Assembly (NCBI GenBank): GCA_022448265.1 | Contig: JAKVCC010000001.1 | Span: 1 to 41,661 of the forward strand | Length of the DNA: 41,661 nucleotides | DNA from: Pirellulales bacterium | GTDB lineage: Bacteria > Planctomycetota > Planctomycetia > Pirellulales > Lacipirellulaceae | Reading direction: 5' to 3' | Shown: positions 1 to 41,661 of the stretch, piece after piece | How the letters are laid out: each line of letters opens with the position of its first letter | Numbering within the stretch: the stretch's first letter is position 1 | Position numbers and translations under genes: made by a program | Notes under the pieces: generated by a model | The model's database searches: none | What the model was told of the DNA's origin: nothing | Seen by the model: the letters and a program-made list of their open reading frames with translations, nothing else

Positions 1-726
1 GGCTTCTTCGTTGATGACAGGTCCGCGACCGACGTTGATGATAAATGCACTTGGCTTCATCTGCTGCAGTTGCTGCTCGCCAATCAAATCGACTGTATCT
101 TTGGTGGCGGGGATGGCCGCGATCACGCAATCAGCTTTAGGGAGATAGTTTCCCAGTTCCTCCAAGCTGTCGATTGCGTCCAGGCCATGTTTTTCACCTC
201 TTTCTTTGGTGGGAGATTGAGTCAAAGCGCTGACCCCCATCCCCAGGAATTTCCCCCATCGGGCCAGTTCTTGGCCGACATGGCCCAAACCCAGAATAAG
301 GAGATTGCGACCGCGTAATTCAGTGAGTAAGGGAAGCTCGGGAGTCCAATCTCCCTTGCGCAGAGCGGCGTCCGTGCTGAAAAGTTGCTTTTGAAGTACT
401 AGCGCCAGCATGAAGGCTTGCTCCGCGACTCCCCACTGATGGCCGTAGACATTGCAAACTTTGCAGCCTTCGGGCAAGCTCGCGGACTCAATCCAGTCGG
501 TGCCGGCGCCAACTGAATGTAAGAGTCGGAGCGTACAACTTTGAGGATCGCGCCACGCTGCCTTGAAAACAGACGACACAAACACGTCCGCGTCCGACAA
601 GAGGGTCGCAATTTCGGCATCGCTCTTATCATCGAGCGTTGTGAGGGTGTGGGGAGTGTCTAGTTCCCGGCACAAATAGTCCGCAAACCTTTGGTGTGTA
701 ACAAGTTTTAGGGGAGTTGAGTTCAT
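1..726 (-). CDS. D-2-hydroxyacid dehydrogenase, NAD-binding (3' end outside window)
   Basis: An open frame of 242 codons runs from an ATG at 726 to the window edge without a stop, so the C-terminus is missing. The protein belongs to the D-isomer-specific 2-hydroxyacid dehydrogenase family, which interconverts 2-oxo acids and D-2-hydroxy acids with NAD(P)H in the cytoplasm. Visible marks are the dinucleotide-binding GLGHVG at residues 146-151 and the catalytic-arginine segment NVGRGPV (R234); the downstream catalytic Glu and His lie beyond the edge. It follows the dehydratase gene (767-1999) by about 40 bp on the same strand, so the two are probably cotranscribed and act on related sugar or hydroxy acids. 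The exact substrate cannot be read from the sequence. Confidence 0.88.
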   Translation of the reverse strand, partial: MNSTPLKLVTHQRFADYLCRELDTPHTLTTLDDKSDAEIATLLSDADVFVSSVFKAAWRDPQSCTLRLLHSVGAGTDWIESASLPEGCKVCNVYGHQWGVAEQAFMLALVLQKQLFSTDAALRKGDWTPELPLLTELRGRNLLILGLGHVGQELARWGKFLGMGVSALTQSPTKERGEKHGLDAIDSLEELGNYLPKADCVIAAIPATKDTVDLIGEQQLQQMKPSAFIINVGRGPVINEEA

Positions 727-766
727 GTTGACTTCAGATGAATTGATGCAAGGGACAGTGATAGCG

Positions 767-1999
767 TTAATCAAATAGGGACTCACCCGGGGCTAGATAC
801 CGGGCGCAGACTTCCCGGTTGAGTTCGACTCCCAGGCCAGGAGCATCCGACAGTGGGACATATCCGTCGCAGAACAAAGGCACGTCCCGTCTCACCATAT
901 CTCCCACCCAGGGCGTCTCAATCATATGATACTCCAGCCCCAAAAAATTGCGGCAGGTCACTGCCACGTTTGCAGCGGCAATCGTGGCCAAAGCACCGCC
1001 GTTGCCATGGAAGGCCACTGGCAAATGATTTAGCTCTGCGTAGTTGGCGATTCGCTGTAATTCATGCATGCCCCCACAAAAAAGTATGTCAGGGTGCAAT
1101 ATGTCGCACGCCTTGTGATGAATAAAGAGGCGGAATTGTTCTGCCGAGAACATTTCGCCCACACAGATAGCAATCGGGCTTCGCTGTCGAACTTCGGCAC
1201 ACGAATCTGGATTCGTGATGGGAGTTGGGTCCTCAAGCCACAATAGGTTGAGATGAGCCAGCGCGTTGGACACCCGGATTGCATCTGGGGCATTGTATTG
1301 CATGTGACAGTCGACACAGATTTCAAAATCTGGTCCCACCACTTCGCGGACGGCTCCCAATCGCTCCACGATGCGATTGATTTGGCGTAACGTGAGAGAA
1401 CGACCCCAAACATCCTCGACACACTCAGTCGCCATGAAATCGATGTCAAATTTCATTTGGGTGAACCCCGACTTGACAGTGTCGGAGGCCATTTTCTTCC
1501 ATGCGGACAAGTCAACGATGTCGTTCGGGGAACTCCGGTCCAAGTAGACCTTGGCTCGGTCGCGAAAATTACCGCCCAGAAGATGGTAGGCCGGCGTGTT
1601 TAATGCCTTGCCCACCAGATCGCACAAAGCGGTTGCGACTCCGCTTGCCGCCCAAATGACTGGACCCCAGGGGGTGGCCGTGGGCGAACAAAAGTTGACG
1701 GCGTTGCAATCTGGCATGTCGCCGCGTCTCGACTCGTCCGGGTGAGGCGGATGGGTACCGTAAAGCATTTCCGAAACAATCGCATTAACCGTAAACGGAT
1801 CGCGGTCGCGAAAATACTCGCGCATGTAGTCGACGCCTTGGCGGACTCCCATAAAGTCGTCCACTTCACCCAATCCGTAGACACCTGCGTCGGTATCCAC
1901 CCGCACAATTACCTTACTGAGTTTTCGTTCGACTCCTCCGAGACAATGATTGCGGGGGCCCAACAATCGTATCATTCGAATGTCTGTGATCTTCATCAA
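767..1999 (-). CDS. Enolase-superfamily acid-sugar dehydratase (mandelate racemase/ManD-like)
   Basis: A 410-residue protein with the two-domain layout of the mandelate racemase/muconate lactonizing enzyme group: an N-terminal capping domain (about 1-130) and a TIM-like barrel. Metal ligands are recognisable as D230, E256 (in LEDP) and E282 (in VGEM). The D230-C-H232 pattern plus H331 (AFHGNG) resembles the DxH and His acid/base set of mannonate/gluconate dehydratases, while K183-F-D185 sits where other subgroups carry KxK. I infer Mg-dependent syn dehydration of an aldonic or uronic acid to a 2-keto-3-deoxy acid. ATG codons are doubled at 1999/1996 and no strong Shine-Dalgarno was seen. It diverges from the lyase at 2382, a logical next enzyme. 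Exact substrate unknown. Confidence 0.88.
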   Translation of the reverse strand: MMKITDIRMIRLLGPRNHCLGGVERKLSKVIVRVDTDAGVYGLGEVDDFMGVRQGVDYMREYFRDRDPFTVNAIVSEMLYGTHPPHPDESRRGDMPDCNAVNFCSPTATPWGPVIWAASGVATALCDLVGKALNTPAYHLLGGNFRDRAKVYLDRSSPNDIVDLSAWKKMASDTVKSGFTQMKFDIDFMATECVEDVWGRSLTLRQINRIVERLGAVREVVGPDFEICVDCHMQYNAPDAIRVSNALAHLNLLWLEDPTPITNPDSCAEVRQRSPIAICVGEMFSAEQFRLFIHHKACDILHPDILFCGGMHELQRIANYAELNHLPVAFHGNGGALATIAAANVAVTCRNFLGLEYHMIETPWVGDMVRRDVPLFCDGYVPLSDAPGLGVELNREVCARYLAPGESLFD

Positions 2000-2381
2000 A
2001 AACTCACGTCCGGTTCGAGTGAAAGCTAGTCTGCATTTCTCACCACCATTCTGCTACGAGTCCGCATGTTATTTACTGCCGCAGAGTCGGCTCGCGCAAC
2101 TCAATCCTTGACGTATCACAATACGCCTCTGGTTGAACCGATTTAGCAAATAATTTGTGGCCCTTTACGACGTAGCTGGTGAGAAATGCGGGCATGAGCA
2201 AGGAGTAGCTAAAATCTGGATATATGCTTTGGGGTAACGCACCGGGTATTGGCTTGAATGGCATGTTAACCTATGGTATTTAAGTTAGTAATTAACATAA
2301 GCGATAACTCTCGCGTTGCACATCGGGTACGGGCAAGTTTTCTGTTCTTCTCCCGTACACGTCATCTAAAAGGAGTTTCTA
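2000..2381. other. Divergent intergenic region, 382 bp, AT-rich centre
   Basis: No convincing gene. The interval separates the leftward dehydratase from the rightward lyase, so it must carry promoters for both directions. The AT-rich part around 2255-2310 contains a 7-bp dyad listed separately. A 63-codon leftward frame (2073-2264) exists but has no recognisable motif and was not accepted. At the right end is the lyase ribosome binding site (AGGAG at 2371-2375). Confidence 0.6.
2263..2298. promoter_or_regulatory. ATGTTAA / TTAACAT dyad, possible operator
   Basis: ATGTTAA at 2263-2269 and its exact reverse complement TTAACAT at 2292-2298 have centres 29 bp apart, close to three helical turns. 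It lies between two divergent catabolic genes, where a repressor or activator of the cluster would bind. No regulator gene for this cluster is in the window. A 7-bp dyad in AT-rich DNA can arise by chance, so this is tentative. Confidence 0.25.
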
Positions 2382-3317
2382 GTGCCCCGTTATCCTCAAG
2401 CGATTCTGATCTCCTGTGAAATCCCTTGGGATGAGAACGAGGAGATGATGGAAGATGTTTTTCGGCGGGAGATTCGGCATGTGTTGAAGCATTTCAATCA
2501 TCTCTATGTTTTTGGCACAGCCGGTGAAGGGTATGCCGTCGATACCCGGCGTTTTCGCCAAATCGTTACGGTGTTTCATGAGGAGACGCTGGGGCTTGGC
2601 GAATCTGCTGACGTGCACCCCATGGTAGGTGTCATTGGTCTATCGACTGCCAACGTGATCGAACGCCTGCAACTGGCTTATGATGCGGGATTCCGAGTCT
2701 TTCAGATCTCCCTCCCTCCCTGGGGTGCGCTTAACGATACAGAACTTTTGCGTTATTTTACCGATGTCTGTGGCAATTTTCCGGACTCACAATTTCTGCA
2801 CTACAATTTGCCGCGAGCTGGACGAGTATTGACCGGTGTGGATTACGCACGCTTGATCGAGGCAGTGCCCAATTTGGTGGCTACCAAGAATACTGGTGGT
2901 GGGCTGGCCAGACCTGCGGACTTGCTCGGTCACGCTCCTGAATTACAGCATTTTCTCGGAGAAGAGGGGTTTGCCCATGGCTGCCTGCTGGGAGAGTGCT
3001 CCATACTTTCCGCGCTGGGTCCGATGACACCGCATAAGACTTGGGAGTTGTTTAACGCGGGGCGCACAGGCCAGGTTGAGGAGTTGGTCCAGTTGCAGCA
3101 CGGTTTTTACCAGCTACTACACGGAGTTTTTGGCTCCCTCTTCGCCCAGGGACTTATCGATGGAGCGTACGATAAAATGCTGATGCGGCTGGGCGGATTT
3201 GAAGAAATGCCACTCGCCCTGCTCTCTCCTTATCAGGGCTTTACCGAAGCGGAATATCAGGCGTGTCGCAGTCGGTTTTACGAACAATTTCCGGACTGGA
3301 CGCCCAGGTCAACATGA
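2382..3317 (+). CDS. Dihydrodipicolinate synthase family lyase/aldolase
   Basis: A 311-residue (beta/alpha)8 class I aldolase-family protein. It starts at GTG 2382, chosen because AGGAG at 2371-2375 stands 6 bases upstream. The family motif appears as GTAGEGY (45-51), a variant of GTTGE. The catalytic Tyr is Y141 (HYNLPRAG) and the Schiff-base Lys is K169 (VATKNT). Members cleave or dehydrate 2-keto-3-deoxy acids, N-acetylneuraminate or similar substrates through a lysine imine. Next to an acid-sugar dehydratase, I infer that it processes the 2-keto-3-deoxy acid made there, either by aldol cleavage to pyruvate plus an aldehyde or by dehydration. The family is certain; the particular reaction is not. 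Confidence 0.88.
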   Translation: MPRYPQAILISCEIPWDENEEMMEDVFRREIRHVLKHFNHLYVFGTAGEGYAVDTRRFRQIVTVFHEETLGLGESADVHPMVGVIGLSTANVIERLQLAYDAGFRVFQISLPPWGALNDTELLRYFTDVCGNFPDSQFLHYNLPRAGRVLTGVDYARLIEAVPNLVATKNTGGGLARPADLLGHAPELQHFLGEEGFAHGCLLGECSILSALGPMTPHKTWELFNAGRTGQVEELVQLQHGFYQLLHGVFGSLFAQGLIDGAYDKMLMRLGGFEEMPLALLSPYQGFTEAEYQACRSRFYEQFPDWTPRST

Positions 3318-3548
3318 TGGCATTCGACGAATCATTCTTGAGAGCCTTCAGAAAAATCTACGGCGCTGTGCGCGGGTTTTCTGCCCCCGCACATTTCCAC
3401 ATGCTGTTATAACAACTGACATTTTGAACCTGGATCAGTTCCAATCTCTACCTTAGGTGGGACGTGTTTGTCGAAGAAGATTATTCTTGTTGATCACAAA
3501 CAATGCTTGACTCCATTGTGAGACTGGCACAAGGCGAGGATGCTTGCT

Positions 3549-4412
3549 ATGGCCGATCTAACGAGCATCGAGGACCTTGGCATTCGGGCGGAAGACGTTC
3601 TTGTGCTGAAGGATCCAGAATTCCGGCGAGAGAACGTTTGTATCGTGACCGGTGCGACCAGCGGCATCGGGCAGGCTCTCGCTATCGTGGCCGCGGCTAA
3701 TGGGCTTTCGGTTTTAGGTGTTGGATTGGGTGTTGGAACGAATGAGGAAGCCGGCCAACAGACCGTGGAGGCGGTCGAATCGAGGGGCGGGCAGATGACG
3801 TTTTTGCGTGCTGATCTCACTCGCGATGAAGATATCGAAGCGACCATTGACAAAGCTGCGAGCATGGGCGCCATCAAGTTCCTGGCCAACGTAGCCGGCA
3901 TCCAGAATATCAGTCGCATCGAGGATTTTCCTATGGAGAGATATGACCACATGCAGCGGCTGATGCAGCGGGCTCCGTTTTACCTTTCGAAGCTGGCGAT
4001 ACCACACATGCGAAAGAGCGCGGACAGCACCGGTGTGATTGGCAACATGGGCTCGGTCCACGCGCATGTTGCCACGCTTGCCAAACCTGTCTACTGTATG
4101 GTCAAGTTCGCACTGCGGGGACTTTCGCAATCGATCTCAGCCGAGGGAGGCGGGAAGGTGCGGTCCTTCTCCGTAACAACACCTTACGTGAAGACTCCAC
4201 TTGCGATGAATCAGATACCCGACCAGGCCCGTGTACGAAATATCACGCCAGATGAAGTAGTCCGCGACGTGATGTTAGGTCAAGCACGTGTTAAAGAGAT
4301 GATGACGCCTGTCGAAGCCGCAAATTTGTTCCTTTTTGGATTCTCGCGCCACGCCCGATACCTGGTTGGCGGCGATATGAATTTTGACGGTGGGCAGATA
4401 CTCACATATTAG
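3549..4412 (+). CDS. Short-chain dehydrogenase/reductase
   Basis: A classical-type SDR of 287 residues. The preferred start is ATG 3549: the purine run GGCGAGG (3533-3539) is about 9 bases before it but directly abuts the alternative ATG at 3540. The cofactor motif TGATSGIG is at 34-41, NVAG (a variant of NNAG) at 114-117, and the catalytic set is S169, Y182 and K186 (YCMVK). The C-terminal MNFDGGQ segment is typical of this family. SDRs reduce or oxidise carbonyl/hydroxyl groups with NAD(P)H. A roughly 30-residue N-terminal lead precedes the Rossmann fold. Position between the lyase and the transhydrogenase suggests a redox step on a sugar-acid intermediate; the substrate is not readable. 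Confidence 0.87.
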   Translation: MADLTSIEDLGIRAEDVLVLKDPEFRRENVCIVTGATSGIGQALAIVAAANGLSVLGVGLGVGTNEEAGQQTVEAVESRGGQMTFLRADLTRDEDIEATIDKAASMGAIKFLANVAGIQNISRIEDFPMERYDHMQRLMQRAPFYLSKLAIPHMRKSADSTGVIGNMGSVHAHVATLAKPVYCMVKFALRGLSQSISAEGGGKVRSFSVTTPYVKTPLAMNQIPDQARVRNITPDEVVRDVMLGQARVKEMMTPVEAANLFLFGFSRHARYLVGGDMNFDGGQILTY

Positions 4413-4493
4413 AGTGCTTGGCCTGCAGATGTCGAGCGCAGTGTCACAAGGGTGTATAGTGGTCGTGCTGCGAGCAATCAACCGAGGATAGTC

Positions 4494-5768
4494 ATGCAAA
4501 AAGATGTTGCTTTTCAAATGAGCGGGTCAAATCTTCGTTTTGGTCCTGGCGTGACGAGAGAGATTGGACTCGACTTGAAAGAGATGTCGGCTCAGCGGGT
4601 GATGGTTGTCACGGATCCGCGCCTGGCCAAGTTACCCCCGGTGGATGTAGTAAGACAATCCCTGGACGATTCCAAAATTGCCTACGACCTTTACGATCGA
4701 GTCCGGGTGGAACCATCTGATGAATCCTTTCAGGATGCCATCAAATTCGCGAGTGCCGGAGATTACGACGCGTACGTAGCCGTTGGTGGAGGTTCATCCA
4801 TCGACACGGCCAAAGCAGCTAATCTGTACGCCACCTGGCCCGCAGAATTTATGGATTATGTTAATGCTCCCATCGGTGCAGGAAGACCAGTTCCCGGTCC
4901 TCTCAAACCACTGATCGCCGTGCCCACCACGGCCGGTACGGGGAGTGAGACGACGGGCATCACTATCTTTGACCTGCTGGATCGCCATTGCAAAACGGGA
5001 ATCCGTCATCGGCGGATCCGTCCCACGCTGGGTATCATCGATCCGGAGAATACGCGTACGTTACCACCTCAGGTGGCAGCGGCTTCCGGGCTGGACGTCC
5101 TTTGTCATGCACTGGAATCGTTTACTGCCAAACCGTTCACCGAGCGTCCCTATCCGGAATCGCCTAATCTGCGTCCCGCGTATCAAGGGTCGAATCCCAT
5201 CAGCGATATATGGTCGCTGGAAGCATTGCGGATGACTTCGCAGAACATAGTGCGTGTTTACGACGACCCGGATGACGATTTCGCACGAGCACAAATGATC
5301 CTGGCGTCTGCTTATGCCGGGATGGGGTTTGGTACTGCCGGGGTGCACTTGTGTCATGCGATGAGTTACCCGATCAGCAGTCTGGTCCGTGATTACCATC
5401 CAGCAGGTTATCCCGAGGATCACGCCATGGTGCCGCATGGGGTCTCCGTAGTGTTGACGGCACCAGCCGTTTTTCTTTACACAACTAGTGCCTGTCCGGA
5501 GCGTCATTTGTTGGCGGCCGAGAATCTCGGAGCAAATGTCGAGGGAGTGAATCCGGAAGATGCCGGTAAGTTGTTGAGTGATACAATCATCGAATTCATG
5601 CGCCGACTGAACTTGCCCAACGGATTGTCTGCAGTTGGATTTAAAACCAGCGACATCCCCGCATTGGTGGCCGGCACATTGCCGCAACAGATTCGGCATC
5701 TGGTATCCCGTCCAGCCGAGGCAGACCAGTTCACTCAATTTTTTGAGGAATCGATGACCTTGTGGTAG
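4494..5768 (+). CDS. Hydroxyacid-oxoacid transhydrogenase (ADHFE1-like iron alcohol dehydrogenase)
   Basis: A 424-residue group III iron-containing alcohol dehydrogenase. ATG 4494 is preferred over an upstream in-frame GTG at 4452 because GAGGA (4484-4488) lies 5 bases before it. Long stretches match what I know of the ADHFE1/HOT family, for example NLRFGPGVTREIG, KLPPV, RVEPSD, AYVAVGGGS (94-101), PTTAGTGSETTG and AYQGSNPISDIW. Metal ligands are D201, H205, H288 and H315. HOT couples oxidation of a hydroxy acid (4-hydroxybutyrate in animals) to reduction of 2-oxoglutarate, using bound NAD. I infer cofactor-independent hydride transfer between a pathway hydroxy acid and a keto acid, which fits an acid-sugar cluster. 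The substrate pair here is unproven. Confidence 0.9.
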   Translation: MQKDVAFQMSGSNLRFGPGVTREIGLDLKEMSAQRVMVVTDPRLAKLPPVDVVRQSLDDSKIAYDLYDRVRVEPSDESFQDAIKFASAGDYDAYVAVGGGSSIDTAKAANLYATWPAEFMDYVNAPIGAGRPVPGPLKPLIAVPTTAGTGSETTGITIFDLLDRHCKTGIRHRRIRPTLGIIDPENTRTLPPQVAAASGLDVLCHALESFTAKPFTERPYPESPNLRPAYQGSNPISDIWSLEALRMTSQNIVRVYDDPDDDFARAQMILASAYAGMGFGTAGVHLCHAMSYPISSLVRDYHPAGYPEDHAMVPHGVSVVLTAPAVFLYTTSACPERHLLAAENLGANVEGVNPEDAGKLLSDTIIEFMRRLNLPNGLSAVGFKTSDIPALVAGTLPQQIRHLVSRPAEADQFTQFFEESMTLW

Positions 5769-5798
5769 ATGACCAATTGAAATTCGCCGATACTTGAC

Positions 5799-6716
5799 AT
5801 GTGGGAGCCGGTGGACGGGAGCCTTAGTTTTTTGAGAAAGGGAGAGACTATCATCTTACAGAATCTTGCATCTGAGCTGTGCCCGCCAGTTGAGATGAAT
5901 TACAATTGGGCCGGTAGTAAGCAGCGAGAACAGTACGAGCGAGATTTCGCGTCTCCCTTCGTGGAGCATTTCTTTCCTTTTCTGCTACAGACGTTGGGCA
6001 GCCACCAGATTGATCCGGCCGACGCCCGCTTGCTGGATATCGGCTGTGGCTTTGCCCCGATGGCATACGCCTTCGTGATCTACTCATCGAGTCTTCAGAA
6101 GACCAGCGATGGAGGGGTCCGCTACCTGGGGATCGATATACGAGACGACGCGGTCCAGTGGCTTCAAGATGCGTACAGGAAGTATGAATTTATCCGTTTT
6201 CTCCACCACCAGGCGGACAATAAGAGTGACTATGTCGGTGCGGGAAACACGGTCGCCACGGACTGCGCCTCGGAAGGAAAGACTAGCGCAACATCAAGTG
6301 GCGAAGAGGCAGCCTACAAAATTCCGGAGGATTTTTCGTACAATTTGCAGTGGAGTAGTAGCGTGTTCACGCACTTGACACCGGAGGCCTGCGTGACGGC
6401 CCTCCAAACAATCAACCGCTGCAGCCGGCGGCCGTGTGTGCAAGTAAATACTTGGTTCCTCATTGACGAGCAGAGCAGGTACGCAATGGCCGCCGGCATC
6501 GCCGACCGCCAACTGCCCATCGACTGTGGAAAATTCCTGACTTTTTCCGCGGAGAACCCGCTCTTGACCACCTGCTACAAGATTGAAGCGGTCGAGCAGA
6601 TCTACGACGAAGCCGGACTGGAGATCGTAGAGATCGATCGCGGCTCCTGGAGAGGGAAGGCGTACAACAATCGGGCCAATCATTACCAGGACGTCATTGT
6701 TTCGGTTGCGAAATGA
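5799..6716 (+). CDS. Class I SAM-dependent methyltransferase
   Basis: A 305-residue protein with a Rossmann-type SAM-binding motif LLDIGCGFAP (78-87) and an acidic second strand LGIDIRDD (110-117). A WSSSVFTHL segment resembles the post-IV region of small-molecule and sugar methyltransferases. A polar Ser/Thr/Gly-rich insertion (about 146-172) separates the second strand from that segment and looks like a surface loop. The start is uncertain: ATG 5799 has no clear ribosome site and ATG 5895 is a shorter alternative that still keeps the whole fold. It follows the transhydrogenase by 30 bp and converges on the DUF1501 gene with only 12 bp between the stops. The acceptor substrate is unknown. 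Confidence 0.82.
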   Translation: MWEPVDGSLSFLRKGETIILQNLASELCPPVEMNYNWAGSKQREQYERDFASPFVEHFFPFLLQTLGSHQIDPADARLLDIGCGFAPMAYAFVIYSSSLQKTSDGGVRYLGIDIRDDAVQWLQDAYRKYEFIRFLHHQADNKSDYVGAGNTVATDCASEGKTSATSSGEEAAYKIPEDFSYNLQWSSSVFTHLTPEACVTALQTINRCSRRPCVQVNTWFLIDEQSRYAMAAGIADRQLPIDCGKFLTFSAENPLLTTCYKIEAVEQIYDEAGLEIVEIDRGSWRGKAYNNRANHYQDVIVSVAK

Positions 6717-6728
6717 CTATGAATCGGC

Positions 6729-8228
6729 TTACGCAATCAGGTCGTGGATGACGTGGCCGTGAACGTCTGTAAGCCGGAAGTCGCGTCCCTGGTAACGGTA
6801 TGTAAGCCGCTCGTGGTTGATTCCCATCAGATGCAAGATCGTCGCGTTCATGTCGTGGATGTGCATCGTGCCTGGGGTCCAGTCGTGTTTGCTGGGCTGC
6901 GGATTCATGGTATTGCCGTCGGCATCGACAATATTGTATCCGTAGTCGTCCGTCTGTCCGTAGGTGATGCCCGGTTTCACTCCCCCGCCCGCCATCCAGA
7001 TTGTGAAGCACCGTGGGTGATGATCGCGGCCGTAGTTCTGATTGGTGAGCGCGCCCTGGCAGTAGGCCGTGCGGCCAAACTCGCCGCCCCAGATCACCAG
7101 CGTGTCGTCGAGCATGCCGCGGCCCTTGAGGTCTTTGATCAGTCCGGCGCAGCCCTGATCAATATCTTTGCACTGCGATTCGTGTTCCGTGGGTAAGTTA
7201 TTGTGGGCGTCCCAACCGCGATGAAAAATCTGAATGTTGCGCACCCCCCGCTCCGCCAGGCGACGGGCATTTAAGCAGCAAGCGGCGAAGGTGCCGGGCG
7301 TACGGGCGTCTTCTCCATAGAGCCCAAAGGTCGCCTCACTTTCGTCTGAAAGGTCCATCAGTTCGGGCACGGACGACTGCATGCGGTAGGCCATCTCGTG
7401 CTGCCGGATGCGAGCAAGAATCTCCGGGTCGCCAAAGCGTTCGTGTTGCCCCTGGTTGATGGCGGCTAGCGCATCGAGTTGGACGCGGCGATCGGCGCTA
7501 GTTACGCCGGGTGGATTGCTCAGGTAGAGCACGGGGTCTCCCTCACTGCGCATCAACATTCCCTGATGGTCGGACGGCATAAAGCCGGTTCCCCATAGCC
7601 GGTTGAACAGACTTTGCTCGGCATGGCTCGTTTTGGCGTGCATGACCACGTAGTGCGGCAGGTTGTCGTTGAGACTTCCGAGTCCGTAGCTTAACCAAGC
7701 ACCCAAACTGGGGCGGCCGGGAATCTGGCTGCCAGTTTGGATGTAGGTAATCGCTGGGTCATGGTTGATTGCTTCGGTGAACGTGCTGTGTACGATGCAG
7801 AGATCTTTTGCGACTGTAGCCGTGTGTGGCAGTAGTTCGCTCACCCAAACACCCCGGTCGTTGTTCTCCTGCCGGGTAAACTTGTACTTGGTTGGGGCGA
7901 CTGGTAAGCCGTTTCCCTGATTGGCCGTCATCCCGGTGATCCGCTGTCCGTCTCGAATGGAATCGGGCAACTGCTCGCCGAACATGGCCTGCATTTTTGG
8001 CTTGTAGTCCCAAAGGTCATGGTGGCTGGGACCGCCGCTCATAAACAAATAGATCACCCGTTTAGCCTTGGGCGCGTGATGCAGGCCCGAATGGGCAGAC
8101 GAACTCGCAGCAGTAAGATCCCGTCCCCACAAGCTGGCCATTGCCGCGGTGCCGAGGCCGAGCGCGGCGCGCCCAAACAGTTGGCGGCGAGTCATCATCA
8201 GTTGATGCTCGCGAAAGGGATCAGTCAT
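6729..8228 (-). CDS. DUF1501 protein, Tat-exported
   Basis: A 499-residue DUF1501 protein, a family related to the alkaline phosphatase/sulfatase fold and strongly expanded in planctomycetes. A twin-arginine leader is visible ([18 protein letters not shown], about 13-30), so export through Tat is likely. Family marks are [13 protein letters not shown] near the N-terminus, [11 protein letters not shown] in the centre, and WGGEFGRT followed by [10 protein letters not shown] toward the C-terminus, with clustered His/Asp that could bind metal. ATG 8228 has AGGA 7 bases upstream. It lies 15 bp after the PSD1 gene, the standard pairing for these two families. The biochemical function of the pair is not established; I assign none beyond a probable periplasmic hydrolase-like role. 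Confidence 0.9.
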
Positions 8229-8243
8229 TGGAAATTCCTGGTT

Positions 8244-11129
8244 TCAGTAGAGGAGGATGGCTGCGTCGCTGGCGAGGACGGTGACGACCAGTTGTGTCCA
8301 GGCGGCATGTTCAGCAGGATTCAGCTCATGGTTGCGAAGCGCCTCGCCGGTCGACAGCAGCGCCAAAGCGTTGTCCTGATTGTCGGCGTAGCGGGTATGC
8401 AACGTATTCAGCAGCGCCTTGCATGCATTTTGCTCCTGGTCGTCGGGGTTGCGGCAGGCAATCAGCCCAAACAGGTGGTCGAGACGCCCCTGCGTGTCGT
8501 CCCGCTCGCGCAGCAAGCGTTCGGCCAGGGCACGGGCCATTTCAATGCGCTGGGTTTCATTGAGCAGTCCAAGCGACTGCAAGGCTGTGCTTGTTCGAGA
8601 CCGCTGAACGCAGCTGGATTCGCGACTGGGTGCGTCGAACAAAGTCAGCATAGGATGCGGGCTGGTGCGTTTCCAATAGACGTACAAGCTGCGGCGATAA
8701 AGGAGCTTTCCTTTGTCAGGGACGTACAGCTTGGTATTACTGCCTGGGTGGGCCAGCGCCGACCACATGCCGCCCGGCTGATAAGGCTTGATCCCCTCGC
8801 CACCCATATGCGGGTCGAGCAGGCCGCTGGCCCACAAAGCCATATCGCGCAGGACTTCCGCATCCAGACGATGCCGCGGGCCGCGGGCCCAAATTCGATT
8901 TTCAGGATCGTCCAGGTTGGCGCGCATGGCCGAGCCTTGGCGAAAAGTGCGGCTGGTGACCATCTGCCGCAGGATGTGCTTGAGGTCCCAGCCACTGTCG
9001 TGGAGCTCGACGGCCAGCCAGTCGAGCAGTTCCGGGTGCGTCGGGTGCTCGCCTTGTAGGCCAAAGTCCTCGGGTGTGCGGACCAGTCCGTGGCCAAAAG
9101 TACGTTGCCAGATGCGGTTTACCAGAACACGGGCTGTAAGCGGGTGCTCGCGGGCGGTAAGCCAGCGTGCCAGCCCAAGGCGGTTGCGGGGGGCACCCTC
9201 GGGAAAGGCTCCCATCACGGTAAGAATACCCGGCTGGAGCGGATCTCCGATGGGAGTATGATACTCGCCCCGCTGCAGGAGTTTGGTGGTACGCGGTTCC
9301 GGCAGGTCCTCGGCTACCAGCGTGGTGGCAAAGCGCGTTTGCGCTGCGGCGATTTGCTGCGCGAGGTCGCACGCCGCATCGTGCAATTGCAGTTCGGCCA
9401 GGGGGCCCATGCTGTCGGTCAGCATCAGCAAGCGATCTTGCTCACTCGCAGCGGTCCAGTCGCCGGATTTGACCAGCGCATTCCAGGGGTTGCCCAGCTC
9501 CATCTGGATGGAAGTTTTTTCTTTCGTGCCTGCCAGCTTCACACGAACGGTGTGCGTGCCGGTAGAAAACGCCAATAGTACGCGCTCCGCCAGACGGTCA
9601 CTCTGGGCGTGTCTAGCCGCGGCGATGGCCTCGCCATCGAGCCAAATATCAGAGTCCGCTCCGCCGGAAAAAGTGAGCTGGAGCGCCATATCGACCGGCA
9701 CGCTCACATCAAATTCAAGCCAAACCGCCTGGTCGGTCCCCGGCAACGTCGTAGCGCTGGTGCCCGGCAAATCGCCCGCCGTCATCCACGCGCCGTCCAC
9801 GGGTGCGTCTGCTTCGGTGGCCACCGGGCTGGTCACGCGCCAGCGGCTGGATTGCCACTGTTGACTCGCAACTGCGTGGGCTAACACTTCGGTCGAGGTC
9901 GCCGCCGATTCGACTTTTTCCAGCAGCGCTTCCCGCGAGGCTTCTAGCGCAATCCAATCCCGCCAGGCACCCTGGTTGGCCGGCGCTCGGACTACGGGGC
10001 CGTACATGTAGGCGTTGCCGTCCATCGACGATTCAGTTGTGCTGTTAAAGAACGCTAGCAAACGGTAGTACTCTGTTTGTGGAATCGGATCGTACTTGTG
10101 CGTGTGACATCGGGCACAGGTAAGCGACATTCCCAACAGGACGGTACCCAGAGTTTCGGTGCGATCGAAGTTGTTTTTGGCCTGAAATTCCTCCGGGATT
10201 GCGCCGCCCTCAGAAGTTGTGGGGTTCATTCGCACGAAGCCGGTGGCGACCCGCTGTTCCAGCGTGGGTTCAGGCAACAGATCGCCAGCCAGCTGCCAGG
10301 TCAAAAAATCGTCCAACGGCAAGTTTGCGTTTAGCGCGTGCACGACCCAATCGCGATAGGGGTAGATGCCACGGCGATTGTCTAAATGGAGGCCGTGGGT
10401 GTCGCCGTAGCGTACGGCGTCCAGCCAGTACCGCGCCTGATGTTCGCCAAATCGAGGATCGTCCAGAAGTTCCTCGACCAGACGCTCATAGGCGGTGCTA
10501 GTATTATCGGCTAAAAACGCCGCCAGTTGCCACGGCTCGGGTGGCAGGCCGGTGAGGACCAGCGCCGCTCGCCGCGCGAGCGCCCTGCGGTTGGCAGCTG
10601 GCGCAAAATCGATATCTTGTGCGCGCAGACCTCTTTCAATGAAGGCGTCGATGACCTGGCTTCCGAGCGCTGTTTTAACGCCGCGCGGAGGGCGTTTCAC
10701 AGGCGCCACGAATGCCCAATGCGGGGCGTACTGGCCCCCTTGCCGAATCCAATCGCGAACCAGGCGCTGCTCCTGGTCAGTGAGCTGCTTTTCGGCCTCA
10801 GCCGGCGGCATCGGCGCATCCAACGAGGCGATCCGCTCTAGGATTTCACTACGCTCAGGGTGAGCCGGATCGATGGCTTGATATCCGCCGAGATCGGCGA
10901 TTGCACCGTCGTGCGAGTCGAGTCGTAGATCAGTATCGTCGTGCTGGTCGGGTCCGTGGCAGACGAAACACTTGTTGGACAGGATTGGTAAGACTTGGCG
11001 GGCAAAGTCGATTTTCCCGGGACCGGATTCTGTATCTGCCCGGGCCGCGCCAGCGACTAAGCTCAAACTGATGGCAATCAGTTCGATGTGTAGGCGAAAA
11101 ACACGAATCACTCGGATAACCATGGTCAA
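8244..11129 (-). CDS. PSD1 family protein: cytochrome c-like plus DUF1549 and DUF1553
   Basis: A 961-residue exported protein. After a hydrophobic N-terminal segment (about 12-31) comes a planctomycete cytochrome c-type domain with CFVCH (54-58). A DUF1549 region follows (around 160-370) ending in a second CARCH motif with THKYDP after it. A middle beta-rich segment (around 400-560) resembles a carbohydrate-binding-like insert. The C-terminal part is DUF1553 (LARWLTAREHPLTARV, NRIWQRTFG, EDFG). Two CxxCH motifs suggest covalent haem attachment, though none is proven. It is 9 bp after the lipoprotein stop and 15 bp before DUF1501, so it is part of a leftward operon. Such proteins are common near planctomycete polysaccharide-degradation loci, but the substrate is unknown. 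Confidence 0.9.
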   Translation of the reverse strand: MTMVIRVIRVFRLHIELIAISLSLVAGAARADTESGPGKIDFARQVLPILSNKCFVCHGPDQHDDTDLRLDSHDGAIADLGGYQAIDPAHPERSEILERIASLDAPMPPAEAEKQLTDQEQRLVRDWIRQGGQYAPHWAFVAPVKRPPRGVKTALGSQVIDAFIERGLRAQDIDFAPAANRRALARRAALVLTGLPPEPWQLAAFLADNTSTAYERLVEELLDDPRFGEHQARYWLDAVRYGDTHGLHLDNRRGIYPYRDWVVHALNANLPLDDFLTWQLAGDLLPEPTLEQRVATGFVRMNPTTSEGGAIPEEFQAKNNFDRTETLGTVLLGMSLTCARCHTHKYDPIPQTEYYRLLAFFNSTTESSMDGNAYMYGPVVRAPANQGAWRDWIALEASREALLEKVESAATSTEVLAHAVASQQWQSSRWRVTSPVATEADAPVDGAWMTAGDLPGTSATTLPGTDQAVWLEFDVSVPVDMALQLTFSGGADSDIWLDGEAIAAARHAQSDRLAERVLLAFSTGTHTVRVKLAGTKEKTSIQMELGNPWNALVKSGDWTAASEQDRLLMLTDSMGPLAELQLHDAACDLAQQIAAAQTRFATTLVAEDLPEPRTTKLLQRGEYHTPIGDPLQPGILTVMGAFPEGAPRNRLGLARWLTAREHPLTARVLVNRIWQRTFGHGLVRTPEDFGLQGEHPTHPELLDWLAVELHDSGWDLKHILRQMVTSRTFRQGSAMRANLDDPENRIWARGPRHRLDAEVLRDMALWASGLLDPHMGGEGIKPYQPGGMWSALAHPGSNTKLYVPDKGKLLYRRSLYVYWKRTSPHPMLTLFDAPSRESSCVQRSRTSTALQSLGLLNETQRIEMARALAERLLRERDDTQGRLDHLFGLIACRNPDDQEQNACKALLNTLHTRYADNQDNALALLSTGEALRNHELNPAEHAAWTQLVVTVLASDAAILLY

Positions 11130-11138
11130 TTTTTCGTG

Positions 11139-11570
11139 TTATTTTACAAGGCGAAAATCATTTCGATTCTCATCCTTGGACTCCACGGTTGCCTTCAATT
11201 TCGAAGAGTTGGCTGCGCCATACTTGGCGGGTAGCACGTTGCGGGGTGGCTTGTATAGCGAGGGGGGGCCGGCTGCAGTTTCCAGCTTCGAGATTACGAC
11301 CGAATACTTTCCCGCAGGAAGTCCAGGTTTGGTCGCCCTACCACCGTCAACGTAGATAGATACTTCATAAGCTCCGTCCTCGCCAGTTCTCGCATGTCCA
11401 CCTCCCGTCCCATTGTCTTTAGACACCGGGTAGAAGGTAAGTTCTGCATCGGCTACAGGCGCCCCTTCGAGTGTTACGATACCGCTTGCTGGAAAGGTTT
11501 CCGGGCCAGCAGGTTCTGGTGCGCAGCCGCAAGTCGTACCTGCCAATGCAATCACTCCCAGGCGCAACAT
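11139..11570 (-). CDS. Small lipoprotein, carboxypeptidase-regulatory-like domain
   Basis: A 143-residue protein with a short N-terminal hydrophobic stretch ending in cysteines (LRLGVIALAGTTCGC) and a beta-sandwich repeat of the type SGIVTLEGAPVADAELTFYP, followed by GAYEVSI and LPAGKYSVVISK. This layout is the carboxypeptidase-regulatory/transthyretin-like fold of planctomycete lipoproteins. I prefer ATG 11570 because it puts the signal sequence at the terminus; the frame stays open upstream to 11810 and ATG 11717 is an alternative. The lipobox is imperfect. It sits immediately upstream of PSD1 (9 bp) and probably anchors to a membrane as a partner of the exported operon products. Confidence 0.75.
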   Translation of the reverse strand: MLRLGVIALAGTTCGCAPEPAGPETFPASGIVTLEGAPVADAELTFYPVSKDNGTGGGHARTGEDGAYEVSIYVDGGRATKPGLPAGKYSVVISKLETAAGPPSLYKPPRNVLPAKYGAANSSKLKATVESKDENRNDFRLVK

Positions 11571-11863
11571 AGCCCCAGGGCACCGAGTCGCGTTGACCTG
11601 AAGAAGCCACGAGAAGAGTCGGTTGCCAGCGGACCATCGACGCCCATCTTCCAAAAAGCGAGCGCGGGACGCCAAGCTGACAAACAAATAGATGCTACGG
11701 GTAATTGCTGATGACATATGAATACCGGTTAACCTTGTGGTTAATGTTGCTATTGGCCCAAGATGTAACCCTCTATTGTCAACGCCGCAGAAGTCTCGGC
11801 AAAGGTGCACCCTCTCCGTATCAATAGAGTGAATTGTTTCCGCAGCAGCAAGGCTCTAAGGAT

Positions 11864-12694
11864 TCACCCGACTTGGGTATCAAACATGACATCGCCTGGC
11901 TTTCGCTCACGCTGGCCGTGCACCATGAAGCAGGGGCGGTTGACGCTCTGGCCGCCCGTTTGCAAGTTTTCTGGATGGCGGTAGCCGATGCGGACCAGAC
12001 GGCGCGGCTCGTCGGTTGTATTTATGTAAGATCCGTGAATCGTGAACAGATTAAAGCAAACGACATCCCCCCGCTTGGCGGGCACGGGCACAGTGTCTTC
12101 AAGTTTGTACTGATCAGTTGGCAAATGGGGAGAGCATTCCGTTCCATCAGGATTGGCCAGCACATGCGGTAAGGCGCCGCTCTTGTGGGAGCCATCGACA
12201 AAGCGGATCTCGCCGTTTTCGTGACACGTGTCATCCAGGTGCACCAGCACATCGACGTATCGGTTATCTACGTGGGCGTAAAATGGGTTGTCCTGGTGCA
12301 TGGGGAACGGGTGCCCGTTGGACGGCGGCTTAACGTGCATCGTGGAATGGTGAAGCTCAACCGTGGGCCCCAAGAGGTCCGACATGGCAGCCACCAGTTT
12401 CGGGTGCGTTACCGCCCGCATCCATATGGCCGAGTAATAATGCAGATCGTGCATGGCTACCAGCTTCGACTTCCGTTCGGTCTCCTGGTCCATATAGACC
12501 TGCCGCCAGGGCCCCGTCCAGGCGTCCGTATCGCTGGCCCACACTTGTGTAAGCCAGTCCATTTCGGAGCACATCGCGCTGAGTTGCTCGTCGCAAAAAA
12601 CGTCCGGGATGCGCAGGTAACCGTGCTCCCAGAAGGAATCGACCTGCTCCTGATCCAGTACCTGGCCTTGTTCAAGTTGGCGTTCGGTATGCAT
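11864..12694 (-). CDS. Phytanoyl-CoA dioxygenase (PhyH) family protein
   Basis: A 276-residue Fe(II)/2-oxoglutarate oxygenase-family protein. The iron-binding set is visible as H133-x-D135 (MHQDNPFY) and H220 (IHGSYIN), with R231/R232 where the 2-oxoglutarate carboxylate is usually bound. The middle segment VLVHLDDTCHENGEIRFVDGSH is typical of PhyH-like proteins. No signal peptide was seen, so it is likely cytoplasmic. Its ATG (12694-12692) overlaps the TAA of the preceding DUF1559 gene by one base (TAATG), which points to translational coupling. PhyH-like genes are common in planctomycetes beside PSD1/DUF1501 genes; the hydroxylated substrate is not known. Confidence 0.88.
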   Translation of the reverse strand: MHTERQLEQGQVLDQEQVDSFWEHGYLRIPDVFCDEQLSAMCSEMDWLTQVWASDTDAWTGPWRQVYMDQETERKSKLVAMHDLHYYSAIWMRAVTHPKLVAAMSDLLGPTVELHHSTMHVKPPSNGHPFPMHQDNPFYAHVDNRYVDVLVHLDDTCHENGEIRFVDGSHKSGALPHVLANPDGTECSPHLPTDQYKLEDTVPVPAKRGDVVCFNLFTIHGSYINTTDEPRRLVRIGYRHPENLQTGGQSVNRPCFMVHGQRERKPGDVMFDTQVG

Positions 12695-13812
12695 TATCCA
12701 GATTCTCCGTCGCTGCGTGCGCCAAGGCGCTGATAAGCGGTGTAGTCGATATCGTCTTGGAGGAAATGGGTCGATCCGTCGCAGTAGACAAAATTGACCC
12801 CCCCCGGGTGGCGCGATTTGAAACCCATCGACGTATTGAAATCAGCTACCCAATTGCGACACTTCTCTTTCGGGTTGGGGACTTCTTCTGGATCGGTTTC
12901 GAAATTAAGTGGGGCTGTCGTCGCGAACCATAGGCCTTCTGATTTTGTCCATCCGTTGACCCACAGAAACACTGAAGTCGAGGGGCGAAGTTCCCCCATC
13001 ATAATCGTGTTGGAGGTGCCGTCCTCGATTTCACGAAGACTGGCAGACCAAGCCGAGCGGCTGAAAACTCCCGAGATGGTCGCTGCATCTGCGCAGTCGG
13101 CGCGTACATTGCCGGCCCTTCCCTGGCCGCCGCACAACGTCTTTTTTGCCGTCTGATTAAACCAGTCGTCTCCTGGATAAGTTTTGTTTTCACCGTAGTA
13201 TCCACCTGTGTATCCCACAATGGTTCGTATGTCACAGCGGTTCCACCCCATGAGCTGCGCGCCTAACGAGCCTGCATAGCTGGTGGTAGCAACAGGCCCG
13301 TTCCATTTGACAAGGTGGTCCCAATGGCCCACGAGACCATCCCGCGTCGGCTCAACGACTCCGGTCTTGGTGTCGCTCGGGCAGGTGAGCGCTGGAAGCT
13401 GCAGTTCGCGCAGCGGTACGCCCTGCACGATCTGATCGCCGGGAACAGAGCGCGCATCGCGACTAAGATCGAGCTGACCATAGAGATTGGCAGCCTCCAA
13501 ATAGGGTGAAACCATCACCAGGTGGGAGGCCAGGTCGCGCCTCGCATTTTGATCACCCTGCTGCCAAATATTCTGCTCGTTTTGGGCAAACTGTCCCTTG
13601 GCACTCTCATGATTGAGCATTGCTAAGCCGAGTTGGCGGAGATTATTGGTACACTGAGTCCGCCGAGCCGCTTCGCGGGCCGCCTGCACGGCCGGCAGGA
13701 GCAGGGCGACTAGAACGCCAATGATAGCGATTACTACCAGCAATTCGACCAACGTGAAACCACGGCAATTCGCCGCGCGGCGAGGCGAGTTTGGTGGACA
13801 TTGTGGGTGCAT
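12694..13812 (-). CDS. DUF1559 protein with prepilin-type N-terminus
   Basis: A 372-residue DUF1559 (SBP_bac_10-like) protein. The type IV pilin-like leader [16 protein letters not shown] has the prepilin peptidase site at G18/F19, followed by the invariant [19 protein letters not shown] segment. The C-terminal signature HPGGVNFVYCDGS is also present. ATG 13812 is preferred over an in-frame TTG at 13842 because it leaves the usual short basic leader. It is the first gene of the leftward group running to DUF1501 and diverges from the AraC-type regulator. DUF1559 proteins are probably secretion- or surface-associated pseudopilin-like proteins; no member's function is known to me. Confidence 0.9.
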   Translation of the reverse strand: MHPQCPPNSPRRAANCRGFTLVELLVVIAIIGVLVALLLPAVQAAREAARRTQCTNNLRQLGLAMLNHESAKGQFAQNEQNIWQQGDQNARRDLASHLVMVSPYLEAANLYGQLDLSRDARSVPGDQIVQGVPLRELQLPALTCPSDTKTGVVEPTRDGLVGHWDHLVKWNGPVATTSYAGSLGAQLMGWNRCDIRTIVGYTGGYYGENKTYPGDDWFNQTAKKTLCGGQGRAGNVRADCADAATISGVFSRSAWSASLREIEDGTSNTIMMGELRPSTSVFLWVNGWTKSEGLWFATTAPLNFETDPEEVPNPKEKCRNWVADFNTSMGFKSRHPGGVNFVYCDGSTHFLQDDIDYTAYQRLGARSDGESG

Positions 13813-13977
13813 TTTTGTTCCGATGTAAGCTGAATTAGACAATTGGTCTTCAGGCTAGTACCCAACCTGAAAGTGGCCAAGTGTGGTAGTAGCTGCTATT
13901 ATAGACTGAAAATATATCCCTGGCGAGATGTGGTTTCGGACACATGCTTGCTGCATTTGGCCAAAAAAAGGTTTGTT
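13813..13977. promoter_or_regulatory. Divergent promoter region between DUF1559 operon and AraC regulator
   Basis: About 165 bp lie between the leftward DUF1559 start and the proposed rightward regulator start, so promoters for both and the regulator's own binding site should fall here. An AT-rich stretch TATTATAG near 13896 could be a -10 element for the regulator, but no paired -35 element is convincing. The call rests on gene arrangement rather than on a clear motif. Confidence 0.4.
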
Positions 13978-14817
13978 GTGTACCTGGCGCTTGCTTCACA
14001 CGGACTTCTTCTGGAACAAAGGGGCCACTGCCGGTTTACCGGTCAGGGCTGGACGAACAATCTGCATCGTCACTACGACTTCCAGGAGATCTGCTGGGTT
14101 ACCCATGGCGAGGGCCGCTATCTGCATGGCGGAACCATGCACGAATTACAGGCAGGTTCGTGTTTTATATCTGAGCCCAATGTGCTGCATGAAATTTCGT
14201 CGCCCAGTGAGAACATGATTCTGTATTGGATGGACTTTAGGGTTTCAGAATTCCTATCGGAGGTGGACCATGAAGCCGCGCGTATCTGGGATGCATTCAG
14301 AAAGTCCCACGTGATCCACGCCCATGTTCCCGGCGCTGACCTATTCTGGAAATTGATTCGCAATGCACCCCATCGGCACCGCGAATCATTTTTGATGCGG
14401 GCACTTTTTTTGGAATCATTGATTGCTCTTACGGGATCATCCCCAAGTGAGTGCGATACAGAGGCGGATCCATGCATGCGAGCCATGGCGTATATCCAGC
14501 GACACTGCAGGGATTCCCTGGCGGTGGCCCGCGTAGCGGAAGCAGTCGGATTGAGCGAGCGCCAGTTGCGCCGTCGATTCAAGACGCGATTCAGTATTGG
14601 GCTGGTCGATGCAATCAACAGGGCCCGTCTTGATGAAGCCCGTAGCTTACTATTGATGCAGGCCAGTGTTAAGGCTGCGGCGGAGGCCGTTGGCATTGCC
14701 TCTCCGGCGATGTTCAGCCGACTGTTTAAGAAAGCATTTGGCTGTACCCCTAGCCATTGGCGTAAACAAAAGATTTCCTCAGGCATACCCGCCCAAACGA
14801 TCCTTGGCCAGGATTAA
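13978..14817 (+). CDS. AraC-family transcriptional regulator
   Basis: A protein of 279 residues with an N-terminal cupin-like sensing domain (HRHYDFQEICWVTHGEG, then SCFISEPNVLHEI) and a C-terminal double helix-turn-helix. The DNA-binding part covers about 175-265, including VARVAEAVGLSERQLRRRF and ASPAMFSRLFKKAFGCTPSHWR. The start is uncertain: GTG 13978 is favoured because AAGG stands 7 bases upstream and the length fits the family. The frame is open to TTG 13843. The N-terminal domain usually binds a sugar or similar ligand. Diverging from DUF1559-PhyH-lipoprotein-PSD1-DUF1501, it is the likely regulator of that group, possibly also of the second PSD1-DUF1501 pair converging on it. Confidence 0.87.
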   Translation: MYLALASHGLLLEQRGHCRFTGQGWTNNLHRHYDFQEICWVTHGEGRYLHGGTMHELQAGSCFISEPNVLHEISSPSENMILYWMDFRVSEFLSEVDHEAARIWDAFRKSHVIHAHVPGADLFWKLIRNAPHRHRESFLMRALFLESLIALTGSSPSECDTEADPCMRAMAYIQRHCRDSLAVARVAEAVGLSERQLRRRFKTRFSIGLVDAINRARLDEARSLLLMQASVKAAAEAVGIASPAMFSRLFKKAFGCTPSHWRKQKISSGIPAQTILGQD

Positions 14818-14927
14818 ATGGCCTTACTGGGGCTTGCCATGTACGGGGGCTGCCGCCGAGCGACCGTCAGCCGCGCTCATGGGAGAGGCGCCGAATCATG
14901 GCGAGTATTTTTGCAGTCTCGTTGGGG

Positions 14928-16355
14928 CTATGCCAATATGTCTTTGACCAGGCGGCCATGGACGTCGGTCAGTCGATAGTCGCGGCCTTGGAACCGGTAG
15001 GTCAGCCGTGTATGGTCCAAACCCAATAGGTGTAGCAGCGTCGCGTTTAGGTCATGGACGTGGACGGGATCGGTGGCCACATTGAAACCCAATTCGTCGG
15101 ATTCCCCGTGGACGTGCCCGCCGCGAATGCCACCGCCCGCCAGCCACATGCTGAAGCACCGATTGTGATGGTCGCGGCCGTCACTGCCGCCTTGCACCAT
15201 GGGGGTGCGGCCAAATTCTCCGCCCCAGACCAGCAGCGTGTCGTCGAGCAACCCTCGCTGCTTCAAGTCGGCCACCAAGGCGGCACTCGGCTGGTCGGTG
15301 GCCAAGGCGTTTTTCTTGACGTCGGCGGTTAGGTTGCCGTGTTGGTCCCAGGCCTCGTGGAAGAGTTGGATGTAGCGGACGCCCCGCTCGACCAACCGGC
15401 GCGCGAGCAGGCAGTTGCGGGCGTAACTCGCCTTGTTGGGGGCTTCGATTCCATACATTCGCAGGACGTGTTCCGGTTCGCTTTGCAAATTCATGAGTTC
15501 CGGGGCGCTCGTTTGCAGTCGATAGGCCATTTCGTAGCTTTGTATCCGGGCTGCGATCTCCGGATCACCGATTGATTCCAGTGCCAGCTCATTTAGTCGA
15601 CGCAGGCTGTCGAGCGAGGTGCGCTGCGCTTGGGCATCGATGCCCGGCGGATTGGAAAGGTACAGCATCGCATCGCCCTTGCTGCGGAATGGAATGCCTC
15701 CGTAAGAGGTTGGCAAGAATCCGCAGCCGTAGTTGCTGGCACCTCCACTGGTCCCCTTGGCGCTGGTTAACACAACGAAACCTGGCAGGTCCTCCGATTC
15801 ACTTCCTAATCCGTACAATGTCCATGCCCCCAGACTGGGGCGCCCAAATTGCTCGGAACCGGTGTTCATAAATATCTGGCCCGGAGCATGGTTGACCGAT
15901 TCAGTATGCATGGATCGAATCAGGCAAATATCATCTGCCATGCGAGCTGTGTGAGGTAGCAATTCGCTTAGAGGCATGCCACACGCCCCGTGCTGTGAGA
16001 ATTTGTATCGAGGGCCCAGCAGGGCCGACTTCGGGTTGATAAAGGCGGCGCGGTAATCTTTCAGCAATTCGGCAGGCGGCAGCTGGCCGTCGCGTTTGGC
16101 GAGCTCCGGCTTCGGGTCAAAGAGCTCGAGGTGGCTGGGCGCTCCTGCCTGAAACATGAAAATGACCCGCTTGGCCTTGCCAGCAAAATGCGATCGGCGA
16201 GGCGCCAGGGGATTCTTCGCAGTCCGCTGCAAGTTTTCGCCGGCAAATAACGAATTGGCGGCCATCCCCGCCAGACCGACTCCGCACTGGGTAAGGAACC
16301 AGCGCCGGCAGGCAGCACGGGTCATCAATTGCTGAGCTTGCTCGAGATGCGTCAT
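14928..16355 (-). CDS. DUF1501 protein, Tat-exported (second copy)
   Basis: A 475-residue DUF1501 protein, paralogous to the one at 6729. ATG 16355 is chosen because it lies 7 bp after the PSD1 stop; a longer frame from 16427 would overlap that gene. A Tat leader is visible as CRRWFLTQCGVGLAGMAA. The family segments [36 protein letters not shown] and GRDHHNRCFS are in the same order as in the first copy. It ends with the same TDVHGRLVKDIL type tail. Predicted to be periplasmic, with a probable metal-binding hydrolase-like fold but unknown substrate. It is convergent with the AraC regulator. Confidence 0.9.
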   Translation of the reverse strand: MTHLEQAQQLMTRAACRRWFLTQCGVGLAGMAANSLFAGENLQRTAKNPLAPRRSHFAGKAKRVIFMFQAGAPSHLELFDPKPELAKRDGQLPPAELLKDYRAAFINPKSALLGPRYKFSQHGACGMPLSELLPHTARMADDICLIRSMHTESVNHAPGQIFMNTGSEQFGRPSLGAWTLYGLGSESEDLPGFVVLTSAKGTSGGASNYGCGFLPTSYGGIPFRSKGDAMLYLSNPPGIDAQAQRTSLDSLRRLNELALESIGDPEIAARIQSYEMAYRLQTSAPELMNLQSEPEHVLRMYGIEAPNKASYARNCLLARRLVERGVRYIQLFHEAWDQHGNLTADVKKNALATDQPSAALVADLKQRGLLDDTLLVWGGEFGRTPMVQGGSDGRDHHNRCFSMWLAGGGIRGGHVHGESDELGFNVATDPVHVHDLNATLLHLLGLDHTRLTYRFQGRDYRLTDVHGRLVKDILA

Positions 16356-16362
16356 TACTGTT

Positions 16363-19300
16363 TCAATTCTTGCTGATTGTTTCATCCAGGTTGAGCAGGA
16401 CGCGAGCCACGAGCGTCCAGGCGGCAAGATCCTGGGGCGTGACGGCTGCCGCTAGATCGGGAAGTTTGTCGGTGTCGCCCGTGGCGATTTCCCGCGGATT
16501 CAGCCAGCCGTCGGCCAGGCGTTTTCTATGACTCGACAACAGGTTCAGGATCTCCGTCCGCTCTGCTGCGTTGGGGGTCCTGGCCGTGCAAAGGCGAAAC
16601 GCATAGTCGGCGCGCGCGATGTCCGCGTCGCCTCCTTCTCGCAGCACCCGGAGGGCCAGCGCCCGCGCTGCCTCCACAAATATAGTCTCGTTTAATCCAG
16701 TGAGAGCTGCCAACGGCGTATTCGACACCACGCGGTGGGCACACGCAACATCTCCATTGGGACCATCAAAGGCCGACATCACCGGGTCGGGCATCGAACG
16801 CTTGCGAAATCCGTACAGGGCCCGTCGGTACCGGTCGGGGCCGGTGGCGGGCTTCCAATAACTAGGATACTGATAATTATAGTCCAGAACATTTTGGGGA
16901 ACCGGTGGAATGATGGGGGGGCCGCCAAGTTGTTGTTGCAGCAATCCAGCAGTACTCAGAGCAATATCGCGCACGACTTCCGCGTCGCAGCGGAACCGAG
17001 GTCCTCGCGTCAGCAGGCGATTGCGAGGGTCGCGCTGCAGCAACTCAGGCGAGGTATGCGAACTCTGCTGGTACGTCGCGCTGGTGACGACCCGCAGAAT
17101 CAATTGCTTTTGACTCCAGTTGTTTTGCATCAGGTCGACCGAGAGCCAGTCGAGCAGATCGCGGTACTCAGGCACCGGCGCGCGGGTGCCAAAATCTTCG
17201 GGCGTGAGTACCAGCCCTTCGCCAAAAATAGCCTGCCATATGCGATTGACGGCAACACGGGCGGTCAGCGGAGATCGATCACTGGCCAGCCACCTGGCAA
17301 ATGTCAGACGATCGGGCGCTTCGGTTGTCGGCAGCGGATGCAGTATCGCCGGTGTATGTGGTTTGACGGGCCGCTGCGGCTGGTCCCAGACGCCTCTCTC
17401 GAGCAGGTAGGTGTGGCGGCGATGTTCGGGTTCCCGTCGGGCAAGATGCAACACGGAGGTGAGCGGAGAAGGGAGGCCGTCCCACAGTGAATCGATTTTG
17501 CGATTGAGGTCGTCGCACTCGCTGAGCACCTTTCGCCAGGCTGCAAATAGCGAGGCCTGCTCGGCGCTAGTACGCTCTTTCGCGGGAACCTGGGCCGCCA
17601 AAACTGCGGCGTAATCGACTGCCTGTGCTGTGGGTTTGGGCTCCCGTGTCCAGCTCACTCGGCAGCAGCCGACCATCGCTCCCATCCGTAGCACAACCTT
17701 CCATTCGGTCTGGGGTGGTAGGTCGAGTGGGCCATCAAATTGCACCACAGCCAGCGACGCCTGATGACGGTGCGCGGGCCCGCGGTCTGCCTTCCACATT
17801 GTTTGGGTGGAGCCGTCAATTAAGAGTTGCACTGGACCGCTGACAATTTTTTCGTCCTCCGATTTTTTTTCAGGCTCAGAAAAGTCGGCACTCGCAGCGA
17901 CGAATTTCAGTTTTTCCCATTCGGTTTGATCGGGCCTGCGAACAAATACCTCCAACTCCTGGAGGCCCCACGTCCCGTCCGCACTGTGTCCAGGGCCGCG
18001 ATAGGCAAGGTCGCCGTGCGGCAGGACTTCCAAGCGGAGCGCTGTAGCTCCGCTGGCCTCCGGTTGGGCGATCATAAAAACTTCGCCGTTCACGTGACCA
18101 AGCATCAAGATTGAGTGATCCGGCAACTGGGTGGGATGGTTCAAGCCGCTTGTGCTACCCAGTTCAGTGGCCACGATTGGCGACCATGGGACCTCTTTGG
18201 CGACGAGCCGGTCTGCCCATTCCGAGAGTGCCGCTTCCCAATCGGGAACCCGTTGCTTGATTTGTTCTTCAGTCGCTTGGATGTCTTTCATTATCTCAGC
18301 AATTTCCAGGTACTGGTCATCGGAGTAGACAGCGGACTGGGCCTCGTAGGAATTGTTGAGGAATGCAAACATCCCATAGTATTCTTCGTGGGTCAGCGGG
18401 TCATATTTGTGGGTGTGGCATTGGGCACACTGGGTGGTCAATCCCATCACAGCCTTGCCGATACAATCCATGCGGTCAAACATTTCAAACATGCGGAATT
18501 GTTCGGGAACAATGGCGCCTTCTTCATTGATCATGCTATTGCGCAAAAATCCTGTGGCGTTGATTTGGGCCGGGGTGGCACCAGGGAGCAAGTCGCCGGC
18601 GATCTGTTCGATAATGAATTCGTCGTAGGGCAAATCACGGTTGTAGGCCCCGATCACCCAATCTCGCCACGCCCACTGATCACGGCGCACATCTTTTTCG
18701 TAACCGTTCGTATCCGAATAGCGGGCCACATCAAGCCAATGGCGGGCCCACTTTTCGCCAAACCGCTCATCTTTCAGCAGCGCGCGAGCCGTGGCAGCGA
18801 AGCCATGTTTGCGAAAATATTTCAGCTCATCTGGGGTGGGCGGAATTCCAATCAGGTCGAGAAACAAGCGCCGGCAAAGCGTAAAGTCGTTGGCGGGCGG
18901 CGATGGGGTGAGATGCATCGCTTGCAATTTTTTTGCCACAAAATGATCGACCGGGTGGGCCGGAAAGTCGGGGTCTAAAGGCGCTTGGGCCGGCAGCTCA
19001 AACGCCCAGTGGGGTTGATATTCGGCTCCTTCGGCAATCCAGCGCTGGAGCAAAGACTTTTGTTCTTGAGAGAGCTGTTTGTTGGTGGCAGGGGGCGGCA
19101 TGACCACGTCGGGGTCGTCCGAGAAGATGCGCGCGATGAGTTCGCTCAGCTCTGGATGCTGGGGAACAATCGCAGGCTCTTCCGAGTCGCCGCCAGCCAA
19201 GGCAGCTGCGCGAATATCCAGCCGCAGGCTAGCCTGCCGCGCCTCGGGATCGACGCCGTGACAGTCCGCGCAATTTTCCGCCAGGATGGGTTGAATATCG

Positions 19301-19425
19301 TGCTGAAAGTCGACCTTGGTCTGGGCGGCCAGGGGGCCGGACGCCGCGGCCGTCGCGAGCAGAATCAGTACGAACGCACGAAAAAAAAATTGTGTTCGGC
19401 AGGATTGTGCAGTCGCAACCATCAT
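16363..19425 (-). CDS. PSD1 family protein: cytochrome c-like plus DUF1549 and DUF1553 (second copy)
   Basis: A 1020-residue exported protein with a signal segment (about 14-34), a cytochrome c-type motif CADCH (52-56), DUF1549 ending in a second CAQCH with THKYDP, and C-terminal DUF1553 (FARWLASDRSPLTARV, NRIWQAIFG, EDFG). Between DUF1549 and DUF1553 is a long beta-rich insert (about 420-590) with LRLEVLPHGDL and LQELEVFVRRP, resembling a discoidin (F5/8 type C) carbohydrate-binding module. This insert is longer than in the copy at 8244, so the two pairs may target different ligands. The gene is 7 bp before DUF1501. Upstream is a 960-bp gene-poor stretch. Confidence 0.9.
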   Translation of the reverse strand: MMVATAQSCRTQFFFRAFVLILLATAAASGPLAAQTKVDFQHDIQPILAENCADCHGVDPEARQASLRLDIRAAALAGGDSEEPAIVPQHPELSELIARIFSDDPDVVMPPPATNKQLSQEQKSLLQRWIAEGAEYQPHWAFELPAQAPLDPDFPAHPVDHFVAKKLQAMHLTPSPPANDFTLCRRLFLDLIGIPPTPDELKYFRKHGFAATARALLKDERFGEKWARHWLDVARYSDTNGYEKDVRRDQWAWRDWVIGAYNRDLPYDEFIIEQIAGDLLPGATPAQINATGFLRNSMINEEGAIVPEQFRMFEMFDRMDCIGKAVMGLTTQCAQCHTHKYDPLTHEEYYGMFAFLNNSYEAQSAVYSDDQYLEIAEIMKDIQATEEQIKQRVPDWEAALSEWADRLVAKEVPWSPIVATELGSTSGLNHPTQLPDHSILMLGHVNGEVFMIAQPEASGATALRLEVLPHGDLAYRGPGHSADGTWGLQELEVFVRRPDQTEWEKLKFVAASADFSEPEKKSEDEKIVSGPVQLLIDGSTQTMWKADRGPAHRHQASLAVVQFDGPLDLPPQTEWKVVLRMGAMVGCCRVSWTREPKPTAQAVDYAAVLAAQVPAKERTSAEQASLFAAWRKVLSECDDLNRKIDSLWDGLPSPLTSVLHLARREPEHRRHTYLLERGVWDQPQRPVKPHTPAILHPLPTTEAPDRLTFARWLASDRSPLTARVAVNRIWQAIFGEGLVLTPEDFGTRAPVPEYRDLLDWLSVDLMQNNWSQKQLILRVVTSATYQQSSHTSPELLQRDPRNRLLTRGPRFRCDAEVVRDIALSTAGLLQQQLGGPPIIPPVPQNVLDYNYQYPSYWKPATGPDRYRRALYGFRKRSMPDPVMSAFDGPNGDVACAHRVVSNTPLAALTGLNETIFVEAARALALRVLREGGDADIARADYAFRLCTARTPNAAERTEILNLLSSHRKRLADGWLNPREIATGDTDKLPDLAAAVTPQDLAAWTLVARVLLNLDETISKN

Positions 19426-19681
19426 ATCTGACAGGGCCTATTCTAGTTGCCGATCTCCAGGCTGGATCGACCAACCCTGGGTGCTCCCACATAAAGCGGT
19501 GGGTACTAGATCTATAATAACGTTTTTATTTTAGAATAGGTAGAAAATTTTATGGATGAGCTGCGCGAACCCGTGAACTTGCAGATGGATTCTGTGCAAT
19601 GGATGAGCATAGCAGGCGAGTATTGTCTTCGCGTTAGCGATATGCCCCATAAAGACGATTGTCGTTATTGCAGGCCGTGTG

Positions 19682-19843
19682 ATGATCGCGCAGGATGAGG
19701 GCCTGTTTTGGCAGAAGCTGTTCCGATGGGACGGCCACTTGTGGTGCGTTTGTCATGTGGCCCATGATATTTGCATTGGCCAAGCTGGCTACATTCACGC
19801 ATGCGATCTGTATCGGATCAATCGGCTAAAGCAGCTTACTTAA
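19682..19843 (+). CDS. Small ORF with Cys/His cluster, hypothetical
   Basis: A 53-codon frame starts at ATG 19682 with AGG 7 bases upstream and ends at TAA 19843. Its centre, GHLWCVCHVAHDICIG, holds three Cys and two His (C22, C24, H25, H28, C31), a pattern that could bind a metal. I do not recognise the family. The frame is open for 23 further codons upstream without a conventional ATG. Part of the coding sequence is echoed at 21909-21959, where an in-frame stop interrupts it. It could be a real small protein or a remnant of a longer gene. Confidence 0.3.
   Translation: MIAQDEGLFWQKLFRWDGHLWCVCHVAHDICIGQAGYIHACDLYRINRLKQLT
19727..19777 (+). repeat. 51-bp diverged repeat, copy A
   Basis: Aligned without gaps to 21909-21959, 37 of 51 positions match. 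The core contains an imperfect dyad (TCATG/CATGA) that is a longer ATCATGC/GCATGAT dyad in copy B. The piece lies about 300 bp upstream of the PSD1 gene start. It may be a shared regulatory site or the trace of duplicated coding sequence. Confidence 0.4.
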
Positions 19844-20389
19844 GTAAAGGCGATCGTTCTGAGTAAATTGCGTCTCAACAGGCCTCTTGCCAAAGAGGAC
19901 GTTTGTCCGAACCTGGATTGACTCGGTTTCATCGCTTCCAGAAAGGACAGGCGGCCCTCGCGATCAACTCGCGGTGGGCGTGCCAGTCGCAGCGCGGCAA
20001 CCGAGAGATTTACAAGGGTTGGAGATCTGCCGATAAGGATCCGGGGCGTGACGACAAAAACGAACTTGGAATCGCGTAATTCCCGACGAGCCCTGTGATG
20101 GTAAAAGATCGCTTTATACAGCTTGATTCGATGTCAATAAAGTTGATTTATTCAGCTCAAACAGTTGTCGTGTGAGCCCTGCATAAAAGCGATGGGCAAG
20201 CGGGCTTGGGCTGGTTTTGTGCTGACCCAAGCGACTGACTGCGCAGCAGGAAAATAAGCTCTCGAACATATGTGGCTTAGACCGTGAATAGCCTACGTAT
20301 TGGCAAGCCATCTGGAACTGAGGTTAATAGGTCGTCCGTGCGCCGATGTTTCACTCGGAATGAGCGACCCGTCGTTGGATAAGTCGCCG

Positions 20390-20842
20390 TCATTTAGACG
20401 GAAGATCGTAGTCCTTTTCATTTTCGCCAAGCTTTACGTCTAGCCGCAACTCGGTTTTGCTGTTGAACTTTTCCGGCAAGACCTCCGCCATTATCGGCTG
20501 AACAGGACTGTCTGGGGTGTTATACAGTTTTTGTTCGCCCACCTTTTTCGGTACACGGATCTGCACCTTGTGGGTTCCGGGTGGCACGTCGTCGGCAATG
20601 TACTTGCCGTCGGTGATTGCGGCTCCCGCAGTGCCCGACTGGCCATCCACCGGTATAAAAGTGATGGCACCCAATTTCGCAGGTACTCCATCGACCTTTA
20701 TCGTTCCACGGACGACACCCACAGTGGGCTCAGGGCAGCCAGCGAGAATTACCACGGGAAGTAAAAAAACCAGTCGCCACGGGTAAGTGATTCTGCCTTT
20801 TTTGGCTGACAGTCGGCCGCTTGTTGTTTCAAGATATTGCAT
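20390..20842 (-). CDS. Lipoprotein, carboxypeptidase-regulatory-like domain
   Basis: A 150-residue protein with a basic N-terminus, a hydrophobic segment (about 22-35) and a clear lipobox LAGC with lipidated Cys at C36. The mature part has the beta-sandwich pattern VVRGTIKVDGVPAKLGAITFIPV, then GKYIADDVPPGTHKVQIRVP, as in transthyretin-like or carboxypeptidase-regulatory domains. It starts 3 bp after the stop of the DUF1559 gene at 20846, so the two are one transcription unit. A membrane-anchored partner of the DUF1559 protein is plausible, but no function is known. Confidence 0.82.
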   Translation of the reverse strand: MQYLETTSGRLSAKKGRITYPWRLVFLLPVVILAGCPEPTVGVVRGTIKVDGVPAKLGAITFIPVDGQSGTAGAAITDGKYIADDVPPGTHKVQIRVPKKVGEQKLYNTPDSPVQPIMAEVLPEKFNSKTELRLDVKLGENEKDYDLPSK

Positions 20843-20845
20843 AGT

Positions 20846-21769
20846 TTACTCAATTATTCCATTGGCTCCTTCAGCATTCATAGAACCCATCTCTTGCCAG
20901 GGCGCCAGCGCAATGTCATCGGACACGAACCGAACCGACCCGTCACACATGGAGGCATTTACTCCACCTGAATGGCGACTGCGGGCGGCGGCATGCATAT
21001 CCTTCCAAGGGCCGTTAATCACAGGCATCATTGGATCGCCAGTTTGCCGATGCCAAGGGACTAGGTCGGGAGCTGAAGTATTGGGAGTCAGCAATGTGGA
21101 GAATCTGCAGATTGCCCCGTCGTTTTGGATGTCACCGCGCCAATCATTGTCATGTGCACTCCAAGCCCTGAGTACTTCCGACATCATTAATGTATTAGAA
21201 GTGCCATCCACAATTTCCGCAAACCTGGTGCGCCGTGGTAGCTTGTCGTTCCCGCCGATAACTGAAAACGGAGCAATGCCGGTCGGCTCATCTTTTTGAC
21301 AGTAGGTAGAATTGCCCCAGTTGACGACATAGTTGCCACGACGTCGCTGGTAGTGCCCTGCAGTTTGATCGGAGCCATCCGGATCGCTTGGACAATAGTA
21401 CATCGTCACGTACTGGCCGGTTAGCCCGTCAAGAGTGCCCGCAATCGTGTTGGGCGGGGCATGAAAATGATTGCGGAGATCGTTGGCACTATCCAAGCCT
21501 GTTTGTTCTATGAAAGGCCAGAGGTGCATAACCCAAGTTTGCCGAGGAAAACCCGTTGAGCCGATTGGCAATGTGCCGCGTGATGTGTTGTGGAGATGCA
21601 TCGCGATACCCCACTGCTTCAGGTAATTCACACATTGGGTGCGCCGGGCAGCCGCGCGGGCGGCTTGAACGGCTGGCAACAGGAGCGCAATTAGAACGCC
21701 AATAATCGCGATCACGACCAGGAGTTCGACGAGTGTGAATCCGATGTGTGGTTTTCTTTGGGTGGCCAT
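20846..21769 (-). CDS. DUF1559 protein with prepilin-type N-terminus
   Basis: A 307-residue DUF1559 protein, shorter than the other copies. The leader [16 protein letters not shown] gives a prepilin peptidase site near G10/F11, followed by the family segment [19 protein letters not shown]. The C-terminal signature is HSGGVNASMCDGSVRF. A central WVMHLWPFIEQ matches WMMHTYPYLEQ in the copy at 27318, so these two are closer paralogues than the rest. It is followed directly by a lipoprotein gene (3 bp). The upstream region contains copy B of the 51-bp repeat, 140 bp before the start. Confidence 0.9.
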   Translation of the reverse strand: MATQRKPHIGFTLVELLVVIAIIGVLIALLLPAVQAARAAARRTQCVNYLKQWGIAMHLHNTSRGTLPIGSTGFPRQTWVMHLWPFIEQTGLDSANDLRNHFHAPPNTIAGTLDGLTGQYVTMYYCPSDPDGSDQTAGHYQRRRGNYVVNWGNSTYCQKDEPTGIAPFSVIGGNDKLPRRTRFAEIVDGTSNTLMMSEVLRAWSAHDNDWRGDIQNDGAICRFSTLLTPNTSAPDLVPWHRQTGDPMMPVINGPWKDMHAAARSRHSGGVNASMCDGSVRFVSDDIALAPWQEMGSMNAEGANGIIE

Positions 21770-21908
21770 GGACCAATTTTTTTATTGCTAGTTGAGAATT
21801 ATAGAAGCGAAGCGTCGTGTAGCGGCCAATTGTACAAGCTAAGCCTATCTGCAGGGACTGGAAAAACACGTACTTGGTTTGATAACTCCGGGGGATGTGG
21901 TTTTGTTT

Positions 21909-21959
21909 TGGCGGGGCCGCTTTTAGTGCGTTTATCATGCAGAGCATGATGCCTGCATT
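21909..21959 (+). repeat. 51-bp diverged repeat, copy B
   Basis: It is 37/51 identical to 19727-19777. It includes a perfect 7-bp dyad ATCATGC-AGA-GCATGAT at about 21926-21942. In the frame matching the small ORF of copy A it reads W-R-G-R-F-stop-CVYHAEHDACI, so if it was once coding it is broken. It is 140 bp upstream of the DUF1559 start at 21769. Confidence 0.4.
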
Positions 21960-22000
21960 ATAGCAAATACTGGTGGCGATGAGTAATGACGGATTCGATG

Positions 22001-22609
22001 TCATTCGCGGAGATTGAGGACAAGTTCTCCCGTTAGGTTTGCGATTTCACGGCCTAGTACTGTTTGGGTGTTGTATTTGGCAGGAATCTCGACGTGTGGG
22101 CTGGTAATCTTGATTCGGTAGAACCCGGGCGACGCACCGGGGATTTTGTGCGAAGCGTCAGGCATCCTGAGCCCGGCTCTCCCCCGCTTGCTAGTCGTGC
22201 CGACGCAGGACCTCACGCTGTCGCCCAGGAATTTTTCCGGCTCAAATATTACCGTTGCGCCCGCTAGTGGGGCCCCCTTGTAGGTGACCCGGCAGCTGAT
22301 CCCGGTAATAAGACCCACCTCGGTCTCTTGCCACTCTCGGATTCTTGCGGCGACCTCTTCCGCCGACACGGCTCCGTCGCTATCGGTGTCAAGATTCGCG
22401 ATTGCTGAGTGCAGCGACGGCGCATCTTTCAGCTCGTTGGCGCCTATCGTACCATCCCCATTTGCGTCGTACTGCTCCATGGCGGCAAGACCTGCCGCGT
22501 ACGCGTCGATGGAAATTGAAGGCACCCGCTGCGGTCCGTCTGAACAGCCGGACAAGCATAAGAAGAAAAGCAGCAAATGGGCCAAGTTCGGCGATGACTT
22601 ATCAGACAT
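22001..22609 (-). CDS. Lipoprotein with two EF-hands and a carboxypeptidase-regulatory-like domain
   Basis: A 202-residue protein. ATG 22609 is chosen because a strong AAGGAGG (22621-22627 region) lies 9 bases upstream; a longer frame from 22642 has no such site. The lipobox is LSGC with lipidated C22. Two canonical EF-hand calcium loops follow: DANGDGTIGANE (48-59) and DTDSDGAVSAEE (74-85). A beta-sandwich repeat then runs from about 108 (RVTYKGAPLAGATVIFEP) with GFYRIKITSP near the end. I infer a surface-anchored calcium-binding protein. It is 123 bp after the DUF1559 gene at 22733 on the same strand, repeating the DUF1559-lipoprotein pairing. The EF-hand plus regulatory-domain combination is uncommon among its neighbours. 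Confidence 0.83.
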   Translation of the reverse strand: MSDKSSPNLAHLLLFFLCLSGCSDGPQRVPSISIDAYAAGLAAMEQYDANGDGTIGANELKDAPSLHSAIANLDTDSDGAVSAEEVAARIREWQETEVGLITGISCRVTYKGAPLAGATVIFEPEKFLGDSVRSCVGTTSKRGRAGLRMPDASHKIPGASPGFYRIKITSPHVEIPAKYNTQTVLGREIANLTGELVLNLRE

Positions 22610-22732
22610 TCTCAGAGGCCTCCTTGAATCAAACGGCGACATGGCTCGCCGCCAGGGTTTCGGGACATCGTTCTTTTACTGTACGCCGCCAGGACAGGCG
22701 TCGTGAGTCGATCTTCCCCAGCGAAGCAATCG

Positions 22733-23731
22733 CTAGCCCGCGTCAACCGGCAGGCCGTCTTTTCGGTTGCCGAGCCGCCGGTGGATTTCTTCGTCGATCG
22801 AATAGGAGATGCTACGGACTGAACCGTCACAGAACGCAGCGTTCATGAGGCCGGCATGGGCGCTGCCGAAACCGTTGCGACCCCACACGCCAGGCGTGTC
22901 GGGAAGCGGTGGCAAGAGGAGCTCGACGCCGTCACCTGTCCAGCGAACGATATCCTCGTTAAAACCCATGTACATGTTTTCGTTGTCGCCGGAATCCGTG
23001 CCCGTGCTGTATTTGTCAGGATTGAGGTATTTTTCGGCGACCATGTAAGTGTTGCTCGTGCCGTCCGTTATCTGGCGCATGCCGACGTTGCTGCGACCAT
23101 ACATGATCCCGGTGGCAGTGCTCTGGTCCGGCCATGAGAACCTGGCTTCGACGGCGTAACTGTTCGGGCCGGTGCCGTAGGGGAAAATGTTCTCGCCTCC
23201 ATTTGCCGCATAGTCGGAGCGGGCCACGTCGGCGGTGCTGGCGGTGTGGTTCGGTTCGCGCAAATGTTTGTAGATCGTCCCAGCTGGATAGGTGGTGGCC
23301 GGGCGTCGAGACGGGCAATTGAGTGTCTCCAGCGGCGTCCCGATGCGTATGGAGTTGGCCTGTTCCCGGGCGTCCCCGGTAGTACCGGCGCCCAGGTCAT
23401 GCAAGGTCTGCTGCTCAATGAATGGCAGGATGTTGTAGGCCCAGCCACCAGGTTGCGCCTCGCCGAAGCCCCGGTCGGGGTCACCCACCCACAGAAATCC
23501 CCAGCCGCCGCTGGGAAAGTGGCTGTGTACATCGTGATGGCTCATTGAGCCCAACCCTATCTGTTTCAGATGGTTTAGGCACTGTGTCCGCCGCGCCGCC
23601 TCACGAGCCGCCTGCACAGCCGGCAAGAGTAGCGCGACCAAAACGCCAATGATGGCAATCACGACCAAGAGCTCGACCAGAGTAAAGCCGACTCGAAGCC
23701 TGGTTTTTTTAGACGTGGCTGCGCATGCCAT
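22733..23731 (-). CDS. DUF1559 protein with prepilin-type N-terminus
   Basis: A 332-residue DUF1559 protein with leader [16 protein letters not shown] (site near G15/F16), the [19 protein letters not shown] segment, SGGWGFLWVG, a conserved TDGTSNTYMVAEKYLNPD and the C-terminal AAFCDGSVRSI. It is closely similar to the copy at 26160, which shares GGWG, PGGWA, LEQQ or IEQQ, CPSRR and KYLNPD; the two flank the epimerase locus. The ribosome binding site is unusual: a GA dinucleotide run ends in GAGAGG 7 bases before ATG 23731 (see the repeat entry), so repeat length could affect translation. Confidence 0.9.
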   Translation of the reverse strand: MACAATSKKTRLRVGFTLVELLVVIAIIGVLVALLLPAVQAAREAARRTQCLNHLKQIGLGSMSHHDVHSHFPSGGWGFLWVGDPDRGFGEAQPGGWAYNILPFIEQQTLHDLGAGTTGDAREQANSIRIGTPLETLNCPSRRPATTYPAGTIYKHLREPNHTASTADVARSDYAANGGENIFPYGTGPNSYAVEARFSWPDQSTATGIMYGRSNVGMRQITDGTSNTYMVAEKYLNPDKYSTGTDSGDNENMYMGFNEDIVRWTGDGVELLLPPLPDTPGVWGRNGFGSAHAGLMNAAFCDGSVRSISYSIDEEIHRRLGNRKDGLPVDAG

Positions 23732-23738
23732 TTAGTAG

Positions 23739-23762
23739 CCTCTCTCTCTCTCTCTCTCTCTC
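23739..23762 (-). repeat. (GA)11 microsatellite forming the ribosome binding site
   Basis: On the + strand 23741-23762 is (TC)11 preceded by CC and followed by an imperfect GCTCTCGC. On the coding (-) strand this reads as a GA run ending in GAGG, 7 bases before the DUF1559 ATG at 23731. Simple repeats of this length are rare in bacterial genomes and are prone to slipped-strand length change. Here the tract itself supplies the Shine-Dalgarno-like sequence. Confidence 0.85.
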
Positions 23763-24290
23763 GCTCTCGCTGTATAAGTATAAGGAGTACGGCAGTATTG
23801 TAGCACCCATCTGTCCGGATTTCCAGTTGTCTTGTGAAGAAGAGGCATGGGCTTATGATCGAAATTAGCCCTTGGATCAGTTCGCGATCAGCTGTTTTTT
23901 AAGGTGTGATTCAACGATGCCCTGGGCGCTGCGTATGCTGAGGAGATGTCATGGGTTGCCAGAGAATGGAAAGCACCAAACAGAAATTAACCGATGACAT
24001 GCCATCCGGTCTTATCGCGCGCCGCCGGCGCGAGGAGTCGGTTGCTTTACGCCGAACGAGAACCTTCGATTTACTGCCCGATAGGGTACTGAGCGGGTCG
24101 ATCCGGCATACCGGCGCCGCAGCAAATCCTCAGTGTTTGTCGTGTCGAATTCGAAGAGTTTTTGAAACTTGCGACGCGGAGTTGGAATCCGTGGCCTCCA
24201 ATGGTACTATCAATCCATTGCTAGGTTGTATCGTCGCCGCTGGTGTATCAGCAAACAAGGATTTTGGTAAATGGAGAATGCTAGATTTGA
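23763..24290. other. Intergenic region with a possible ORF and eroded coding sequence
   Basis: No confident intact gene. A rightward 115-codon frame at 23951-24298 has a good ribosome site (AGGAG at 23941-23945, 5 bases before ATG) but no recognisable domain in its Arg-rich first half. Its last 50 codons (GCIVAAGVSANKDFGKWRMLDL) may be an out-of-frame continuation of the lyase remnant that follows, since they fit loosely upstream of it. I read the stretch as probable decayed sequence, with the small ORF not excluded. Confidence 0.4.
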
Positions 24291-24612
24291 AGGCCTGATC
24301 GCCGTGGCGATCTTGTCGAAGCCCGATGGTGCCAGTTGCAAGCGGTGAAAATGATTCGGGTGCTTGCTACTTATCCACTTTACACGGTGCTGCGGGCAGC
24401 CATGCAATGGATTGGTTTTGATTGTGGCGAATGCTGGCTTCCCAACCGCAAGGCTTCCCAACCGCAATATGACAGCCCAGGAAACGTCCGAACTTAAGGG
24501 TAAGCTCGATGCCCCTCGTTTCTTTGAATGGGCGACTGCCACCTCGAGCACAGCGAGCCTTGATTCAGCTGGTGTGGCCAGCCGGGCTCTGGTTCTGGGT
24601 GTCCCGCGCTAA
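24291..24612 (+). pseudogene. 3' remnant of an N-acetylneuraminate lyase/DHDPS-family gene, frameshifted by a 16-bp duplication
   Basis: From 24291 the frame reads RRGDLVEARWCQLQAVKM, then YPLYTVLRAAMQWIGFDCG, which is the typical C-terminal helix region of the DHDPS/N-acetylneuraminate lyase family. The frame then hits an early TAA at 24497. A tandem duplication of 16 bp (24436-24451 and 24452-24467) is the cause: with one copy removed, the frame continues CWLPNRNMTAQETSELKGKL and then DAPRFFEW, a lyase-like tail, to TAA 24610-24612. A TGA at 24288 and the lack of an upstream catalytic domain show that the 5' part is also lost. It lies 26 bp before the epimerase gene, the usual partner of such a lyase in amino-sugar catabolism. 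Confidence 0.68.
24436..24467. repeat. Perfect 16-bp tandem duplication
   Basis: The unit GGCTTCCCAACCGCAA occurs twice head to tail with no mismatch. Because 16 is not a multiple of 3, it shifts the reading frame of the lyase remnant. The lack of divergence between copies suggests that the duplication is recent, or at least later than the loss of the gene's 5' part cannot be excluded. Confidence 0.9.
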
Positions 24613-24638
24613 TATCAGCGTTGCATGATGAGGCTATC

Positions 24639-25835
24639 ATGGATCTAAGTCGCATCGACCAGCTTGTCAGTGTCTATCGTGACGGCTTACTGAACGACAC
24701 ACTACCCTTCTGGCTACCACGATCGGTCGATCGTGAGTACGGCGGATTTACAATCGCTCGCAATCGCGATGGCTCTGTCCTGGATACCGACAAGGGCGTC
24801 TGGCAACAGGGGCGGTTCACTTGGCTTCTGGGGGAGCTCTACAACAACGTCGAGTCGCGCGAAGAGTGGCTGGAAATGGCAATCCATGGGGTCAAGTTTC
24901 TCGATGAACATGGCTTCGATCCAGCCGACGGGCGGATGTGGTTTCATGTGACTCGCGACGGGCGGCCTATTCGGAAACGGCGTTACTCTTTTAGCGAGAG
25001 CTTTGCGGCAATCGCTTATGGCGAACTGGCTCGGGCTACGGGCGAAGATCACTACGCCGAAAAATCGCAGCAATTATTTCGGCAATTTGTTGATCACAGT
25101 CTTGACCCTCGCGGTGTCCAGCCAAAATTCACCGACGTGCGTCCGAGTCAAGGGATTAGCTTCCCGATGATTACGATTGCCACCGCGCAGCAACTGCGCG
25201 ATTCGATTGATCTGCCAGAGGCCACCGAGTGGATTGATCGTAGTATTGAGTTGATTCGCAAATATCATCTCAAACCGGAAATCCAGTGTGTGATGGAGAC
25301 GGTTGGCCCCCAGGGCGAAATCATTGACCATTTCGACGGCCGTACGCTCAATCCGGGGCACGCGATCGAATGCGCCTGGTTCATCATGGCCGAGGGGAAG
25401 CATCGTGGCGACTCCGATATCATCCGCATGGGGTGTACTATGCTCGATTGGATGTGGCACCGCGGCTGGGATTCAGAGTATGGGGGCCTGTTGTATTTTA
25501 CCGACGTCTATGGCCATCCGGTCCAGGAGTATTGGCACGACATGAAATTCTGGTGGCCTCACAATGAAGCTATCATTGCGACGTTGTTGGCCTACCAACT
25601 CACCTCGGACTCGAAGTACGCCGATTGGCACCGGCAGGTTCACGACTGGGCTTATAGTCATTTTCCCGATAGCGAGCATGGCGAATGGTATGGCTATCTG
25701 CATCGCGATGGTCGGGTGAGCGTTCCGCTTAAGGGCAACCTGTGGAAGGGGCCGTTTCATCTGCCAAGAATGCAGCTAATATGCTGGCAGATCTTACAAG
25801 AAATGGCGGGTGATTCTCGGCTCGTGGAATCGTAA
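24639..25835 (+). CDS. N-acylglucosamine 2-epimerase (AGE) family protein
   Basis: A 398-residue (alpha/alpha)6-barrel protein. ATG 24639 is preferred to TTG 24621 because TGAGG stands 5 bases before it. Family marks are GVWQQGRFTWLLGELYN, RRYSFSESFAAIAYGEL, RTLNPGHAIECAWF (with the conserved His) and KFWWPHNEAIIATLLAY (second conserved His), ending with KGPFHLPRMQL. AGE enzymes interconvert N-acetylglucosamine and N-acetylmannosamine; close relatives act on mannose or cellobiose, and sequence alone does not separate them reliably. The decayed lyase directly upstream favours an origin in amino-sugar or sialic acid metabolism. The protein is probably cytoplasmic. It appears intact, unlike its upstream neighbour. 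Confidence 0.88.
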   Translation: MDLSRIDQLVSVYRDGLLNDTLPFWLPRSVDREYGGFTIARNRDGSVLDTDKGVWQQGRFTWLLGELYNNVESREEWLEMAIHGVKFLDEHGFDPADGRMWFHVTRDGRPIRKRRYSFSESFAAIAYGELARATGEDHYAEKSQQLFRQFVDHSLDPRGVQPKFTDVRPSQGISFPMITIATAQQLRDSIDLPEATEWIDRSIELIRKYHLKPEIQCVMETVGPQGEIIDHFDGRTLNPGHAIECAWFIMAEGKHRGDSDIIRMGCTMLDWMWHRGWDSEYGGLLYFTDVYGHPVQEYWHDMKFWWPHNEAIIATLLAYQLTSDSKYADWHRQVHDWAYSHFPDSEHGEWYGYLHRDGRVSVPLKGNLWKGPFHLPRMQLICWQILQEMAGDSRLVES

Positions 25836-26159
25836 CATTCGGCCAGAACGTTGTGAGCACTTGGAGTGCCCTCAGCGAGAAGATCTCGTTGCAGTTCGAC
25901 GTGCTCTCGGATTAGTGAGCCCCCCATTAGAAACCATCGAAGCGTCCTCAGAAACCAGAGTGTATTAGCACAGAAACCAGGTCTTGAAACAGGTTCTCGT
26001 TTCGATCTGGAAGCCCTTCAAGAGGTTGTTTGATTGGTTTCGCTGCGGGCGGCCAAGTCTAGGCCTTGGTGTTGACGACCATTGGCCTGGCCCGTGATTT
26101 GTTGCCGGTTCGTGGCTCTGGCTATTGCACGGCGGGGTCCACGGCGGACAGCTTCAGTT
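25836..26159. other. Intergenic region, 324 bp, no gene seen
   Basis: This lies between the epimerase stop and the stop of the convergent DUF1559 gene. The motif GAAACCA occurs three times within about 50 bp (25930-25980), two of them as CAGAAACCAG. No hairpin followed by a T-run was found, so termination of the two convergent genes is not explained by an obvious intrinsic terminator. Confidence 0.5.
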
Positions 26160-27191
26160 TCACTCGTGAGAGACGACCAACTCGTCTTGCCGGTTGGCCA
26201 GCCGCCGATGTGTCTCCGGGTCGATGTCGTACTGAATCGACCGGACCGAGCCGTCGGCCATTGCGAAGTGGCACGAACTGGCGTGCGCGCTGCCGAATAC
26301 TTGTTTGAATTCCAAGCCGGGCCGATCACGGAGCGGTGCCCCTGTGTCCAGGTGTGCTGTGCGATGCAGATCAGAATTGTGCCCGTTGTAGAGGCTCTCG
26401 TTGTCTCCGCCTGACCTGCCGTCAAAATAATGGTCCGGGTTGAGGTATTTTTCTCCCAGCAAATAGGTGTTTGAGGTTCCGTCGACGATCTGGGCCATCG
26501 AGACGTCGCTGTATCCGAACGATACGCCGGTGTGGCCAGACATATCGGGTGGTGTGAAGCGGCCACGATCAAACGCCTCAACACTGTCGGGTTGGCTCGG
26601 GCAACACGTATTGTGTACATCGCCAATGCTGGCTGCGTAATCTGTCTTGGCTACGGGAGTGCCGTTTGTATCGACGGGCAGTGGCCGGAGCGTTTGCTCG
26701 TACCCGTAGGGGTAGAGGGCGGCAGCGCGGCGGCTGGGACAGTGAAACAGCGGAACCGGTGTGGAGAGGCGCTGCGAATAGGCTTCGTGGACCGCCTGTC
26801 CGCTGAGGCCCGTTCCCAGGTTGTGGAGTGCCTGCTGCTCCAGGTGGGGAAGGATTTGAAATGCCCAACCGCCGGGCTGTCGGGGGCCGCTGCCCCTCTC
26901 AGGCATGCCAAGCCACAGTACTCCCCAGCCGCCGGACGGGAAAAACCCTTGCGCGCTTTCGTGATTGAGGAACCCGAGGCTTATTTGCTTAAGGTGATTG
27001 CGGCATTGTGTCCGCCGCGCCGCTTCGCGGGCCGCTTGCACGGCCGGGAGGAGTAGTGCGACCAACACCCCGATGATCGCGATCACCACTAGCAGTTCAA
27101 CGAGCGTGAACGCTCGGCATCGAGGTGAACGACCTAGAGTTTTCAAGCCTTGTGGCAAATCAATCACACGTTTATCTACCAAGCCAGACAT
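26160..27191 (-). CDS. DUF1559 protein with prepilin-type N-terminus
   Basis: A 343-residue DUF1559 protein with a long basic lead before the pilin-like segment [15 protein letters not shown] (here Ala rather than Gly precedes Phe, a departure from the usual cleavage site). The [19 protein letters not shown] segment, [28 protein letters not shown] and the C-terminal [14 protein letters not shown] follow. It is the closest paralogue of the copy at 22733. It has no adjacent lipoprotein on its 3' side; the next gene upstream (27318) belongs to a separate lipoprotein-DUF1559 unit. The Ala substitution may reduce prepilin peptidase processing. Confidence 0.88.
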
Positions 27192-27317
27192 TGCGACATC
27201 GGCTCAAAAAAATTTCGGGTTCCGGATAACTTGCGGGATAGTACAGATGCAAGATCTGTAAGAAGTAATCGCTCCAATTACGGTGTTCCATCAGCAGCCC
27301 AATGCACATCGAACCCG

Positions 27318-28331
27318 TCAAGGCAACGTGACCAGATCGCCGGCGTCGATCGACCCCAGGGCTTGCCAGGCCAAAATGTCGACCGAATTGGTGATCAGAT
27401 GTACGGACCCATCGCCCAGCACGACCTGCACGCCACTGGGGTGTTGGCTGCGTGCCGATGCGGATTGGTCCTTGCCGTTGCTGGAGCCGCCCACACAGGG
27501 CAGATTCAAACTGGGCTGGTTGGCCTCAGGCGGGCACCAGATCGGGTATACGACGTCGGCGTTTACGCTATTCGGGGCATACTTGGTAAAAATCTGGCTT
27601 GTCGCTGAATGATCGTACCAGTGCACACCCCGGTAATCCCGGTCGTTGCCACCGACTCCGGTGAGACATTCACCTACCAGCATCGTGTTGCTCGTCCCGT
27701 CGGTCATCATTGCTATCCTGACGGGCGTGTTCATTTGGAAGGGAGCATCCAGGTGCAACTGGTCGGTGGGCAGTAAGGCGGCCCCTATGTCGAGATTCCC
27801 AAAAAATCCCGCATAGTTGCCACGGGACAATACGTTGTCTATGCCGCTACAGCCTGGATGTCTATGGACCTCTCCTCCCATTCCGTCGCTAGGACACAGT
27901 AAGGACGGCACGGGTACCTTGGCGATTTTTACGTTGACCGAATGCATCCAGATCGCGCCTCCGCACGATGACCCTGGATCATGATCAAAACCCGCGTGGA
28001 GATTGAGTTGCTCCAAATAGGGATACGTGTGCATCATCCAGCTGGTCCGCGGATAATCGAACAGACGTCCGGAGTCGCTGATTACGCCCGGGGGAAACGC
28101 GCCTTTGCTTTGATGATGGTTGAGTAGCGCGATGCCCAGTTGCTTAAGGTTGTTGCTGCACTGCGTCCTCCGTGCTGCCGCGCGAGCCGCCTGCACTGCG
28201 GGCAACAGCAGTGCAACAAGGACGCCGATGATGGCGATCACCACCAGCAACTCAACTAAGGTGAAGCCAGTTTGTCCGGCATGGCGCGCACGCAGAAGGG
28301 CCAATCGTGGTGGTGTCCTGCGATCGGTCAT
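27318..28331 (-). CDS. DUF1559 protein with prepilin-type N-terminus
   Basis: A 337-residue DUF1559 protein with leader [16 protein letters not shown] (site near G22/F23), followed by [19 protein letters not shown]. Further marks are SWMMHTYPYLEQ, a TDGTSNTMLVGECLTG segment and the C-terminal QHPSGVQVVLGDGSVHLI. Its ATG overlaps the stop of the lipoprotein gene (ATGA, 28328-28331), so translation is probably coupled. The order is lipoprotein first, the reverse of the pairs at 20390/20846 and 22001/22733. Confidence 0.9.
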   Translation of the reverse strand: MTDRRTPPRLALLRARHAGQTGFTLVELLVVIAIIGVLVALLLPAVQAARAAARRTQCSNNLKQLGIALLNHHQSKGAFPPGVISDSGRLFDYPRTSWMMHTYPYLEQLNLHAGFDHDPGSSCGGAIWMHSVNVKIAKVPVPSLLCPSDGMGGEVHRHPGCSGIDNVLSRGNYAGFFGNLDIGAALLPTDQLHLDAPFQMNTPVRIAMMTDGTSNTMLVGECLTGVGGNDRDYRGVHWYDHSATSQIFTKYAPNSVNADVVYPIWCPPEANQPSLNLPCVGGSSNGKDQSASARSQHPSGVQVVLGDGSVHLITNSVDILAWQALGSIDAGDLVTLP

Positions 28332-28735
28332 GGGGTTTTTTCTTTCCGGGAAGAGAGCAGTTCAAAGTTTCGTATTTGGTCCTCGGGCCCGATATTGATC
28401 TCCACGCCTTGCCGGTAGGGTGCTGGAATCAGGTTTACGCGCTCAGGATGCGGCAGGTCGTACAACGTGATCGTCCGTCCCGTCTCGCGGGTAGCCTGGA
28501 AGTACGCACGCACGTTGCCCAAACTCACGTCTGCCTCGTACTTTCCAGCCACGATGTCCGCAGCAGTCGACCGGCCGCGATCCGCGTCCTGTGGCACAAA
28601 ATTGATAGTACCCTCCTCGATCGGACGGGCATCAATCATCACCGTTCCGGTTATCCGGACCTGATCGAATTCAGGCTCGCCACCGCAGCCGAGGCTAGCT
28701 AACACTGCAGGCATCATTACAAAAAAGTATTTCAC
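28328..28735 (-). CDS. Lipoprotein, carboxypeptidase-regulatory-like domain
   Basis: A 135-residue protein. GTG 28735 is preferred because it yields a compact signal peptide, MKYFFVMMPAVLASLGC, with lipidated Cys at C17; the frame extends to an ATG at 28861 but would bury the signal in a long polar lead. GGAA stands about 9 bases upstream of the GTG. The mature part has the sandwich pattern RITGTVMIDARPIEEGTINFVP followed by AGKYEADVSLGNVRAYF. It overlaps the downstream DUF1559 by 4 bases. Predicted to be membrane-anchored and exported; function unknown. Confidence 0.78.
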   Translation of the reverse strand: MKYFFVMMPAVLASLGCGGEPEFDQVRITGTVMIDARPIEEGTINFVPQDADRGRSTAADIVAGKYEADVSLGNVRAYFQATRETGRTITLYDLPHPERVNLIPAPYRQGVEINIGPEDQIRNFELLSSRKEKTP

Positions 28736-29262
28736 AGACGATGTTTCCAGCAACGGTTCACGATTTTGCCCCTTGGTTATCACAGCAAGCTTTACGGCTG
28801 TGTCAGCTCTGTTCACAACAAGCTGGGTCTTCCCAATCGTGTTGAGTTGAGAGCTGATCAAACGCCGTAACGGTCACCTATGAGTTTGCAAAGACGCGAT
28901 GACTTCTCAATATTGTAGCATAATCAAATTAGTTAGATGCTTATGTACTTAACGAAGAGCATCTGCGTTTCGAAAGATGTATAGCAGCTGGTTGCGATCG
29001 CAATTGTTGGCATTCTGAGATGGTCTCTTGTTGCCGCTGGCAACTTGACTACAATCACCGCAGGCCCCATGGGTCATTGGATTGCTAGGCGTTCGCTGCG
29101 TTCGCTGTTCTTCTTCTGCGGGAGCCTACGGCCTTGCTTCAGAATAACAGCGGAACCCTTAACCCTGATTTTCTCACTTAGGCTGGTGCTAAAAACGGGG
29201 TGAGGTCACTTGCTGACTGTTTGACCTTGTTAAAGATACCATGAAGCATTGAGGCGCAGACG
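28736..29262. other. Divergent intergenic region, 527 bp
   Basis: No gene recognised. It separates the leftward lipoprotein from the rightward dehydrogenase operon and should hold promoters for both. Features seen are an AGATGCTT/AAGAGCATCT imperfect dyad at about 28935-28965, a perfect 12-bp palindrome TTGCGATCGCAA at 28992-29003, and a short direct repeat GTTCGCTGC near 29090. None is assigned. At its right end, GAGG (29251-29254) is the ribosome site of the TTG-started dehydrogenase. Confidence 0.5.
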
Positions 29263-30246
29263 TTGAACAATCGTGACTTCCAGATCGTCGTTGTCGATGG
29301 AAAGACATTGAATCCGGGTGATCTGTCTTGGGACGGGTTTCGGTCCCTGGGTGAGGTCGCGCTCTACGACGGTACGTCGCCTGCAGAGTTACTTGGCCGT
29401 ACCGCATCCGCCCGCGCAATCATTACCAATAAGGTGCGAATTACGGCGGAGGCTATTGGTGAGTTGCCAGCCCTTGAGTATATCGGCGTCACCGCCACGG
29501 GATATGACGTCGTTGATGTGGCTGCTGCCAGGGAGCGACGGATCACCGTGACCAACGTGCCAACCTATGGGACTTCTTCGGTGGCACAGATGACTATGGC
29601 GCTGCTGCTCGAGTTGACGCAGCAGGTGGGTCACCATGACCGGGCGGTCAAGGCTGGGCGTTGGAGCAAATCCGACAGTTTTTGCTTCTGGGACACCCCG
29701 TTGGTCGAACTGGCAGGCCGCACCATGGGGATCGTCGGTTTGGGGCGCATTGGTCGGGCCGTGGCCAGGCTGGCTGCTGCGTTTGGCATGCAGGTGATCG
29801 CCCATACCCGGACCCAAGATATCTCGGGCAAGTGGCCTAATTTGCCTGATGACATCAGGGCTGTTGATATCGATACGTTGTTTCGCACTGCAGACGTTGT
29901 TAGCCTGCATTGCCCGTTGTCAGCCGATACGGCCAACTTGGTGGACCGGGATCGCCTCGCGATGATGAAACCAACCGCCTACCTCATCAATGCATCTCGC
30001 GGACCGCTGGTGGCCGAGCAGGACTTACGGGACGCGCTGGATCAAGGGGTGATTGCTGGGGCGGCTCTCGACGTTTTGTCCAGCGAGCCACCCCCCCGAG
30101 ACAACGTCTTGCTGGGTGCAAAAAACTGCATCATTACGCCCCACATTGCCTGGGCCACGCTCGAATCCCGCTCGCGGCTTCTGGATATTTCGGTGGCCAA
30201 TTTGCAAGCGCATTTGCAGGGGAACCCTCAGAATGTTGTCCACTGA
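29263..30246 (+). CDS. D-2-hydroxyacid dehydrogenase (glycerate/hydroxypyruvate reductase-like)
   Basis: A 327-residue NAD(P)-dependent dehydrogenase. It starts at TTG 29263 with GAGG 8 bases upstream; the only nearby ATG (29241) leads straight into a stop, so TTG is well supported. The Rossmann motif GLGRIG is at 159-164. The catalytic set is R246 (NASRGPLV), E275 (SSEPPP) and H294 (TPHIAW). TNVPTYGTSSVAQ and LHCPLSADT match the glycerate dehydrogenase/hydroxypyruvate reductase branch. It is the first gene of a tight operon with a kinase (30 bp later) and an enolase paralogue. I infer interconversion of a 2-oxo acid and a D-2-hydroxy acid that the kinase then phosphorylates. Confidence 0.88.
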   Translation: MNNRDFQIVVVDGKTLNPGDLSWDGFRSLGEVALYDGTSPAELLGRTASARAIITNKVRITAEAIGELPALEYIGVTATGYDVVDVAAARERRITVTNVPTYGTSSVAQMTMALLLELTQQVGHHDRAVKAGRWSKSDSFCFWDTPLVELAGRTMGIVGLGRIGRAVARLAAAFGMQVIAHTRTQDISGKWPNLPDDIRAVDIDTLFRTADVVSLHCPLSADTANLVDRDRLAMMKPTAYLINASRGPLVAEQDLRDALDQGVIAGAALDVLSSEPPPRDNVLLGAKNCIITPHIAWATLESRSRLLDISVANLQAHLQGNPQNVVH

Positions 30247-30276
30247 GTTCGCGGGGCGACAGACAAAGGGGTCGCG

Positions 30277-31269
30277 GTGACCAAGGCCGAATTGATCGAC
30301 TATCTGTTGCAGCGGCAATTGATCCAGGATCGTAGCGTCGATGTTATCTCACTTCCTGGTGGTGTTTCCAGCGAGGTGACGCTGGTTCGCACCGCCAATC
30401 GTGATTTTGTCGTTAAGAGGGCGCTGGCCACACTGAAGGTTGCCGACCCATGGCATAGTGACCCCAGACGCAGCCACACCGAATGCCAGGCGATCCAGTA
30501 CGCAACCCGGTTCATTCCCGGCGCAGTGCCGAAAATCCTGGACGCTGACCTGGAGCGGAATCTGTTCGTGATGGAGTACTTCGGCCATGAATACACTCCC
30601 TGGAAAAGCCAGTTGATGGATGGTGAGATTTGCGCAGCGACCGCCCAGAAAATGGCCGTTTTGCTGGCGACTATCCACAATGCAAGTTGGGGGAATCACG
30701 AAGCGGAGAGTCTTTTTGACACGACCGACGATTTTTTTGCACTTCGCATTGAACCCTATCTGGTCATGACGGGCCAGCGCCACCCCGAACTCCAAGAGTT
30801 TTTTGGCGCCGAGACTGAACGACTCGGACGCGCGCGAACGGCACTCGTGCATGGAGACTTCAGCGCTAAAAATATTCTCGTGTCGTCCGACCGATGCGTC
30901 CTGCTCGATTGGGAGGTGGCCTGGTTTGGCGATCCGGCCTTCGATCCGGCGTTTTTGCTCAACCTGTTTTACCTCAAGTCACTCTATCGGAGGAAGTATT
31001 TTGATCAATACCTGGACCTGATTGCCACTTTTCTGAAGGCATACGCGGAGCATCTAGTCCATTTTGATCATGCGCTCGAATGTCGCATTTGCCGACTGAC
31101 TTTGTTGCTGATGCTGGCCCGCATCGACGGCAAGTCACCGGCGGAGTATATTACCAGCGACTCCGATCGTCAGCATGTCCGGCGCTTCGTCAAAGAACTT
31201 CTGTTGGACGGTGTGGTCGAATTTGCGGAGGTCGATGCGCGGTGGCGGAAGGAGGTGGCAGGCCTTTGA
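30277..31269 (+). CDS. APH-fold phosphotransferase (small-molecule kinase)
   Basis: A 330-residue protein of the aminoglycoside phosphotransferase/choline kinase fold. GTG 30277 is supported by AAAGGGG 5 bases upstream. Visible kinase residues are the nucleotide-binding K48 (FVVKRAL), the catalytic loop HGDFSAKN (192-199) with D194 and N199, and the metal-binding D211 (LLDWEVAW). Family members phosphorylate hydroxyl groups of small metabolites such as choline, homoserine, thioribose or aminoglycosides. Squeezed between a hydroxyacid dehydrogenase and an enolase paralogue with a 4-base overlap, it is a better candidate for a hydroxy-acid (glycerate-like) kinase than for antibiotic resistance. 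That assignment is inference from context. Confidence 0.83.
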   Translation: MTKAELIDYLLQRQLIQDRSVDVISLPGGVSSEVTLVRTANRDFVVKRALATLKVADPWHSDPRRSHTECQAIQYATRFIPGAVPKILDADLERNLFVMEYFGHEYTPWKSQLMDGEICAATAQKMAVLLATIHNASWGNHEAESLFDTTDDFFALRIEPYLVMTGQRHPELQEFFGAETERLGRARTALVHGDFSAKNILVSSDRCVLLDWEVAWFGDPAFDPAFLLNLFYLKSLYRRKYFDQYLDLIATFLKAYAEHLVHFDHALECRICRLTLLLMLARIDGKSPAEYITSDSDRQHVRRFVKELLLDGVVEFAEVDARWRKEVAGL

Positions 31270-32621
31270 AAGCGGATGACGGAAACATCGGCAATTATGT
31301 TGACCGAAATGTCGACAGAATTGTTGACAGAATAATCGATATCGACGCCTATCAGGTTTTCGACTCGCGCGGCAATCCGACGGTCGAGGCGACCGTCACC
31401 TTGGCCGACGGGTCCGTCGGGCGCGGCCTGGTTCCTTCTGGCGCTTCCACCGGCAAGTACGAGGCCTGGGAGCTGCGGGACGGCAACCCGAACCGATTTC
31501 GCCGCAAGTCGGTCTACCAGGCGGTCGCCAATGTGCTGGGGCCAATTCGAGAGGCCCTTTTGCGACTTGATGCGCCTCACCAAGGGATCGTCGATCAGCA
31601 GATGATCCTACTGGACGACACGAACAATCGATCTCATTTGGGCGCAAATGCCATCTTGGCGGTCTCCATGGCGTTTTGTTGCGCCGCGGCACAGAGCCGC
31701 AAGCTGCCGTTGTACGAGCACCTGGGCGGCGGCGAGGGCAACCTGATCCCATTGCCGGAGATTCAGATCGTTGGCGGCGGTGTCCACGCGGCCCGTACGA
31801 TCGATATCCAGGATTTTATGATTGTTGCCCCTCAGGCCCGCGGTTTCGAGGAGACCCTCGAGTTAACTTACAACGTTTACAAAGAAACGGAGTTGCTGCT
31901 CAAGGAGCGAGGGCAATTAGTGGGCGTTGCCGATGAAGGGGGGTTCTGGCCGCTGGTCGAGCGGAACGAGGAAGTTTTCGATCTGGTACTCAAGGCGATT
32001 GAACGGGCCGGATACACGCCGGGCACACAAGTGGCCTTCGCGTTGGATATTGCGGCCTCGGATTTGTACCGTGACGGCCAGTACCGACTCGCATCCGAAA
32101 ATCGCCAGCTAAGCACCGAAGAGTTAGCCAAAATGCTGGCCGGCTGGGCCCGAAATTATCCGATCGTTTCAATCGAAGACCCGATGGATCAGGACGACTG
32201 GCAGGGCTGGCAACAGATCATGGACGTGCTGGGCGACGAGATTCAGATTGTCGGTGACGATCTGTTTACGACCAACGTTGGCCGCATCCAGGAGGGTATT
32301 GCTAGGCAATCAGCCAGCGCCGTGCTCATCAAGCTGAATCAGATTGGCACTGTGTCGGAAACCCTTGATGCGATTCAGTTGACGCAAAGTGCAGGTTGGC
32401 GGGCGGTGGTCTCTGCGCGTTCTGGAGAAACCGAGGACGCGTTCATCTCTCATTTGGCGGTGGCCACCAAAGCCGGGCAGCTTAAGGTCGGCTCATTTTC
32501 CCGCAGCGAGCGGATGGCCAAGTGGAACGAAGTGCTAAGGATTGAGCGGCGGTTGGGCAGCAAAGCGCGTTACATCGGCGGAGAGGCGCTGAGCCCATCC
32601 TTCGGGTCTCGCCGCAGTTAG
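31266..32621 (+). CDS. Enolase paralogue with altered active site
   Basis: A 451-residue enolase-family protein. TTG 31266 is the supported start: AAGGAGGT (31249-31256) lies 9 bases upstream, and the codon overlaps the kinase stop. Metal ligands D261, E304 and D331, the base K356 (yeast K345), K407 (K396), the SGASTG loop (58-63), H174 (H159), E224 (E211) and phosphate-binding R385-S386 are all present. Two residues differ from canonical enolase: D183 replaces yeast E168, and A384 replaces H373 (SARSGETED instead of SHRSGETED). It also carries an N-terminal lead with VDR repeats (12-23). I infer a 2-phospho-acid dehydratase acting on a substrate other than, or in addition to, 2-phosphoglycerate. 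A genuine but divergent enolase is the alternative. Confidence 0.88.
   Translation: MKADDGNIGNYVDRNVDRIVDRIIDIDAYQVFDSRGNPTVEATVTLADGSVGRGLVPSGASTGKYEAWELRDGNPNRFRRKSVYQAVANVLGPIREALLRLDAPHQGIVDQQMILLDDTNNRSHLGANAILAVSMAFCCAAAQSRKLPLYEHLGGGEGNLIPLPEIQIVGGGVHAARTIDIQDFMIVAPQARGFEETLELTYNVYKETELLLKERGQLVGVADEGGFWPLVERNEEVFDLVLKAIERAGYTPGTQVAFALDIAASDLYRDGQYRLASENRQLSTEELAKMLAGWARNYPIVSIEDPMDQDDWQGWQQIMDVLGDEIQIVGDDLFTTNVGRIQEGIARQSASAVLIKLNQIGTVSETLDAIQLTQSAGWRAVVSARSGETEDAFISHLAVATKAGQLKVGSFSRSERMAKWNEVLRIERRLGSKARYIGGEALSPSFGSRRS
31299..31334 (+). repeat. Three 12-bp imperfect tandem repeats inside the enolase paralogue
   Basis: GTTGACCGAAAT, GTCGACAGAATT and GTTGACAGAATA follow each other and encode VDRN-VDRI-VDRI. 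The next 12 bases encode IDID, which leads into the normal enolase N-terminus (DAYQVFDSRGNPTVE). The unit length preserves the frame, so copy number can change without breaking the gene. Confidence 0.8.
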
Positions 32622-32693
32622 TCATGTAACCGGCCTTCAAGTTGAAGATGAACCATCACGCCTGCCGGACTCCATCCGCTGCTACGGACCGGT

Positions 32694-32975
32694 TCACGAC
32701 CCGGTGGGGCCTAGTTGGGCTGGCTTTGCATATTCAACCCTAAGCTTATCGACGACTTGGTAAACACCTGGAACGTGCCGGCAACAAAGGAAACATAGCT
32801 GTCGTTCGTGGAAGGAACGGACCGTCCCGGAGAGCGTTGCGACGCCACGGTCAAATTGCACATCCACTTCGGCCAACCATGGACCACCTCGTTGCCAAAG
32901 TAGGTTCAGTATCCGACGTGGAACGTCCGCTGTGAGTGAACTGGGTGGCCCAGCTGGTGTGCGAGTTGTGCCCAT
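32694..32975 (-). CDS. BON-domain protein, small
   Basis: A 93-residue protein with one BON domain: VDVQFDRGVATLSGTVRSF followed by a helix and VPGVYQVVDKLRVEYA. ATG 32975 is preferred because GAGGA lies 9 bases upstream; the ATG at 32984 is adjacent to that site and the frame stays open to 33074. BON domains bind phospholipid or peptidoglycan and often occur in envelope-stress or osmotic proteins. There is no signal peptide in this start choice, and two adjacent cysteines (FLCC) are present. It is alone, about 430 bp downstream of the metallothionein-like gene on the same strand. Confidence 0.7.
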   Translation of the reverse strand: MGTTRTPAGPPSSLTADVPRRILNLLWQRGGPWLAEVDVQFDRGVATLSGTVRSFHERQLCFLCCRHVPGVYQVVDKLRVEYAKPAQLGPTGS

Positions 32976-33408
32976 GTGACTCATTCCTCGAAATTCTTGG
33001 CGACCAAGATTGCGGCAAAGGGCGGATCGATTTACGAAAAAGATGCGATCCGGCCAACAGTCCCGCAGACGCAACCAATCCGTGCAATTCGTGTGCCAAA
33101 GTTTTCAGATAGTCGGCCAAAGAATAATCCTGGCCCACGAACGCCCTAATTCTCTCGACAAGCGGGTTTGTTCTCCTCCACTTAGCCAGCCCTTTAGATG
33201 TCTTGGTGTGCCTAAGAATCGGCACACGTGCGCCTTTTGTATGCACATCAGTCCGCCATGCGCGCGGGGAAATCAGCAACTGGTTTGCACAGCCAACATA
33301 TTATGCTTCCAGAGATCAGGTCGGAAAATAACTGCCACCTTAAGGTCATTACGCCAAGTTGCTGACCGATTTGGCGTCGCCCTGCGATGCAACACTAGCG
33401 CATGGCAC
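32976..33408. other. Stretch of 433 bp without an accepted gene
   Basis: A leftward open frame (from about 33279) runs through this stretch and into the BON gene in another frame. Part of it, LVERIRAFVGQDYSLADYLKTL, looks protein-like and could be a remnant or a short gene, but there is no recognised domain or clear ribosome site. A rightward frame (33010-33477) runs over the metallothionein-like gene and is judged spurious. Confidence 0.4.
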
Positions 33409-33504
33409 TTAGCAGGTGCAGCCCTCGCAAGAACAGTTTTCGCATTTGCAGTTGGCGCAATTGTCTTCCTTGCATGAGTCGCAAATACATGTGCAGTCAG
33501 TCAT
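33409..33504 (-). CDS. Metallothionein-like Cys-rich peptide, 31 aa
   Basis: A 31-codon gene from ATG 33504 to TAA 33409-33411. AAAGGAG lies 6 bases before this ATG; another ATG at 33510 abuts it and would add two residues. The peptide has 11 Cys: C4, 6, 8, 11, 16, 19, 21, 24, 26, 29 and 31, arranged as CxCxC then NCANCKCENCSCEGCTC, with no aromatic residues or His. This CxC/CxxC density is that of metallothioneins, which bind Cu(I), Zn or Cd as thiolate clusters. The length is nearer to fungal copper-metallothioneins (about 25 residues) than to cyanobacterial SmtA (about 56). It has no signal peptide, so it should be cytoplasmic. It is too short for many gene finders. Metal binding is inferred from composition. 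Confidence 0.78.
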   Translation of the reverse strand: MTDCTCICDSCKEDNCANCKCENCSCEGCTC

Positions 33505-33981
33505 CGTCATCTCCTTTGTCTTGCAGGAAAAAGTCTTAAACAACTAGATGTCGTTTACTAGATTGTATTCTGTCAACCGTAGCGACAGTGGTCACCGGAG
33601 ATCGACGGCCTGCCATGTATTATATTATATAGCGTCGTCTCCCAAGTCGTTTTTCCGGTGACAGCGGGCCTCGATGCTCTAGGCACCTAGGGCGATTCGT
33701 AGATATTGGCGGTCGCGACTCATCGTTTATTGGGCGGCCGGAAAAAAACACCGATCGAATCGCAATTTGCAGAAGTGGGGACCAGCCCACCACCAACGTC
33801 AGCATTTCATCCTTTAAATCGGCCACCTCCTCTGTCGGACTTGGGCATCCTCCTGGGTACATTGGGCCCAGGTTGCGCCACAAGTGGGCATAGGCTGTCC
33901 CCGGATTGTATCGCGCGGCGATCCGGCTTTTTTGCAGGGGGCCCCGAAAGGGATGTTTACAGAGTAACGACGTTGGCAGCC
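33505..33981. other. Upstream region of the metallothionein-like gene, 477 bp
   Basis: No accepted gene; a leftward 87-codon frame (33620-33883) has no recognisable motif. The part next to the Cys-rich gene contains an exact -35-like TTGACA (complement of 33571-33576), but the hexamer 17 bases on is a poor -10. A heptamer direct repeat (separate entry) is also there. The rest, to the stop of the FAH gene, shows nothing clear. Confidence 0.45.
33543..33563. promoter_or_regulatory. ACTAGAT direct repeat, possible operator of the Cys-rich gene
   Basis: ACTAGAT at 33543-33549 and again at 33557-33563 are identical, with a 7-bp spacer and a 14-bp period. They lie 39-59 bp upstream of the metallothionein-like ATG and overlap the spacer of a possible promoter with TTGACA at 33571-33576. 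Such spacing would suit a repressor or metal-sensing regulator. No regulator gene for it is in the window. Confidence 0.35.
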
Positions 33982-34827
33982 CTACACTGAAGCGACCGTC
34001 TTCTGCTGCTGCTGGCCGAGTCCCTCCACCTGCAGACGCATGGTCTGTCCTGCCTTGAGAAAAACTGGCGGTTTTTGGCCCAGGCCAACCCCCGGGGGCG
34101 TTCCCGTGGAGATGATATCGCCTGGCTGCAGCGACATGAAATGACTAACGTAGCTCACCAAGTGGGCGACCGGAAAGACCATGGTGCTGGTAGATCCGTC
34201 CTGATAACGGTTGTCGTCTACCTCTAACCACAGGTTGAGACTTTGCGGATCAGGAATTTCGTCGCGCGTGACGAGCCAGGGTCCGATCGGAGCAAAGGTA
34301 TCGCAGCTCTTCCCCTTCACCCATTGGCCACCGTGCTCCAGTTGCCACTCCCGCTCCGACAGGTCATTGACGATGCAGTAGCCGGCGACGTGATCCAGCG
34401 CTGCGGTCTCCTCGACATAGCGGGCCGTTGTACCGATCACCACGCCTAGTTCTACTTCCCAGTCAGATTTTTTGGAGCCTCGTGGTATCTGCACATCGTC
34501 GTTTGGCCCAATGATACTACTGGTGGCCTTCATAAAGAGAATCGGCTCCTCGGGCAGGGCCGCGCCGGTTTCCGCTGCGTGGTCGGCATAGTTGAGACCG
34601 ATGCATAGAAACTTGCCTGTACCTGTGACACAAGGCCCAATGCGCACGGAGTCGGGCACCAATGGGAGGCCTTCCGGGTCGATAGCGGCCAGTTTTTGCA
34701 GGCCGGCCTGCGAGAGCGACTCCCCCGTGATGTCTGTTACAATGCTTTCCAGCGAACGGATCTTCCCTTGGGAATCCACTAGCCCTGGTTTTTCTTTGCC
34801 AGCTGGTCCATAGCGTAATAGTTTCAT
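33982..34827 (-). CDS. Fumarylacetoacetate hydrolase (FAH) family protein
   Basis: A 281-residue FAH-superfamily protein. Metal ligands are E124 and E126 (DWEVELG) and D155 (VNDLSERE); K171 (WVKGKSCDTF) lies at the active site. IGLNYADHAAE, SLQPGDIISTGTPPGVG and a C-terminal Gly/Gln-rich end complete the pattern. Members hydrolyse or decarboxylate 2,4-diketo acids or related acylpyruvates, and this branch includes 2,4-diketo-3-deoxy-L-fuconate hydrolase and ureidoglycolate lyase annotations. It diverges from the iron alcohol dehydrogenase at 34959 (131 bp). Such a hydrolase would fit degradation of oxidised deoxy-sugar acids, consistent with the other enzymes in the window. Confidence 0.87.
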   Translation of the reverse strand: MKLLRYGPAGKEKPGLVDSQGKIRSLESIVTDITGESLSQAGLQKLAAIDPEGLPLVPDSVRIGPCVTGTGKFLCIGLNYADHAAETGAALPEEPILFMKATSSIIGPNDDVQIPRGSKKSDWEVELGVVIGTTARYVEETAALDHVAGYCIVNDLSEREWQLEHGGQWVKGKSCDTFAPIGPWLVTRDEIPDPQSLNLWLEVDDNRYQDGSTSTMVFPVAHLVSYVSHFMSLQPGDIISTGTPPGVGLGQKPPVFLKAGQTMRLQVEGLGQQQQKTVASV

Positions 34828-34958
34828 GGTCTTGTTAAGCTATTCATCAAGGCGTAATTTGAGTGCGTACTTATCTATAGAAACCTAAGCTACCATTCGA
34901 GCGAATCCCTTTTTCATGTCAACTCCTAGCGGTTTCTAGCGGAACCGAACTGCGCAGA

Positions 34959-36083
34959 ATGCGTGACCGAATCTTTTCATTTCAAATGCCCGCCGTCACG
35001 ATGGGACTGGGAGCCAGGCAAGAGTTGGCCCGGCTCGTCGAGTCGTATGGCAATCGAGCGCTTGTCGTTACTGATCCGGGCATTGTGGGCCAAGAGGCCT
35101 TTCGTGGCATTCTCGAGCAGTTGCAGGGCGCCGCTTGCGAGACGGTGGTGTTTGGTGAAGTTGTCCCCGACCCGCCGCTTGAAATTGTCGAAAAATGCGC
35201 GGCCCAAGCTGTGCGGACGCGGGCGGAGGTGATCATAGGGATCGGCGGAGGCAGCGCGCTGGACGTGGCCAAAGTGACTGCCGTTGTGGCCAAACACGGG
35301 TGCGAAGTGCCCAGCCTGTTTGGAATCGATCAGGTCTCTCAGCGGGGCCTCCCCACGGTCTTGATGCCTACAACCGCGGGAACGGGCAGCGAGGTAACGC
35401 CTATCGCCGTGCTCTCCGATGAGTCACAGCAGTTGAAACGGGGTATCGTCAGTGACTTTTTGCTTGCCGACCATGCCCTTGTTGACCCCGAACTCTGCCT
35501 GACACTTCCACCGGGGCCGACCGCCTATACGGGGATGGACACACTAACACACGCAATCGAAGCCTATACCAATAAGTTTGCAGTGCCGCTGATCGACGGT
35601 TTTGCTCTGGAAGCCGTGCGACTGACTGGCGCGTCCCTGCTGGCTGCTGTCCAGGAGCCAGCGAATATCGAAGCACGGTATGCCATGTCGAGGGCGAGCT
35701 TTTTGGGTGGCCTTTGTTTGAAGTCGGTGAACACTGCCGCAGTGCATGCGCTGGCCTATCCTTTGGGCGGACGGTTTTCGGTTCCGCACGGTGTCGCCAA
35801 CGCGCTCCTGCTACCCCACGTGATGCGATTTAATGCGTCTGTTTCCTCGGATCGGTACCGTACCATTGGCCAGTGCCTGGGGGGATTCGAGGACGGTGTC
35901 GCGGCGGTGCAAGAAATATCAGTCGCCGTGGGCACCGACCGCCGGATGCGCGACTTTGGCGTTGAGAGAAAGCATCTTGCCGAGATGGCAGCGGCTGCCA
36001 TGGAAGTGCGGCGATTGCTGAAGAACAATCCGCGTGAGGTCACTGAGAGGGATGCACTGGCCATCTATGAGGCGGCGTGGTAA
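34959..36083 (+). CDS. Iron-containing alcohol dehydrogenase
   Basis: A 374-residue group III iron alcohol dehydrogenase. The nucleotide-binding GIGGGSALDVAK is at 94-105. The metal set is D194, H198 (GMDTLTHAIEAY), H263 (AVHALAYPLGG) and H277 (VPHGVANALLLPH). PTTAGTGSEVTP is also typical. It is distinct from the ADHFE1-like gene at 4494, being shorter and lacking the family-specific AYQGSNPISDIW segment. Likely reactions are NAD(P)-linked reduction or oxidation of short aldehydes or alcohols such as lactaldehyde or glycolaldehyde, which sugar-acid aldolases release. It is divergent from the FAH gene. The substrate is not assigned. Confidence 0.88.
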   Translation: MRDRIFSFQMPAVTMGLGARQELARLVESYGNRALVVTDPGIVGQEAFRGILEQLQGAACETVVFGEVVPDPPLEIVEKCAAQAVRTRAEVIIGIGGGSALDVAKVTAVVAKHGCEVPSLFGIDQVSQRGLPTVLMPTTAGTGSEVTPIAVLSDESQQLKRGIVSDFLLADHALVDPELCLTLPPGPTAYTGMDTLTHAIEAYTNKFAVPLIDGFALEAVRLTGASLLAAVQEPANIEARYAMSRASFLGGLCLKSVNTAAVHALAYPLGGRFSVPHGVANALLLPHVMRFNASVSSDRYRTIGQCLGGFEDGVAAVQEISVAVGTDRRMRDFGVERKHLAEMAAAAMEVRRLLKNNPREVTERDALAIYEAAW

Positions 36084-36110
36084 ATCCGTGAATTCACTTG
36101 TGGTGGCGCC

Positions 36111-36145
36111 AAAAAAAACGCTCCCCGATTTTTCATCGGGGAGCG
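36111..36145 (-). terminator. Rho-independent terminator of the cold-shock gene
   Basis: A perfect 11-bp stem CGCTCCCCGAT (36119-36129) pairs with ATCGGGGAGCG (36135-36145) around a 5-base loop. Read on the - strand, the stem is followed directly by eight T residues (complement of 36111-36118). It lies 39 bp after the cold-shock stop. It also separates the convergent iron alcohol dehydrogenase gene, though there is no T-run in that direction. Confidence 0.88.
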
Positions 36146-36184
36146 CGTGAAGCTGTGCATTCAATTCGCGGGACGACAAGCGGT

Positions 36185-36394
36185 TTAGGCAGGTTGTTCA
36201 ACTAATCGAACGGATACGGCACAAGGCCCTTTCTTGCCTTCGCCGATTTGATACTCAACGATGTTGCCTTCATGGAGTTGTTCAATGGCGATGCCTTGAA
36301 CCTCGGAGTGGTGGAAAAACAAATCTCCACGATCGCCCTCGATGAAACCAAAACCCTTGTCCGACAACACTTTCTTAATTTTACCTTCTGGCAT
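36185..36394 (-). CDS. Cold-shock domain protein
   Basis: A 69-residue CspA-family protein. ATG 36394 is chosen because GGAG lies 6 bases upstream; an earlier in-frame ATG would add four residues. RNA-binding motifs RNP1 (KGFGFIE) and RNP2 (DLFFHHS) are intact. These proteins bind single-stranded nucleic acid and act as RNA chaperones during cold shock or growth transition. The upstream 390 bp without a gene could include a long leader, common in cold-shock genes, but no structured element was identified. The clear terminator downstream makes it a single-gene transcript. Confidence 0.93.
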   Translation of the reverse strand: MPEGKIKKVLSDKGFGFIEGDRGDLFFHHSEVQGIAIEQLHEGNIVEYQIGEGKKGPCAVSVRLVEQPA

Positions 36395-36793
36395 TACTGA
36401 CTCCACAAAACTGAAACTTGGGTGTTGCGCACTTACCGGAGAGCGACTTCTAGGGAAGTCCGGCTACTGCCGAAGCGCACCACCGACTCGGAAAAAACTG
36501 GAGCAACCTACCACCGAAACGAGTTGGGCACCAAGGAGGTCCCAGCCAAGCGCGTGCGGAAAAATGAAGAGATTCGGTAGCGGGACGGCCCCGGCCACCT
36601 CCAAGGTTTGACACCAGTAGAAATCTGGTTTAATCCTTGATCGCTTCGCTGCTGCCCGTCGCAATTCATCACGACATTAGTGGAATATACCTCACGGCCA
36701 AGCAAAGGACAATGATGTGAAATGCCAGTGCTGAGGTGCGATTTGTCTTGGTGTTCGCCACTGGGCCTTCCCGGTGCCGGCGAATTGCCCCGT
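36395..36793. other. Intergenic stretch of 399 bp upstream of the cold-shock gene
   Basis: No gene or convincing motif seen. It lies between the cold-shock start and the stop of the EF-G paralogue on the same strand, so it must hold the cold-shock promoter and possibly a long 5' leader. No cold-box motif or terminator for the EF-G transcript could be picked out by eye. Confidence 0.5.
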
Positions 36794-38884
36794 TCAGTCT
36801 TCGTCGCTTTTTACCTTGGCCTTGGAGATGATCTCTTGTTGGATATTGGCGGGGACCACGTCGTAGTGTGAGAAGTCCACGGTATAGCTTCCCTGGCCGC
36901 CGGTCATCGAAGAGAGCGTGCGGGCGTAGGTCGAGATCTCCGCCAGGGGCGCTTTCGCCTCCACGGTGGTCATGCCGCCACCCGCCTGCTCCATGCCGAT
37001 CATTTGGCCGCGCCTGCCCGAGAGGTCGCTCGACACATCCCCCACGTTGTCACTCGGCACCGTGATGTGCAAAACGACGACTGGCTCCAAAAGAGCTGGA
37101 CGCGCGTCCTTAAATATTTTGGCGAATACTTTGCTCGACGCCATCTTGAAAGCAGTTTCGTTGCTATCGACCGGGTGGTCTTTGCCATAATGGACTTCGA
37201 CACAAACATTTTGCACTGGGTAACCGGCGACGACGCCTTGCTTGAGTCTTGCCAGAAAACCTTTCTCGACCGCTGGCATGAAGTTGCTCGGGATCGATCC
37301 GCCGACCACTGAGTCCACCCACAAGAAGTTGTTCTTTTCGTGATAGTGGGATCCCTTGAATTGGGGGAATTGGGTTTTGTTAGCAAACTCATCGGGTGCG
37401 GTGCCTTCAGGGAATGGGTAAATGCGAGCGTGCACTTCCGCAAATTGCCCTGCTCCGCCCGATTGTTTCTTGTGGCGGTAGCTTCCTTCCGCGTTGGCCT
37501 GGACCGTCTCGCGGTAGGGAACCTTAGGCTGTTTTGTATTGACCTCTACCTTGTCGCGCCGTTTGAGTCGTTCTTGAATAAGCATCAAATGCAACTCGCT
37601 CATGCCCGTCAGAACCATTTCCTTGGTCTCGGGGTCGTGATCGAGATGAACGGTGGCGTCTTCTTCAGTCACCTTGTGAAGTGCACCGGAAAGCTTCACC
37701 TCGTCGCCGCGACTCTTTGGCGCTACCGCCAGACCGACCATGGGCGTCGGGTAGGTGATCGCAGGCAGCTCGACCTCGCCTAGCGATGTGTTGGTATGCA
37801 ATTCTTCGCACTTGGCAATCGCCACAATTTCGCCCGGGCCGGCGTCGTCGACAGGATTGGTGGTGGCCGCTTGGACTTCCAGCAATGGCCCAATCTTGAT
37901 GCCCTTGCGAGACCGTGAGGATTCGACGGTGGAGTCCTTCTTGAGTGTGCCGGAAAAAATGCGAATAAAGCTGAGCCGTTGGACGAACGGATCAATGCGT
38001 GTTTTGAAGACTTGGGCGGCCAGTGGTGCGTCTGCGTCCGGCTTAAGCGTGACGGTGTCACCCGCTTTCGTGCCGACACGCGGCAGTGCGCTGGGAGGGA
38101 GGGCGGCGCTAGCCAAGATGTCCATCAATTCGGTTATGCCGACGTTTTGTTTGGTTGAGATACAAACGATCGGCGTTAGTGTGCCGGCAGCAATTGCCTG
38201 TACCATCAGTTTGCTCAAGTCATTTGCCGAAGGGATATCGCCCTCGAAATAGCGTTCCATAACCGCTTCATCGACTTCGATGATCGACTCGATAAGCGTT
38301 TCACTAATCTCGGCGGGGTCAATCGCCGCACCTTCCGTATCGGACGGCACATCGAGAGTGCTGGCAACGCCGCGCAATGTGTCGCTCAATCCCAGAGGCA
38401 CGTTGAGCAATGCGCACGTGTTGCCGAAGATCTCCTTGATCGATTCGATCAGCGCCGGGAAATCGATATTGTCCGTATCCAGCTTGTTCAGCACTACGAT
38501 ACGACGGCAACCCGCCTTGCCTGCTTCTGCCCAGGCGCGACGCGTATTGACTTTGATACCCGCATGGGCGTCGATGACAATCAGGGCCGTCTCAACGGCG
38601 CTGAGCGAACCGATCATCTGACCGACTAGATCGGGATAGCCGGGCGTGTCAATGAGATTGAAATGCTTGTCCGCGTGGTCAAAATGAACCACCGCCGCTT
38701 CGATGGAATGCTTGTGATGCTTTTCCTCCTCGTCAAAATCACAAATGCTGGTACCGGTATCGACACTGGGTTTGGTGCTCATCGCTCCGCTTTGCACCAG
38801 TAATTGATCAACGAGTGTAGTCTTGCCGGCCCCGCCATGACCGCACACAGAAATATTCCGAATATCTTTAACATTCCTAGCCAT
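36794..38884 (-). CDS. Elongation factor G paralogue (EF-G-2-like GTPase)
   Basis: A 696-residue translational GTPase with the complete EF-G domain order (G, II, III, IV, V). The P-loop is GHGGAGKT (15-22), then DTPGYPD (79-85) and NKLD (133-136). Switch I reads DEEEKHHKHSIE (51-62) in place of the canonical ERGITI, and the P-loop has GHGG where housekeeping EF-G has AHIDAGKTT. These differences place it with the EF-G-2/FusA2-type paralogues, not the housekeeping fusA product. Such paralogues bind ribosomes with uncertain roles. Domain IV (near 480-600) includes YRETV and GGAGQFAEV, as in EF-G. It stands alone between the cold-shock gene and hisA. Confidence 0.9.
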   Translation of the reverse strand: MARNVKDIRNISVCGHGGAGKTTLVDQLLVQSGAMSTKPSVDTGTSICDFDEEEKHHKHSIEAAVVHFDHADKHFNLIDTPGYPDLVGQMIGSLSAVETALIVIDAHAGIKVNTRRAWAEAGKAGCRRIVVLNKLDTDNIDFPALIESIKEIFGNTCALLNVPLGLSDTLRGVASTLDVPSDTEGAAIDPAEISETLIESIIEVDEAVMERYFEGDIPSANDLSKLMVQAIAAGTLTPIVCISTKQNVGITELMDILASAALPPSALPRVGTKAGDTVTLKPDADAPLAAQVFKTRIDPFVQRLSFIRIFSGTLKKDSTVESSRSRKGIKIGPLLEVQAATTNPVDDAGPGEIVAIAKCEELHTNTSLGEVELPAITYPTPMVGLAVAPKSRGDEVKLSGALHKVTEEDATVHLDHDPETKEMVLTGMSELHLMLIQERLKRRDKVEVNTKQPKVPYRETVQANAEGSYRHKKQSGGAGQFAEVHARIYPFPEGTAPDEFANKTQFPQFKGSHYHEKNNFLWVDSVVGGSIPSNFMPAVEKGFLARLKQGVVAGYPVQNVCVEVHYGKDHPVDSNETAFKMASSKVFAKIFKDARPALLEPVVVLHITVPSDNVGDVSSDLSGRRGQMIGMEQAGGGMTTVEAKAPLAEISTYARTLSSMTGGQGSYTVDFSHYDVVPANIQQEIISKAKVKSDED

Positions 38885-38952
38885 AACGACTCCTTGGAAA
38901 AGATCTCAGCTTCCAGTGAACAGCTATCGGTTTTTCGGGTAATACCTTCTTG

Positions 38953-39684
38953 TTACGTAGGATGGGTTCGCGCAGCGACTGCCTTTAGTGCTGCGGCAAC
39001 GGTGATTCGCTCTTCATAAAGTGATCGGCCGATGATGGCTCCGGCCAAACCGGCTGCTGCGAGCTGGCAAACGTCGTCAACGGTCGTCACACCGCCGGAC
39101 GCTACGATGGGAACTTCGACGCGCGCTTGCATGGTCGCCATCGCCTGCACGTTGGGCCCTTGGAGCATGCCGTCGGTGGCGATGTCGGTGTAGACGATCG
39201 CTGCCATGGGGGCATCGCAAAACTGATCGGCCAGGTCGATCGCCGGTGTGGTGCTCGTTTCCAGCCATCCATGGGTAGCTACCAGACCGTCGCGGGCATC
39301 GATTCCCAGTACTAATTGCCCAGGGAACTTCCGGCACATATCACGAAACCACTCAGGCTGTTTGAGGGCTGACGTGCCGAGTACGAGGCGGTGAAGTCCC
39401 ATCGCGAGTAGAGTCTTGATGCTGGCCGCATCACGGATTCCGCCACCCAGTTCGCACTCCATATCGACGGTGGTGACGATCTTACGCACGACCTCCAAAT
39501 TGGCTGGTTTTCCCAGTCGGGCGCCGTCGAGGTCCACCAGATGCAAATGCCGGGCACCCTGGTCTTGGAATTGCTTTGCAATGGCGACCGGATCGTCGCC
39601 GAAGACGGTTTCCCGCTCGTAATCTCCTTGCTCGAGGCGGACACATTTACCGCCCAGTAGGTCGATGGCTGGCCATATCTGCAT
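38953..39684 (-). CDS. hisA: Phosphoribosylformimino-5-aminoimidazole carboxamide ribotide isomerase
   Basis: A 243-residue (beta/alpha)8 barrel. HisA opens the ring of ProFAR in the fourth step of histidine synthesis. The two catalytic aspartates are D8 (WPAIDLLGGKCVRL) and D129 (GIDARDG), and the phosphate-binding halves GGGIR (80-84) and SGGVTTVDD near the C-terminus are intact. HisF would have a different N-terminus (KxIPCLDV), so HisA is secure. hisH lies about 290 bp upstream on the same strand, so the two histidine genes are linked and may share a transcript. Confidence 0.94.
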   Translation of the reverse strand: MQIWPAIDLLGGKCVRLEQGDYERETVFGDDPVAIAKQFQDQGARHLHLVDLDGARLGKPANLEVVRKIVTTVDMECELGGGIRDAASIKTLLAMGLHRLVLGTSALKQPEWFRDMCRKFPGQLVLGIDARDGLVATHGWLETSTTPAIDLADQFCDAPMAAIVYTDIATDGMLQGPNVQAMATMQARVEVPIVASGGVTTVDDVCQLAAAGLAGAIIGRSLYEERITVAAALKAVAARTHPT

Positions 39685-39972
39685 ACTGTGTCACCACAGG
39701 TTGGGTAAGCGCCAAAGAGGAGTCCTGAAAGTTCAATATCGCATACTGAGCGGCCTCTTTCAAGCAGTGGGAAAAGCCGTGGGGTGTCTGACAAAGGCCG
39801 TTCTGCCTGCGAACATTTTAAGTCTTTCTCCGAGACGCATAGATTGCAGAGTTTTCTCGCTGCCCTCTCCGCCAGGCGCCAAGGCAGGAAGATTTAGAGG
39901 GCCCAGTGGTACCATGGGTTGGATTCCCCGCGGCCCAGGGCTCGGTTGCCAGATTCATTGCCGATGCCGCCT

Positions 39973-40581
39973 CTATGTCAGCTCGGCGAAGTTTCGGAAC
40001 ACCTGCAGGCCAGCTGTTTGGCTTTTTTCTGGATGGAACTGGGTGGCGTAGACGTTGTCGCGCCATATCATCGAGCAGAACGGGTTAGGATAGGATGTCT
40101 CCCCGGCCACCATCGTCTCGTCGCGCGGCACCACATAGTAGGAATGGACGAAGTAGAAGTGGGTCTGGTCTTTGATGTTGGCAAAGATCGGCGGACGCTG
40201 CCGGTAGTGGACCTCGTTCCAGCCCATGTGCGGTACTTTCAACTCTGCCGGCACGTCGAACGGCCGGACTTCTCCAGGCAGGATTCCCAGCCCCTCGTGC
40301 TGGCCATCCTCGTAGCTGCAGTCGAACAGTAGCTGCAGGCCGAGGCAAATTCCCAAAAACGGCTTGCCGCTCTCGACGGCTTCGCGGATCAGCGGGACTA
40401 GGTCGCGGCGATGGAGTTCGGCAATGGCATCGGAAAACGCCCCGACGCCCGGAAGAACCACTTTGCTGGCCTGAGCGAGGGTGGCCGGATCGCTGGTGAT
40501 TGTCGCGGGGTGCCCGACCCGTTCAAAGGCCTTTTGAACGCTCCGAAGATTGCCCATTTGATAGTCGATGATGGCGATCAT
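39973..40581 (-). CDS. hisH: Imidazole glycerol phosphate synthase glutamine amidotransferase subunit
   Basis: A 202-residue class I glutamine amidotransferase. HisH supplies ammonia to HisF for imidazole glycerol phosphate formation. The catalytic triad is C79 ([12 protein letters not shown]), H183 and E185 (QFHPEKS). [15 protein letters not shown] at the N-terminus and LPGVGAF are typical of HisH and separate it from other amidotransferases. The sequence is complete with the usual length near 200. It lies upstream of hisA on the same strand; hisF is not in the window. Confidence 0.94.
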
Positions 40582-40850
40582 GTACTGTCAATCCACACGG
40601 TTTGTGCTTTTCTGCCCATCCACGCCGATGACACGTCAGGCAACCGGCCAGTTCGCATCATTCTAACCAAGTTAGGGGCGCTGGCCACTCCGGTGGGTGC
40701 AAAACCCTGACGGCCGTGGTGGTGGAAGTAGCCGTGGCAGCGGGACGACTAGCTCGTGATTGCAACGAACTTCCGAATGATTCACCGATTTTCACCCGAC
40801 GGACCGTCGGTTTGGGCCTCTCCCGCTCACGCCTGCCGCGGCCTGGTGTC

Positions 40851-41661
40851 TTACCGACTTGCGACACGTTCGGGGTAGACCACCAATTCGATACGCCGGT
40901 TGCGAGCCTTGCCCGCGTCGGTGGCGTTGGAAACCACCGGATGATTTGCCCCGTGCCCGATGATAAACACTTGTTGGGCAGGTACGGTACTCTGTTGGAT
41001 GAGCGCGTTGTAGGCGGAGAGTGCCTGAGCGGCCGACAGATGGTGATTGCTGGGATACTGTTGAGAGTGTGTTGACGAGTCGTCAGTATGGCCTTCGATG
41101 CCAATGATGTGATCGGGGAAGTTGCGCCGCAAGTCTGAGGCAACGCTGCGTATCAGTTGCTCGGCACCATTCTTGAAGTAGGGGCTTCCCGGCGTGAAGA
41201 CCTGGTCGCTGGGAACCTCCACACGGACTACGTCGCCATCCTGACGTACTGACACGCCAGGGATGTGGTCGAGGGTGAGGTTTTTTAGCATGCTATTGTT
41301 CGCGCGGATTTCCGCACTTGCACGCTTCTGGGCCGACGCCACCAGCGATGATGTTTTGTTCTGGAGTTGCGTATTGTCTTCGCGCATCGCCAGCAATTGG
41401 TCGGTTGTGGTGCGGAGTTGGTCGCGGGTGGCGCTGACCTCGTCGGTCAGGAGTTGGATCTGCTGACGCGATTGGGCAAGCAAGGACTCCAGCTCTTGGT
41501 TGTCTTTGTCGAGTGATTGGGCGCGGGTCTGATACTCCTGGTTTTGCCTCGCGACCAACTGCATCTGTTGCTGGGCGGCACTGGCAGATTGCTTATTGGG
41601 CGCGTAGACGAGCCGTCCGCATCCACACGTCAAAAGGAGCAAAAAGAGTCCGATCGAAGTA
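40851..41661 (-). CDS. OmpA-family peptidoglycan-associated lipoprotein (5' end outside window)
   Basis: The frame stays open to the window edge, and upstream of the first possible internal start the translation TSIGLFLLLLTCGCGRLVY reads as the end of a lipoprotein signal peptide, so the true start is outside. Mature parts are a long Gln/Asp/Leu-rich coiled coil (about residues 20-110 of the visible part) and a C-terminal OmpA domain with GIEGHTDD, NHHLSAAQALSAYNAL and GHGANHP...NRRIEL, the peptidoglycan-contacting set. Such proteins tie the envelope membrane to peptidoglycan. The lipobox TCGC is not the consensus LxxC, so lipidation is probable rather than certain. Confidence 0.85.
   Translation of the reverse strand, partial: TSIGLFLLLLTCGCGRLVYAPNKQSASAAQQQMQLVARQNQEYQTRAQSLDKDNQELESLLAQSRQQIQLLTDEVSATRDQLRTTTDQLLAMREDNTQLQNKTSSLVASAQKRASAEIRANNSMLKNLTLDHIPGVSVRQDGDVVRVEVPSDQVFTPGSPYFKNGAEQLIRSVASDLRRNFPDHIIGIEGHTDDSSTHSQQYPSNHHLSAAQALSAYNALIQQSTVPAQQVFIIGHGANHPVVSNATDAGKARNRRIELVVYPERVASR

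Follow-up and report, generated by a model that had tools for sequence, protein, structure and literature searches.

A very short 11-cysteine metallothionein-like gene in a planctomycete and the SigZ coupling of its family in Flavobacteriaceae

Whether an open reading frame of 31 codons plus a stop can be a metallothionein gene, and how a planctomycete would have come by it, is the question raised by positions 33409-33504 (stop codon included, minus strand) of the window, i.e., the whole 41,661-nucleotide stretch of Pirellulales DNA analyzed here. The frame translates to MTDCTCICDSCKEDNCANCKCENCSCEGCTC followed by a stop: 31 residues, of which 11 are cysteines and none is His, Phe, Tyr, or Trp, in agreement with an earlier, sequence-only reading that had proposed a metallothionein-like microgene on this strand. 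The cysteines are arranged as CxCxCx2Cx4Cx2CxCx2CxCx2CxC (inter-cysteine gaps 1-1-2-4-2-1-2-1-2-1), and the peptide displays the general hallmarks of metallothioneins, namely small size with CxC/CxxC cysteine arrays (11 of 31 residues) and few or no aromatic residues (here none); inspection by eye shows no signal peptide. We think it likely, with a probability of roughly 0.83, that this is a real, very short metallothionein gene whose product would hold a cysteine-only cluster, that its family is coupled to SigZ in Flavobacteriaceae, and that the planctomycete copy was acquired. The ORF assignment draws on the translation, the family spacing, and a family-profile match; translation in the cell, metal binding, metal sensing, and self-regulation by SigZ are what we infer from sequence.

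The cysteine density stands out from both the surrounding and the simulated DNA. The runner-up cysteine-rich open frames in the window hold 7 cysteines (frames of 26 and 20 residues), and in 60 simulations of 41.7 kb under an order-1 Markov null the maximum per open 31-residue stretch was 6 (34 simulations), 7 (20), or 8 (6). Under an order-2 null of four genome-equivalents (4 x 3.64 Mb), frames with 8 (24 cases), 9 (4), and 10 (1) cysteines per 31 residues appeared, and none with at least 11 did. That the frame arose by chance, or sits on a contaminating fragment of the assembly and is not a gene of the organism, we therefore hold highly improbable, even though assembly contamination is given as 3.16% and the searches made found no small relative in its genus, family, or order. 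Against contamination, the ORF lies inside a 41.7-kb stretch with the planctomycete-typical Pfam families PSCyt1/PSD1, DUF1501, and DUF1559; it is preceded by AAAGGAG, whereas by eye none of its bacterial relatives has GGAG in the 22 bases before ATG; and it encodes 9 of its 11 cysteines with TGC, whereas the relatives use TGT for 282 of 407. By Pfam, the gene is flanked by enolase (31080-32621, plus strand) on one side and a fumarylacetoacetate-hydrolase (FAH)-type gene (33982-34827, minus strand) on the other, with a short BON-domain ORF (32694-33074, minus strand) downstream of it; an opposite-strand ORF without a Pfam match (33010-33477, plus strand) overlaps it. Another frame in turn overlaps the BON-domain region (32694-33279, minus strand), which may represent a small gene that is truncated or shifted. 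A Pfam scan of 37 window ORFs found no metal transporter, metal repressor, or chaperone.

On the minus strand the Shine-Dalgarno-like AAAGGAG (33511-33517) is followed by ATGACG and then by the start codon at 33502-33504, so the earlier statement that this site lies six bases before the ATG holds. The ATG six bases farther upstream (33508-33510) is in frame and offers an alternative start: it would yield 33 residues, the usual length of the family, and the family profile aligns from 33510, yet no space would be left between the purine-rich site and this start codon. A simple sigma-70 scan of 33380-33980 returned zero sites. Farther upstream, at window positions 33591-33662 (87-158 bp before the start codon), a perfect 9-bp inverted repeat, GTCACCGGA/TCCGGTGAC with 54 bp between its arms, encloses an AT-rich TATATAATATAAT stretch and marks a possible control region.

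Reference libraries place the peptide in no described group. It matched no family among the Pfam and NCBIfam profiles, including the curated SmtA/BmtA-type ones, and neither it nor one other member matched PHROG; among solved structures, three chance-level matches were found for the peptide and none for the family profile. Within its own phylum the peptide appears isolated. Searches with the peptide alone gave mostly noise, with hits in 14 of the 97 relatives searched at E<=10, in 7 of the 43 genomes of its family at E<=1, and in 4 of the 392 of its phylum at E<=0.1, each count including its own genome; the other loci read (L002-L015, L030-L032) contain no small metallothionein. Four of these (L002, L008, L011, and L012) encode long cysteine-rich proteins, by eye exported, which are not small members. 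Two of the four, L008 from the same family and L011 from the same order, share runs of CxxCx units with the window peptide while differing in size and design. Their frames, from about 721 (plus strand, 321 residues) in L008 and about 1180 (plus strand, 156 residues) in L011, carry dense CxxCxC repeats and have a metallothionein-like composition. A first profile, A1, seeded partly with segments of L008 and L011, matched 4 of 396 order genomes: the window, its own two sources, and one chance-like frame (L036). An FAH-like gene search matched 10 of 14 genus genomes, own included, and the neighborhoods at 13 loci in 9 other genomes contained no such ORF, where some matches may not be orthologues. 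Finally, a family profile (A2, described below) matched only the peptide's own genome (E 1.8e-9) among 392 genomes of the phylum. The sequence-only reading had suggested that such genes may be missed in planctomycetes; with 1 of 392 phylum genomes matched, this finds no support as a general statement. Since only that one genome matched, the gene is rare in its phylum, and probably acquired.

The relatives lie elsewhere. The A1 scan of a genome collection used the pattern C[KPT]C[ED]NC[SDT]C, so that members without this motif would be missed; it returned 256 stretches, from which 14 loci were confirmed, 13 from Bacteroidota and one from Pelagibacteraceae. Eleven of the 13 Bacteroidota loci are Flavobacteriaceae by name or by genus, where we take the named genera to belong to that family. 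All 13 encode 33-34-residue peptides whose 11 cysteines follow the spacing of the window peptide, unlike those of the Pelagibacteraceae locus. That locus (L046, 2992-3102) encodes MVCNNTHCKCENCSCDRCVCKNCDCKPSSKNCCCNK, a 36-residue peptide with 12 cysteines. Profile A2, built from the window peptide and the 13 Bacteroidota peptides (14 rows), identified 32 carriers among 199 genomes of Flavobacteriaceae, the family of L043 (a Lacinutrix), with the exact spacing in 28 of the 30 loci read from that sample, and a larger profile matched 4 of 257 genomes drawn across the phylum of L043. Over all 44 retrieved loci (L037-L050, L052, and L058-L086, a few fetched twice), 41 have the exact eleven-cysteine spacing, in 37 distinct core peptides, a conservation that is partly built in because the loci were retrieved by similarity; the exact core is absent in L046, L074, and L086. 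The 41 loci with the exact core are from Bacteroidota plus one virus contig, and Flavobacteriaceae is the family's main home in the samples searched. Relatives with the same pattern support, at the level of sequence, the proposal of a metallothionein-like microgene, and absence of the cysteine pattern from relatives, named beforehand as a result that would refute it, was not what was found: full-length members share all ten gaps, and most are tied to one neighboring gene. Members are 31-35 residues long, shorter than gene callers usually keep, and use both TGT and TGC in every cysteine column. The 14 A2 members had no match in Pfam and one stray match (E 0.044) in NCBIfam; the family and its SigZ coupling were likewise absent from the open-licence literature searched, which includes few subscription journals, and from the profile libraries, and the family is apparently undescribed.

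A shared cysteine pattern may have more than one origin: metallothioneins have arisen repeatedly, and a true metallothionein could have emerged independently in the planctomycete, perhaps out of CxxCx repeats such as the long, by eye exported L008 and L011 proteins of its own family and order contain. We consider such convergence unlikely, given that all ten inter-cysteine gaps coincide and that the agreement extends to other residues. The 17 non-cysteine core residues of the window peptide were scored against 23 members that the first scan had not returned. Of 20,000 shuffles, 8 reached the observed score, as did 18 of as many random draws from the family composition; with the first-retrieval motif removed, the counts were 39 and 156. 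The 23 reference members are not fully independent, because the profile that retrieved them had the window peptide as one of its 14 rows. The window peptide diverges somewhat more than the average member, with a mean core identity of 58% vs. 64% within the family, and it departs at two well-kept sites, where D replaces the G of 36 of 37 members and K the T of 30 of 37; its best core identity, 64%, is nevertheless typical within the family. As judged by these residue comparisons, similarity beyond the cysteines shows that the window peptide belongs to the 11-Cys family.

Shared descent then leaves the route. Horizontal transfer of the metallothionein gene by itself into the planctomycete is the probable one; this view, direction included, rests on distribution, because a peptide of 31 residues cannot support a reliable tree, and the scan of the genome collection saw only members with one motif. 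That mobile DNA can carry the gene is seen in the virus contig L052, which has its core; this does not imply the same route for the window copy. In L052 (IMGVR_UViG_3300020508_000007, 1713-2318) the ORF has an N-terminal DUF3008 and the full 11-Cys core at its end; the core could also be started on its own from an internal ATG that follows an AGAGG-like site, and adjoining ORFs match phage primase and exonuclease families. This was the single viral contig to match the family. Plasmid records gave 7 weak, short matches to the window peptide at E<=10, none covering 80%, and no match to one flavobacterial member at E<=1; phage records gave none to that member either.

In Flavobacteriaceae the family has a usual companion. 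Among 38 loci, 36 could be oriented (L074 and L086 could not), and in 31 of these the peptide is followed on the same strand by a member of a single protein cluster, in most cases 179-186 residues long; with L076, whose sigma gene the ORF filter had missed, the sigma-linked loci number 32 of 36. Profile matches of two factors point to the downstream protein as an extracytoplasmic function (ECF) sigma factor of the SigZ type: against TIGR02959 (cut-off 168.65) those of L042 and L037 score 172.8 and 165.6 bits, one above and one below, and the two best families for both are SigZ models, with NF007215 below its cut-off of 212 in either case. When the same 199 Flavobacteriaceae genomes were searched with the L043 factor (close homologues defined by E<=1e-45), 27 proved to have a close SigZ, and 26 of these 27 carry the 11-Cys peptide. 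In 26 of the 32 carriers SigZ lies directly downstream of the peptide on the same strand, with a gap of 6-249 bp; six carriers lack a close SigZ and 166 genomes have neither, for a Fisher p of 9e-26 that ignores shared ancestry. The 27th genome (L110) has a peptide gene that by eye is frame-broken, a similar promoter, and a sigma gene with an internal stop, and sixteen further genomes have more distant SigZ-like genes only. These counts show the linkage of the 11-Cys peptide to SigZ in the Flavobacteriaceae sample. Two of the six carriers without a close SigZ, L074 and L086, have altered cysteines (C to Y/F, or the last cysteine gone), as if the gene had decayed after uncoupling from SigZ. The arrangement is absent from the window, where no sigma factor was found beside the peptide among the ORFs scanned, and a search of the whole own genome, made for both the peptide and SigZ, gave five ECF-like matches to SigZ, none above the family cut-off.

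The linked loci also share a promoter. The motif TGCATCTTTTT-N11-CGTCTA is present in 32 of 32 sigma-linked loci, with 14-17 of 17 positions matched, a consensus derived from the very loci on which it was scored; the spacer is 11 nt in all, and in 30 of the 32 the motif lies 27-35 nt before the script-chosen start codon. In 640 single-base shuffles of the same DNA the score did not exceed 13, and loci without SigZ (L044, L046, L050, L081, L085, and L086; L074 was left out of the scoring) reached 10-11. The shape fits an ECF promoter, so SigZ may well regulate its own synthesis, and the conservation makes its regulon searchable. In the 200 bp upstream of the window ORF (33505-33704, minus strand) the best score for this promoter is 10 of 17, the chance level. 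A related arrangement was seen beside more distant SigZ-like genes, where all three loci read have upstream "type-2" peptides of 37-38 residues with 14 cysteines (L119, 1339-1455; L120, 1337-1450; L121, 2178-2065), behind a promoter of similar form, [TA]GTATCTTTTT-N11-xGTCT, that scores 14-15; no viral contig matched these peptides.

The sigma factors themselves are rich in conserved cysteines. Five are invariant in the 30 of 32 linked factors aligned (L076 and L079 were left out), one in the linker and the others in a C-terminal CC-x(n)-CxxC; the L079 factor is truncated to 134 residues and lacks the C-terminal cysteines. Outside Bacteroidota, a Vibrio SigZ has all five and a Priestia SigZ three, with no metallothionein beside either, and the layout is therefore a trait of SigZ and not of the pairing. 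An Arenibacter plasmid factor, encoded before a thioredoxin-family gene and a permease, lacks the linker cysteine and the last cysteine. Ten plasmid records contain a SigZ relative, and in the six read no small cysteine-rich ATG frame adjoins the sigma gene; SigZ as such is thus not tied to metallothionein. One of these records, L127, has two chance-like cysteine-rich frames at least 0.9 kb upstream.

We know of no signal reported for SigZ-type sigma factors. The closest parallel is the ECF238 (formerly ECF44) pair of Myxococcus, in which, according to PMC8999054, CorE answers Cu and CorE2 Cd and Zn, with the C-terminal cysteine arrangement setting metal specificity. The linked SigZ factors resemble CorE/CorE2 as ECF sigma factors with cysteine in the sigma2-sigma4 linker and a cysteine-bearing C terminus; they differ in having one linker cysteine where CorE/CorE2 have CXC, in their C-terminal CC-x(n)-CxxC, and in matching SigZ models. 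By analogy of layout, they are likely metal-sensing. In the circuit we propose for Flavobacteriaceae, a metal would activate the SigZ-type factor, which would read the conserved promoter ahead of the metallothionein gene, and the metallothionein would then lower free metal again. The fuller version of this scheme, a metal-response module in which SigZ senses a thiophilic metal via its own cysteines and drives its own operon, making the 33-residue metallothionein first, and in which the metallothionein travels without the switch, as a stand-alone gene in the planctomycete and, in the virus copy, joined to a DUF3008 protein or lying within one, has in our estimate an even chance of being right; there the feedback loop would be closed by removal of the inducing metal. 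The planctomycete copy is uncoupled from SigZ and must be controlled otherwise; its expression would rely on a ribosome site of its own and a different promoter.

The near-obligate pairing in the Flavobacteriaceae sample (26 of 27) could also be taken to mean that the peptide is regulatory and not a storage protein, a metal-loaded or redox-switched SigZ partner such as a soluble anti-sigma factor or metal donor. The type-2 peptides, different and tiny cysteine-rich products encoded before three distant SigZ-like genes, would fit this role, as would the altered cysteines in two of the six carriers that lack a close SigZ. Gene order also fits plain co-expression, however, and neither the window genome nor those 6 of 32 carriers has a close SigZ for the peptide to serve; we hold such a partnership unlikely. 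A metal-buffering metallothionein, the reading we prefer, also has to be set against a general thiol or redox buffer without a defined metal site. High cysteine content by itself is no proof of metal binding, yet identical CxC/CxxC spacing in 37 distinct peptides leads us to expect a metal cluster rather than an unspecific thiol reserve, and we regard the unspecific buffer as quite improbable. With no other good ligand present, the eleven thiolates of a metallothionein of this kind would wrap a cysteine-only cluster; the chemistry of other metallothioneins gives an expected load of about four Zn/Cd or six to seven Cu(I). The peptide, predicted to be cytoplasmic, would serve to buffer a thiophilic metal or to detoxify it.

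As a class, metallothioneins are known, and what appears to be new is the 11-Cys family with its SigZ coupling. Fungal copper metallothioneins are very short CxC/CxxC peptides, as in the 11-Cys family, and the mammalian metallothionein alpha domain, a four-metal domain, packs 11 cysteines into about 31 residues; both come from other kingdoms and are spaced differently, the mammalian domain having Cys-Cys pairs. The SmtA/BmtA type (Synechococcus SmtA, Pseudomonas metallothioneins) is alike as a small, cysteine-rich bacterial protein and likely Zn/Cd buffer, whose members we take to be longer than the window peptide. As given in excerpts of two reports, SmtA binds 4 Zn and Pseudomonas PflQ2MT binds 3 Zn or 4 Cd with nine cysteines and one histidine (PMC10612145, PMC7387436), and this type has histidine ligands, in contrast to the window peptide with neither histidine nor aromatic residue. 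The regulation differs as well: smtA is under the SmtB repressor in the part of PMC7387436 that covers it, whereas the 11-Cys family in Flavobacteriaceae has a linked sigma gene instead. Mycobacterial MymT, in an excerpted description a small copper-protective metallothionein under RicR (PMC10141476), is similar as a small metallothionein, a comparison by description alone. Bacterial metallothioneins with studied function numbered two before the 2020 paper's own, by an excerpt of that paper (PMC7387436). Against this background the 11-Cys family supplies a natural 11-thiolate scaffold of minimal size, allows a direct check on whether SigZ-type sigma factors are metal sensors, and is likely an instance of a metal-buffer microgene that has crossed phyla.

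Two metagenome-assembled loci without SigZ, L044 (after the peptide near 2087) and L050 (near 2902), have a 75-79-residue protein downstream of the peptide instead. That of L044 matched nothing in Pfam or NCBIfam; the protein is possibly membrane-bound, and it contains HIHxKPLISEVHESC.
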